Assembly: GCA_900095095.1 (NCBI GenBank)
Contig: FMBT01000342.1
Coordinates: 186,001-250,000 of the forward strand
DNA length: 64,000 nucleotides
Reading direction: 5' to 3'
Source: Fragilariopsis cylindrus CCMP1102
Taxonomy: Eukaryota > Bacillariophyta > Bacillariophyceae > Bacillariales > Bacillariaceae
The notes under the pieces were generated by a model that was given only the letters and a program-made list of their open reading frames with translations, was not told where the DNA came from and searched no databases. The position numbers were made by a program, and so were the translations under genes. Of the stretch, positions 1-64,000 are shown piece by piece. Position 1 is the first letter of the stretch, and each line of letters opens with the position of its first letter.

Positions 1-137
1 TCAAAGCCAAAATATAATATAAGCTTTTGTGTTTTGAAATGAATGGTTTAATTAAATGCATATTTATTTATGTTGGAAGGCGGAAGCGAAAATAGATATT
101 TAAAAATGAAATGTAATTGTACAAGTGTTGTAGTTGT

Positions 138-451
138 GCCTTTGCCCGAGGTAGAAAGATGCGATGTATGCTTAGTTTTCGATTGATTTATATGTACATT
201 CGAGCATCATCGCACGTCTTGCATTCTCAAGCCTTGTTATCATATTGATAAAATTCTTAAGTCTTATTTACAGTAATACAAGATGCAGATTTAGGCCTTT
301 GCCCCAGGTAGAAAGGTGCGCTGGATACTCAGTTTTCTATTGGTTTATATGTACATTCGAGCACCATCGCACGTCTTGTATTCTCAAGCATTGTTATCAT
401 ATTGATAAAATTCTTAAGTCTTATTTACAGTAATACAAGATGCAGATTTAG
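138..451. repeat. Tandem duplication, 157-bp period, two copies
   Basis: Copy one (about 138-294) and copy two (about 295-451) are nearly identical and differ by scattered substitutions. A short open frame across copy two is a by-product of the repeat and has no gene-like features. Confidence 0.9.
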
Positions 452-633
452 CAGTACCAACTGATTGACATTGGTGTTGTCGATGGAGAGAGTGGATCGG
501 AAAGTTAGATAGCGTTCATAGATCTGATATTTTTTGCACACACAGCTTTCACCAACTGTCCGTTCTATCCCCGAAGAGTATGATGTATTAGTTATCTATT
601 ATTTGTTTCTTGAGGAATTATGGTCAACCTACA

Positions 634-799
634 GGGAAATCCATCTTGTAATATGTACAGAAAGGAGATGATGGATGAGAAGAAGAAGATTTGGTTTTGG
701 TTTTGCCAGCTATTGATGATAACCGTTCGATGGGAAATCCATCTTGTAATATGTACAGAAAGGGGATGAGAAGAAGAAGATTTGGTTTTGGTTTTGCCA
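634..799. repeat. Imperfect direct repeat, about 70 bp, 98-bp period
   Basis: A segment starting at 634 recurs at 732, including a purine-rich GAAGAAGAAG tract and TTTGGTTTTGGTTTTGCCA. It sits just downstream of the PAP/fibrillin gene's stop codon and may lie partly in its 3' UTR. Confidence 0.85.
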
Positions 800-800
800 A

Positions 801-1867
801 TTATACGTTCGATGCAGAACGCTCTAGGACGCAAATAGTACCCCGATTGCCTTTGGTGATGCGAAAGTCGTGATCTAAATACAGCACATCAAAATACCCT
901 TTGGGAGGTCTCTTTATGTCAAAATGGAAAACATTTTCACAGATACTATCACCATCCGAATTCTCAACGTCGATTGGCATATTGAGTCCAAGAAATAACT
1001 TAAGAAAGTATCGATATATCCAACCAAAATAGGATCGTTCTTTGTCGGCTTTCCCGTAGGCTTTGGCAAAAGTTTTACCCCACAATTTGAGCATCTTCGT
1101 ATCATTGTTAACGGCGAGAGATGGAACGAGAGTACCTCCAGTAAATGTACACATTATACGGTTATTTACACCATCGCTTTCTCGGCAGCTTCCCCTATTG
1201 ATCAATGTGGCCCCTAGGTCACCATCGGGCGTGTGAATAGTAATATCAACGATAATATTATAGCTAAATGATTTTGCTGCGGCATCCGTGCCGTCGTTAT
1301 TATCCTTGCTTTCTGTCATAATGCTTGTTGTATTCGATAGTGGACGTATTGGGTTTCGTATAGATCTCACCGTACAAACAAGATCATTGGGTTGAAAGAT
1401 ATTGAAAGATAATCGACCGAGAGTGTATTGGACAATTTCTTTTTGATTTATATCACAATTGATTGGTTTGACTCTACCGGGGAAGGTTGGGGCAGTTAGA
1501 GTGTAGTATTCACCATGAAACAAATCAAGCCGAGCACAATCTTTAGGATATGGATTCAGCTTGGCTAGTTCATTCACAACTTTATCAACTTCCTTAGCTT
1601 TTGTGCAGCCATTGTATTTACATAGCACAGATCTTAGTTTGAGTTTCAGATTATTACGGGTAGTAGAATTAGAATCGTTGTTCTCGATTTGTTGAACATG
1701 TAGGACTTCCTGCTCGTACTCCTGAGACGGAGACGAAGCAGCTGTATTCACTTCCTCAATATTGCTTGCACTTGCACTTGCGCTTGTAACCCGATTCTTC
1801 TTCTTCGTCTCTTTCGCATTTAAACCAAGAATCGCTTTGGAGAGATTGATCGAGCCAAGCCCATTAC
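801..1867 (-). CDS. PAP/fibrillin family protein, 5' end unresolved
   Basis: The C-terminus has the hallmark of plastid-lipid-associated (PAP/fibrillin) proteins: a YFDVLYLDHDFRITKGNRG segment, matching the family's closing strand with its conserved Asp, Arg and Gly. Earlier, a helix followed by LNPYP and a GEYYTLTAPTFPGR stretch fits the start of the lipocalin-like barrel. Known family members bind lipids in plastoglobules and thylakoids. The frame has no ATG before its upstream stop: it is open to about 1867, where a CAG/TAG-type acceptor could join an upstream exon carrying the start and plastid leader, which I could not place. The first in-frame codon used by a simple ORF search (1751) is GTG and should not be taken as the start. 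The family call is good; the N-terminus is missing. Confidence 0.65.
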
Positions 1868-3107
1868 TATTTCATTTCATTTAATATGATATGATGTATC
1901 GAAAATAAAGATCTTCTTGCTATCGATTATTGGGTGGCTACAGTATTTTTTTCGCCTAAAGTAGATTACTGGTATGTTGATGTTTGATTTGATGTCTTTG
2001 ATGTTGTGTTTTGTCATCTTTTTGATACGTTATTTACCGTGTCCTCCAACGACGTATTCGATTGGCTGAATGTATGGAATTTAGTATCATAATATCAATT
2101 TCCAATGAAAAAGAAGAACAGCTGTGACGCGAGCCTTAACAAAATGCGCGCACAACAAATGGATTTTAAGTACGAAGAATGATGTCATTATGAAGCTTCA
2201 AAATGGAAAAGCTTTTATTATTTGTCCGAGTAGCTAAATACAGTATTTTCACTATCTACTTCTACTTTCTTCAAATAAATAATGGCATGCCACAAAATGT
2301 TGCGGGTCTATTATTTGTTGTGTTTGGTTGCAACACTACCTCCATAAAGATTTTGTCCCATGTGGGCTAGCTGCCTGACAAATGTGCTGACCTCGCCCCT
2401 ATGCCAACTAGAATTTTTTTTGACATGACACCGCCAATGTATGATAATGCATCTTATAAATAGTCATTGATGGTTTGTGATGGTACTTTCCAAGAAGAAT
2501 CCCCTTTCAGCTTCCCTTCAGTAATCTTAGCAACCTCTTCTCAAACACTGTACACACTGCACTTGCTTGGTGGTTTTCAAATCTGAGATCAGATGTGATT
2601 CCTTTCCTACATCACTTATTATAATGTCAAATTTGGACTGAAGTGTTATTAGGCACAACATAAAAGAGGCGGTCTGTTCTGTCACATCACTTTTCTGTAC
2701 TTATTTTTATTCTGGTTCTGTTTGTTTGCTAATCAGATGACACACTTCCTCGTCAAGATCTTCTCAGCTTCGTTGCTTTCTGGAACTTGAGATGGATCAT
2801 ACTAGTACAGGCTCTGAATTGAGTCTTGTGCTTATGATGGTGTTGTGTTTGTTGTCTGGAAATCAACTCATACGTCCGTCCTTCGTTCTGGCATGTCTGA
2901 AAACACTCAATAAACACAAGCAAAACTTGATTTCGATTCATTTCTCCATTCGATTATTCGTGACATAACACAAAACAAACATTAAACACCAACATAAAAC
3001 AACAAACAAACAAACAAAACACGAGGACTTCAGAAATATTAAATTAATGATATTAAGTCAACCTCGCCCGCCAAATAGACGTACAGTAGAAAGAAATAAT
3101 CTTAAAG
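1868..3107. other. Intergenic, possibly the first exon of the PAP/fibrillin gene
   Basis: This AT-rich stretch lies between two divergent genes. It should hold the 5' end of the PAP/fibrillin gene and the promoter of FTO. No further gene is visible. Confidence 0.5.
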
Positions 3108-4742
3108 ATGAAAGGAAGTAAAAGAAAGCGAGAGGGTAATCCAACACGAGAAGAGCAAGAACCATCATCTACTTCCGACCCAACAGTAAATCAATTATAT
3201 TTAACACCTGAAGATGGTGTGTACTTTCAAAAGCATCTTCAAGATCACTACAAGGGATTTGTTCACCTTCCAGTCGATCGTCTAGAACCTCGTGACTTTC
3301 ACGAAGAATTCAAGAACTCATTAGAACGTTTGCGTGATGCAGGATATTACCAATACGATGTTGTGATGGCTGGAGGGAAATATTCTAGTAGGACATTTGT
3401 CAAGCGTACTCTCGTTGGAAATCCTGGAATCACTTACAAGTATTTAGGACTGAGACTATTTGCCCACGCATGGTCGGGACCTGGCTGTACACCGCTAATG
3501 AAATCCATCGGAGATATGAATCAAAGTATGATAAAAATGACTGAGCAATTTCCAGAAAACGAAAGATGCGACTATAATTTGACGTTGATTAATTACATGG
3601 AACCGACAACTCATACAAAGGTTGGATTTAAAGATGAAGCAAATTATGGTATGGGAAAGGTTAGTGTTAGCTGGCATGCCGACTCATCGTTAGTGGATAA
3701 TTCGTCGATTGGAGTATACCATTGTTTGCCAACGCAACGAAACTCCAAATGGGACTGGAAGATCGCTCTAAGACCATTGGCAATAGAAAGTAAAGACAAT
3801 ACAGGTAGCACTAAACGTGACAATAAGTCCACTACACCAAAGCCGGTTGTGGTCAATACTAAGGACGGAGATGCCTATTTTTTGCTAGGGAATTTCAATA
3901 TGAAACATCAACATTGTGTCCTTGCGGGAAGTCAAGCCAATCGTATCAGTAGCACTCACCGAGTGGCAGTCACTATAGAGGATACATACGATTATATCTT
4001 GAAACGCGTCAAGATTGCTAGAAAAAGGTTTCGTCTTCAAATGGAAACAATTCCGCCGTCGTTGCAGTCTCCTGTTGTTGGATTAGATGCAAAGGTTATT
4101 CGTTACTGTCAAAGAATTCTGACGGAGGTAGAAATGGAATGGATCGCTCAATATTGGTTGCAAGGTGATCAGCATGACAAGATGCGCGTATGGTGGCAAA
4201 AACCTATGAAAACTCTCGAGGCATATTGGTGTGCCTTAGAAGTATACACGTACAGACTATTTGAATTCCTGTTATCTAGAATTGCAAGTAATGATACGGT
4301 TCCGATAGATGTCGTCAAAGTATTGATAATTGAATTTAAAACGAGACAGTCTTTCCGAGAACAATGGGACGAACGAAGATCCGATAAAATTTACCAAAGA
4401 CGTGTCAGCGAAGAATTCCGACCAGTAGCAAGACCAATTTTTGAAAACAATGACGAAGTCAAAATAGACGAACGGCGTTTGCCCAAGGATTTGACTTCGG
4501 CTATTCAAGCGCTATCCATATTTCTCGAAAAGGACTCTAAAGGAACAAAGTCGAAGAAAGTGGAGCAGGTAATTGACGACCATCCTCTGCCACCCCCGTC
4601 AAAATCATGTCAATCCAAAATTAGTTCAATTGTCAAGGAAGATATAGATACGGTCACGACCAAAATGAGCAAGCAACAACCAAAAGAAGAACATAGTTCA
4701 AATGCGAAGAAGAGGAAAAAGAAGAAGAGGAATAAAAAATAG
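3108..4742 (+). CDS. FTO: FTO-like 2-oxoglutarate/Fe(II) nucleic-acid demethylase
   Basis: This is a 544-residue homologue of FTO, the AlkB-family dioxygenase that removes N6-methyl groups from RNA. By alignment from memory to human FTO, the iron ligands are H190, D192 (SWHAD) and H269 (HQHC). The 2-oxoglutarate residues are R279, S281 and R285 (RISSTHR), with N157 in DYNLTLINYM. The GNPG-TYKYL segment near residue 104 is also conserved. Residues from about 340 to 450 match the helical C-terminal domain particular to FTO, so this is not a generic AlkB protein. The long basic tail, ending in repeated KKRKKKKR-type runs, looks like a nuclear localisation signal. It is a single exon starting at the first ATG, within an A-rich context. 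FTO is known from vertebrates and some marine algae, so its presence fits a diatom. Substrate is inferred. Confidence 0.93.
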   Translation: MKGSKRKREGNPTREEQEPSSTSDPTVNQLYLTPEDGVYFQKHLQDHYKGFVHLPVDRLEPRDFHEEFKNSLERLRDAGYYQYDVVMAGGKYSSRTFVKRTLVGNPGITYKYLGLRLFAHAWSGPGCTPLMKSIGDMNQSMIKMTEQFPENERCDYNLTLINYMEPTTHTKVGFKDEANYGMGKVSVSWHADSSLVDNSSIGVYHCLPTQRNSKWDWKIALRPLAIESKDNTGSTKRDNKSTTPKPVVVNTKDGDAYFLLGNFNMKHQHCVLAGSQANRISSTHRVAVTIEDTYDYILKRVKIARKRFRLQMETIPPSLQSPVVGLDAKVIRYCQRILTEVEMEWIAQYWLQGDQHDKMRVWWQKPMKTLEAYWCALEVYTYRLFEFLLSRIASNDTVPIDVVKVLIIEFKTRQSFREQWDERRSDKIYQRRVSEEFRPVARPIFENNDEVKIDERRLPKDLTSAIQALSIFLEKDSKGTKSKKVEQVIDDHPLPPPSKSCQSKISSIVKEDIDTVTTKMSKQQPKEEHSSNAKKRKKKKRNKK

Positions 4743-5051
4743 AAAGCGTATATGCTATGTTGATGAATCGGATGCCTAACATTGATTGTTGACCAATTAC
4801 AGTCGTGGAAGGATTTGGTTCGTGTTCTCAGTCCAGCTTTCGCCAGACACCAAAGAAAAGATAAAACAAAAAGGGAATGAATCGAATCGACGATCGTGAG
4901 GCGCATATCATGGTGTTAATAAAGACTAAAGGAATTTTACGTTGCCTCAAAGAGAGTACCATCAGACCATAACATAGCTAATTAATTACTATTAATATCG
5001 TACCCAATATAAGACAGCTTGAAGCACGATAGCTCACATTTTTAGCTCTCT

Positions 5052-5083
<32 letters not shown>

Positions 5084-5888
5084 TGTGTGTGCGTGCGTGT
5101 GTGTGTGTGTGTGTGTTTATAATATTATAATGTATTATGTTGTAGCCTATGCATACGGTACTATTATTATCATCACTTCACCAATAAAATTCTATTTTTT
5201 ATTCTACGTTAGTTGAGCTGAATTATAATGTATTATGTTGTAGCCTATATCATACAGTACTATTATTATTATCACTTCACAATACAATTCTATTTTTTAT
5301 TCTACGTTAGTTGAGCTTAATTGTAATTATTTAATTGTGTTTGAGCTTAATTGTAATTATTTATTTGTGTTTTGATACTCCGAAATGTTCTCTTGCTGTC
5401 GTACGTGATGATTAAGCAGATTTCGATCTTATCGTTTTGTTCCACGATTTGATTGATGTTCTCTTTTCTGCTCAGGATGGTTTGTGATGTGTTTGTGTTG
5501 TGTTTGTGTTCGACCATTCAGCAACATACGGCAGAACAATGCGTAGAGTAATAGGTAGGCGATTAAATCATCTTATTATTTCTATTATTTCTATCTTTAT
5601 CATCACATTGATCATCATCTACACGATAGTAGACAATATACACCCGTTCCGATCGTTTACTTCTCCTCGTCGATCCTGATTTTGCTTGAAACACACACAC
5701 ACAAAATTATTTCCTTTGGAAAAAACGTAAAATCAAAAAAATAGCAGAGAGCAACGCTCTTGTCTTTTTCTTAGTGTAAGCCAAAGCCTTCTTTTTCTTT
5801 GCCGATGGGCAGAGTAAGAGTAGACATCCAAACCACACTAAAACAAGCAATCATTGACCTTATTTGATCTTTATTATAAATTAGCTTT
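4743..5888. other. Intergenic with microsatellite and a 97-bp tandem duplication
   Basis: It holds a TG/AG dinucleotide tract at 5052-5115 and the duplication listed separately. The last 150 bases before 5889 are the leader of the acidic protein gene. I see no gene. Confidence 0.6.
5129..5371. repeat. Tandem duplications of 97 bp and about 31 bp
   Basis: Copies at 5129-5225 and 5226-5320 share the TTATGTTGTAGCCTAT and TTCTACGTTAGTTGAGCT segments. A shorter unit, GAGCTTAATTGTAATTATTT, is then repeated at about 5312 and 5343. Confidence 0.85.
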
Positions 5889-7566
5889 ATGGTGCCCCTT
5901 CTTGATGCTCCATTAATTACATACAACAACAACGCTAATCATGAAATAACAGCAGTCCCAGGACCAATCGCTTCCATGTATAGTTTCCTAACTATGAAAA
6001 AGAATTGCACAGAGGAGCCTTCGCGATTTCGTAAGTACAAATTAAAAACAGTTCTCCACGCTGATGATGGTTCGAACGGTCGAAAAATAAAACGTCTTTT
6101 TTTCTACTCATCTCACACACGTTCTCTTTCGCTCCTCCATCTCTATATCTCACACAGAACACTATGTTGGGCCTAATGGCATGCCAGATACCGTGACCGA
6201 CTCATTTGACGAAAGCGAAAACCAAGGCAAAAGCGAAACCCGAGCAAAGTACAAAAAGCAGTTAGGTTTACGAACCTTCAACACGATGACTGTTGAGAAT
6301 AATAATCATGGCAGTTTAGTAGAAGAGAGAGAAACACAAAATCGTGACAATAATTCAACAACAAGCACACAATCAGCGACATTAAACTTTCACATTCCTT
6401 CTCATAATTCTCATCATAATCATCACAAGAATCTTTGTTCCTACAATACAATTACTCGCCTCAATATTACTATCTGTTCTGATTACGAAGACAAGGTAAA
6501 CTTGAATATTAACAACAACAGCAACAGCAACTGCGATATCAACAACAATAGTAACAGCAGTATGTCTACCTCCAAGATTTACATTAGTGATAATCCTTGG
6601 GAGACTCGTTGGGAAGAAACGCAATCTCCTAACGCCAACGCCAACGAGGATAGACGATTCTCAACAGCATCACCAGAGTTGTTTGAGACCGTCGTCACGA
6701 ATGTGAATGAGAGAAGAATTACAATTCCATCAGACCCTTGGGAATTAGACAAACTCTTCGATGTTGGTAGTAGTACAGTAGTAGCAGCCGACGACGACGA
6801 GACTGGACCAACTACCGTGGAAATATTCGCTCTAAGCGACAAGAAAAACGAAACATCCTTATTCTTTGTCGACTCTGAAACTGACACTTCTGTGGATGGT
6901 TTCTGGATGGAGGATAAGTTGAAATATTTGGCTATCGAATTCGATATCGATGAAGAGAACTCTGCGTGTTCTAGTAAGGATGGTCTCTTTGCTACTCCCC
7001 ACGATGACGATGTAGATGACTACGACGACGAGGAGGAGGAGGATGATGATGATGATGTAGACGACGATGATGATGACGTTGAAGATGATGATTATGATGA
7101 TGATGACAAGAGTCATAGTTACGCTTCGTCTCTTGAAGATACTTTTGAAAACTTCGAGACCATATCTATGTTAACAGAAGAAAGTTTGGGTGAGAAGTCT
7201 ACAACTAGCGAGGAAATGGACGTGGACACTAACGTGCATAGTATGAACTTATATACCATTGTACCATCGGATGACGTCTCTGTAATTACAGAAGATGGCA
7301 GCTTTCTCGTTCTTCAACCTTTTTCTGTTGATGAAGGTGAGGATGTATACTTTGATCAAGAATCACAGGACTCTCACGTCGTTGATATCATGTTTCTTTT
7401 GAATTTGAATCAAAATGATGAGAAGGAAGTCGATGACGACGACGAAGAAGAAGAAGAGAAAGGAAATCAATTACTTCTTGATTTTAGCAATAATGATAAT
7501 GGAATGTTTTTCACCCCTCAGTTCCCTGTTGGAATCTGGAACGTCACTTATGAGGAAGCGTGGTAA
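5889..7566 (+). CDS. Acidic low-complexity protein of unknown function
   Basis: Two exons, 5889-6030 and 6158-7566, are joined across a GTAAGT...CACACAG intron (127 bp). The splice keeps the frame and gives a protein of about 516 residues. The N-terminal 50 residues are not acidic and contain VPGPIASMYSFL. The middle is rich in Asn and Ser, and the second half has long Asp/Glu tracts (near 7009-7105 and 7432-7465). Two copies of an S-D-x-PWE motif stand out (about 6589 and 6730). There is no signal peptide, membrane segment or recognised domain. Acidic tracts of this kind occur in histone-binding and other nuclear proteins, but that is only a possibility. I do not recognise the gene. Confidence 0.7.
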
Positions 7567-8005
7567 AAATAGCTCTTCCGCCCTGGGATAGCTTTCTGAT
7601 CGGAACAAAGTACTACCACGAGTCGATTGGATCGTCACGTGAGGGGAAAATAAAAAGACCAAAGCATTAAGACTCAGACAGAATTTATGTGAAAAAAGAA
7701 AAGTTTCCAAGATAAAATAAAAAGATGAAATAATCGATAATATTCAAAATACGGATCATTCAAATGAATCGAATCCCTGCCCTGCATTCTGATGTGTAGG
7801 CCAACTACAGTACAGTCAAGTCGTTACACGCAACGATAAGCACTCGTGGAATAATACTTGCATAGAGTTTACAATGTACATAATACACTTAAATATTTAA
7901 AAAATATAGACTCAATATATCAATATCAATCAGTTCAAAAATCTATATTTTTTTTATTTTTTACAAAAACTTAAAACAACGATCGCTCTTTGCCCCTTAC
8001 TTCAT
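7567..8005. other. Intergenic between convergent genes
   Basis: AT-rich spacer between two 3' ends. Nothing recognisable. Confidence 0.6.
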
Positions 8006-8733
8006 CTACTTGTATTTTGGGAATCCTCCAACGGCTGAATTCATACTAGATGCCTCACCAGGACCCTACAGTGGCGATGAACGAAGAAGAATACAACAAC
8101 AAAATTGTCAGATTTTTAAGAATTGATGTTTTATTTTTACAGGAACAAATGGGGAAAATTCCATGACTATATAAATGGATAGAATCAAATCAAATCAAAT
8201 CAAATCAAATCAAATACTACACTCACCCATTTGTAACTACTGGAAAATCCTGGTATTGAATTACCTGTAACGTCGTTTGAACGACCATACACAGACGGCA
8301 AGGCCATTAATGTATCACTACATTTATTCTCCATCAGTGGACTAACAGCAGCTGACGCTCCATTTGGACAGAAGATTTTTGAACCCTCATTGTTTTCTGG
8401 GACGAGTTCCGCTAATTGTTTTCGTAGATTTTTAGCATTCGAGATTTGGATCTCTCCCTTACTTTTCCGTTCATCCCAATCTTTCTCACGACGTGCGTAA
8501 TCTGAATATTTCGCTTCGGCCGGTTCGGGGTGGGAGACAAGAGTAGTAGTAGAGACAGTCATTATACCAATTGCCATACCGAAGAACGCATCTCTCCGAC
8601 CGCACGTTGCATCAAGCGAAGTAGACGATGTAGTGACGTGATGATGCTTGGACGATGATGCTTGAGATATGAACGCCGTACATTCAAGACTCAACACACA
8701 AAAAAGTAGGATTGCGAAGGAAACGTGCATCAT
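8006..8733 (-). CDS. Predicted thylakoid-lumen protein with bipartite plastid leader
   Basis: Two exons, 8227-8733 and 8006-8065, are joined across a GTGAGT...CTGTAG intron of 161 bp and encode 188 residues. The N-terminus is a signal peptide with a cleavage site ending C-T-A before Phe (FISQASSS), the diatom plastid-import rule. A Ser/Thr/His-rich transit region follows. A second targeting segment then begins with twin arginines (GRRDAFFG), runs through a hydrophobic stretch and ends at a PAEAK-type lumenal processing site. The mature domain, about 120 residues, starts KYSDYARREKDWDERK and has two Cys residues. The final exon encodes GPGEASSMNSAVGGFPKYK. It is probably a small photosystem-associated lumen protein imported by the Tat route, but I cannot assign it to a named subunit. 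Confidence 0.8.
8183..8215. repeat. AATCA pentanucleotide microsatellite
   Basis: About six to seven copies of the CAAAT unit lie within the intron of the lumen-protein gene, close to its 5' splice site. Confidence 0.9.
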
Positions 8734-9317
8734 TTCTCTTATATATATACTTCTTTACTGTAGGATGAAGTGGGAGAAGAATGAGAGTATTTTATTGTGC
8801 AACAACGTTTTTGTGAAAGAGACCGAGGTATCCTTTCTATAAAAGCAGCAACTGAATGGTGATGCGAAAGAAAATTGAAGGTTTAATCATTTTTTATATT
8901 TCTCATGGACACGTTGGTTGCATGCAATACATGTTTGTTGCACCCACGTCATCGATTCGCAGCTTTTGTATCAATTAGGGTTAGAGTTGATGATAATTCA
9001 TTCCCACGTTTGAAACTTCGTTCTTCAGTTACGAGTATATTCAGTCACATTTCAGAAATGATCATTGCAACAAGTGTAACCTATTGTAATAACTATCACA
9101 CACTATTTCCTATTTACATGCTAGTAACTAGAGCTTAAAGCTAGGGGCTCCATGCGCAGTACTTAGATCAAGAAATTAAAATGTTTGCATATTTAACAAG
9201 TATTTAGGACTACTGAGATGACTTATTTATGTTTAGAGTAGTAGAATTAATAATCCTCCTCCACGGAGAATAAAAGACTTAACAATACATCACGATTTCC
9301 ATTCGCATTTTCATCAG
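8734..9317. other. Intergenic
   Basis: This stretch is the upstream region of the lumen-protein gene and the downstream region of the next one. A 77-codon frame at 8905-9138 has no support as a gene. Confidence 0.5.
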
Positions 9318-11498
9318 TTAGTGAACGAAAGAGAGGTTGTCTGTATGAAACAATTGTTCTCTACATAACATATTATATGGTTGAAGTGAGATAGATGTAT
9401 CTGCTGTGCTGGGAGTATGCATATTATCTGACTCATATTCGAAACAGTCAGTATATTCGTCGAACGATGTTTCTTGTTCTTGATCAGCATTTCTAACGCA
9501 ACCAAAATCATCATCTAAGCGATTCTTCTCCTTTGACTTTCCATTATCAATGTAATGTTTTCTCATCGAACCTTTTTCTTCGGAAACATCATATTCGATG
9601 GATGTTTCATCATCGGGATGAAAACAAATTTCAATTTCTTCTGATGGAACACTACTCGGATATCTTTCGGTATCAAAATGAAATCCTAATTCGAAATTAT
9701 CAACGCAGTTTTTCTCCTTCACTACCATGGGATGAAAATTGTGATGATTTTTAGACGATCGTAAATCGAGTATAGGGTCACTGATAGAGAACATTAATTC
9801 CTCTAGTGACGACGAAGATAATAACAATTCTGATTCATGGTTCGATATTAAACCTGCGAACATATCTACTAGTATTGACTCATCATTGGACGATTCCTCT
9901 GCTGAAATCTTTCCAAGCAACGAGTCTGCATAGTTCTCGATCTCGTGAAACTTTTTCAATCTTGACCTGACCATGATTGATGTTGTATGATCTATAGGAC
10001 CTGTCTCTTCTGTAAGTAGATCCCATGTAGGATCAAAGGATATAACCATACCAATAACATTATCATCACAATCGCAGTCGGAAGATCTTTCCTTCGTTTC
10101 TTTGCATTTGGAAGGATTACAAGCATATTTATTTTTGGGTTTCGTCGTTTCTAACACTTTCTCCTCCCGTCCATGTTGCTGATGATCGACGTCGCTTGAA
10201 GTTGCTATTGTGTCAAAAGTAGGAGAATATTGTACTTTCAACGATGACGAATTAATATCACGACGACACGGCGTAGAAAGGAAATTTCTCTGCTTATTGT
10301 TAGTGTGTATATCCTCCTTAACGATGAGGAAAGAATTAGATCCTGACTCTTGTTTTTTGCGAATATCATTGGGGTGACCCATTGGAAACAAGGAACTGAT
10401 TATCTCTGATCTATCAAACGATGTAGAAATTGATGTTGCTTTGGAGGCTTCGTCCTCCTCTTTTTCCGATATTGGTGGTTCCAGTTTTGTTCTCGTAATT
10501 ATTGATTCATCTGTTATCCTTGAATTCAGATTCTGTCGATGATGATCAGCAGATGAAATCATATCTGATGATTTGAATCTATTTGGATAACCCATAGGAA
10601 ATAATTTACCAATGATCTCGGATCTAGGAATTGGTAATTCCTGTAGATTATGATCATGATCATGATCATCGTCATCTTTTTGTGGTTCCTTATTTTTGAT
10701 AGACTCCTCCTCTGTACGATAATCCTGCTGATCCCGATGATGAACGTCGGCACATTCATATCTATCATCGTTAGGGTTATCAGGGTCAGGGTCATATTTA
10801 TCATCATCGTTATCACCATCCTCACAACAACGAAGATCCACTTTATCTATCGACTTGTTATTGTTGAATCGAAAGATATCCCGAAAAGTCAACAATGACC
10901 CTGATGACATCATATTCTGAATACCACGAGGACTACTTTCCTCATTGTTACTACTACTACTACGACTACGGCAATTATATTGAGTAGACGATGATTCATC
11001 GGTGACCGTCGTTCTTCCGCATAAGGTAGTGGTCGGAGACTGTTGAACATTGTTGTTCGTTGTGACTTTACTTTTTGTCTTAGTCTTCCTCCGTGGCCAT
11101 TTCTTAATGAATGGTCCATATCTCGTCTTATCGATCTCATTATCATTAACATTAACATCAACGACATCGTCAAGATTATCGTCATATGTTGGTAGTTTTG
11201 GATCCTTCTTACGGAAGGGCTGATGATCATTGTTATTATTGATTGTTATAGTATCGTGTTCATGACAATGTATACCTTCTTCTGCCCTTCGTACCATTGA
11301 CCTCTTTATAATACTATATTCAGTATCCATTTGATTTTGTCTACGTCGTCTATCATTATACGGTGGTATCAACAGTATGTCGACAAAAGATTTACGCCGC
11401 CGTGGCTTATTATGATTGTTCTTCACATTCTTGCCACTGTCGTGCTGCGAGGTACTACTGCATCTAGTACTTCCACGAAAAAGAGGCAGTCGTACCAT
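9318..11498 (-). CDS. Large low-complexity protein with a repeated RSEII-LFPMG motif, unknown
   Basis: A single open frame of 726 codons starts at an ATG. The N-terminus is basic (PRRRK, DRRRR and RRKTK runs). The middle contains Asn, Asp and His tracts, and the C-terminal third is acidic. A motif of the form RSEII-x2-LFPMG-x-PN occurs twice, near 10560-10630 and 10365-10425. Its exactness in an otherwise loose protein suggests a binding motif. A DPTWDLLTEE segment follows later. I see no catalytic domain, signal peptide or membrane segment. It may be a scaffold or regulatory protein of the nucleus or cytosol. The function is unknown, and small introns cannot be excluded. Confidence 0.6.
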   Translation of the reverse strand: MVRLPLFRGSTRCSSTSQHDSGKNVKNNHNKPRRRKSFVDILLIPPYNDRRRRQNQMDTEYSIIKRSMVRRAEEGIHCHEHDTITINNNNDHQPFRKKDPKLPTYDDNLDDVVDVNVNDNEIDKTRYGPFIKKWPRRKTKTKSKVTTNNNVQQSPTTTLCGRTTVTDESSSTQYNCRSRSSSSNNEESSPRGIQNMMSSGSLLTFRDIFRFNNNKSIDKVDLRCCEDGDNDDDKYDPDPDNPNDDRYECADVHHRDQQDYRTEEESIKNKEPQKDDDDHDHDHNLQELPIPRSEIIGKLFPMGYPNRFKSSDMISSADHHRQNLNSRITDESIITRTKLEPPISEKEEDEASKATSISTSFDRSEIISSLFPMGHPNDIRKKQESGSNSFLIVKEDIHTNNKQRNFLSTPCRRDINSSSLKVQYSPTFDTIATSSDVDHQQHGREEKVLETTKPKNKYACNPSKCKETKERSSDCDCDDNVIGMVISFDPTWDLLTEETGPIDHTTSIMVRSRLKKFHEIENYADSLLGKISAEESSNDESILVDMFAGLISNHESELLLSSSSLEELMFSISDPILDLRSSKNHHNFHPMVVKEKNCVDNFELGFHFDTERYPSSVPSEEIEICFHPDDETSIEYDVSEEKGSMRKHYIDNGKSKEKNRLDDDFGCVRNADQEQETSFDEYTDCFEYESDNMHTPSTADTSISLQPYNMLCREQLFHTDNLSFVH

Positions 11499-12268
11499 GA
11501 ATATCGAGAATATTATATATATATAATAGAAATGTGAACGGCGATCGAGTAAGTATTACTTATTTTCTGTGTGGTGCTACAGTAGACAGCGATTAAGTGC
11601 GGAACTCTTAGTTATACATCGTATGTTTTGTGAAGTAAAAGTAGAAGAGTTCCAGCACGGTTTGTTCATCTATTTAATATCGATCGTTCGCAACTAAGTG
11701 TAAGTGGGTACAGTACCAGGTATGATGATTAAACCATTCGGTAGTAAGTCAGGTCCTATTATCATCTTGTACTCTCTACTAAAAAAGATCTCAGAAATTG
11801 AATTAATTCAACTTATTGTTTTAAACAAGTTGAATTTTGATCGCGCGCGAAAAACATTTGTTACGCTCGCTCGCTAAATTTTTATCCCTATCTTGAATTC
11901 AATCGTGTTTAGTACACGACTGACTTACTAACGGAAGGCCCTTGGGGATCAAAAAACAAACTTCAAATAATAATATAGTGAACCAATCAAAGACAAATTA
12001 ATCAACTAGGTATAACAGCTGCTGAACAAGCACAAAACAACAAACAATTATTGTGTGTCTAACAAAGAGGAGGTCGAAGCTACAGTAATCAATTGTAGTC
12101 GGGACGTGATGGTCTAAAATGTACGCTGTCCAAAAGAAATAACTAGGTGAATAATTGGAACAATTTTTCTGGAAAAATTCGTTTAAATTGACTAACTACT
12201 TGTAGCACGCCAATGAATGTATGAGTAACAGTACAGTGGATCAATAATTATCCATCGACGAGAGGTTA
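11499..12268. other. Intergenic
   Basis: This holds the upstream region of the preceding minus-strand gene, with a TATATA tract at about 11509-11526, and the 3' flank of the BT1 gene. I see no coding sequence. Confidence 0.6.
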
Positions 12269-14565
12269 TTATGATTCTCCACTCCAACCTGGTGCAACCA
12301 CATTGAGAATACTGATAGTCATGGTGTACAAAATCGAGGCAAATGTTATTATCAAAAAGATCAGTCCACCAATTTTCGACGATCCAAATTCTTTCTCTCG
12401 TAATTCGAACAATTCGTCCTTTGTTCGTGGAAGCATTCGAACAAATAGAATACCACACAATTGTAAACCCGTCGTTAGGATTGTCAAATTTACCATTCCC
12501 TGTAGCTCATGCTTAGCTAACGTATCTTTCGAAACATCCCATATGCGCAATAATTGCGTTGAAATTGCTCTGCTCACCTGACCAGCAGAATTGTTGATCG
12601 TTGTAAACATCGCATAACTTGCTCCCTCTGATCCCACGGGACAGAGATTTACCATCTGAGAGATGAAAAAGAGAAAGACCATACATGGTTATAATATATA
12701 GTAGTAAGTTTGAAAGTAGGCGATGAGACAAGAAAATAGAACAAAAAACAAGAGGACAATACGGTAACGAACATACGACGGATTTTAATACTGTTCATAC
12801 ATACCATTATAGTGGTCGGAAGAAATTGAACACCCGCAAGAAATTCGCTAAAGGCATCATCTCCTAAAGCAAAAGCGAAGTTAGGTAGACCAAAGGTAAT
12901 CCCCTTTATTAATAGAACTTGCATTGCACTGAAGATTACACTTAAGATCGTACACACTATGTAAACAAATCGCCAAGACCAATTTATCATGTAGTGTTTA
13001 TACGTCATAACCCCAACATAGAGTAACACACTTGATGCGATGTAGATAAGATTAATTTGAGTACTTGTGAATTCTAGCGTAGTTTTCAAATATTGATTCC
13101 AAGCCGAATTACCGACCTGTAAGACGTTGTAAATATATACGAAGGCTAAGGGTTGCCATACGGCTCTGAAATTAATTTTGTGTGCGAGTGAATAAGAAAA
13201 AGTGACGAAATTGAGTAACCCATTTTGTTCATTCATTACACTAATACGAATCCAGGAAAACGCACTACACACACATACACGACGAATATATATATATATA
13301 TATATATACTGTATACTCACCTTGAACAAACTGTGTTCCATATTTCTTTACATTGGTCTTTCGTCGACGCAACTTGACCGTATCGTACCTCCCCCAAAGT
13401 ACAAACCAATGGAAGGATGGAAAATGGTAGGGCAGATAAAAGGAAGATGACCACCTTTGGACCGAAATACTTATACAGTCCAGTTGAAACAGGGCCAGCG
13501 ACCATATATCCAAAGAATCGGTAACTATAACACGATGACTGTGTAATACCTTTGGCGAATGTTGGCTCTAATCTTGCTTTTTCAGCCACAACACTATCAC
13601 CCATAACGTCAGCCAACCAGAAACCTATAAATACATAAAGCCAATGATGAGTGGGAGATGCGTTTTCAGTTGTAATTTTGTGAGTGAGCGAGTGAGTGAG
13701 TTGAGAGTATCCAATTCGTGTAAACAATGCATGCATTGTGTATGTATGCGAGGATAGATGGGATTCTTAATAGAAAATTATTAAAGACTTCTTCTTGGTT
13801 CGTCCACTTACCTGAACCGTACAAGAATGTAGTTAAACAAAGAAAGGGTATCGATGGAGCACCGAATGGTGCTATTGTATTCGTCCCTATACTCCCATCA
13901 TCTTTTTCATATGTTTCTTCTGACAATGTAAGATCAGTAGTCAATAAAAGAGAACCATAAGATAATGCAGCCAAGCACCAACCAATCAGCATATATGATT
14001 TACGTCTGTATCCCAATATAGGAAAATTATCTGATATGAAACCAAATATTAATTTTAATGATGCTGGTAAAGATTTTAATGTTGATATCGTTGTTTGTTG
14101 TGCTTCTGTTGCATTAAGATCTAATGGATATACATTCAATAACGGCCCAGACAAGCCCTGTAATATACCAACTAATAAATAACATGCTGGTATAGCAATA
14201 TTTTCTTTTCTTAATAATTGTAATTCTGGTGGTAACTGTGGCGGATACAAAAAATCTTGTATATTCCATGGTTTTTCGAGCTGATGTACGTAGTCCTTGT
14301 TGCTGTTGCTGTTGCTATCATCGATCATAATACCATCATTTTCCAGATCTGAATTTGAAGCTTTTATTGGATCTCGTCCTCCTCCTAGACTTAGTTTATC
14401 CCCGTTGCTATCATTATTATCGCCAGCACCGTATTGTGTCAGCGGTTGCATTTCGATCGATTTGCTGTTTCGCCCAGCATCATTATTATTATTATTATCG
14501 ACCACATTATCAAGATCATCATGTGAATGATCATGACGATCACGTAATCCGTGATCTTCGACCAT
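12269..14565 (-). CDS. BT1/FBT family (folate-biopterin type) transporter
   Basis: Four exons are 13812-14565, 13321-13624, 12805-13165 and 12269-12655. All have GT-AG introns that keep the frame, giving 601 residues. The first 120 residues are hydrophilic and Asn/Asp-rich. The rest is a 12-helix major-facilitator-like carrier of the BT1 (folate/biopterin) family. Diagnostic segments are GLSGPLLNVYPLDLNATEAQ, LKLIFGFISDNFPILGYRRK (the DxxPIxGxxRR loop), FWLADVMGDSVVAEKAR across the first splice, and LCPVGSEGASYA across the third. Family members in plants and protists move folates or pterins, often at the plastid envelope or plasma membrane. No plastid leader is visible, so a surface or vacuolar site is likelier. 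The substrate is inferred. Confidence 0.88.
13286..13308. repeat. TA dinucleotide microsatellite
   Basis: About eleven TA units sit in the second intron of the BT1 transporter gene. Confidence 0.9.
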
Positions 14566-15401
14566 GATGATGTTGGGGTATGTAATAGATTAAAAGTACT
14601 GGTCTAGCCTGGATGTACTTTTTGTTAATGCGATAGATAAGAATGTGCTTGCATAGTTATGTCACTTGAGCATTTAATTTGTCATGCAAACAATCGGCGG
14701 TAGCTACCATGATACAGTATGCGGCTCCTTACTATGGCCCTTCCTTTGCTTTGGTCCACAAATTACAAATTCAAATTCAAAATCAAAGCGAAAGTCAGGA
14801 AAAAAAGTCTTTACTGTACTGTACTTGCTTTTGTTCTAGAATTGGGGGATTCATAGTTTGCTTTGATTAAAGGGGGATTTATTCATATTCCCTCTTTTAA
14901 AATGCGGGTTCGGATTGGATTGGAGGGAATTGGGGCTATTATGTCAAAACAAAAACCGAACCGCTTACGCTAAACAGACGAACAACAAAAGGCATAATTT
15001 ATCCCCACGATTACTGATTCTGTGCAAGTACTTTTGATTAACTTAACGTTACGCATTATTGATCGACTGAAGCTTAAGAGAACAATCGCCATGATATTAA
15101 ATTCTATTCCTGGAGTATACTGCAGACTACGGCGCACACTTGTAAAAGTTTAGCTACTACATACTGTAATACAATTATGGAAGTATCATCATTAGAGGAG
15201 AGGAGAGTTAGTCGCTCACTCGAAATCATTGCATGCCTTACCTTTAACTGATTCGATTCTCTTATTACATTTCATTAGAGGAGAGGATACTCACTCACTT
15301 TTTCGTAATCACTGCAGGCCTAGCTTATTAACTGGCTGATTCTCTTGTTAACAAATCTAATTTATGATATTCATATATTCATATCAAAACAAAAACAAAA
15401 A
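14566..15401. other. Divergent intergenic region with a duplicated segment
   Basis: This is the shared upstream region of the BT1 gene (-) and the ectodomain protein (+). It holds TACTGTACTGTACTTG at about 14814 and the 83-bp-period duplication listed separately. Confidence 0.55.
15191..15350. repeat. Diverged direct duplication, 83-bp period
   Basis: ATTAGAGGAGAGGA begins both copies (15191 and 15274). A CTGATTCnATTCTCTT-like segment ends both copies. The second lies within 60 bases of the next gene's start, so it probably falls in that gene's promoter or leader. Confidence 0.75.
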
Positions 15402-16477
15402 ATGGTTATTATTCGCAAACGTTCTAGTTCTAGTTCTAGTTCTTGTAGATGTTGGTGCAACTGCAACTCCAACTCTAACAAGCTACACGTACTGGTAACA
15501 ACGGTGTTAATTCTCTTGACGACGAATGTTCGATTTACTATCGGTCAGAACAATACCGAAGCACCTACTGCTGAAAGTGTGGATTGGGATTATGAAAATA
15601 TAGTTGCATTACGATGGGCGATTCAAAATCCACCAACTGTGGATTATGAACAATTACAGTTCGATATACATTTTACAGTTAGTGATTACATCCAGGCAGA
15701 TAAGCATGTACGATATGATATCTATAGTAGTATCGATTGTGGAAATGTGAATGATCTTATTACGAATAATGATATAATGGAAACATCGGTAACCGAAGAC
15801 GATACTACACCTGGAATGGGAATTGATCCGAATAGTCAACGAATCGTTACAATATCGAATAGTCTTGTGACAACAAATATAACACAGTCAAATTCATATA
15901 CATCGCAAGGAGAAGGTACAGCAGATGCATTTATTTCACATTGTGTTCGATTTAGTCTTTGGAATGGTGAGGGTCCTAATGATCCAAATTCGACCGAGAT
16001 TAATCATCAAGCGACTAGTATCAAATTATCATTAGACTTCACCGATGAAGATTTTTCAATTAATGGTCAAAATGTAGAAGCAAAAGAGCGTAGTATAGAA
16101 ACAACTGAAGATGAATTCTTTGTACAAGCATTTGTATGTAATGATATTGGACAACCTCCAGGTGACGTTGTTCCAATGCGACAGGGTGAATTAGTTCGGG
16201 TATGTATTGAACCAACTGAACAGGCAAAAGAAGTTGGATTTCGGATGAGAAATATTGATTCATTTACATTCAACCAGGATACAGTATCTCAGGATGCGGT
16301 ACAGAATGAAATTGCAGCACCTAATTTATTAACAGAACTTACATGTAATCCAGGATCTGAACAATGTTCATTTTCCACTTTACTATTTGCTGATTTTTAT
16401 ATAAACAATCCTCAAGGGAATGTTGCTGGTACTGGTATAGCAACATTGCAATGGGGTTATACAGAGAATCGACTATT

Positions 16478-16510
<33 letters not shown>

Positions 16511-16829
16511 AGAAGAAGGAAGGTGGTTGCAAAAGCGGTCCTCCTCTAAAGCCATTCAGCTTCCTATTTTTGCTATTCTAGCCGAGAATGAAAGAGAACG
16601 CTACTATGTGAGTTCAAATAAGCCGTCGTCGTCTTCATCGTCGTCGACACGGACAGGATTAATAATTACGATATCATTATTTGTTATTCTTGGTGTCAGT
16701 TTGATACTTCTGGGGTCATTCCAATACTTTCGACGACGTCAGCAGCAGCAGCAGCAACAGCTACTGCCTGGTCTACAGCATCATCTAGCGATTGATGATA
16801 AACTAACAACAATTTCCGAAGGGAGATAA
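15402..16829 (+). CDS. Single-pass membrane protein with unknown ectodomain
   Basis: This encodes 475 residues from the ATG at 15402, which has a good AAA-ATGG context; upstream in-frame codons are not ATG. A basic, Ser/Cys-rich start precedes a hydrophobic segment (LHVLVTTVLILLTT), which acts as signal peptide or anchor. The ectodomain, about residues 55-400, has scattered Cys residues (DCGN, ISHCVRFS, FVCNDIGQ, VRVCIEP, LTCNPGSEQC) and N-glycosylation sequons. A polyGln tract at 16483-16508 and a Ser run precede a C-terminal helix (GLIITISLFVILGVSLILLG) and a short basic, Gln-rich cytosolic tail. I know of no named domain that fits. It looks like a diatom surface protein. Confidence 0.72.
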
Positions 16830-17054
16830 TAAAATAGTGTGTAGCATAATTAATGCAATAAGAATATTATGCTTGTATCAACTCGTTATTATGAATCACA
16901 ATAGATACTCTAGCTACGCGTTTATTTATTATTTCTAGTCGGGCCGACCATTGTCTCTGATAGCCTTTTCAAGGCGGTGAGGAGCGGCGCTGCATGGCAG
17001 CAGCTTATAAATGACAAGTTACATATATTTAATATCATTATTCTCTATCTTTAT

Positions 17055-18125
17055 TTAGTTGCAATGAATACAATGTCCCTTAAATGTTCGAGTCCAAAAT
17101 TTATTTCCACGAAACTCTACACCTTCACCTTTTCGAAATTCCAAAAAGGATATCCCACATTTTGGACATTTAGTATCGTCGTTCAGTCTTTCATTCTGAT
17201 CACCCCCATGATGGTCGGTTGCTGCTGCGGTTGGAAAGGGTTCTTCTATGCCGACCTTGTAATTGATATTTTTCGTACAAACAAACAAATATCCCGGAGT
17301 ACTAGACGACGGTAATGTAATGTTAGAATCATCAACATTATCCCACGTAATATTGTTGTTGTTCTCGTTATTATTATTATTGCTCTTATTGTTGATGTTG
17401 TTTTTCTTCCCCTCCAATTCTGCTCGATAATTTCCGGGCAATGGGTAGCGTCGTACAGAGGAGAATCCAGCGTAGTCTCTCACCGCCTTCACCTTTGATC
17501 TTGGTGAAATGAATATATAGCAGCCTACTCTTCTATTTCTTACTACTACTTCTTCTTTTCTTTTTCTTTTTCTAATCGTTCACCGCCATCATCAGATGAT
17601 GATAATGATAATGAGGTTGATAATGAGGTTGATGATGATGGTGATGATTTCGTTGATGATGAAAGCCAACCATGGATATTGTCTAATAATTTCCGAACTG
17701 ATTCAGGATAGATTCTGTTAGTACCTTGCTTTTTACTACGAAACATAAACGTATCTAAACAACCTTTGTCAATAATTAAATCCCAATTTCCTCGATGATG
17801 GAAGGATAATGATGATAATAATGAAGATGATGATGATGATGATAGTTGTTCTCCGTTATCGTTGCCGTTGTTGTCCTCTAAGCAATTCAGTACTTCGTAC
17901 CACAAATCACCAGAATTATGACCGTCTCGTTCTTGATTGACGTCGATACAGACTTGTGATACATCAGTTCCACAGGCAATGACCTTATTTATTATCCGAG
18001 GATAGTAATACGTATTTTCAATATGTATTTTCATATCTCTTACTAATGTTGATGTTCCGCATCCAATTTCAAGTAATTTTATTATTTTATCATTGTTCTT
18101 TACTATGCCGTTTATGAGTGCGTCG

Positions 18126-18169
<44 letters not shown>

Positions 18170-18328
18170 AACTTTTATATTACTAGTATGACGATGATCT
18201 TGATCTTGATTCCAATAATGGTGAAAGATCATCGCGAGTAGCTCTCCACCAGGTTTGGATATCCATTCTTGTGAATCATTTTCGTTATGATATTCGTCCC
18301 AGAATTGGAGTGTCGTATCCCTTTGCAT
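17055..18328 (-). CDS. SAM-dependent methyltransferase fused to a C-terminal zinc ribbon
   Basis: Class I methyltransferase of the METTL/EEF1A-lysine type. It begins with the FWDEYHNEN...EWI motif, then LLEIGCGTSTL (SAM site, motif I), GTDVS, and DLIIDKGCLDTFMF (motif IV region). The frame ends early in a Lys/Glu run and continues one base out of phase with VGCYIFISPRSK and GYLFVCTKN, the normal last strands of this fold. One extra A in the run at 17556-17559 restores a 424-residue protein; a very short intron is the alternative. After the catalytic domain comes a second domain with CPKCG...FRKGEGVEF...GHCIHC, a four-Cys zinc ribbon. A polyAsn insert (18123-18170) lies between the N-terminal motif and the SAM site. 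The substrate is probably a protein lysine; unproven. Confidence 0.78.
18123..18170. repeat. TTG/AAC trinucleotide tract encoding polyAsn
   Basis: About fifteen uninterrupted TTG units (AAC on the coding strand) encode an Asn run within the methyltransferase. Confidence 0.95.
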
Positions 18329-18865
18329 AACGGTACTGTACTTGCTTTTTTCTAAAAGATCTCTAGATGTTCATCGTACTTTCAACTTGGTGTACTTGTA
18401 TGAATTCGGTGTACATAATATTTGAATATATTCAGTGTCGCGAGATAAGAAATAAGAATCATCAATCAATCGAACAATCAGATATTAATCATAGCAGAAG
18501 ATAAATAATTCGATCAGCTCGCGGTAGGTGCGTTGAGCGTAGTTACTTAAGTAGAGAGTGAAAATGCAATCTGCATCGAAATTTTTTTACATAACGAATT
18601 TTGATTATGCATGCAGGAATTTTACTTAAGCGAGCTTTTGTCGGAGTTGGAACAAGATGTTTATTTTTTGATGACAAGCAAAACAAACGAGCACACGAAT
18701 TGAAGATTTGTTTTTGTTCTCATCCTTTCGTTTTGTCTCACATAAATAACTTTAAAACAACCTGTCAGCATTCTTGCATTTACTGTACAATACTTTTTGC
18801 GACTTCTGGACTTCTGGATTTCTGGACTTACGCTGGTCTCATAAATTATAAGTCAATTCCTAACA
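18329..18865. other. Divergent intergenic region
   Basis: Shared upstream region of the methyltransferase (-) and the POT transporter (+). A 90-codon frame at 18601-18873 overlaps the transporter start and has no support. Confidence 0.55.
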
Positions 18866-20273
18866 ATGGCTAAAACATATACCAAAAAGGTAACAACAAA
18901 GACTGGTACAACCATCAGCAGTACTGATGATGGTCGACGACAAGAAATTTTGAACGGTGATCTTCCTACAAACGTATCAGATGAAAGTCAACTAGCAAAT
19001 CTTCCACCTGAATGTCTCGCTTCTTACACTACCGGTATTTCCCTTGTCGGCGGCGGTAACGAATATGGTAGCAGTGGAAGTGATATGTCCCTTGTCGGCG
19101 GCGGTAACGAATATGGTAGTAGTGGAAGTGATATTACAACCGACGACAGCAACGACGACAGCGACGAGATGATCAAAATAGAACGACCACTTCGTCATGT
19201 GGATGATATGGGGAATGAATATTTCTATAGTTTAAAACCTATGCAATATTCTGTTATATTTATTCTGATAGTCGAACTCTTCGAACGATTCGCATTCTAT
19301 GGAATATATTATACACAAACATTATTTCTCACCGGTGCATACAACGAAGATTGGAATGCAGGATTTACTAGTGTGAAGGCGGCGTCGTTTGTTAGTATGA
19401 GTACTATGGTCGCATATACGACACCCTTTATTGGTGCATTTGTTTCTGATTCGTTGTTCGGGGATTACAAATCATTGATGGTTGGTTTATTGGTGTTTTA
19501 CATACCCGGAGTATCCCTTATTCTTTTAACGACCATACCAAATCTACTCGGTGATGAGTTCAATGAAACTTTATTAACATTCGGATTTCTATTTCTTTGG
19601 CCACTCGGTACGGGAATAGTTAAATCTATCGTCAATGGTGAGTTTGTTCTACTATTCTTTCATCTTTTAAACGTACAATGTATTTGTAAATGTGCCTCGT
19701 GTACCTCTTGTGTGCGTTTATGTGTCTGTGTCTGTGATTCGTATCATTTCCTTTTTGCTCCATCCATTTCTCAATTTATTGGTTGTTTATCTCCAATGTT
19801 TTCTTCTTCTTATTTTAGTATTTGGTGCGAAACAATATCATCCATTGTTGCAAAGTTCGTTTATCGAGTCTTATTACGTCTCATTTTACACAGTAATCAA
19901 CGTCGGAGCACTTGCTGGAATTTGTATCATCCCAATAGTCGCACAAAGAAGCATATTTATTGCATATCTTATACCGTTGTGTTTGTTAATTATCGGTGGA
20001 ATATGTTTTCTATCAGGAACTCCACGTTACATTCGCACTCCACCCCGTCAACGTCGTGACAATGAACAATTATTTCTATGTGGTGGTAAAGATGGGAGAA
20101 AACCGAATCCCAGAAAACCAAAATCTACATCACTTTTCGATATCTTCAGTATCTGCCTCTTGGCCGTTCCGTTCAACGTTGGATACAATCAAATGCCAAC
20201 AACATTCATCGTACAAGGATCTGTTATGTCAAAGGCATTCGGATTTTTAGATGTTGCCAGCTTGTAAGTCCAG

Positions 20274-20313
<40 letters not shown>

Positions 20314-21250
20314 CGTCGATGTTTAGCTTAATTTAGTTTAGTTTAGTTTGGATGCCTGAATAATACCCTCTCTAATCTTTGTTCTTCTTCTTTCTCTACC
20401 ATGAAATCTTAGGAATAGCCTTGATGCTATTAGTGTGCTGGTATTTGGATCTATCACGGCCAACTGTATTTATCCGTACTTATTGAAGCGCGGTATTAAG
20501 ATCCCAACGACGTATAAATTTGCCATTGGTTCTGTATTAGGTTCCGTAGCCCTTGCATGGGCTATCGTAGTTGATAAAATGATCCATTCTACATTCGAGC
20601 AAACTGGAGAACAAGTTAATGTCCTTTGGCAAGCACCATCCTATATTCTCATCGGATTTGGTGAAATATTTACCGTTAGCACTGCTTATGAGGTGGCCTT
20701 TACTGCTGCACCTCCCGATAAGAAAGTTTTGGCTAGTGCCACCAACATTTTTTGTGTCGGTGGTCTTCCAAACATGATATGCATTGCGTTGATTCATTTC
20801 TGTAGAAGATGGTTCACCAATAGTCACGGCAATGAAAACATTGGACACGTCGAAGATTACGCATCTGCTCACGTCGGAAAGTATTTCGTTGTCTTACTCA
20901 GTATTATGATGTTCGGTGTATTTATCAACGTATTACCATGGGTGAAAGAATTCGTAGAATCTATTGAAGAACGAGCGTCAGATTTGGCCAAGACGCCTTC
21001 CAATACGCCCACTTCTATTTTAAGGAGACGGAATGACGAAGAAAATTCTCCGTTGTTGCTAAAAATTACTCCACGAACCAAAAAGCACAGACAATACCTG
21101 AAGTATGGAAGTGGTCCGATCTATAGTCGTACTAGTTCTATGAGAGCAGGTACTTCGTTTAGTCGAAAAGACGGTCCCGATAAAATAAAAAGATCCAATA
21201 TAAGGCCATATCGAAACTTTATGGTAAGGAACCAAAAATACGTAAGATAA
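18866..21250 (+). CDS. Proton-dependent oligopeptide transporter (POT/PTR)
   Basis: Three exons, 18866-19637, 19819-20263 and 20413-21250, join through GTGAGT/TTTTAG and GTAAGT/CTTAG introns in frame to give 684 residues. The signature ELFERFAFYG matches the ExxERFxYYG proton-coupling motif of POT carriers. It is followed by FVSDSLFGDY and by GTGIVKSIVNVFGAKQ across the first splice. Twelve membrane helices are expected. The 120-residue N-terminal tail is acidic and contains a perfect in-frame tandem duplication of 16 residues. The C-terminal tail is basic. Family members import di- and tripeptides or nitrate; in a diatom, uptake of peptide nitrogen is likely. Its promoter region is shared with the divergent methyltransferase gene. 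Confidence 0.9.
19040..19135. repeat. 48-bp in-frame tandem duplication
   Basis: Two 48-bp units at 19040 and 19088 each encode SLVGGGNEYGSSGSD plus one residue in the cytosolic N-terminal tail of the POT transporter. Near identity at the DNA level indicates a recent event. Confidence 0.95.
20276..20310. repeat. TG dinucleotide microsatellite
   Basis: About sixteen TG units lie just inside the second intron of the POT transporter gene, a few bases after its 5' splice site. Confidence 0.92.
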
Positions 21251-21813
21251 AAGTTGCTACTGGGGTGGATGGACAACCGATCAAGGTTGGATCTTTTGAT
21301 ATGTGAACGAGCACCCGTAGTACTATCAGGAACAAATATTATTTTACTATGTATAGTCTTGAACTCCTGGGATATAAAAAAAGTGAATGAATTAAAATAA
21401 AGAAACTGCAATAGAATAGCAGATCCTAGAAGTTTATGTTGATGACAGTAGGAAATTTGAAATACTTGAAGTGTATTCAAACAGGATTTATGCTGGTTGA
21501 CAGATACACATTTTTTGATTCCTACCTAATAGGCGTAAAAGTTGCGGGAGTAGCATGACATTGTTGCGTTGAAAAATTCAACCAACTCTCAAATAGACAC
21601 ACTAAAAAAAATTGGAACATACATAGTGGAAATTTAGCGTATATAAAGGAAGTCATTCTCAAACTAGTACTGATTTTATTAACACGCATTTATTGTTGAA
21701 CCTTGCTACCTGTACTCTTTGCTCTCTCTTTCTCTCATATCATTATGCGGAGATGCGTACAGTGTAGTAACTTACACAACTCGATTAGATCTATTGTTTT
21801 TTTTTGTGGTCCA
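21251..21813. other. Intergenic between convergent genes
   Basis: Spacer between the 3' ends of the POT and ABCC genes. I see nothing recognisable. Confidence 0.6.
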
Positions 21814-24800
21814 TTATTCGTGTTCTTCTTCCCACTTGTCGACAAGGTCTTTGAAGAGACCACCTTTTGCCAAAAGAGCGGTTGGTGAATCGAATTCAAC
21901 GGCTTTTCCATCCGACATGACAAGGATGTGAGTCGAATCTAAGATAGTGTTGAGTCTATGGGCTATAGTCAAAGTCGTAGAACCAGCAAAGTCGTCGCGG
22001 AAGACACGTTGGACGCGAGAGTCAGCTTCAGCGTCAATTGAGGACTAAAGCCAAACGGAAATGGGGAGGGAAGACAACGATGTTAGAAAATAATGATCAA
22101 GATTTAATCGAAAACGAAACGATGAGGACGAATCAGATCATAGTATAATGAACTTCATGGGGGCAACAATAATCGTTGTGCCGTGGCAGCAAAGCTGAGC
22201 AGAAGCGGACAAGTTTTGATTTACACGATCGAATACGAAACATAATAAAACTTTCCAGCGAATGCGACAACTATATCACAGAATATAAGACTTACCGTCG
22301 CCTCGTCACAAATAACAACCGAAGCACCGTCTAACAAAGCGCGAGCAATTACGAGTAACTGCCGTTGACCTGAACTGAAGTTATTTCCATCTACTTCGAC
22401 AGGGTCGTCCAATGACTTGATGGCGCAAGAAGAATCAGTACTACTAGTATATAGTCCAACACGACCCAGCACATCCATCAATTTACCTTCCAAATACTGA
22501 TTAAATGGATCAAGGTTTGTCCTAACTGTTCCCGAGAAAAGTACAGGGTCTTGAGGAATCACTGCGATGTTCGAGCGAAGTTTATTTAACCCAATTGTCT
22601 TGATGTCGACGCCATCCAAAATAATCTGTCCACTGTCCAGCTCATTTAGACGCGTAAGAGCATTCACAATTGTGCTCTTCCCGGCACTGCATCGTCGTAA
22701 GTAAGTTGTTGAAGTAAATATACAAAAGCAGGACAAATAATGCGTAAGCACAAAACATATTGATCTTAACTATATACCCAGCTGTAGTAGCAAAGGCAAA
22801 TTGGGGGGATGGTAGTTACTCACCCAGTCCTTCCGACGATACCGACCCTAGATTTACTAGGTACGGTGAAGTTTAAGCCTTTCAGAACCAAGGGAGTCTC
22901 AGTTCGGTACCTAAGCTTTACATCCTTAAACTCGACCAATCCTCTCGATGGCCACCCTTTTTCCATTAGTTTATCAGCTGGAATGTCGTGGGGTGCCTCC
23001 TTTTCACAATCTGTGTACTGCCGTATCCGTTCTACAGAAACCATGTCGGCTTCAAAATCGCTTGAAGATCGGACGGCATATAGTAATGCACTTGAGATAG
23101 TAAGCAGATACGTAAGTGCCATACCACTATAATTGGCGGATGATTGTAGCTCGTCCTCATCTACAATAGTTTCCTTTTTTAGAACGAAGCTAAGACAACC
23201 AAAGAAAATGAGAACCGATCCTACAAATTCAAGTCTAACTCCAAGCCAGCATTTTCCTACTTTGAATAGATAAGAAGCATGTATTTGTTTGTCAACGAGG
23301 ACTTTTACCCGATCTAACAGAGCTGGCTCAGCTTCAAAAGCACGGATTGTGCTACAGGGACGTGGAATGGTGGGGAAAACGAAGTGTAAGCAGTACAAAA
23401 CAAAAAAAATCGGATCTTAAATAATAGCCAATTCAAGGCTTGAAATGAGTATGAACACTGAAAAAGGGTTTAGACTCACCAGAAACCATTTAAAGCTTCC
23501 CCGAAGAGAGCATAAGTTGGACTTTTGATTGCTGAAACTATTCGTTGAAGTTCTCTATTAGATTGACTAAAATAATCATACTGCTGCTTGTAGAATATTA
23601 ACAAAAATGGGAGGACGATAGAAACACTTGGAGACGCTGTCACAACGGTGAATATCGCAGTTAATAGTACGGAAATCTGTCCCATTAACTGTACAAAGTC
23701 TGACATCAACGTTTCATCAACTGTATTGACATCTAGTAGGGGGTGGGGGGAGTCAAAAGTTAGTACGACAGGAAGAATGGGGACATCTTCGTTATTTTTC
23801 GCAAGTATCTGCAAACATACCTTTACTGAAACGATTCAAAATTCTTCCTGTAGGTGTCGTATCGTAGAAAGACATTGGAGCCATTAATAGAGAATCCAGT
23901 AAGGCTGAGAAGAGCTTGAGAAGAAGAAATGTAGTGAGTTTTGAGTAAGTCACAGACATAAAAGTTTGAACGAGATAAGAGCACATATAATACTTCCAAA
24001 ACTTACTTTGACAGCAGCTCTCAATGCAAAAATCACAGGTACAATCGATTTGGTAACACCCAATAATATTCCAGTAAGATTGATAAGTGCATAGATCTTC
24101 AAGTAGTAGAGCTGACTATTTTCAACAGCATCGGGTCCCCAATATTTTGATACCCAAATCATTCCCAAATAATCTGTTATTTGTGGAGCTATAAATACCA
24201 AAAACACTGGAACGATTACCCATACACCACCAGCGGCCTTTGCCCATAACATGTATAGTTCCCATCCGACTTTTCCTGTTTTACGTTCGGCCATCTCATC
24301 TGTCATAAGTTTGGCAGGTTTCTTTAGAATTTCGGTATCTCTTGTAGAAGATTTTCGTAATGATTTCCGTAAAGACATTCTTTTGTTTGAAGAAATGGAT
24401 AGTATTGAGGATCTCCTGCGCTCATCAATGTACTCAGGTGGAGAAAAATCATCAAGTATGTCTTCTACAGCTTCTTCAACTATACCCTGTTCATCTTCTT
24501 CGAGAACTTCATCTTTACTCTCGTTTGCCATGGATTCATTGAAGATATCCAAATAAGACCTGAAGTGCGAATCTTTAAGGGAAAACAGTTCTTCGAAAGA
24601 TCCAGATTCCACTATCGATCCATCTTTCAAAACAACGATCCGATCTAGCATAGGATGACTTAAATACTGAAGCGCGTTCGTGACAAGAATTACTGTCCTT
24701 TTTCTTTTCGTTTCCTTTTCTTTTCTATCTAAAAGAACGTCAACAATGCACTTATCGAACAAGTCTCGTCCTACGTGTGCATCAACTGCACTCAAGCAGT

Positions 24801-27000
24801 CATCTAAGAGTGATATATCAGCATCCTTGTATACAACCCTTCCAATCGAGATCCGTGCTTTTTGACCACCACTTAAGATTTTAGGAAATAAAGGACAGTT
24901 AGAGCAGACTTAATGTTTACCTTTAAAATGACAATATGAATGTGCATCAAGGAATATTAACTCAATAATACCCAGGTAAATCCTTCTCCTGACGAACATA
25001 TCAATCACGGACGTATCATGATATCACCATATAACAACATCATCGCATTCCTCACGACAACAATGACAAAGCCATTTAGCATTAGGACCAAAGAACTTAC
25101 CTCATATTGATTCCCTTTTCTCCTATTTCAGTTTGGTCTCCGTCTGAAAACATTTCTAGATCATGTTCCAAGCAAGCAGATCTAACAGCCCGTCGGTACA
25201 AGTCATCGTCTACCTTTTCGTTGCTCTTTCCAAACAAGATATTACCCTTAACAGTATCGTTCATTATGAATGGATCTTGGCTAAAGTATGCAACGCTCCC
25301 TCCCACTCTCGCCTCTCCGGAGACTTTTTGCAGCTCCCCTAAAATTGCTTTTAACAGACTAGATTTGCCTGAGCCTACTTCTCCGACAATAGCAACGAAT
25401 TCTCCCTCATAGCACTTAAAGTTGACACTTCTAAGGGAGAGGGTCTTATTGAATTCGTCTTGAAGATCCCTTGATTTGTCATCATTTGCATCGATGGATC
25501 CATACTGCGCACTATCCTTGATAAGAAGCGCCTCTTGTTCTAAGTTGTCAGGTTGATTCAGTAGGGTGGTGTGTTTTGTCTCGTTTATATCTTGATTGAT
25601 TCTTTTGTAACTGAAGGTTCCATCCTTGATGTCAATGATAGCCCGAACGTTATTTTCGATGGTATTATCTCCTCCGTTCGTTATTCTATCTGGTCGCTCA
25701 AAGTTAGGTGCCATCAAAAAATCTCGAATACGATCGAGAGCCACGCGACATTCGATAGCAAAATTCAAAAGAAATGAAAACATGATTAACGGGGTTTTGA
25801 TCATATTAAAGAGAGAAACAGAAGTTAATGCCGTCGGTGTGTCAAGTGTCTGACCAGCAAACGTCACATATAAACCAAAGGACGTGAGTTCAACCAGCAT
25901 CGGAATTGCATTATACAGTATACCAATAGCGGTGTTGGCGATTTTATACGAAAGGAGCTGTTTAATTTCAGCCTCACGTAAATCTTCAGTCTTCTTTCGA
26001 AACGGCTCTTCCCATGCTTGATATTTCACAGTTTTCATATTGGAGAGAACTTCTTGATTGCAGTTGATACGTTCATCCTTCAATTTCATTAGTTTCTTCA
26101 TGAACTTCCTCATCCAATTAGCCGCACTAGTAGTTACAGGAACGCTAATAATAATAACGAACGTTCCAGCTAGACTCGAGAACCCTAACAGATTCCACAA
26201 CGCGACAAGAGCAATAGTAATGGTTACTGGAGTTGTAAAAATTATTAACAAGTACTCAATAATGAGAGTAATCTTGCTGACGTCAACACTCATTAAATTA
26301 ATGACTTGACCAATCGGGTGGTCATCGTAGTATGTTGAATCGATTTGCAACGATTTTTGAAATATAGCAGTTGTTAAAGCGGTTTGAACTCGAAGACCAA
26401 CACGAAAACACAGATAAGATGAGTGTCGTGTGCATAAACTCGTCGTGACTTGAGCCATAAATAATGCCATCGTTAGATACAAACCATATGCAATGGATAG
26501 CGACGAATCTTGCAAATACGAGATCATCAAATTCAGAACCACTGGCCCGACAAACGATGCACTCGTAGCCACAATATTGAGGATAAAAGCACCGAGAAAC
26601 GGTCGCGAAAAAGCCTTAAAAAGACATTTCTCCAAGTTTGGATCTTTTGGGTAATCGATAAGTTCCTGTTTCCAGATGGTCCCAAATAAATCATCTACCT
26701 GAGCCACGGAATCTTCCTTCGGCAACTGCGGTATGCCCTCTTCTTTTCCAAGGTTAGGAGACTCCCCCATATCGATCTTAGATTGTATGTGTACCAAAAC
26801 GGGCGTGTACCTTAAAAATTATAAAAGTAATATTTTTAGAAAAGATTTTAAAAAGCAGTGAGAGTGATGAACGACTAACCAGAAAAAACGACATTTTCTT
26901 CCTTTTCATCAACTCACCATCCAAATATTAATGACGACCACCACGATGTAGATCGGGGCATCCCCTTATCTCCCCCACTGGAATCATCATACTGACCCAT
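21814..27000 (-). CDS. ABCC-type (MRP) full ABC transporter, eight exons
   Basis: Exons: 26918-27000, 25101-26810, 24007-24871, 23821-23914, 23480-23732, 22824-23351, 22296-22686, 21814-22044. Every join is GT-AG and in phase, giving 1384 residues. Layout is TMD1-NBD1-linker-TMD2-NBD2, without the extra TMD0 of long MRPs. NBD1 has Walker [10 protein letters not shown], signature SGGQ and LLDD in place of the usual catalytic Glu, as is normal for the degenerate first site of ABCC proteins. NBD2 has GRTGAGKST, FSSGQ and VVICDEAT, with the catalytic Glu present. A splice falls inside each core motif region, and those joins rebuild the motifs exactly. Likely exports glutathione or other organic-anion conjugates at the vacuole or plasma membrane. 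The substrate is unknown. Confidence 0.92.
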
Positions 27001-27509
27001 CTTTCTCGTTGTCTCGTCGCTAGAAGTTATTACAATAGATGTTGGTAAATACCTTCTTAGAATTCTTTTCGTGTAGTCCTATTGATCTCGTACAATGAAT
27101 GTATAATTATGTGCGACTCTCGAAATAACCAATACTATCCAATTGTCTTATCACGTATCCTATCTTCTTTTTATGGACACAAAAACTGTATGATGTTTCA
27201 TTTTCAATACTAAATAAATAAGTAATAAAAGAAAAATCGGAATGTAATCTTTCGCACATTTTCAATTTCACACTTCGCGGATTTCACGTGTGCTAATTTA
27301 ATTTCGCTTCATGCAATTTTGGCGCTTTCGCTTCATGCAATTTTGGGGGAGATGCATCACTTTATTAACATTCTCCCCTGTATTAACATTCTCCCCCTTT
27401 ATTGTGTTCGATTTTTATTACATTTATAAACATTGTTAATGAACGATTAATATACACCGGTAGATAAAAGTAAAGACTAAAAGACAGAATACTCAAACGA
27501 TCAAATATA
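27001..27509. promoter_or_regulatory. Bidirectional promoter region, ABCC / CNOT9
   Basis: This 509-bp gap between two start codons drives divergent genes. It contains a 24-bp-period direct repeat (TTTCGCTTCATGCAATTTTGG at 27302 and 27326) and a repeated ATTAACATTCTCCCC at about 27363 and 27382. Regulatory use is inferred from position. Confidence 0.5.
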
Positions 27510-28719
27510 ATGGCATCGGCAGCTTCTGCCAATGGCTCTACTCATTCCCTTTCTGCGGGTCCGGCGACTCCGGGAAACTCATCCGGTGGAGGAGGCATGG
27601 AAGAATTGTTGCCGTTAGTGTTACAATTAACGAATGCAGAAAGTGTGAGTGCTGCATTGTGCTGTGTTACGTTGTGTTACGTTGTGTGCTTACCGTAAAG
27701 CTGTGTACGAGGAATTCCAACTTTTGGTGCTCTTCCCTGAATTTTCGAGCTTGATTTTCTGTTGAATCGATTGGATTTATAAAAATAAACACTAACAAAA
27801 CACTAACATTAACAAACATCGTATTACTGAATAACAACAAAAACAAATAATAATCCGAACGATCAACAACACTTTCTTCATTTTTTGGCAGCGCGAGGTG
27901 GTACTTTTAGAATTATCTAAAAAGCGTGAATCTTTCGCCGATTTGGCTCCCATCCTATGGCATTCGACTGGAACTGTGGCAGCGCTTTTGCAGGAAATTG
28001 TTTCCATTTACCCGCTGCTAACTCCACCAACATTGACAGCGCACGCATCGAACCGGGTTTGTAACGCTCTAGCCTTGCTTCAATGTGTCGCATCCCATGC
28101 CGATACTCGACAACCATTTTTGGCAGCACAGATTCCTTTATATCTATATCCGTTCTTGAATACACAAAGTAAATCCAGACCATTCGAATATTTACGACTA
28201 ACGAGTTTGGGTGTTATCGGCGCACTAGTAAAAGTCGACGACACGGAAGTTATTAGCTTCCTCTTAAGCACAGAAATTATTCCACTCTGTTTGAGAATCA
28301 TGGAAACTGGGTCAGAACTATCAAAAACCGTTGCTACATTTATCGTGCAAAAGATTCTGTTGGAAGAAACAGGTTTGAACTACGTGTGTGCAACGGCTGA
28401 ACGATTTTATGCAGTATCAACCGTTTTAGCTAACATGGTACACCTCCTACAAGTTCATCCATCTGTGCGATTGTTAAAGCATGTAGTGAGATGTTATTTG
28501 AGACTAGCGGACCATCCGCGAGCTAGAGAGGCACTTAAGACTTGTTTACCAACCTCACTTAAAGATGGGACGTTCGGACCGCATTTACACAACGATCCGA
28601 CTGTACAAAAATGGCTATCTCAGCTCCTGACGATTGTTGGCAGAGAGGACGACCCAGCAGGAGAAAATGGCAGTAAAGAAGCCAATCCGTTGTTGATGCC
28701 AACTAACGCAGGACCATGA
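27510..28719 (+). CDS. CNOT9: CCR4-NOT complex subunit CNOT9 (RCD1/CAF40)
   Basis: Two exons, 27510-27644 and 27892-28719, are joined by a GTGAGT...GGCAG intron and encode 320 residues. From residue 46 the sequence follows CNOT9 closely: [87 protein letters not shown] and [12 protein letters not shown]9 is the armadillo-repeat subunit of the CCR4-NOT deadenylase. It binds Trp-containing peptides of GW182-like and other regulators and guides mRNA decay in the cytoplasm. The N-terminal 25 residues are a Gly/Ser-rich tail, and the C-terminus is longer than needed for the fold. Conservation makes this one of the surest calls in the window. Confidence 0.97.
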
Positions 28720-29577
28720 TATGTATAGATCTATATATAAATCAAATCGGGAACAATCCATAATTAATTTAGTGGAATGGAATATAATGAAATAAAAAGA
28801 AACGAAATATAATGACCAAGCAAGCTAGAGGAAAAAATATGAAAGATATTGGTGCAATTCAAATAATGAAGGCTATACTAGCTGAAGTTGTTGCACGAGT
28901 CCTGTTAAGACGAAGTAAGATCATAACCTTGTCTTCGTCGAACTAATAAATTTAGTAGAGTAAATAATAATGAAATTATCGACGATATCTTCAATTACTA
29001 GTAAATTCTAGATCATTCCAATAAATTTCCAATTGAGATCCTCTCCGAAGCGAAGTTGACGATGCTCTTGTATATTTCTATGGACTGATGGAGATCATTC
29101 GTTGTCATTATTACCATCCACCCTGGACTGACTTGACATATTTTAATAGAGACAACTGGAGTCAATGAGATCAAAGCTGAGTCAAAGTGAGATTAACTAA
29201 GTGACTTCAACGAAGTTACTACACCAACTCAGATGTAGGAAATTGCTAAATTGATTTGTAAAGCTGATTATTGGTGCTTGAATGTTGCAATGTTTCACTA
29301 GATAATGCTAGTAAAAATTGGTTCTGAAAAAAAATAAATTGGAAAGTTACCGAGCTTAAATCCATTTTCCTCTCTTCTAAAACTAAAAGAAAATCGAAGA
29401 AAAATTTGCGCGTTGCGCACCCCTCTTTTTATGACCCCCCTTTCACTACTTTTGTATTGATTGTTGGAAAATTGGATACTGTACGTATTTGATGAAACAT
29501 TGGACTGACGACGAACTGCAAGACTCTTCACCATCACGCCTCGATCAAAATGGATTTCTTGGAAGGAGCATAACAAT
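28720..29577. other. Intergenic, 3' flank of CNOT9 and 5' flank of the SET gene
   Basis: AT-rich until about 29390, then a sharply different stretch with the GCGCACCCCTC-type motif reported at 29396. An antisense frame at 29298-29741 overlaps the SET gene and is a shadow. Confidence 0.55.
29396..29444. repeat. Motif shared with 31643-31690 (upstream copy)
   Basis: The core CCCCTCTTTTTATGACCCC and about 20 bases before it recur at 31643, with an extra T and a few substitutions. The two copies flank the GC-rich SET gene in the same orientation. Confidence 0.7.
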
Positions 29578-31210
29578 ATGACAAGGTTCACTCGGTTGCT
29601 CCTTTGTAGTTTCGTTTGGATTCTGCTCCTTCCACAGCGGCAACTACAACACGCCGAATCCTTTTCGTTCCGGAGAGTCGCCACCAATTGGAATAGTGTT
29701 CGCCTCGGACTCGCTAATCGTTTCCGGCCCTCATCGACCAAGCATATTTCCGATCTTCTCGAAATCTATGACATTTTACAGGATCCAACATTTCTAGAAT
29801 CGTCCAAGCGATGGAAATTTGCCTTTCGGGACATCCTCGAGGGCGTGGAGGTCACCTCTGAGGGAGTGGTGGAAGGGAAAGGATTGGTCGCGAAACGAGA
29901 CTTTTCGAAAGGCGAGATCGTGTCTTTTTACCCGTACGTCTTTTTGGATCATTTATTTGTGTCGTGCTTTTGCGATGTTGGCTACGATGGCATGTATACT
30001 ACGTATTATAGTGTCGAATGAATTCATCTTGTGCTATCTCTTCGATTGTTTACCTTGCACCTAGCTACTACTGACGAATTGTTCTATATTGCCTTTGCCC
30101 ACACCCAACACCACTCGGGTCCATACACGATCCAACGAACATCCCACGTGCACACACACATTCATTCGTTCCACAACAAGGATTCACGCACTTGGCTATG
30201 CGCACGGCAGGTGTCCACCAAAGATTCACGAACGATCGGACAAAGTGTACGGATCCTTCCTACAACAAAACACCAACAACGACGACCACCAAAACGGAAC
30301 CGACGGTCACCAGCAACAAGAACTATCCAATAATGGCAACGGAATCATCGGGACCAGTGACCAGGTATACTTCGAGGACGAGTCGGGGGTCTTTGGAGAA
30401 ACCCAGGACGATTTTTCGTTTGCCATGGTCGATCCCTCTGATACCTATGTCTTCGATGTCAACCCGGAGCGGTCTTGCTTTCCAACCAAAAGAGAACCTC
30501 CAGAACCACCCGCAATCCATCATGCCGACCAAGGGCTATTTCTCGCCCACTACGTCAACGATGCGTCCTTTGCGGACTTTTCGCCGGTAGTCGCCGCCTC
30601 CAGAGAACTACAAAAGGAACAACAACAACAAACACGAAGCGGTCGGGGAAAAAATGACTATTGTTTCGCGGAGAAGGCAAACGAGATTGAGATGTCCGCT
30701 GCGCAATTGGCGTTTGACTACCTCCAATCGAGCACCGGAACGACAACAGCGGAAGAGAGAAGGTACGATCGTTCCGACGACAACAACCAAAGCGTCTTCA
30801 ACGTGGTGATGTGCGGGTTTGGGCCTGCCCCGCTCATGGTTTACGTGACGACCAAACCGGTCTTGCGAGGCGAAGAATTCCTGGCGTCCTACGGTCTCGG
30901 TTACTGGCTTGGTAAGTCGTTTGAGTATGAGAATCAATTCGATGCAGCGCTCGAGGCCCTAAATGCCCATCCAGGCGTCCAAAAAAAAAGGGCGGATGAA
31001 ACTATAGAAGCCGCTGTCATTGCCGGAGACGAAGCTTTGGAAGCCTCTTATGGGGAACACATTCGACTCCTGGAAGACACACTTTCGGAGTTTCGGAGTA
31101 TGAGACGCAAGCAGGATCGCAAACATCGTCGCAAGACGAACCTCCGGGGCTTGGGCAAGAAGATCCTGGTGGGTTTGGGAACGAAACTCGTGAAGGTGCT
31201 GCATCTCTAA
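29578..31210 (+). CDS. SET-domain protein with plastid-type leader
   Basis: Two exons, 29578-29933 and 30181-31210, are joined by a GTACGT...CAACAAG intron; the protein has 461 residues. The N-terminus is a signal peptide (LLLCSFVWILLL) with cleavage likely at A-E-S before Phe, then a basic, Ser-rich stretch: a diatom plastid or periplastid import signal. The SET domain opens at GLVAKRDFSKGEIVSFYPI, has GLFLAHYVNDASF for the cofactor-binding Asn region, and closes at VLRGEEFLASYGLGYWL (Gly-Glu-Glu and Tyr). Long loops rich in Gln, Asn and Asp interrupt it. SET proteins in plastids can methylate Rubisco or ribosomal proteins; the target here is unknown. Base composition is clearly richer in G+C than in the flanking genes. 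Confidence 0.8.
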
Positions 31211-31906
31211 AAAGATAAAAATCACTAAACTCTTCGGTTCGAAGGGGGAAAAAATCCCTGTTCGAATTGTCGCTGTGCGGTTTGTTCAACGAAGCAAGTT
31301 CTTAACCTAAAAACATTGGCAAATGTTGCAGCTCCAACATATGTACCTCTTTCCTCATTATCTTCTTCTGGAATGTTGGAATCCAGTTCTTCTGGATTGG
31401 ATTGTGCTTCTTCATTCAGGCTTGCACTTGCTACATCTAATATCTCCTCTGCAAAACACATACTAGTGCCATTTTTACTTGCTGTAAATCCACATTCTTT
31501 ACTTGTACTTGGATTGTACATTACACCACATTTCAATTTTTTACTCACCTTTTTAGTAGTAATGTCTAGTAAATTGTGATTAAAAAGAATTCAGCTGAGG
31601 ACAATTTTTAACTTTTTTGTCTACCTTGTACACATGCGCCGCGAGAATTTTTGTTCGTGACGCGCCCCTCTTTTTTATGACCCCTGTTTCTTTGCCTTCC
31701 CTTCCCATCCCCTTATTTTAATAAAGATATTGATTATCCAACTCCAGCAGAATACTTAATGACTACGCATACATTACTTGACAACTTGGAAGTGACTATT
31801 TCTTGTAATTGTTCTTTAGGAAAGAAATGTAAATGTTTGATGGAGAAAAGAAGTAACTACTACGACAACTGTACCATCAACTCCTCCTCCTACTACTAGC
31901 AGTAAT
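31211..31906. other. Intergenic with possible gene remnant
   Basis: An antisense frame (31225-31548) reads through Cys-containing and acidic stretches, but its first codon is GTG and a GTGAGT follows a coding-like AAAAAG just upstream. It may be a decayed gene or chance. The region also holds the second copy of the shared motif. Confidence 0.4.
31643..31690. repeat. Motif shared with 29396-29444 (downstream copy)
   Basis: It contains CGCCCCTCTTTTTTATGACC and matches the copy upstream of the SET gene over about 46 bases with roughly eight differences. Confidence 0.7.
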
Positions 31907-33180
31907 ATGGATCGTTTAAGCACCAGTACTTTGTGTACATCAGGCAATGATGGAATCTGGATTGATATTGAGAATGGAGAACTTAAAGGTATGACGTTAA
32001 TTGCCGGTAGAGACTCAGGTGATATCATTGGACTTAGTGCACGTAGTTGTAGCAATGAACACATGGGAAGCTTAATGCCCTCTCTAAAAGAATACGCATC
32101 GACCCTACGAGTTGTTGATCTACACAATTATCGATACATTAGAAACCTTCATGAATCTATCGTTGATTTGCCATTTCTACAGAGGTTGATACTTTCACGT
32201 TGTGATCGTCTTGAAAAATTACCAGATTCTGTTGGAAAACTTCATAACTTGGTTGAGGTATGTATGTGAAAACTTTTTAGTTCGAATTTGTGTAAATCAT
32301 CGAAATACGTATACTTACTAATCGTATCTATCATCTTTTTTGTTTTGTCCATCCATTCGTTTTTAGCTTGATCTGTTTGATTCGTTCCAGGTATCAGAGC
32401 TTCCAGAAGGTATCTCAGGATTACAAAGGTAAGTCATCTAGGCGCTATTATTTTGTTGATTAGTCTTTGATATACAGAGATAGAACTACGACTGACACAT
32501 TGTTCTCTCTCTATCTCTCATTCGAATATATCTTCCACACACAGTCTGAAACGATTACGTATTGGAGGATCATCTGGTATTGCCAATAAAAGCCTACAAC
32601 GTCTACCAGAATCTTTTGGCGAGTTAACCTCTCTCGAAGATCTTCAGCTTGACAAATGTAAAGCATTGAAGAGTCTCCCTGCCTCTTTTGGTGGACTTAA
32701 AAACTTGACCAGATTATCATTACGAGAATGTAAAGCGTTGAAGTTTCTACCACCGTCTATCGTACGATGTACAAATCTGATAGAACTTAATCTGCTCAAA
32801 TGTGTCTCTTTGAAGTATCTTCCACCAGATTTTGGATCCCTTGTACTACTCGAAGACTTGAACATGTTTAAATGTAAGACCGTGAAGGAAATTCCTCACA
32901 GTATCGGTTGTTGTGATTTTTAGCATTTATTGATTTAAGGAAGTGTAAGAATCTTTCCAACCTACCCGATGAAATTGGAACTCTTAGTCGGTTGCGGATG
33001 CTCCATATCAGTGACTGCACTGGTATTGTTGAAATTCCTGATCTCATCGGAGAATTACCCAAGTTGGAGGTATTTCAATTTGAGAATTGTACTTCATTGA
33101 AATCTATCCCATCATCATGTTACAAATTTCTTGATGATACAATGAAATCAAGGATGTTGGGACACGAATTCAACGAATGA
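31907..33180 (+). CDS. Small leucine-rich-repeat protein, one frame change
   Basis: Exons 31907-32257, 32367-32428 and 32545-33180. The first two introns use GTATGT/TTTTAG and GTAAGT/ACACAG and keep both frame and repeat register. The protein, about 349 residues, is a run of roughly nine 23-24-residue LRRs of the Cys-containing type (L-x2-L-x-L-x2-C-x2-L-x2-LP), like the LRRs of plant resistance proteins and protist LRR families. There is no signal peptide, membrane helix or kinase. The frame breaks in a T5 run at 32917-32921, and one more T rebuilds an exact repeat (CCDFLAFIDLRKC) that continues into the downstream frame. This is most likely a sequence error; a real inactivated allele is possible. 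It is probably a cytosolic binding scaffold; the partner is unknown. Confidence 0.78.
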
Positions 33181-33660
33181 TCTTGATTTTGAATCTATTT
33201 TCATATTTTGAATCTATTTTCATATTCCTCTCCGTATGACCTCTCTATTCCATATTACTTTTTCCTTTTTCCCTTTTTTGTTTCCTCTGCACATATATAT
33301 AAATCTGCGCATAAACAACTTTTAAATCTCCGCACTGTACAGTGCTGTACTGTACTATGGAGTTAGCTAAGTTAAAACATTAGTCTATATTGTTGTTATA
33401 TAAAGTCTCTATTAGTGCTAGTTTTAAAAGTATGCTGTGTGAAAGCATCGGGCCAGAACACGTGGTGAATATCGCAATAGTGTATATATTTTGAAAATTA
33501 TTACAGTATGAAAGTCTAGTTATGGTTGGAATATTATCATTTTCTGAAATACACTCCCCCTGGAAGGTCTGTGTAGCATATTCTCTCTATTTTACAATAT
33601 ATTTAGGCTATAACTGCTCAAGTTTAGTCTGAATAGTAGCTAGGCCACAATATTAATCAA
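33181..33660. other. Intergenic between convergent genes
   Basis: AT-rich spacer with a nested palindrome-like GTACAGTGCTGTACTGTAC at about 33339-33356. I see no gene. Confidence 0.6.
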
Positions 33661-34776
33661 TCATGCTTCTGCTACCATTGATATTGATGTTTCTTTTGCT
33701 TTGATTCCTTCCCCAGCCTCGGCGTCAGGACCATTATCACTATCAGCCAACTCTGTAGTGAGCTCTTGAGTCTCACAGAGAGTAGATATACACGAACTTT
33801 TCAGCGCATCGGGAACGTATTCGATACCAAGTTCCTCGTTAGTAATTTCTTCCCGCTCATCGGTAGTGACTTCAGATAAAGCAGATGACGGTTTTACGCA
33901 TTTTTTGTATTTAATATAGTGCAAAAGAAGGCAAAATGCTATCCAAACCCAGAAGCAGCACATCTGTAGTACAGTTCTTGTATCGCTGTATCCAAAGGGT
34001 TTGAAGATGGTCATCGGTAGACGATCGATAGACCAGAAGTCTCCCTCGATGGTATAGATGGTTGGAGTTTTACCGAGAACCTTTTCAAAGTTATTACAGC
34101 CACCGGTGAATAGTCCAGTAGAAAGGAGAATGAAAAGGCCAACAGTAAATATCGTCAAAGCTTTGGTACTTTTGAAATGTCGGTTTGCATAGTAAATTAG
34201 GACAACAATGAATCCACCAACAAGTAATCCGATAACGGCTGAAAGAGGTATGGCAACGATACCTTCTCCTGTAAGGAAAAATGGAATCAAAAAGACACCA
34301 CATTCAGCAACTTCACGCCAAATATTCCAAGCTATGTTGAAACGGATAGACTTAAGGGTCATCCCGTGCGAGTCTATCGACTCGTCAATTGTTTCACCGT
34401 TCTTGATCTTCTTTACTTGAGCCTTACTGTAGTATAGGCCAAAAAACTTGGGCATTTTTAATGACAACTGAAGAAGGCATATCGCAGCAACGATCTTCGA
34501 TACCCCCTCAATGATCTTAGCAGTTCTTGGATCGAAATCTCGAGACATGATTGCTAACGGTACTGCAACTGCAGCACAAATGACAACCGCTACCAATGCG
34601 GCCAGAAGAGATGATACGGTCACCGCTCGTAGAGCTTGGTTTTGCGTAATCGGTGAATTGTCCCAATTAGTCCGCAGAATGACAGTTCTGTACTCACCAA
34701 TGATAATTCCACCCTCCAGAGTTTCTCTGGTAAAGATTGTTATTACAGCGAAATCGAGTAGGGAAGGGGCCGACAT
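33661..34776 (-). CDS. FTR1: FTR1-family high-affinity iron permease
   Basis: 371 residues from the ATG at 34776. An earlier in-frame start is not available: the only upstream candidate is TTG and a TGA lies behind it. Two REx2E-type iron-binding motifs are present, RETLEGG in helix 1 and WREVAECG in helix 4, as expected for FTR1. About seven membrane helices are visible, and a luminal-side loop carries FTGGCNNFEKVLG. The cytosolic C-terminal tail is acidic. FTR1 normally pairs with a multicopper oxidase to take up ferric iron at the plasma membrane; no oxidase gene is in this window. In diatoms such genes are usually induced by iron limitation. No regulatory site for that is recognisable here. 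Confidence 0.93.
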   Translation of the reverse strand: MSAPSLLDFAVITIFTRETLEGGIIIGEYRTVILRTNWDNSPITQNQALRAVTVSSLLAALVAVVICAAVAVPLAIMSRDFDPRTAKIIEGVSKIVAAICLLQLSLKMPKFFGLYYSKAQVKKIKNGETIDESIDSHGMTLKSIRFNIAWNIWREVAECGVFLIPFFLTGEGIVAIPLSAVIGLLVGGFIVVLIYYANRHFKSTKALTIFTVGLFILLSTGLFTGGCNNFEKVLGKTPTIYTIEGDFWSIDRLPMTIFKPFGYSDTRTVLQMCCFWVWIAFCLLLHYIKYKKCVKPSSALSEVTTDEREEITNEELGIEYVPDALKSSCISTLCETQELTTELADSDNGPDAEAGEGIKAKETSISMVAEA

Positions 34777-35728
34777 TCTGTTTTGTGGTTTTTCTATTAT
34801 CAAGGGAGGAATGATTAACTTTCCCGGTGCGTGTTCTATCAATTTGTTTTCGTCCCGTTTAGTAGTATGCAAATGCGATGGTTGTCAAAGGCAAATATTA
34901 CATAAATCTTCTCTTCCTTCTACACTTCACCCAGCAATCCAAGCTAATTCATATAACACTCTCGCAATGAATGCTTGCTTTTGCCGACATAGCATACAGT
35001 ATATTATAATATTATGTATCATGCACATGTGGACTGATGTATCATGGCATGTCACAACTTCGAAAAAACACGATTACCGGTACAGAAAAATACTTGTTCA
35101 CTTATTCTTCAGTTTTTTCATTTGCATTTGTGGTTAGTTAGCACGTGCATTATTAATAATCGCAGCCACATAGGACGCGTGCATATATTATTATTTCGTT
35201 GTGTAATTTAATTTCCGATCGAGGGCTTGTGTGGGAACTTATTTGACGCGTGGGCACAAAACAACAATAAATAATGCTAGTAGGCTACTGTACTTGAAGT
35301 AGGCTACTTCGAAGTACAAGTACTGTACTACGTAGGGAGTGTGTATAAAAAACGACTCAAGTTCGCTCGAGTACAATAAAAATTGTAACATTTTTATCCA
35401 CGTATGAACGGAAAATGTTCGAAAAATAATATTTTTTTTAGAACGAAGGACGGACGTGATTAAAATAGAAATCTAAATTAAATCATACATTCTTAATAAG
35501 TGACTCCTTCACGGTGATACGTTACACTCTTCGATTTCAGCATAAGTACTCGTATTACATATTATATTCATTGTCCCGACTCTGCTTTCAAATAAAGCTT
35601 ATTATTTGTATCGTTTTCATTCTTTAGGAACGATACCATTCGAAAATAGTTGTACAAGATTACTAGCACAGAAATTGCTGCTTTTTAATTAATAGGGAGG
35701 GAAATTAAAAAAAAGGTAGAAGTAAAAA
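34777..35728. other. Divergent intergenic region, FTR1 / BCAS2
   Basis: 950 bp without a gene. Around 35281-35340 there are clustered repeats of GTAGGCTACT and GTACTTGAAGTA that can pair with themselves (TACTTCGAAGTA is a perfect palindrome). This may be a regulatory region of either gene. Confidence 0.5.
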
Positions 35729-36406
35729 ATGAATGACGGCAACAACGATGGACAACCGGTCGTTTTGCTTGACTCACTTCCCTATGTGGAAACGGTTCAT
35801 GAAGATTATGAGGAGTATGCTCTAGCTTTAATCGAGGAGGAGATGAAGGCGAGTGTACCACGATCTCTCAAAAAGATGCAACCGTTGAATTTCCGAACAT
35901 CGATGATGCAAAAAGAGTACGAATCATTGATAGTTAAAGATGGTGGTGTTGAGGGGACATTGATATCAGTACAACGTCCGAAAGAACAACTTCTTTCATT
36001 TCAACCAAAGAAAATTGTAAAACCGACTACGATCGAAGAATGGAATGATAGTAATGCAATTGAACAGGCGAAGTCACAGTTTGAATCGGAAAGGATTCGT
36101 AGTCAAGTAATAGAAGTTGAAAAGGAAGAGGGGGTTGCAAACTGGAAGGATCATATTACCAGCCTTGATAAGTTGGTATCATTCTGGACAAAATCATTAC
36201 AAAAACAGGCAGAAATTGTTGAGGAAATTAACTTTCAACGACAACAGTCACAGGAAAAACAAACTGGACCAGAATTAGAACGATTAAATCAAGATTATCA
36301 ACAAGCATTATATCGAAGGAATCAATTGGAACATACTATCGAGGGATTGAAAAGGGAAAGTAATAATAATACTAGTACTAATAATGATCGGAAACGGAAA
36401 GCTTGA
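35729..36406 (+). CDS. BCAS2: Pre-mRNA splicing factor BCAS2/SPF27
   Basis: A single exon encodes 225 residues, which is the usual size. It begins with the family's LLDSLPYVE motif, followed by DYEEYALALIEEEM. The body is a long alpha-helical, charged region with NQDYQ-type heptads and ends in a short basic tail (NDRKRKA). BCAS2/SPF27 is a core subunit of the Prp19 (NTC) complex. It joins the spliceosome at activation and binds the coiled-coil of Prp19 and CDC5L. The ATG sits after an A-rich leader, and no other start is near. Its 3' end is 194 bp from the convergent NAA25 gene. Confidence 0.95.
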   Translation: MNDGNNDGQPVVLLDSLPYVETVHEDYEEYALALIEEEMKASVPRSLKKMQPLNFRTSMMQKEYESLIVKDGGVEGTLISVQRPKEQLLSFQPKKIVKPTTIEEWNDSNAIEQAKSQFESERIRSQVIEVEKEEGVANWKDHITSLDKLVSFWTKSLQKQAEIVEEINFQRQQSQEKQTGPELERLNQDYQQALYRRNQLEHTIEGLKRESNNNTSTNNDRKRKA

Positions 36407-36600
36407 TGGAATTTGAAAGCAAATACAACAAGAATATTTATAGATAATAGCTTGAAATATGCTCATTAATTCTTCTCAAGAGTTTCGATATTTTAAATGA
36501 AGGGAAAATAAAAGGAAGTATCAACTACAAATTATGCTAGCAGTAACGTCAGAAGTATTAACACGACTCCTCTACTACAATATGTTTTTCAACTATCTAT

Positions 36601-39600
36601 TTATTCTTCCAAAATAGAAAGCATTTGTTGCAGAATAGGTTCCATTCTCATTCGTGTTCTATACTGTGCTTGATTTAGTAGTATTTTGGTGGATTTAACA
36701 ACATCTTCACCAAGCACATTCGATTCGGTTTCGTTTAATGAATATTCCAAGGAAGATTCGGTCTCAGACGTCGGAAGATATCTCAAGCATGCTATCATAT
36801 CATCTTTCAATAATCCTTTGAATTCCTCTGAAACATCAGCCATAGCAACCGATAGTTTCTTCGTCTTTCGTATGCCCCATCCGTAGGCAGTACATACGGT
36901 GGAACACATTCGGAATACGGCAAAAATCGGTAAGATATAATTAGGAAGAGCGGAACCCACTGTTTTAGGACCAGTAGATACAGACGAAAAATTTTCACGA
37001 GCTATCTTCAATCGCATCAAGACTTGGTCCTGGATAATCTTAATTGATTCTTGCTCTCGCTGCTCCATTGAATCCTCGTCCATCTTTGGCATTCCAGCGT
37101 TGACTACAGCCAATACACGGCACAAGCTCAAAAATACATGCAACAACTCGCGACATCCAATCACATAGTTACTATCGCCATCTTCTCTTCCGTTGTGGAA
37201 AAATTCGGAAGCTTCCAAAATAGAGTTTAGGAGACTTTGAGTTCTTTTTTCCAGAACAGGACTTGGTTTGACAACCTTGCCTTTTTTGGGTCCTTTCATT
37301 GCATCGATGCACAAGGCAGCTCGGATCAGTAGCCCATGAATATGGCCTCGTCTCAATGTCGCTTGTACCATACTATTTTTGCTCTCTATATTAGGTTTCA
37401 ACAAAATTGAATTTTGGTTCAAAATTGATTTATCACGATTATCAGACAAATCATCGTCGTCGGCAAAGTTACAACGACCGGTACACGAAACAACGCTGAA
37501 GGCAGCGTAAGGATTATGTATTTCAGCCACCATTTGAATAACCCGCTCAATGTCCTCATTTCCTCCTACGATACCTTGTGCTATTCCAATACCACCCTTC
37601 AGTATTGGATCTTCATCATAATCCATCCTCGGTACTGCAGATGCTAACAAGGGGGCAGCGTCTAATATCAACCCTTTGGAATAGAGAGATGTAAGGCTTT
37701 GATTCATCTTTTGTCTTTGAAAGACCATAAATTCATCAGCCTTCGTCAAAATACCAGTATTCATAGCCCTACCAGCGAAGTCACCACAATCACGAGCTGT
37801 TCCTCCCTGAAAGCGTAAGAGTGCCGTACAAATATCGATAGCTTCATTGTACAAACCTCCCTCAAAGAGGTATGGAAAGATCGCAAAGCTACAGGAATCG
37901 AGTTGGATGTGCTTCAGACCGATCGTCTGATAGAGTTCCCAGGAACGAGTGGTTGCATTTAATTGATGAAACACTTCTATGGCTAAAAATTTTAGATATG
38001 CATTGTCTGGTGAATGTTGGATGCCTGATTCTAAAAGAACAGCCGAAATAAATGTTGCATCACCACAATTGTTTCGAGAATCTTTTGTAAGAGTAGCTGT
38101 TGAACTGCCAATAAAACCAAATCGTCGCCAGGTTTGAGCTCCCTTTGCGACTCCTCACCTTCGTTTGATGAGGTCAATGTCAAAGTTGCCTGCCATTCTC
38201 TAATTATCTCTACCCAATCGGGAAGATATTTATCTGCGAGATCGATATTTGCGGACAACAGTTTATGGGTTAACTTAAGAGCAAAGATGTATGCTCTAAG
38301 TTTCGCTTGACGTTCCTTATTACTACTAGAAGAAGTAGTATTTCCAGACGTCAGATTGGTTCTGCGCAAAGACTCAGCAAACTCTAGCAGCGAGACTGTG
38401 ACGTCTTTATTTACATCATCGTTTTCGTTACAAATTAAAATGCTAAGATAATGATCAAGATCCGTGAAGGTGCAGTTGGCACGATGTGCAAATGTTTCGG
38501 CGTATTGGCGAATGGCATCCCCAAGGGCCCTTATGGCGTCGTCTGACGCATCCTGTCGTAAACGTCCAGTTGCTATTTCAACGATCATTAAATGGGGACC
38601 CCGTAGCGGATAACGCGAGTCTACTCTATCCTTGATAATATTTTCCACTAATGCCTGCGTCAAACCAAGATCGTTGTTGCTTCCCGACATAGAGCACTCT
38701 AGATGCGCCTTCCAGCAAGACCAGTCATCCGGACTCGTCTGTAAAAGATTTTCGTATAAGAAACGTGCATCATCGAAACGATCCAACTTTTTCAATACTT
38801 CAGCAGTTTGTAGTTTTATCTGACTTTGTGACATAGTAACTCCAAACTCTAACGGACCTCCAACAGCATTGTCGGTATTGGGATCTGTGCAATCGGTTAT
38901 AGGAATATTTTCCAAGATCTGGAGCATTTCATCCCATTTTGATTGTCGTTCTAATGCTCGTAAGCACAACATACTGATTTCTTTCGACCGCTGGTTCCGT
39001 TCATCTTCTTGTTTGAGTAGACGCATTCCCATCGATTCCGCCAATCGAGGCAATATCGATGATCGTTGGTCGTCTTCCGGTAACCATTCTAGTTGCCATA
39101 GGGCCGATTGACAAGCCCACGCGGTGGCGAACATTAGGGATGACTCGTCTTGCAAAGAAACGGCAATTCGGGCCAGCTGTAGGGAGACGGTTTGCATATG
39201 CGATAGGACATGTATTTCCAGTCTCGTTCTAGATTCGGTGCTCAATCTCGATGGTGCCGCGAGAAAAGAGAGTCCAAATTTGAAGGTTTTGGTCAGTGCT
39301 AAGTCTGTCGGCACAGCATCAGCAGCTAGAGCGTACATCTGAAAGGCCGTCAGTGGTAAGTTTAGACTTTTGAGACTTATCGCTAGCGTGGCGAGAGTCG
39401 TTTCGTCCGTTATGATATCAGTCGGCTGATTCTCAGCAGAAAGTGAAGACAAAATATCTATTTTCTCCGGTAGAGATGGTAGAATATCCAATCGATCTAT
39501 CAAGTCCGATTGTGGTTGAATTTCATTCGTGGGTCGTTGTTGTTGTTGTTGTTTCGGTGCCGGTTTCTTTTTTCCTTTCTTTCCCTTTTTCCCAGACACA

Positions 39601-39917
39601 GTCGCCGGTTCTACTTTGGGTGCTGCGGATGGAAACTTTAATAATGACGAAGAGGATTCATCCACACTTTGTTGTTCCAGCATTGATTGAAGCTCAAAAA
39701 AGGAAGAAGGTGAAGCCGTCCTTCGTATTAGTACTTTGTTGAGTGTGATCAAAGCTAGATGTTTTTGTCCTGTTTTCGTATACGAGTGCGCCAAGAGAGC
39801 ACTCCCCAAAACATTGGAATCGGGAAGTACTACTGCTAATTTTATAGCTCGGCTATATTGATGTGCGTCAATGGCCGCATAGATCGGATTAAGTTTGGTA
39901 TGGTCAGAGTTTGACAT
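36601..39917 (-). CDS. NAA25: NatB auxiliary subunit NAA25 (MDM20), one frame change
   Basis: About 1105 residues with no large intron. The start MSNSDHTKLNPIYAAIDAHQ and following TPR-like helices match NAA25, the ribosome-anchoring subunit of the NatB N-terminal acetyltransferase, which acts on Met-Asp/Glu/Asn starts. A Lys-rich, Gln-rich insert lies near residue 130. The C-terminal half carries ESGIQHSPDNAYLKFLAIEV and ELYQTIGLKHIQLDS, the conserved link segment. The frame changes in the T4 run (A4 on the coding strand) at 38083-38086. One added base gives LLLQKDSRNNCGDATF and runs into the downstream frame with no loss, so I treat it as one gene. The alternative is a 62-bp intron, which would remove a conserved stretch and is less likely. 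The catalytic NAA20 partner is not in the window. Confidence 0.9.
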
Positions 39918-41260
39918 TATAATATGTTATATAATTATATAATGGGTCCTCGAGATTGATCTTGATACTTGACGATACGCCTATACTAGTAACGTACTTA
40001 ACGCTTGGGTCGTGTGTTGATTCTTTCCTTGCTTCTTTTTCTTCTTATCCCTCTGCTAATTACTTGTACTTTAATGATACAGTAGGATAAATGTGCTACT
40101 ATAGTTCGTTGTTTGATCAAATAATGAAATGAATGTTGTCGTCGTTTCCTTCCTATTCACTATCTCGAAATCTTAGCCACGAATTTTGAATGTTTAGGAG
40201 ATTTTAATGTCACACACATGCTCAATGCACACGTGCTCACTGCTTAAGCCATCGCAAAAACAAATTGAACATTAAGTTTATTTTCTCTAACCCCCCGAAT
40301 ACAATTTTAGTTTGCTTCCAATAGTAGTATCCCTCTTTCTCTTTCTAACTCCCTCTAGCTTCCATCCTGCTACAAGAAGAGCAGCAGCTAAAGTTAGCAA
40401 TCTCTGCTGTACAACGTGAAAGAAACAACAACATTAGACATAAGAAGATTTATGATGACAATGGACTTATGATTATAAATAATTGAATAGGTTGCTTTTA
40501 TTAAATGAAAATAGAAGTGATATAAATTATATCAAATTAAATTGAAAATATTATGTTAATGTGGGAGGAATTATAATAAATAAGATCATCTGCTCAGCAG
40601 ATATGCAGTAGGTGCAATATTCGTTGCTTTTTGATGGATGAAATGGATGCATCAATACTACTACTCCAATTATTAACAGCCACATGGTAACAAAATTATA
40701 ACGGAATCAAACAGATTTGTACAATATATATGTATGATATAAATATCACACTTCTTGTGCTCACCGATGATGGTGCAGATACTTATTTTATTAAGTATCT
40801 ATCTACAATCTCAAGACTCCAAAACGTCATGTAGAAGTCTCAGATAAGAGAGCTCAAAGTTAAGTTGTGTGTAGTCAGCAAGGCTATGTGGAAAATCTTT
40901 GTACAAAAACTGCTGAGTAAGATCCACAAACTAAGCTAAAAATACACATATAAATATTGCATATTAAGAAGAAATGGCCGTTCTTAGTAGCATACTAGTT
41001 TGGTTTTATCCCTAACTTGATACTATGAATCTATACCAAAAAGTCAGGTAAATATCTTCAATGAAGATCCATATTGCACTAAAAAAAGGCTTTGATTTAC
41101 GTTTATCTTCACTCCTGAATTCGAAAAGAGAGTCTGCATACTTACATATATATGGATATAGATATTCTTTCCCCTTTGTCATTAAATGTATACGTACCAT
41201 TTCCCCCTTGTATATTTGTATGAATAACGCATAGGTTTACGATCGAGAAACAAAATTACA
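39918..41260. other. Long intergenic stretch, 1.34 kb
   Basis: AT-rich sequence between the NAA25 start and the TDP1 stop. I see no frame with coding character, no tRNA-like box and no repeat worth naming. A non-coding RNA cannot be excluded by eye. Confidence 0.5.
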
Positions 41261-43410
41261 TTAGTCTACCACCCAAGCTTTGTCGGAGGATTCGTACTTA
41301 TCTGGAAGAAATTTGTACGGAATTGGAATAATGGATCGTTGGTTGTTCTTTTGGTTAGGATCCATCTCTGTAGGTGAAGATGATGATGCAACTTTTGGTT
41401 GTGGTTCTTGCTCGATGCGACGATCAGTACGTCCTCCACCACCGAAACGAGCTAATCGTTGCTCTCGCAACTGTTTCGGGTCTAGTGGATCTTGGGACGA
41501 AGAAGAATTTCCACCAAGTGAGTGCCCGTTTGAATTAGCCGACGATAGTAACGGTCCCATAACATCAACTCCTAAAGTAGACGGCGAAACAAATACACCC
41601 AGCTCCCAAGACTGGATTGTTATAACTTCACCTTGATCATAACGATTCTGAATTTCTCCCCATGCTGCCTTCGATAAATTATGAGATGACACGACAAACC
41701 AGCGCATCGATTCATTTTCTTCATTGTCGATTTGATAATACGTCTTGATATGTGGTATATGCATTCCCTTGTCTAGTGGATCCCCGCTGACACTCGTAGA
41801 CTTCCATCGATATAATTTCGGCTGGATAAAATCCTTGTTAAGGTTTTTAGATCTGCCTGGCACTGAGCCACCCCCCGCTTTTGATGTTATTGAAAAAATA
41901 AATCCAGAGAACGAGAAAAATTAGGAAGAAAATAGGAATACGAACGAAATCGGATTTGTTAACCAGTCCAATAGATGCTCTTTTGTTTCTTACCTTTCCC
42001 TTCAACGCTATTGCAAATTTCTTCGTTAGTCGGCCAAACAATACGCAATAATTTTGATGACATCAATCCCTTTTTGATGTTGCTACTTTTTGATGATGAT
42101 GATGATGGTGATAGTTCCCCTGCTGCATTCCATGCGGTTGCTACTTTGTCTAAGTATGGTACAGACAACGATCCCATCGAAGAAAATTGACACACAATGG
42201 GACTGCTACAAAGATCGTTGCTGTTGTCATCCTCATTGGATTTTTGTTCCCTTCCTTCATCCCGATCACTATGAATACTGCCTCCACGAACGCAATTATC
42301 CCGAATTGCTTGCTTGACCTTGAGATACCCATATATTTCACGATTACTATTACCACTGAATTTATGATACCCCGGAATGGATGGGATTAGTACACCAACA
42401 GCAGTAGAATAATCGTACGTTTGTAAATATGAAACAAGTGTAGAAGCTGATGTGTTATTTTTCCAGACCAACTTGGTAAGAAAACTATATGATTCTAAAT
42501 ACGTAATGAGTGTTTCTTCGAAGTTGGATGTAACAAATGAATTTAATTGATCTTCTGATTTCGGCATGAAATCTTGGATGAATGCCGCTTGGCATTTGTG
42601 ATGAATATCTTCATAATCTAGATTGGATGTGTGGATATTTAGACGCATACGTCCCGAGGAATATCCCACCAGCATCATCTTAGTATGATGACAACCATAA
42701 TCCATACTCACCGCGAGAGGATTTGCTTTACTTCTTGGCTCAGCTCTAGGATTGAGGCAAAGTAAGATTCGATTGTTAGTAGTATCTCCCATCCAGCGTT
42801 TATCCTGGTCGCTTAAGTCTGATCGTAAATGTTGATAACAAATGACGACCGTTGGTATATCCTTTAGCTCAGGTAATTCTTCAAGGAGGAAACTAATATT
42901 CAAAATATATGTAGTAATAAAAATCCAATCAATACCAGAGCTGCTAATATTTTTGAATTTATCTAATCCTATCATTTCTCGGAAGGAGTAGCAATGAGTA
43001 TCAATGTTCTGACTGAGATTGCTACTGCTACTACTACTGCTACTGCTACTGCTACTGCTTTTGCGCCGATCAATATCACGATCAGTCGCAAATATTTTGA
43101 TTGGGTTTTTGGGACGGAGCATACAACCCGCATTTTCATCCAATTCGACTTTTCGTCGCTTTTTATTACTACCGTGCCCTTCTTCTCCTCCAAATGATGA
43201 TGCAGTTGCTGTTGCCATTGGTACAGCCACGGCTTTCTTGTCGTCGTCATCATCATCAGGATTCTTCAATGCAGATAGAGGAATATCATCGTTGTCGTCA
43301 TCGTCGTCATCAATCAAGTCGATTACTTCTCCTTTCTTTGCTTTGTTATGACTACTATCGTTGTCGAAACACAAGTCGATAACTTCGTCTTTATTTGCTT
43401 TCCCGGACAT
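41261..43410 (-). CDS. TDP1: Tyrosyl-DNA phosphodiesterase 1 (TDP1)
   Basis: Two exons, 41994-43410 and 41261-41877, are joined by a GTAAGA...AAAAG intron and encode 677 residues from the ATG at 43410 (an upstream TTG is in frame but unlikely). Both HKN half-sites of the phospholipase D fold are present: CHHTKMML with IHTSNL (about residues 240-265), and PHIKTYY with SSHNLSKAAWG near residue 530. SVEGKAGGGSVP spans the splice, and SWELGVFVSPS follows. TDP1 removes trapped topoisomerase I from DNA 3' ends. The N-terminal 140 residues are disordered and acidic, with two EVIDL motifs (about residues 9-13 and 28-32) flanked by Asp, which look like SUMO-interaction motifs, a basic KKRRK nuclear signal and a Ser run. 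Confidence 0.95.
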
Positions 43411-43782
43411 GGTTGATGTAATGGAAAGCAAATAGTTCTGACAGTAGAATAATAAGTACTTTTAAGTTAATAACGAAAAGGGTTTTGTGTTAAAAGTTTA
43501 AAGTCGGATTTTTAATTCTTGATTTAAATATGCATAATGTCGATGGAAAATTTTACGCGCAAAAATAGGGAAAACCATCTCCCCCCCTAATTGATAATCC
43601 TTAGATCCTCAGTTTGCGTCTAAAAAATAAAGTAAGGCATCAATACTACAGTGCTCGATACTCGGAAAGAATGTAACGATATTGGCCCCTGCAGTGTTCA
43701 GTATAATGAAATATTATATAGCTATGCTGGTAGAATTACTTGTCCATAATTTACTATGAAATATTTATCTTAATAACTTGTA
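43411..43782. other. Intergenic
   Basis: Upstream region of TDP1 and 3' flank of the sulfotransferase. It contains a short C-rich TCTCCCCCCC tract near 43580. I see no gene. Confidence 0.55.
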
Positions 43783-45566
43783 CTAAGTCCATTCAAAACC
43801 TAGTGTCCACCCAAGATATAGGATCGTAATGAGCACAAATATCCACCACGTATAGCTTCCTATAAAATCTCCATAGCCTGCAAGTATTCGCTTTACTCGT
43901 CGTAGGGTACCAAATGATGATTTTTTGCTACTGTTAACGTTCGTCCATGCAATTGGATCAAGACCGAAGGCTTCAGCAAGAACTAAACTCGTATTCTTGT
44001 CAGTAATATTAACTTCTACCAATACATGTGAGGGATGACGTTGTACAAATTTACGAACCATATCATGATGATCGTAGTAGATCTTTTTCATAACAGCTTT
44101 GACATCTGTGATGTTACCTTTAGATGGAATATACGGTATAACACCCTGCATGTAATACTCGTTAAGGAATTGATAATGTAAACGATCATTAGTTCCCCAT
44201 TTTATAACAGATTCTATCCAGGAATCATAATCTCTCCAATTTAATATCCATGTTGCATTTGGATATGATTCATGTATCTCTTCGATGCGAAAATGTTGGG
44301 GGAAGAATATCCTTTTTCCAGGCGGTCCATTGTACTCTACAGTGCCATCATCGAGTATATAACCAATCTTTCCACGCGCCTTAGGATGGAATTTCGTTTT
44401 GCGGGGACCGTTGATCTCTGAATAAATATCGAAATTGCCACAACCTTTCAATATACTTTTGGTTCGATTTTGACGTAGATTTTTCATTAAACAATCCGAC
44501 ATTAATAAAGGACCCCCTTTTTTCGCAGATGTTTGTGCTATGAAAAACGATTTAATAAGAATATGATAAGAAGGAAGTCAGTACAATATTTATCAGCGCA
44601 GTGTCACCGAACCATCAACAATAATATGAATCAATAACAGTACAGTATTGTACATTATAGTGTTGAACAATCAATCAATCAATCAATCAATTAACCAATT
44701 AACCAATCAATCAACTACCGTAATAGTTCATAAGATAAGAAATAAAACTTACGTTGACAACAATACCAATGCTGTGAATTCAATCCCTGCCTTTGAAAGA
44801 ATGAAAAAATAGAACTTGTTCCAGCTTTTGGAAAACCCATTACAATGATCGGTTTTGGAAGTAAAATATCTACATTTCTTCTTTTTTTCTTCTTTTTATT
44901 ACGACGCCACCGCCGTGGTGGTAATCGTGATCGTCGCAACGATGATGATTCTTCATAATCATTGTTAAAGTCATCATCGTAGTCGGCGTCATCGTTATCG
45001 TTGTTGAAATGATGTTTTTTGTTTTTCGGTCTTCGATTTCGATCTCGATCTCGTTTATTATTACTACGACTTGTTTTTTTGTCGTCGTCGTAGTCTTCAT
45101 CGTCTTCATCGTCGTTGTGATCCTCATATTCCTCCTCATCGTCAACATATGTTGTCGTCTGATCGAGGAATATATGTTTGTTATTCGTATTCATATTAGA
45201 ATTCTTCCTATTTGCATCGTCATATTTATTATTGCTATCGTACGTATTATTACGTTCAACAGTTCTATTGACATTGACATTAATATTATTAGTATTTGAT
45301 TTTGAATATGACGAATACGAATTCGTCCGTTTGTCATTTCCATAAATACGTTGTCGTGTAATCTCTTGCCTACTTCTTCTTCTACTAGTACTACTACTGC
45401 TGTAGTCTTGTTGTTGATGAAATTTCAAATGTTTCCGACTAAGGGAATCAGTTATTGTTCTCTGTAATACCGGTAGATTGGCAACATTATTGAAAAGTAT
45501 AATTAACCATATACAAATAGAAAGAATGAGGATCTTTTGTATCGTTTGAAGGGAAATTCTTCTCAT
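43783..45566 (-). CDS. Membrane-anchored sulfotransferase-like protein
   Basis: Exons 44753-45566 and 43783-44537 are joined by a GTAAGT...CATAG intron in frame; 522 residues. The N-terminus is a type II anchor (ILILSICIWLIILF after a short basic start). Then comes a long luminal stem with many Asn, Asp, Glu, Lys and Arg tracts. PKPIIVMGFPKAGTSSI is the 5'-phosphosulfate loop of PAPS-dependent sulfotransferases. NATWILNWRDYDSWIESVIK is the 3'-phosphate region, with Arg and Ser in place, and the catalytic base is not clear. The C-terminus has a second hydrophobic helix (WWIFVLITILYLGWTL), which is unusual for Golgi sulfotransferases. It is probably in the Golgi, sulfating polysaccharide or protein. 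The acceptor is unknown. Confidence 0.85.
44668..44713. repeat. AATC tetranucleotide tract
   Basis: Repeated CAATCAATCAATCAAT with AACC variants, inside the sulfotransferase intron. Confidence 0.85.
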
Positions 45567-46078
45567 TTCTTTCTCACCTCATCCACTTCGTTCATCTATG
45601 ATAGTATGAGTTCTAAAGATATAGAAATAATTGGATGATGATGGATGATGGATGATGGATGATGGATGATGGATGATGGATGATGGATGATGGATGATGG
45701 ATACGTCGGCCTCATTGATCTCTCTTTTTTTCTTTTCTTTTCTTTTCTTTCAAATTGCTTATTATTTATTTTGACATACCACAATATTGCATATTATTCT
45801 GAGATCCAAGATTATACGAAACTTGAAGAGTACGTACCGCATTCAGTTCTTGCACTGACATGAGATGGTACGAAAAGTGTTCACGCTCTTGCAATCTTTG
45901 TTGTCATTCTTGCCTTGTCATCCCTTTCCGAATCTTCGGATGCAATTTTAAACAGTTGTGTCAAAATTTTCACAAAAATGACGTCTAAGAGACAATGACT
46001 CATGACTAAAAGTGAGTCACGCTCCCCCTTTTCATTTTCTCATCACATGAATCTTCGAATATCGCCCCCTAATTGACA
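45567..46078. other. Divergent intergenic region with minisatellite
   Basis: Shared upstream region of the sulfotransferase (-) and PXMP4-like (+) genes. It holds the GGATGAT minisatellite and a pyrimidine tract of TTTTC units at about 45726-45748. Confidence 0.55.
45632..45703. repeat. GGATGAT heptanucleotide minisatellite, about ten copies
   Basis: A near-perfect 7-bp unit array lies about 70 bases upstream of the sulfotransferase start codon. Confidence 0.93.
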
Positions 46079-46988
46079 ATGCATCCAACAATCATCATCA
46101 ATAAACAAATCCAAACTCGTCATCAACCATTAATCAACCCATCACAATATAATAATCACAACGGTCATCGACAATCGAGATGGTATGTTAAAGAATACAA
46201 GTACTATATCGGAATAGATCAACTTGAAACTGTTATGTCAACCCCGTCGTCGTCCTTTCTCTTCGATGAACTCACTGCCGTTGCTTCAGCTTTGATAGCT
46301 GGGGCAAAATATGGTGTCAAAATACGATTGCCTCATGCTGTTGTTATGACATGCTTGTTTCGAAAGGATTTATCATCGAAGGAAAAAATACGATCAATTA
46401 TGAAATTAGTATTCGAACATTCTTCCAATTTAGCAGCATTTGCATCCATATACAAAATTGTGTTAGCAACGTTAAAGTTCAGCTCACGATATATTCACAG
46501 TATGGACGACAGAGGAAAGTTGATGGGTAAATGTTAATGACACTCATCGTGGATGGACCTTTATCCTTAACAAGGACATCATCGGGAGAAGCGGCGGCAG
46601 TAGTCGGACGGATACAATAGTTCGCTTTCTGCAGCAGCAGCAACAACAACAACAACCATCAAAGCCGGACACCCGAACGACCGTACCATTCTTTACTTGC
46701 GGGAGCTGCTGGTGGATATTTTGTATGGGGGAAATATTCATCAGTAAATCATCAAATTATTTATATTTAACAAGTAGAATAACTATTGGACTTGTCAAAC
46801 GAGGGTGGGAACACATCTATCATAAACCAAGTAGCAGTCCCACTTCAATATTTCAACATCCTAAAACATATCCAATGGTGGCTGCCACAGTTTGGGGTAT
46901 TGTTATGTTACTGTTCGAAGAAAGTCCTCATGTTTTGCATCGATCATTGAAGACAAGTATGGATGAAATATATCGACGACCAGTATAG
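46079..46988 (+). CDS. PXMP4: PXMP4/PMP24-like peroxisomal membrane protein, two frame changes
   Basis: Exon one is 46079-46526; GTAAAT opens an intron closing at a CTGCAG acceptor (46634, with tandem CAG alternatives). Exon two runs to 46988, for about 267 residues. AGAKYGVKIRLPHAVVMTCL, FEHSSNLAAFASIYK, AGAAGGYFVWG, SRITIGLVKRG and VWGIVMLLFE follow PXMP4, a Tim17-like protein of the peroxisome membrane that binds PEX19. The SLLAGAAGGYFVWGKYSS part lies in a different frame from both neighbours. One extra C near 46671-46674 and one extra base near 46753-46758 join them. Two deletions in one small gene is notable, but the pattern matches the other split genes. A long alternative open frame in the third phase is a coincidence. 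Confidence 0.8.
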
Positions 46989-47103
46989 AGTAAATAATTA
47001 GGGTTGAGGAATACTACAATAGACGATTTCAAAACTGATATGGAGAAGAAATAGAATTTAATTGGTCGTAATTCCTTTAAAACCTACTTTTGATATAGAA
47101 TCT

Positions 47104-48335
47104 CTAGAACCAAGGAAATTTGTTCGCTTTCCGAGGACTACCATTGTAATAAAAATCACCAGAATAATCGGCAACTGTCGTCCAATCATCGATTGATTGG
47201 AATCCATACTTTGCTTTAAGTTCCGAAAAGGCATCCGATCCACTGGGACCAAGATCTACGCATGTTACACCATCAGCTTCCAATGAACGTTCGATTAAGC
47301 TATAGACACTGTGAAACCATACATAATTTTTTGCAGCTTCGTCTGTGGCGTAAAACCATTGACCTCGAACAGTGCTCCCCTTTCGCACCTATTCATTTAT
47401 TACAGTATTGTTATTATTTGACGAATGATTTTTGTTTGTTAGTACTCGCAGAAAAGACTGAGGAACACTACAGTATTTATTACTTATTTTGTTTGTTTGT
47501 TTTACGTACCTCGTGTGCAATCGCGATAACAGCACCAGTCGTCGCATTACGATATTCTCGAATTCACCTGTCATGTGAGTAGTTCCTACATATCGTGATA
47601 CACCCTCGGCTAGAGCGTTCAGGAAACCCTCATCGCCATGCATGTTGGTAAGTAATCTAACTTCGTGTGCTATCACGCAACGGAAGTGTGCAAGAGAAGA
47701 ATGGGGAGCTGGTTTATCACCCAAGATAGATTTTGTAGTAACTGTAAATCCTGTGCCAATGCTTTCTTTATTGTTCGTTTACACCCCCTTGGCAATGTTT
47801 TAACCCAATCGTCAATGGTTGTGATGTTCTTTAATTCAAGCAAAGCATGTGGTCTTGTTTTCATGACCAGTCCACTGGGCTGCCCCCATTGCACCCAATG
47901 AATTATCTTCTCGTTCCTCAATGGAATATAAATCACCGACACATTCCTCTTCTGGTGGCAACAATTTAAGGCCTTTTCGGCCATTTGAACAGGATCAGAA
48001 TCTTTTGGTAAATTCCCAAAAATCGCAGCAATTGCCAGCATTAAATTATTGTATTCTCCTTCTCCTGCAAAAGCACGTGAAACCCAAGCGAATAGTGAAG
48101 TGACCTTCTCGTCGGTGAGTTGCATGTCTAAAAACACAGAGATTTCCTGTGTTTTATCTTGAGCACCGATCGATGATGACGATGACGACGACGACGATGG
48201 CGATCCTTCATTATACTTTTTTCTATGGAACGTAACAGCATTGTTATGCTTTTGTACAAAAGATACTACGACAACATTCTGGATGAAGAAAAGAAGAAAA
48301 AATAACGGACGATAATATGATGGAAGTAAGTTCAT
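47104..48335 (-). CDS. Plastid-type GNAT-like acyltransferase, two frame changes
   Basis: Exons 47510-48335 and 47104-47388 are joined by a GTACGT...GAATAG intron, giving about 370 residues. The N-terminus is a signal peptide (LFFLLFFIQNVVVVS) followed at once by Phe: a plastid-type leader. A polySer tract follows. The body includes GCKRTIKKALAQ, SSLAHFRCVIAHEVRLLT, TGAVIAIAHEVRKGSTVRGQ, YVWFHSVYSLIE and CVDLGPSGSDAFSELKAKYG. That order of strands and the closing LGPSG...LKxKYGF region resemble FemAB/GNAT N-acyltransferases. Frame changes at 47746-47748 (A3) and about 47559-47561 are each mended by one base. It looks like a conserved algal protein of the plastid; the reaction is unknown. Confidence 0.62.
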
Positions 48336-49118
48336 CGTTTTACGTTCGATCAGCTCTACTAGCTCGTAATGTCAGTGCAGAAAAAGACAACGATGCGGGA
48401 GTGTCTCTGATGTTGCGTTCAGAAAGGGATTGATAACAGTCAATCCATACACTGTATATTCAATATTGCTTCGATGCATGCTGCACTGACTTTCTTTTCT
48501 GAAGAATTTGGTTCAGATTTTTTGCCGAAAGAACAAAAATCTGTTCAAGAACCGTACAACGTACAGAGGATTCGATTACACGTCATAGCTAGTAGAACAA
48601 CATTACAGTACTGCAATGGGTATGATTAAAAACAAAAAACAATAGTGACGAGTCAGTCGTGGTCACAAAAAATAAAAAAGATCTTGTAGCCTTTGGTCCT
48701 TTTCGTGCTTCAGCTTAGCCAGAACTATTGTACTGTACTAATACTTGCACACTTTGCACCTCCATTCAAGTACCGGCCGGCATGCACCGCTTCATCGCTT
48801 CAGAAGACATACATACATTCACATTCGCATGATCTATTGAACAAGGGTACAAGAACACACGAACTTCAGGTAGTTATACGGTAGTTGCATGGGCCCATGA
48901 TCAAAACTAATACAAGTATCAAGAGCATTGTCATACATGTATAATAGAGGATCCTTATCCCTTTCATTTCATTTTACAACAGAACATAGATATATATATA
49001 TATATAATATATATTACTTCCCTTTTTCGTCACTTGCACCAAAGAATAATAGTTTGCGTACTGTATCTGAATATCATACTAGTTGAACTGGTAGAATCGA
49101 ATCGAATCGAATCGAATC
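48336..49118. other. Divergent intergenic region
   Basis: Upstream region of the acyltransferase-like gene (-) and the LRR transmembrane gene (+). It contains GTACTGTACTAA at about 48731, a TA tract at 48990-49014, and a GAATC repeat at 49093-49118 that abuts the LRR gene's start codon. Confidence 0.55.
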
Positions 49119-51385
49119 ATGAGTGGGGAACAAGAAAAAAAGAATGCTTGTGACAAAGAAAGCAATTCTCGTAGTGGAAATGGTCTCCTCGCTCGAGAGG
49201 GTCCGGATGACGAAGATGATGATTGCAGACCTGTAGGGCCGCCATCGAGAAATATCAGTTCATCTGCTGATCTGTTATCATCCGATAAAAGTAAATGTGA
49301 TAGTGCAAGTGCAAGAGCTAACACCAAGAACATGTCAACGGAAGGTAGTAGTAGCTCTATTGCATCGAAATCATCATTGAAATCGTCACTGAAATCATCA
49401 TCAAAATCATCATCATCAAAATCATCATCATCAAAATCGTCACCAAAATCATTATCGAAATCATCATCGAAATCATTATCGAAATCAAAACGAGCTGTGC
49501 AAAAGAAGAATAGCCCTACAAGTAATACTGATAATACCAAACAGCACGCAAAAGATAACCCTTCGCGAAATACGAGTAGTCGCCGTGTGGGTAGCATCGA
49601 AAAGACTCGTACCACTACTAGGTCAAACAACGTTGCAAACAATAGTAATAACAACAACAACGATAACGATGAAGCTTCGCAGGCCGATTATTCATTGGCG
49701 TCGACGGCACCTGCTCCACCGTCTCTAAGAGTTCGTGATCATTATGCCATGAAACCGGGTGCGTATCGAATGTCATCCGGTGGAGTAGCTCATTTTGTAG
49801 ATGATGAAGAAGACAATTTTACAGTGGAAAGTTCCAGTGTGCCTCTCCACCAACCTTAAATTATGGTGTCTCCCTAGGTGTTTCCATAGATGCTAGTTTA
49901 GTCGAAGACTTGCCACTTTCATCGATACCGCCCATTCCTAATACAATCGATGGCTACAATCTCAATCACGTCACCAACAACGACGACGAATCTGGTCGCC
50001 ATAGTCGTGGGTACGATACAAGTAGCAACGACCAATACAACGGACGGGGATTCGGAGATGAATGTCGAAGTTCTGCACAGAGTATGGAATGTGGCATCTC
50101 CATGACCCAAACAGCATCGACCGCAATGATGTCCACAACCAACATAACCTCCCGGGAGGAAGAAAATCCATCTTTTGATAAAGATAGTAATAACGATCGA
50201 AAATATTTCAACAAACGAAATATTACATGGGGGATTTGTATCTTGGTTCTCTTCCTCATTGCAGTCGTGTCGATGGGGACTTTGTATGCCATTACGGGAT
50301 TTGGTAGGAAAAAGAATATTAATGGCATGAATACTGACAGTCAAAACGTACAGAACGACAAAATCCCGCCACCATTGGTGGTGGCTCCTCCTTCTATAAC
50401 TCCAATTGATGTCTCGAGTCCATCATCAAGCTTACCTCCGATAAATCGTCCATTGGAAGATCTTGAAGAAGCCCTACCCGAATACACGAAGGAATCGCTC
50501 CAATTAGAAGATTCGCCCCAATCCAAAGCTATGAATTGGATGCTGAAGTATGATGATATCAAATATTACACGTTACCTCGGAAGCTTCAAAGATTTGCCT
50601 TGATTACTCTTTACTTTTCGATCACAACTGTAGATCCGTCAGACGAGATTTTGACTTGGCTAGCAGGTCTCGATGAATGCAGTTGGTATGACTCAACTTG
50701 TGTCGACAACGTGTATACAATGTTATCTGTACAGTCGAATTATACGTTACGGGGAACAATTGTACCAGAATTGGCGCTCCTGTCTTCGCTAGAGTATCTT
50801 CGGTTGGATCAGAATGCATTGGTTGGAGTTTTTCCAACCATGCTCGGACAAATGACAACTTTAAAGGAAATCCACTTGAACGACAATCTCTTCCGGGGGA
50901 CCATACCGTCCCAGTTTGGGAATCTAACCAACCTGGTAAAGATCGACTTCGGTAACAATATTCTCTCGGGTGTTATCCCCAATTTTCAGAAACTTGGTAA
51001 TTTACAATCTTTACGACTTGGTTCAAATAAATTTTCCGGAACCTTGCCTTCGTATGTAGGACAACTAACGAGTTTGAACGAGCTTAATGTCTCAGACAAT
51101 AGATTCACAGGTACTGTTCCAACAGAAGTTGGATATCTGACAAGTTTGACAAGCCTTGACTTGAAGTCAAATGCATTCGAAGAAACAATTCCATCAGAGC
51201 TGGGTCTGTTAACGAATGCCGCAAGCTTTTGGTTTCATGACAATGATTTTACAGGAAATGTGCCTAATGATATATGTGAATTGACTTACACCTACAACAC
51301 CTTAGAAAGAAGGAATATCATCGTGGATTGTGATTATGTGGTTTGTAGTTGTTGTACCTGTGTACCTAAAGAGAACAATTTTTAA
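49119..51385 (+). CDS. LRR transmembrane protein with Lys/Ser-rich N-tail, one frame change
   Basis: About 755 residues from the ATG at 49119. The N-terminal 250 residues are hydrophilic, with a long run of KSS, LKSS and SKSL units (about 49365-49490). One frame ends after VPLHQP; one extra C at 49854-49855 leads straight into the second frame, open from PLNYGVSLGVS onward. A single membrane helix (ITWGICILVLFLIAVVSMG) follows. Then comes the ectodomain. It has SPQSKAMNWML and QRFALITLYFS, the pre-LRR cap that diatom LRR membrane proteins share, a DECSWYDSTC disulfide cap, and about seven plant-type LRRs (LxGxIP). It ends in a Cys-rich cap (CDYVVCSCCTC). Likely a cell-surface receptor with the short side cytosolic. 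The ligand is unknown. Confidence 0.83.
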
Positions 51386-52289
51386 AATACTGTAGGAACG
51401 GAATGAAAAAAGCAATAACAGCATGGATAAAAATATATACACGAACAAACAACAACAGCAACAGCAACAATTGCAACGGTGGGAACGTATGAACAGAAGC
51501 ATCACGTCACGGAACTATCTACTGTAATGCAATACCATATTTATCAATCTTGGATTTAATACTCAGCAGAAGGTATTGTACTGTAGTAGTAATTGGAAAC
51601 AACGGAATATGAATATAGCAACAAACGAAGGAAAAAAAAGTTGATTAGATACAAGTGATTGGTCTTTTTTTCTACTACTCATTAATTTAATAACAGCAAC
51701 AGCAACAGCAACATCATAAACTAGTAGCTGAATTACTTTTAAGACATTTTTGAAATAGTTTTGCTTTGAATTGATTGAAAAGCGAATGAATGAAATACTC
51801 CGTCACCAAAAATAATCTGCTGTAATGATGATTGAGATAAAATAGTATATGACCATTGGTTCAAGAGAGAGAGATGGAGAGATGGAGAGAGTCGGAATAT
51901 ACCGAAGGACTGTTGTTAGTAACAACAATATTGTTGTTGTTTGTTATTGTTTATTATATTGTTACGCTCGTTATAAGACTGTGATTGTCATTCATCACTT
52001 TATTTGATACAAAACTTGAAAACAAAGGGAGGGTATAAGGATCAATGCATCTGGAGGAATAATACGTATCGTACACTATGTAATTATAGTTCTTTCTCCA
52101 TGTACTACACGATGTTCGACTACTACTTTGAGTCAAATGCTTCTTTTTGGTATATTTCATTGGATTTAAGTTTAATTTAATTCAATTTATTTCATTCTAT
52201 TTTATGTTCTGTATTTCCATTCTTTTCATCTCATTTTATGTTATTTCATTTCTATTCTTTTGGCTAGATAAATAGAAAAGACACTTTAT
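51386..52289. other. Intergenic between convergent genes
   Basis: Holds the 3' flanks of the LRR and LPMO-like genes, CAACAG-type repeats near 51450 and 51691, and a GAGAGATGGAGAGATGGAGA tract at about 51867. I see no gene. Confidence 0.6.
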
Positions 52290-53540
52290 TTATGCTTCAA
52301 TGGTCACAATAGTGCACTGAGTCCAGACCTGTGGCGATTGTTCAGAATCCCAGCGCCAAGAAAGAACATAATCGCCTTCCATTCCTTTTGGAACCTGGAT
52401 TGTGTCAACAATTTCAAAAGGGGTATAATGCACATCTGTTCTAGCCGACAATGGTTCCATAATGTCAAATAAGGCAGGGGAGGTTGAACTATTAGAATTA
52501 ATCTCAGGTCCACCCCAAAAACCAGCCTTCGATATTTCGTTTTCAAACATGGGTCCATCACAATTTGAATCAGGAGTAGCGAAATCACCACATGCAGGTA
52601 GACCTATTTGAGTCCAAGTCGACCCTTTTGGTAGAACACCATTCGTGTTGGCATCACTCACACGTACTGGAGTGAAAGGAATGATTTGTGTTTCATTGTC
52701 ATTATCGTTTTTATAAACGAACCAAGATTCGTCCCCAACAAAGTCTAAAGCTGTGAAGCATCCTTCGTCTAAAGTATCGTTCAAAAGAAACTCAATTGGA
52801 CACACGCGCCACTGAAATCCGCCACCATGATTGGCTGACAATGAGTACGATACATTTTGCACAGACCCTGCTTTCCATCTAGGATTATCATTGGTAGTAT
52901 ATTGTTCTCCCTGTGCTTCTTGCATCCGATGGTTAATCTCTTCCAACAACACAACATCTCCATGTGTACCGGCAGGGATAGTCAAATTTGCCGGTGGCAT
53001 ATAAGAATTTACTGCTCCTCCCGTTCCGTTCATGAGATTTTCGTATCCATCGCCGGGACCGGCAATGTAATCTTGAGCCGAATTGTATTGCCATCCACCC
53101 AAAATACCGCAGGAATTTACCACTGGGGCGTGTCCCGGTGCCAACCAAGGATTTCTCTTTAGGGGAGTGTTAGTTACAGATGCAAAGTCTTTTGGTGACA
53201 CTTTTGCTGCACCTCGAAGCATACTTTGTGTACTACTGTTATCAGCCGTTTGAACAGCAGACCACCATTTATCTGACATGTAAGTTAGCTGTTCTACATC
53301 CTTGAGAGTTGGTTCAAATTGTTCTTCGCAACATGGTGTATTTCCGCCATTAGGACTACCATTTCCACAATTTTGTCCAGTCGCAACAGGGCATCCAATT
53401 TGTGATCCTTGATTGAACCACATGTATCGCCAACCACCTAGATCCGTCGTAATTTTGGGTACTTTTGGTTGTGTGATTGTACCATGTGCATTCGTTGTTG
53501 AAGCGTATGCAAGAAGGAGAGTTGCTGTAGAGAATTTCAT
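52290..53540 (-). CDS. Secreted LPMO-like (histidine-brace) protein
   Basis: A single exon encodes 416 residues. The signal peptide ends TTNA, and cleavage leaves His as residue 1 (HGTITQPKVP), the rule for copper lytic polysaccharide monooxygenases. The second brace His is offered by SANHGGGFQWRVCP. At the end, YVLSWRWDSEQSPQVWTQC matches the closing strand of chitin-active families. There are about ten Cys residues, including GCPVATGQNCGNG and TPCCEEQF, for disulfides. The family is close to chitin-binding/LPMO types such as AA15, but I cannot fix the AA number. Likely action is oxidative cleavage of chitin or a similar glycan outside the cell, plausible for a diatom that makes or feeds on chitin. 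The binding surface is unknown. Confidence 0.83.
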   Translation of the reverse strand: MKFSTATLLLAYASTTNAHGTITQPKVPKITTDLGGWRYMWFNQGSQIGCPVATGQNCGNGSPNGGNTPCCEEQFEPTLKDVEQLTYMSDKWWSAVQTADNSSTQSMLRGAAKVSPKDFASVTNTPLKRNPWLAPGHAPVVNSCGILGGWQYNSAQDYIAGPGDGYENLMNGTGGAVNSYMPPANLTIPAGTHGDVVLLEEINHRMQEAQGEQYTTNDNPRWKAGSVQNVSYSLSANHGGGFQWRVCPIEFLLNDTLDEGCFTALDFVGDESWFVYKNDNDNETQIIPFTPVRVSDANTNGVLPKGSTWTQIGLPACGDFATPDSNCDGPMFENEISKAGFWGGPEINSNSSTSPALFDIMEPLSARTDVHYTPFEIVDTIQVPKGMEGDYVLSWRWDSEQSPQVWTQCTIVTIEA

Positions 53541-54063
53541 ATTTATATGTTTTGTTTTGTTTGTTTTAAGTTTTATTGTTTTATTGTTTGATTTGCTGTT
53601 TTGTCTTTTTTATTTTATGTGATTACGATTTCCTTCGTCGTCGTCTGAAAAAGTGAAATGGACTTATCGTTATGCGCCATTCAATGAATGCATAGCGGCG
53701 CCATTCAATGAATGCATAGTGGCGCCATTCAATGATAGCGCCTATCTCCTCCCCCCCCCGTACAATTATTCTACAATAACGTATTCACGACGACGTAACG
53801 CGCCATGAACGAAAAGGCCTAAGTAATTACGTACGACAGAAAAATTTGCATGATGAGAATTTCGCGCGCTATTTGTGCACGCGCTATATACATTCTTATA
53901 ATTTCTCATTCCTCATTCCTTATTCCTCATCCTCAACACACTCACAACTCGAATCACATTGAACATACATACCTGCACTGCTCGAAACAAAAAGAGACCT
54001 ATCAAAACCAACTGGTACAAGTACAAGATATCGTCGTATCATCACCTCTCTCCACTACTCACG
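53541..54063. promoter_or_regulatory. Bidirectional region, LPMO-like / beta6-like
   Basis: This 523-bp gap separates two start codons of divergent genes. It contains three copies of a 24-bp unit and, at 53851-53870, a GCGCGC-containing stretch. Promoter use is inferred from position. Confidence 0.5.
53674..53741. repeat. 24-bp direct repeat, nearly three copies
   Basis: GCGCCATTCAATGAATGCAT starts at 53674, 53698 and 53722; the third copy is cut short. It lies in the divergent promoter region, about 135 bases upstream of the LPMO-like start. Confidence 0.93.
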
Positions 54064-54927
54064 ATGATTCAACGCAAGCAAAACAACGTGTTACTTTTCT
54101 CGGTGGTTGCTCTTTCATGGTTTCAGTTGGTAACAAGTAGTTCGTTCGAGCCATATCAGTTAAACGGTGGTCTCGTCAGTGCAGTTGCCGGTCGAAATTT
54201 CGCTATCATCGCCTCAGATACTCGTATGATCGGAGAAGGAGGATACGTCCTAGAATCACGTAATCATCTTTCCAGTCGATTGTGGTCGGTAGACGATGAT
54301 ATGCTGATGGTCGAAATTGAAGATTCTTTACGCTCTACTCCAGACTCTGTAGAAGTGAGAGAAATCGACCTCGAGGATACCACATCACTAGCGTCTGCAC
54401 CGATCTTGATTGGCTCGTCCGGATGTAGTACTGATTGCTGCCAGCTTCAAAGAAATATTCGTGCCGATTTTCGTGCTGCTTCGTATTTTGGTCATATATC
54501 CCGATCTAATCCCGATATGGTAGCTAACATGCTTAGCTCAACTCTGTATGAACGACGCGGATTTCCCTACTATGCATTTTGCGTTGTAGCGGGTCTAGAC
54601 CAAACGACAAAGAGTAACGGTAATTATTGTGGTAAGGTGTACGTTTACGATGCCATTGGATCATATGAAAGAGTTGCGGTTGCTGCTACGGGGACTGGGC
54701 GTGAACTTTTACAACCCATACTAGATCGTATGTTCGAGGCGACGTCGTCGAAGGACCAGGTGGACGGAACAGCTAATGAAGCCGTCGAAATACTTTGTAA
54801 AGCATACCGTTCTGTATCGGAGCGTGAAATTGGTGTTGGGGATAAGCTTGTGATACATGTTTCCGAGATAAATTCCAACGATGAAGTTAGTCGCCGTGTT
54901 TTTGTGGTCCCCCTGAAACAACATTGA
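54064..54927 (+). CDS. PSMB1: Proteasome beta6-like (PSMB1) protein with a signal-peptide-like N-terminus
   Basis: 287 residues from the ATG at 54064. From FEPYQLNGGLVSAVAGRNFA and IIASDTRM onward the fold matches the 20S proteasome subunit beta6. MLSSTLYERRGFPYYAFCVV, YDAIGSYERVA and LLQPILDRMF are classic. Beta6 has no catalytic Thr, and none is seen. The N-terminus is odd: a basic start, VLLFSVVALSWFQLV, then TSSS before Phe. This reads as a signal peptide with Phe at the +1 position, the diatom plastid-import rule. An acidic insert of about 30 residues follows SRLWSV. It could be a periplastidial paralogue or the normal subunit with an unusual leader. The usual copy is not in this window. 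Confidence 0.85.
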   Translation: MIQRKQNNVLLFSVVALSWFQLVTSSSFEPYQLNGGLVSAVAGRNFAIIASDTRMIGEGGYVLESRNHLSSRLWSVDDDMLMVEIEDSLRSTPDSVEVREIDLEDTTSLASAPILIGSSGCSTDCCQLQRNIRADFRAASYFGHISRSNPDMVANMLSSTLYERRGFPYYAFCVVAGLDQTTKSNGNYCGKVYVYDAIGSYERVAVAATGTGRELLQPILDRMFEATSSKDQVDGTANEAVEILCKAYRSVSEREIGVGDKLVIHVSEINSNDEVSRRVFVVPLKQH

Positions 54928-55620
54928 ATAATGAAATCAACTTTTTTATAAAGACATGATGAAGAAGGATTTTTGTTGCCATTGCGAATTTGTTCTTGCT
55001 ATCATGGACAATACCATTATGCTAAATCGACTTAACTAACGTATGTATTGATATCCAGTACGATTATTCATAACTCATCGATCGAAGAAATATAGTCGCA
55101 ACAAGAAGCAGTAAGCTTATATAGTCGGAACAGAAACGAAACGATCTTTATCCACTTCAGCTCTGAGACCTGATCAAAAGGGAATCAGGGAATCACAGGT
55201 GTTATAATCAAAGAACTAATCGATTGCTGCTGTTGGAAATAGCTCAAAAGAACAACCCCAGTTACTAGAGGAAAGCACTGTGCGAGCAAATTTATTAAAA
55301 GTATTCTACCGATACAACGCGGCTATTCATGATTCAATTTTGACAATAAGAAATATCTTTACAATTTGCACGATGGAGCTGCAGCATACTTAGTAAAGCA
55401 TCGAGGAATTGACATGCGCACCAAATCTAACTTACTACTAAAAAAAATCTCATGACCGGCATTGATTGGACCTGCCTTTCATCATATAATATTGGTACTC
55501 GTAATATAGGACCAGGCACAATACTTCTATTTTCTTGTAAAAAGACAAATTATTTAATTTATCATTGAGGTATTGACTTGGAACCTTTTTTCTTCTTCTT
55601 AGTATGTGTCTATTCTCTTC
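54928..55620. other. Intergenic between convergent genes
   Basis: AT-rich spacer after the beta6-like gene and before the 3' end of the RING gene. Nothing recognisable. Confidence 0.6.
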
Positions 55621-58265
55621 CTAATCCACTCTACTAATGTCATCGTCGAATAAAAAATGATGGGGCCGGGCGAATGCGGGAATAAAAAGTATCTCATCAT
55701 CATCATCAACTAGGCTATGAAAGGAGGAATTTTCTTCATCGAAACTGGTGGATTCAACGATGGCTATGTTTTCCCTTCTATTTTGGACATCGTTTAATAG
55801 ATCTGGGTCTAGGAACGACATACGCGGTGGTTCGTTGTCACGGCTAGGGTAATTCTCGCTATTGTTTCTGTTATCTTCGCATAATAAGCCGTATTGGTCT
55901 TCAGTGGTTTCGTCAGAATCTGAAGATCCCATGTCACCGACGAAACCAACATAATGAGCATTCACTGACTCCCGGTAATTTGAATGGTGGTCGATATCGC
56001 TTTCACTACTATCGTCGTCGTTATCACTGACGTAAATATGTCTATCTTCTTCGTCGTCACTGGGGACATGATTGACTCGTGACGGATTTCTTGTATTTCT
56101 TCTACCATCGTCATCTTCTTCACTTGTGATATCGTTTACATCATAATCAAGTCCACTATAAAGGAAAATTGAACTGCTTGCTGAAGAATATGAAGACGAG
56201 CTTGATGAATCCTCTGAGGATGAACTTGATGATAAAGAGTGGAGAGAGTGGAATAACGATTCGTTGAAGATCCCCAAATTTTCGGTAGAAAAGTCATCGT
56301 TCCCGTCGTTTGCTATTCGCGATTCTCTACCGGAAGAAAGAGATGGGAGGGTTGATCGACATTGAGGACACGATGAATGCGAACTTAACCATTTTGCCAA
56401 ACAATTAAAATGTATTGGCTTTCCACAACAAAGTGTACTGATATTTGGATTATCGTCTAAACAAATTAAGCAGACGCTTTCCGCTGCATTTTCTCGAGCC
56501 AGCCGTACTAAACGAGCATCGGTTTCTTCCGCTGATAAAGCTGCTTTTTTTTCAACAAGAAGACCAAAATCTGTAACGGCACAAGCTATACGATCCAGGA
56601 GGAAACCAGCAAGAGGATCAAGACCTTCCGTAGATTGAACAATCACAGCTGTTTTGGATTCGTCAAACACCCCTGAGGTACGAGGCATAAGTTATGCCTC
56701 GCTAATTCTATAACGGAGTAGAACCTTGATTTTTCTTCTTGATTTGAATAGAAGGTGATACAGAAGGGTAATCCTATCCGACGAAGTGTCCAATTTAGGA
56801 GTATTCTCGCGAGGCACTGATTTCCAGCTTCGAACGGAGCAATATCTAAAATACCCAAGATTACAGCGGCGGCAAAGCTTGCAATATTGCTCGGTTTTTC
56901 CTTGATTTGTGGTAGCCAGTGTTGTTCCATAGAACTACAAAAACTTTCCATTCGTTCTGGTATTTGCTCTGATGGGCAATGTATTGATTTCTCCGACCGA
57001 AAACTACCCGCTTCCTTTTGCAAACCATCACCCATTAGCCAAGCATGCCAACGCAAAAGCAATTCAGAAGAAAGCGGCTCATCTTTGCATAGTAATGCAT
57101 ATTCTAGCGTCTCCTTGTTTTGAGTCCAGCTTTGATGTTCACTGCAAGTTGCGTTGCTAGTTATAGTCCCCGTACCATCATATGTATCGGCGTATGATGA
57201 ATCCTCTGTCATATCGGATAACGACGTAAATTGGTTCTCCCTCTGCATTTGATCGAATTCGTTTAGTGCGGAAGTGTAATTTTGAAAGTATTTTAGTGAC
57301 CCCATCATTAAAGAAAATGACGAAGGCGACAAAAGTGATATCTTCTCTTTTCTACTCTGAAGCGTCATTATAGCCGAATGCTGTTCAATGAAGTTTGTTA
57401 CTTCGATGACATTTTCTTCCGTTTCAGTCCTCTGCATTGATTGTTGATAAAATGCTTCAATGGTTAGTTTCTTTGACGATATCAAACTAGCTATTCTTCC
57501 GACTGGCAAACAGAACTCCTCTGTGGCAATATACTGTTTTGTTTCAGATGTCTGATTCTCTGTCTCTTCGTCGTTACAATTTGTATCTGATCGCTTCTTG
57601 TACAGTATTTCATATTGTGTGACGTATATGTGGGGGAAATATTGGTTTGCTGTTTTCATAGCCACATATGTCTCTTTTATCCTTTTCTTGGCGTCCTTAT
57701 TCTCATTGTCCTCAAATTCGTCGTTATTGTTATCGTTATCGTTATCGTTATCGTTGTCCACGTCATCGCCGTCTCTGTCGTTACTTGTACTACTTGTAGC
57801 CAAAGAGATGGACGGCGACGCATCATACGCAGATAACGAAAATCTAACAACGAACGCAGATATGGAAATAATACATTCCGGCAGGTGATCATTATGCTTC
57901 GTTCCTAAAATATTCCCTGCACAAGAATGTGTACCATCGGATAACGACTTAAGAGTAATCTTGTCTTGGAAATTACAAATTCTAACCACGAACGGTCCCA
58001 CGGCTTTATTACCTTTGACCGAATCAAGTTCCACCTTGTTATTACAATCATTAATAGCACCATGCACCATATCTTGGATAGCATCGGACGTGAGTTCAAT
58101 ATCGAAGTATTCTTGATCTTCTTCGTTCTCATCCTCGTGCTCTTCATTTTCTTTGCGATTTCGATCACTACTCGATGGGTCTCGCTGTATTTTATTCATT
58201 GAGGAGGAGGAGGAACGAGACGAGGAATCCATCCAAATAGATCGTTTCGCTCGAAACAAGGTCAT
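55621..58265 (-). CDS. Degenerate Fic-like domain fused to a RING finger, one frame change
   Basis: An ORF from 58265 ends at 56643; a second from 56688 overlaps it one base out of phase. One extra base in the C4 run at 56670-56673 joins them into 881 residues. The first part, residues about 395-560, is a Fic fold: LLRWHAWLMG with EAGSFRS, a Fic-type helix pair. Where the active loop should read HPFxxGNGR it has APFEAGNQC at 476-484, so the catalytic His and the Gly-Arg are missing. The second part has the RING VCLICLDDN...LCCGKPIHFNC...CPQC, then a Ser/Asp-rich tail. The RING would bind an E2 enzyme. A pseudo-Fic arm could recruit substrate. No known protein has this pair, as far as I recall. 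Confidence 0.72.
56682..56700. repeat. Perfect 9-bp inverted repeat with one-base loop
   Basis: GAGGCATAA and TTATGCCTC pair around a single G, just upstream of the frame change in the Fic-like/RING gene. Confidence 0.9.
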
Positions 58266-58754
58266 ATTAAATTCAATGAAAACCGTTTTGTTACTTTACT
58301 CATCGCCTTCCACAATTGTTAGTGTTATTTCCATAGCTCTCTCTCTCTCTCTCTCCCTCTCTCTCTCTCTCTACTTCGATGATAGTCGTGTCACAACAAA
58401 AAATCTGTAATTGATCTTGATATTTATTATTTATTTTTGATACTGTAATAGCTAGTGCGATTGCTTGACATTTCCGCGCTCGATGCTTCTTTGGTTATAA
58501 TTATCTCAAATTATGGGCTATGTAGAATTATACATATTTTGTACTGGATACTACTTTTGAGTGAAGCTACTACTCCAACTGTCATAATTATTTGTTTTTT
58601 TGTTTGCAATTTTTCATTAACGACAGCTATAACAACGCTAACTTACGAAAGACGAAGACGACGATTCATCACATCCACGGAACTTGTAGCCCCTTTATCT
58701 AAAAGCACCGATTGAGACTGAAGACAGCGATAGACAAAGTACATAGTATACAAG
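58266..58754. other. Divergent intergenic region
   Basis: Upstream region of the Fic-like/RING gene (-) and YIPF6 (+). A CT dinucleotide tract lies at 58337-58372. I see no gene. Confidence 0.55.
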
Positions 58755-59677
58755 ATGGCGCAGCAATTACCACCACAGCAGGCAGGAGGACCACAATGGG
58801 CCAACCCGAATGTCTCTCAACAACAACAACCACAGCAGCAGCAGCAGCAACAACAACAGCAACAACAATACATACCAGCAGCAACAATCCAACAGAACGC
58901 ACAAGATGAATTCTTCGCTCCTCTATCAACATTAGATGAACCCGTGATGGAAACCATAATGCGTGATGTTCGATCGGTTGGGAGTAAACTTAAAGTCGTC
59001 CTTTTACCCATGGAACGTTCGGTACGTCAATTTAATTTTCATTTCAATTTACGGCGATGATTTTCATTCAACACTTTAGTTTCATTCTGTTCTTTAAAGT
59101 AGGTTTTACTGATACTATTCCAATGTTTTAAAAAAAAAATTCTCTTACATTCTAGCTTCCGTACGGTGGATATTCAGGAGTTTCTCAATCGGAAAGTATT
59201 GACTTAACGGAACGTGATAAACAAATTATTGAAAGTCTTCGAGATTGGGACCTGTGGGGGCCCTTAGTTGTATGTTTAGCATTAGCCGTACTGTTATCAA
59301 TCAAGGCACCGGTCGGACAAGCTAGTTTGGTATTTGCTGCTGTTTTTTGTGCAGTCTGGCTTGGATCTGCAGTAGTAACAGTCAATGCTCAACTATTAGG
59401 TGGAACAATTTCATTCTTCCAATCTGTTTGCGTATTGGGATATTGTGTCTTTCCTATGACCTTAGCAGCTGTTGTTGTTGATCTATTTAAAATGCTCCCA
59501 TTGGGAGCCTTTTCTGCGTTGGTAGAGGTAGCAGTTCTACTCGTTGCCTTTTTGTGGTCAACTAGGGCATCAGCGGTCTTTATTGGACAATATATTATTC
59601 CATCAAGACGAATCCTTGCTGTGTTCCCCGTGTTGTTTTTCTACACTTTTTTGGCGTGGTTAATTTTCCTATTTTAA
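58755..59677 (+). CDS. YIPF6: YIPF6/Yip1-family Golgi membrane protein
   Basis: Two exons, 58755-59021 and 59156-59677, are joined by a GTACGT...TCTAG intron and give 262 residues. The N-terminal cytosolic part has a polyGln run and then LDEPVMETIMRDVRSVG, the YIPF6 signature. The second exon starts LPYGGYS and has LRDWDLWGPLVVCLALAVLL, the first of five membrane helices. FFQSVCVLGYCVFPMTLA forms a later pair. Yip1-family proteins sit in the ER-Golgi system, bind Rab GTPases and support vesicle budding. The size and order fit YIPF6 rather than YIPF1-5. Start choice is clear: ATG in a good context, with no earlier in-frame ATG nearby. Confidence 0.94.
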
Positions 59678-60201
59678 AAGGGGGCGAACAATACTATCAG
59701 TGTAATGAAGAAAATAAATAGATGAAGTATACCCCATTAATATTCTAGTAGTCATATCAGTTTTACGATATACATCGAATACTTTTCCAAAAAGATATAT
59801 CTTTCGCCTTCTACACTTTTGGTCCAAGATTTGAGTCACTCCTTGCGGTGCTAGTTTATCTTTCCAAAAACTGGACAAGTATCTATGGATACGTAGTAAC
59901 AGTAATATCAATGTGAACAGCTTATCTCATCTCATCGCATCTCATTTCATCAAACACAACACAACACAAAAGAGAACCAATCAGATTTAAATAGAATAAC
60001 AGCAAAATCTAACAGTGACTTCTGAATAAATTAAAGGTTTAAACATGATATTGTGTACTGTGATTCTATGACTTCGTTCTAAAGAAAGTAATATTTACCT
60101 TCCACAGCTTATGTGGCAAATAATTTCTTTTAGATACTGTTAATGTTGTTACAAAGTTAGCTGGATAGATATTAGACATCACTAATGTTATGCTCATTTA
60201 C
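59678..60201. other. Intergenic between convergent genes
   Basis: AT-rich spacer; holds a short CATCTCAT repeat near 59927. I see no gene. Confidence 0.6.
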
Positions 60202-61212
60202 TCAAGGAGAAGATTTTCCTAACACAAGTGCCAATATTGCCATACGAACATACATCCCATTTTCCATTTGTCGAAAATATGCCGCCCTTGGATCAGCATC
60301 TACCTCTGTCGCAATTTCATCGACCCTTGGCAATGGATGTAAAACGATCATATTTTTTGGTACCTTATCCATCAAAGCATTATCTACTACATAACAACCC
60401 TTGACACTTTCATATGCCTCTTCAGTTTCAAAGCGTTCTTTTTGAATCCTTGTTACGTACAAAATCTGAGCATCCTGGCAGGCTTTGGTTGCATCCTCAA
60501 AAATTTCATATTGTACACCATTATTCTTACAATATTCAAGAATTGAGTCTGGTATTGATAAAATTTGAGGAGAACAAAATCTCAAGATTAATTTAGATTG
60601 TGGACGTAATTGTGATAGTAATTTTGCCAAAGAATGAACCGTTCTTCCATGTTTGAGATCACCCAAGAAAACTACAATCTTAGGATCGTCTTTAAGTTCA
60701 TCCCATATAGTAAATGAATCTAATAATGCCTGTGTGGGATGCTCGCCTATTCCATCACCAGCATTTAATACGGGCTTAGTCGTTGACAGTACTACTTTTG
60801 GCACGGAACCAGTTTCGGGATGTCTCAATACAATAGCATCGACGTAACATTCCAAGCATTTGATCGTATCTTCCAATGATTCCTTCTTCTTTGCTGCACT
60901 TGAATTCCCTTGACCATCAACATGTATAAATGTCCCACCAAGTCGACTCATCGCAGCTTGGAAACTGCACGAGGTTCGAGTCGAGGCTTCGTAAAATATT
61001 GTAGCAAGTACCTTATGTTTCAATCGATCATCTCCACCCTCCGATCGTACAATATCTCTCATTTGTTGAGAGATAGTAACAAGTAATTCAAAGCCCTTAG
61101 GAGTAATTTGTGCAACGGATACTAGAGATTGACCCTTCCAACTGACAGGATCTTCGGTCAGGATTGCTAATGGCTTTTTCTCGTTGCGTTCAGTGGTTGA
61201 CGACATCATCAT
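60202..61212 (-). CDS. Aspartate carbamoyltransferase
   Basis: A single exon encodes 336 residues, the normal catalytic-chain length. STRTS (77-81) is the carbamoyl phosphate site, HPTQALLD the loop that binds both substrates, and HPLPRVDEI and DPRAAYFRQ the aspartate site. It makes carbamoyl-aspartate, the second step of pyrimidine synthesis. There is no plastid or mitochondrial leader: the protein starts MMMSSTTERNEKK, so it is likely cytosolic. It is a separate gene rather than part of a CAD fusion. No regulatory chain gene is nearby. I left the gene symbol blank because naming differs among algae. Confidence 0.96.
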   Translation of the reverse strand: MMMSSTTERNEKKPLAILTEDPVSWKGQSLVSVAQITPKGFELLVTISQQMRDIVRSEGGDDRLKHKVLATIFYEASTRTSCSFQAAMSRLGGTFIHVDGQGNSSAAKKKESLEDTIKCLECYVDAIVLRHPETGSVPKVVLSTTKPVLNAGDGIGEHPTQALLDSFTIWDELKDDPKIVVFLGDLKHGRTVHSLAKLLSQLRPQSKLILRFCSPQILSIPDSILEYCKNNGVQYEIFEDATKACQDAQILYVTRIQKERFETEEAYESVKGCYVVDNALMDKVPKNMIVLHPLPRVDEIATEVDADPRAAYFRQMENGMYVRMAILALVLGKSSP

Positions 61213-61732
61213 TAATTTGCTTGGTTGGGAGTTGAATTTATATTTTATTTATTATTATATTGTAACAATTATTTATTTGTTGACGATGATCGATGTTTTA
61301 AATAAAACAAATCTAATAGAATGATCCCAATGCATTTATTATTATTTATCAGCATTATTTATTCGAAATTCAATTTGTTGGAGGAGCTTCTTCGATTCCG
61401 ATCTTGGCGCGCACTAATATGCCCGTCCATCATGGTTCCGTGCATGAAGAGCGAATGAATCAAGTATTTTTTCAAACTTCGCTTCCCATTGATGTTGAAT
61501 GTGCGTAAAAAAAACCTGACACAACGACAACACAAACGACGGCATTATTTTATGTGTGTATAATGTATGTATGTATCAACGACAACCGTTGCGCCGACTA
61601 CTGTACGACTACGCGGACAAAGAAGACCGAAGGCAGAAATTGACGGTAGCTAACGTTACTACTGTATCTCATTATTTTTAAAATTGTTATTTGATTATTG
61701 TGTTACATCAGGCGTTTTAGAAAAGATTCAAG
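61213..61732. other. Divergent intergenic region
   Basis: Upstream region of ATCase (-) and the AT-hook repeat protein (+). It contains CTACTGTACGACTAC at about 61599. I see no gene. Confidence 0.55.
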
Positions 61733-62350
61733 ATGAGGGGTAGGCCACCAGAATCAAATTCCAAAGTTGGCCATGTTACGTGGGAGGAAGAATTCTCTTG
61801 CTTTGTTGGATCGTGTGGGTATTACTGGCATGGACATAAATTTGGTGGATGGCAAAATGAACCTCCCGATCCTAAACGAAAAAGACCTGCCTCTTCTGGA
61901 GGTGGTGTCAGTGGCAGTGGCAATGTTGATCGTGTTTGTCGTGGACGACGTCCAAACGGCAACGAACGCATTGGTGTCATCATTACATACAATATCGAAC
62001 ACGATTGTTATCAAACAGAAAAAGAATATTATTGGCATGGAACATATAACGGAGGATGGAAAAAGAATGCACCGGGTGTAGATTCTGATGTAGAATCCGA
62101 AGCAGAAAACGAAGAAGAAGAAAAGAAGGAGGATGATCCCAATGTTGATGTTGTTGTTGTTGATAGACCATCGAAAAAGAAAAGGAAAGGCAACACTAAG
62201 GGTAGACCACCTAGAAAACAAATTGCTGAAGAAACTATAGAATACGATGCCTATAAACTATGCTGGACGACGACAAGAGAAGGAGGACTTTACTGGCACG
62301 GCACATACAAAGGTGGTTGGAAAGATTATCCCCCCAAAACAACATATTAA
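61733..62350 (+). CDS. Three-unit AT-hook / YWHG repeat protein, novel
   Basis: A single exon encodes 205 residues. Three units of about 45 residues each start with an AT-hook-like core and end with YWHG. Unit one is RGRPPESNS...YYWHGHKFGGWQ, unit two RGRRPNGNE...YYWHGTYNGGWK and unit three KGRPPRKQI...LYWHGTYKGGWK. Between core and YWHG each unit has a Thr/Ile/Trp-rich stretch with one or two aromatics and a Cys. Acidic and Lys-rich linkers separate the units; the linker before unit three holds KKKRKG, a nuclear signal. AT-hooks bind the minor groove of AT-rich DNA, and YWHG-x3-GGW may be a new small fold. Likely a nuclear DNA-binding protein. I know no named family. Confidence 0.75.
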   Translation: MRGRPPESNSKVGHVTWEEEFSCFVGSCGYYWHGHKFGGWQNEPPDPKRKRPASSGGGVSGSGNVDRVCRGRRPNGNERIGVIITYNIEHDCYQTEKEYYWHGTYNGGWKKNAPGVDSDVESEAENEEEEKKEDDPNVDVVVVDRPSKKKRKGNTKGRPPRKQIAEETIEYDAYKLCWTTTREGGLYWHGTYKGGWKDYPPKTTY

Positions 62351-63037
62351 ACTGTTTTTGCATAGTATGCATGTATTTGTATCGCTACTTCATTTTTTCA
62401 TTGACTTGTATCACCCTTATGATGAATATTACCTCTCTCTAATATCATTTTCAATAATTTGTTCATCACCGTTAAACTTTGAAAACGTTCTATTTATTTT
62501 ATATTAGTTCGTTTTTTCTTATTTATCTTTTGAATATGATGACATGACGGTCGATATGAGCATATTCAATCAAAACAAATATGATGGCAATAGATCTTTG
62601 ACACAGCACATTCTTGCAATCCTAATTTTTAATGCATAACCATCTGCATATATAGCCTATATATATATATATAAATATGTATATGGTGATGACTTCATGT
62701 GCGACTTCCTTCATCTTGAACTACACTGTACGCTGAGTACGTCGAGTACGTCATACGTTATCTACTTACCGTGGATCATCAAACTCACCGAAACACACAA
62801 GGTACAAAAGCAAAATCAGATATCTACGATATTCAGAATAAGGCCAATTGTGTATAAAATATGGCCTATGCTATTTACCATGAACAAAAATGCAATAATA
62901 TTCATAAATAAAATTATTCAAATAATTTGACTGATGTTACTGACTCGAATGAGTTTTTATAATCTATAATAATTCTACAACATAAGTTTCTATATTGAAT
63001 ACTGTATCTAACGGTAGCTAAAAGCTAACTAGCTAGT
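62351..63037. other. Intergenic between convergent genes
   Basis: AT-rich spacer with a TA tract at 62655-62680 and ACGTCGAGTACGTCATACGT near 62740. I see no gene. Confidence 0.6.
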
Positions 63038-64000
63038 CTAATATCGTTCATTCATACGTTTTGCGACGTTTCGCATATTGTTATACACTTTTCCTGGTGG
63101 TGCTCCAAGAATTAAATCACAAATGGCATTTCTTGCAACACGTAGATTGGCATAACTTCCCAACATATGAATTCTTTGGTCGGCAATACAAATTCGAGTT
63201 CGTGTCGCATTTTCAATAGCAAATCTTGTTTTACCATCTTGACCAGCAACACGACCTACGGCACGTGATAAATGATCCCCCCTTAGTAGCTTAACATCCG
63301 TAACTTGGAAACTTTCAACATATAAGTCGTCTAATCGGAGTAACGCAACTGAATCTTGTACCTCAAATCCCATCATGAATGCACTTACAAAATCACATCC
63401 CTTTTGAAGTGCCCCCACATCAATAGTATGTGGAGATGTTTTCATTTCCACGGAACGAGTTTTGGTGTTGAATCGAACCTATGAATTTCACACAAACAAA
63501 ACAGACACACATACAAATATGTGTTAGAGGGTACCTTCGTTGTAAAATTAAATAATAGTCGTCGTAACATTTTTATATTTTTAAATTTGCATCAGACTAC
63601 GACCAAATGGCCGCCCCATTTCGTTCTTTATACCGACGAGGCTTCCCGGAGGGTTTAATTCCAAGAACAACACGAGGGACATTCCGTTATTTGTGGGGTT
63701 CTTCTTCCTATGCAAATCAATCCTCGAGCTATCTATTATTAATTGTATTGTACATTCATTCCTTACCTGTAGTTTTAGGTATTCTACCAACGGAGTTAAA
63801 ATTTGTTCCCAATGCTCACGTAAGGGTGAGTATCTGTGTGCAGGACATCTGATTCGACGATATTCAATTCTATTTCCAGAGGCCTGTGCTGCTGATAGTT
63901 TAGGAAACACGGGCTGTTCAGATGAACTTCCTTCCTCCATTGCATTATTGGCGGCAGCATGTTCCTTTTGAAGGGACGCCGATTGCCGAATTCGTGATTG
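63038..64000 (-). CDS. PNO1: PNO1 (Dim2), pre-40S assembly factor, partial at window end
   Basis: Exons 63767-64000+ and 63038-63478 are joined by a GTAAGG...TCATAG intron that gives LVEYLKLQ-VRFNTKTRSVE, an exact family join. The KH-like domain follows: SPHTIDVGALQKGCDFVSAF, IRLDD-type LLRLDDLYVESFQVTDVK, GDHLSRAVGRVAGQDGKTRF, and NATRTRICIADQRIHMLGS. It ends LILGAPPGKVYNNMRNVAKR. PNO1/Dim2 guides Nob1 to the 3' end of the 18S rRNA precursor and helps Dim1 methylation. The frame stays open to the last base of the window, so the N-terminus lies beyond. An in-frame ATG at 63940 may or may not be the real start. Confidence 0.95.

Follow-up and report, generated by a model that had tools for sequence, protein, structure and literature searches.

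A predicted diatom Fic-RING protein with a degenerate Fic loop, a probable E3 ubiquitin ligase with a non-catalytic Fic arm

It is proposed that the minus-strand locus at positions 55621 to 58265 of the window (the whole 64,000-nucleotide stretch of Fragilariopsis cylindrus CCMP1102 DNA analysed here) probably encodes a RING-type E3 ubiquitin ligase, in which a Fic fold lacking nucleotide transfer acts as a non-catalytic binding arm. The locus carries both domains and shares the loss of loop His, metal Asp and first Gly with the other members of a single clade, the predicted Fic fold is conserved in relatives, and the same genome contains a paralogue with an intact loop and a different tail. 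In our model, the locus would belong to a family of Fic-RING proteins that is centred on diatoms and most of whose members are His-bearing; on the window's branch the residues for catalysis and target docking would have gone, together with the flap segment, the tail rich in [D/E]TT and the Cys-rich module at the end of the chain, the Fic scaffold and the RING would have been retained, and new tail motifs would have been fixed on this His-less branch, where the Fic arm may dock a substrate, a partner or a ligand for the predicted E3.

Open frames, Pfam and alignment divide the locus into two overlapping parts. ORF1 (56643..58265, minus strand; 540 aa), with its ATG at 58265 and its stop at 56643, carries the N-terminal domain, a helical lead and most of the Fic domain; ORF2 (55621..56691, minus strand; 356 aa), which opens at 56691 in another frame, carries the C-terminal Fic helices, the RING and a Ser/acid-rich tail. 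The nearest relative, P0001 (96% identical), reads through the junction with nothing inserted, as do seven other relatives in the alignment, so that the most plausible reading of the overlap (56646..56691, minus strand) is a single-base break of the frame near 56,660 rather than an intron or a boundary between two genes. The final eight residues of ORF1 are off-frame compared with the relatives, and the residues aligned to the C-terminal Fic helices sit in ORF2. That ORF1 and ORF2 are two genes or joined by an intron, the Fic-RING fusion being an artefact of joint reading, is very improbable: the two overlapping frames and an ATG near the start of ORF2 would fit such an arrangement, but the placement of Fic helix residues in ORF2, the match to P0001 without any inserted stretch and the occurrence of Fic and RING in one chain in all eight near relatives and in the paralogue on contig C462 stand against it. 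An intron or separate genes were rejected because the relatives are continuous across the junction. As judged from the alignment, ORF2 is part of the same gene as ORF1, and none of the relatives retrieved carries it as a gene of its own. The preliminary description had joined Fic to RING and had named orthologues with the two parts in separate genes as counter-evidence; the eight near relatives are all single chains, and it is the window itself that presents two frames. A programmed -1 frameshift, the shift that the overlap would need, was also considered and not adopted, with no canonical slippery heptamer seen by eye.

Contig C317 (L006) duplicates window positions 52223-62127 with 0 substitutions and 4 single-base indels in 9,905 aligned bases. 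It shares the window's frame break and has a second break inside its Fic domain; L006:71-1387 gave no Pfam match. The full-length frame is broken by one base in both assembly copies, which counts against the proposed role as a dead arm. This identical break, the two frames of the window and the presence of a His-bearing paralogue elsewhere in the genome would all agree with the window copy being a pseudogene or null allele, whose protein would stop in the Fic C-terminus so that the RING is never made. We consider this unlikely, since indels without substitutions over 9.9 kb have the look of indel errors in the assembly, ORF2 is uninterrupted elsewhere and shows 96-98% identity to P0001, and the junction is continuous in eight relatives. 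The comparison suggests that C317 is an uncollapsed duplicate of the window region and that the assembly contains indel errors.

With the Fic part of ORF1 as query, eight proteins were retrieved at E ≤ 0.001 among 219 candidates. All eight have a RING, and Fic was matched in nine of the ten alignment rows, the tenth being ORF2 alone. The second Fic-RING gene of the same genome, on contig C462 (L005 3328-5520, plus strand), has an intact HPFRDGNGR loop, the same RING signature, a DTT-rich tail and two copies of the C-terminal Cys-rich module. Searches of the assembly with PF02661, a RING DNA pattern and the P0048 and P0001 proteins, which may miss some genes exon-wise, turned up no full Fic-RING gene other than those of the window, the duplicate contig and C462. 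The C462 protein as query gave at least 61 relatives, the RING pattern being present in 69/69 proteins collected after this search, and a profile search gave at least 153 family proteins; 7991 and 7992 candidates, respectively, were scored, and the family sizes are lower bounds. Among the 120 of 153 matches listed, the organism was readable for six proteins, none of them His-less, and all six come from diatoms: Fragilariopsis kerguelensis (P0013), Pseudo-nitzschia heimii (P0142), Pseudo-nitzschia multistriata, Nitzschia inconspicua, Amphora coffeaeformis and Mayamaea pseudoterrestris. The pair thus occurs in other diatoms, where the preliminary description had suggested looking for it.

The family alignment comprises 148 rows (146 proteins, the window with its two frames joined, and the C462 protein). 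The loop His is present in 138 rows, 136 of which have the full HxFxDGNGR. Ten rows lack it, namely the window and its eight near relatives, which form one clade (support 100/100 on 71 rows; SH-aLRT 100 on 148 rows) on a long stem (0.85 and 0.89 in the 71-row and 148-row trees), and P0040, a short record placed elsewhere in the tree. The tree is unrooted, and we therefore only infer that the change was a loss rather than a gain. P0040 is kept out of the 138 His-bearing rows, and the 139 other rows mentioned below are those plus P0040. This protein (431 aa) has a partly deleted loop (HP missing, KGFDEGNGE), an intact RING and a tail of only 60 aa with neither DTT nor Cys module; it is apparently a second, independent case of Fic-loop decay and may be a partial gene call.

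The Fic domain of the window was matched by PF02661 (Fic/DOC family) with 38.9 bits against a cut-off of 24 in the frame 58265-56643 of the minus strand, which bears out the earlier claim of a recognisable Fic fold, and its core (56691..57113, minus strand) has a predicted FICD-like fold. The loop motif of Fic AMPylases is given as HPFx[D/E]GN[G/K]R (PMC2686095). The corresponding loop of the window, APFEAGNQCLAR (56805..56840, minus strand), departs from this motif of catalytic members by reading APFEAGNQC; its His, metal Asp (Asp/Glu in the motif), first Gly and first Arg are lost, and its GN and second Arg are kept. Across all nine His-less rows the catalytic His is replaced by A, V or L, the metal-ligand Asp by A or V and the first loop Gly by Gln, and GN and the second Arg (G6, N7, R12) are retained; column counts over these nine rows gave no newly invariant Asp, Glu or His in the loop. 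Six of the nine keep the first loop Arg; the exceptions are the window and P0001, which have Cys, and P0002, which has Trp. A segment VRAGxTxF, typical of the His-bearing relatives, is absent in six of the nine rows and replaced by an unlike stretch in the other three, the window included, where KSIHCPSEQ occupies the place of the Fic flap (56949..57014, minus strand); the model of P0001 has no flap strand at that place. The Fic flap over the active site is described as docking the target (PMC7842960). The preliminary description had reported loss of the catalytic His and of the Gly-Arg pair, which is accurate throughout the clade for His and Gly and not for Arg; conservation with the same lost residues, which it took as a sign of a family, is found for His, metal Asp and first Gly. 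It also understated the extent of the loss, the metal Asp and the flap segment having gone as well.

The scaffold around these residues has been kept. Twenty Fic columns are at least 90% conserved in the 138 His-bearing rows; the His-less clade keeps ten of them in 9/9 and has lost seven in 9/9 (loop His, Asp and Gly; flap Phe; Thr, Gln and Arg after the core). Mean pairwise identity among the six of nine His-less proteins used for the identity profile is 71.5% in Fic, 77.1% in the RING, 40.4% in the tail and 21.2% in the N-tail. Fic is nearly as conserved as the RING in this clade, so that, by these alignments, the Fic fold is maintained though its catalytic residues are gone. The predicted structures of the relatives P0001 and P0045 match Fic chains, the opposite of the outcome that the preliminary description had named as contrary to its reading; the VIA-align lists were filled by these chains, and the OB and RING folds were barely probed there. 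In structure comparison, the solved protein that came closest to the Fic part was FICD. FICD/HYPE, the metazoan AMPylator and deAMPylator of BiP, has an intact HPFIDGNGR loop, unlike the window; it contains TPR repeats and is not known to have a RING. Among NCBIfam families, P0001 and P0045 come closest to the XopAC/AvrAC subfamily, with scores (23.1 and 35.5 bits) far below its cut-off of 450.

The RING finger CLIC...LCCGKPIHFNC...CPQCR (56353..56472, minus strand) was identified by zf-RING_2 (PF13639; 31.8 bits against a cut-off of 27.3) in the frame 56691-55621 of the minus strand and by column counts. In a canonical RING, zinc is bound by eight Cys/His in a set order, the fourth being His. 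Eight Cys/His are indeed present in the window, where the preliminary description had seen all metal ligands, but the set is not the canonical one, Lys standing at the place of the fourth-ligand His. His is found at this place in only 3/148 rows, and an adjacent Cys-Cys pair is invariant (148/148), as are the signature PNxxTLCCG, the Arg after the last Cys, which we take to be the linchpin, and a Trp that presumably contacts the E2, the last two being present in the window also. The absence of the canonical fourth-ligand His argues against the E3 reading. By sequence, the P0001 RING is most closely matched in the PDB by the RING domains of RLIM and AMFR (32.6 and 27.1 bits), both of which have the canonical CxH at ligands 3-4; the window differs in having Cys-Cys-Gly-Lys there. 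Among 25 RING-region columns at least 90% conserved in His-bearing rows, the His-less rows keep 22 in 9/9 and have lost one in 9/9.

His-bearing diatom Fic-RING proteins have the same order of Fic and RING as the window, the same PNxxTLCCG and, in those compared, a similar N-terminal domain, and differ in their tails as in their loops. At least one [D/E]TT lies behind the RING in 131/138 of them, with a total of 515 against 76.1 expected from shuffled tails, and 130/138 end in a Cys-rich module. The remaining eight comprise five with tails of about 100 residues or less, which may be cut off, P0137 (104), P0139, whose near variant of the module was missed by the pattern, and P0142, a full-length exception. 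In the His-less clade, by contrast, a single [D/E]TT occurs in 3/9 and the module in 0/9; the window has one [D/E]TT and no module, and so departs from most His-bearing members in both respects. The clade has tail motifs of its own, FLYSGLDYD (56140..56166, minus strand) and MSFLDPDLLNDVQN (55780..55821, minus strand): YSGL and FLDP[ED][LV]L are each found in 8/9 His-less rows and in none of the 139 others. As the His-less clade represents one phylogenetic event, the changes in tail and Cys module are correlated rather than independent replicates and do not prove a link to the loop. In His-bearing proteins such as that of L005 3328-5520, the module recurs at the C-terminus as CxxCxNxxAxxCxNxxCGRCCVxxGxxxCxRH, which the Pfam matches shown do not cover.

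The N-terminal domain (57585..58106, minus strand) is conserved, and the strands in the P0001 and P0045 models predict an OB-like beta fold that is weakly RPA70N-like. With the N-terminus of P0053, 12 of 16 PDB matches at E ≤ 10 were RPA70N entries, the best E of 0.14 being not significant; Rep-A_N was matched by 1/12 rows at E 0.15 and by 1/55 rows at E 0.038, both below the cut-off, and a profile of the domain (A4) gave no PDB match. An RPA70N-type OB fold is thus suggested tentatively. Other N-terminal domains occur in the His-bearing Fic-RING proteins P0065 and P0067 (cold-shock, PF00313) and P0068 (FHA, PF00498). Before the Fic core lies a long helix (57210..57326, minus strand; helix 309-345 of the P0001 model, with a column tally), in which positions of the (S/T)xxxE type hold Ser in 8/9 and Glu in 9/9 His-less rows, the same Glu being present in 98 of the 139 others. 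A retained inhibitory (S/T)xxxE motif is not claimed, the register against FICD not being fixed.

The retention of GN and the second Arg in 9/9 rows means that nucleotide or phosphate binding, or other chemistry, could persist in the His-less Fic. AvrB, a protein not known to have a RING, is the relevant precedent. It shares the Fido fold with the window protein and is described as lacking all residues for the usual Fic activity (PMC7842960). AvrB is nevertheless reported to be a rhamnosyltransferase, a difference from the proposed non-catalytic arm, so that chemistry of some kind may survive when AMPylation residues are lost; AvrAC uses UTP (PMC10866546). The His-less Fic might similarly transfer another group, as AvrB does with rhamnose, its chemistry being changed rather than dead. 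The well-conserved Fic core and the XopAC/AvrAC relation, for all its low scores, would agree with this; however, the base His, metal Asp and first Gly have been lost together with the flap segment, the loop has gained no invariant Asp, Glu or His, and the [D/E]TT tail, a possible substrate, is missing, and we regard altered chemistry as quite unlikely. The non-catalytic arm, which the preliminary description had put forward as a substrate or regulator arm of an E3, is partly supported: the lost catalytic residues and flap segment and the conserved fold and RING favour it, and the retained GN and second Arg, the non-canonical RING and the broken frame do not. BepC of Bartonella offers a parallel, as its Fic domain is argued to serve for binding and not for catalysis; unlike the window protein, BepC is a bacterial effector with a FIC-OB-BID layout, and its loop keeps the His (HxFxKGNGRxxR) (PMC7842960).

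A more speculative proposal, unlikely at present, concerns the family as a whole. HYPE is reported to AMPylate itself on Thr and Ser, and FIC-1 on Thr (PMC8097203), which is the reason for proposing the DTT tail as an on-board substrate. Fic-RING proteins might then be two-chemistry enzymes in which Fic nucleotidylates the [D/E]TT threonines and the mark switches the adjacent RING; the window's clade would be a pseudoenzyme branch that dropped catalysis and substrate together and now acts as an unmarked, constitutive or partner-regulating E3. The seven His-bearing proteins (of 138) without any [D/E]TT are evidence against this motif being strictly required.

The pairing of Fic with RING on a single chain, conserved throughout a large diatom-centred family, would put two protein-modifying chemistries in one eukaryotic protein. 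Since a natural His-less branch exists beside a His-bearing paralogue of the same genome, the link can be tested, and this branch shows that the flap segment, the Cys module and, for the most part, the DTT tail disappear along with the catalytic residues and that the Fic scaffold and RING do not. If the proposed role is correct, it would be a eukaryotic case of a non-catalytic Fic, the role argued for bacterial BepC (PMC7842960). The pair had been presented as undescribed, and no Fic-RING protein was found in titles and abstract openings of the open-access literature, a scope outside which most subscription-journal papers lie; databases, however, already annotate such proteins by single domains, the names of His-bearing members including 'fido (protein-threonine AMPylation protein)', 'filamentation induced by cAMP protein fic' (Nitzschia inconspicua) and 'RING-type domain-containing' (Pseudo-nitzschia multistriata).

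A viral or prokaryotic origin of the pair was considered and rejected, the RING signature being present in 0/160 loci read in six frames (80 of 113 viral-contig and 80 of 168 prokaryote relatives); phage records gave no match to P0045. A small Fic frame with an intact HPFVDGNGR and no RING seen in the frame lies on contig C677 (L007 1825-2184, plus strand). The neighbours of the Fic-RING gene, with no evident link to it, are a proteasome-subunit-like frame (window 53902-54927, plus strand), a Yip1-domain frame (window 59156-59677, plus strand) and an aspartate/ornithine carbamoyltransferase frame (window 60202-61248, minus strand).
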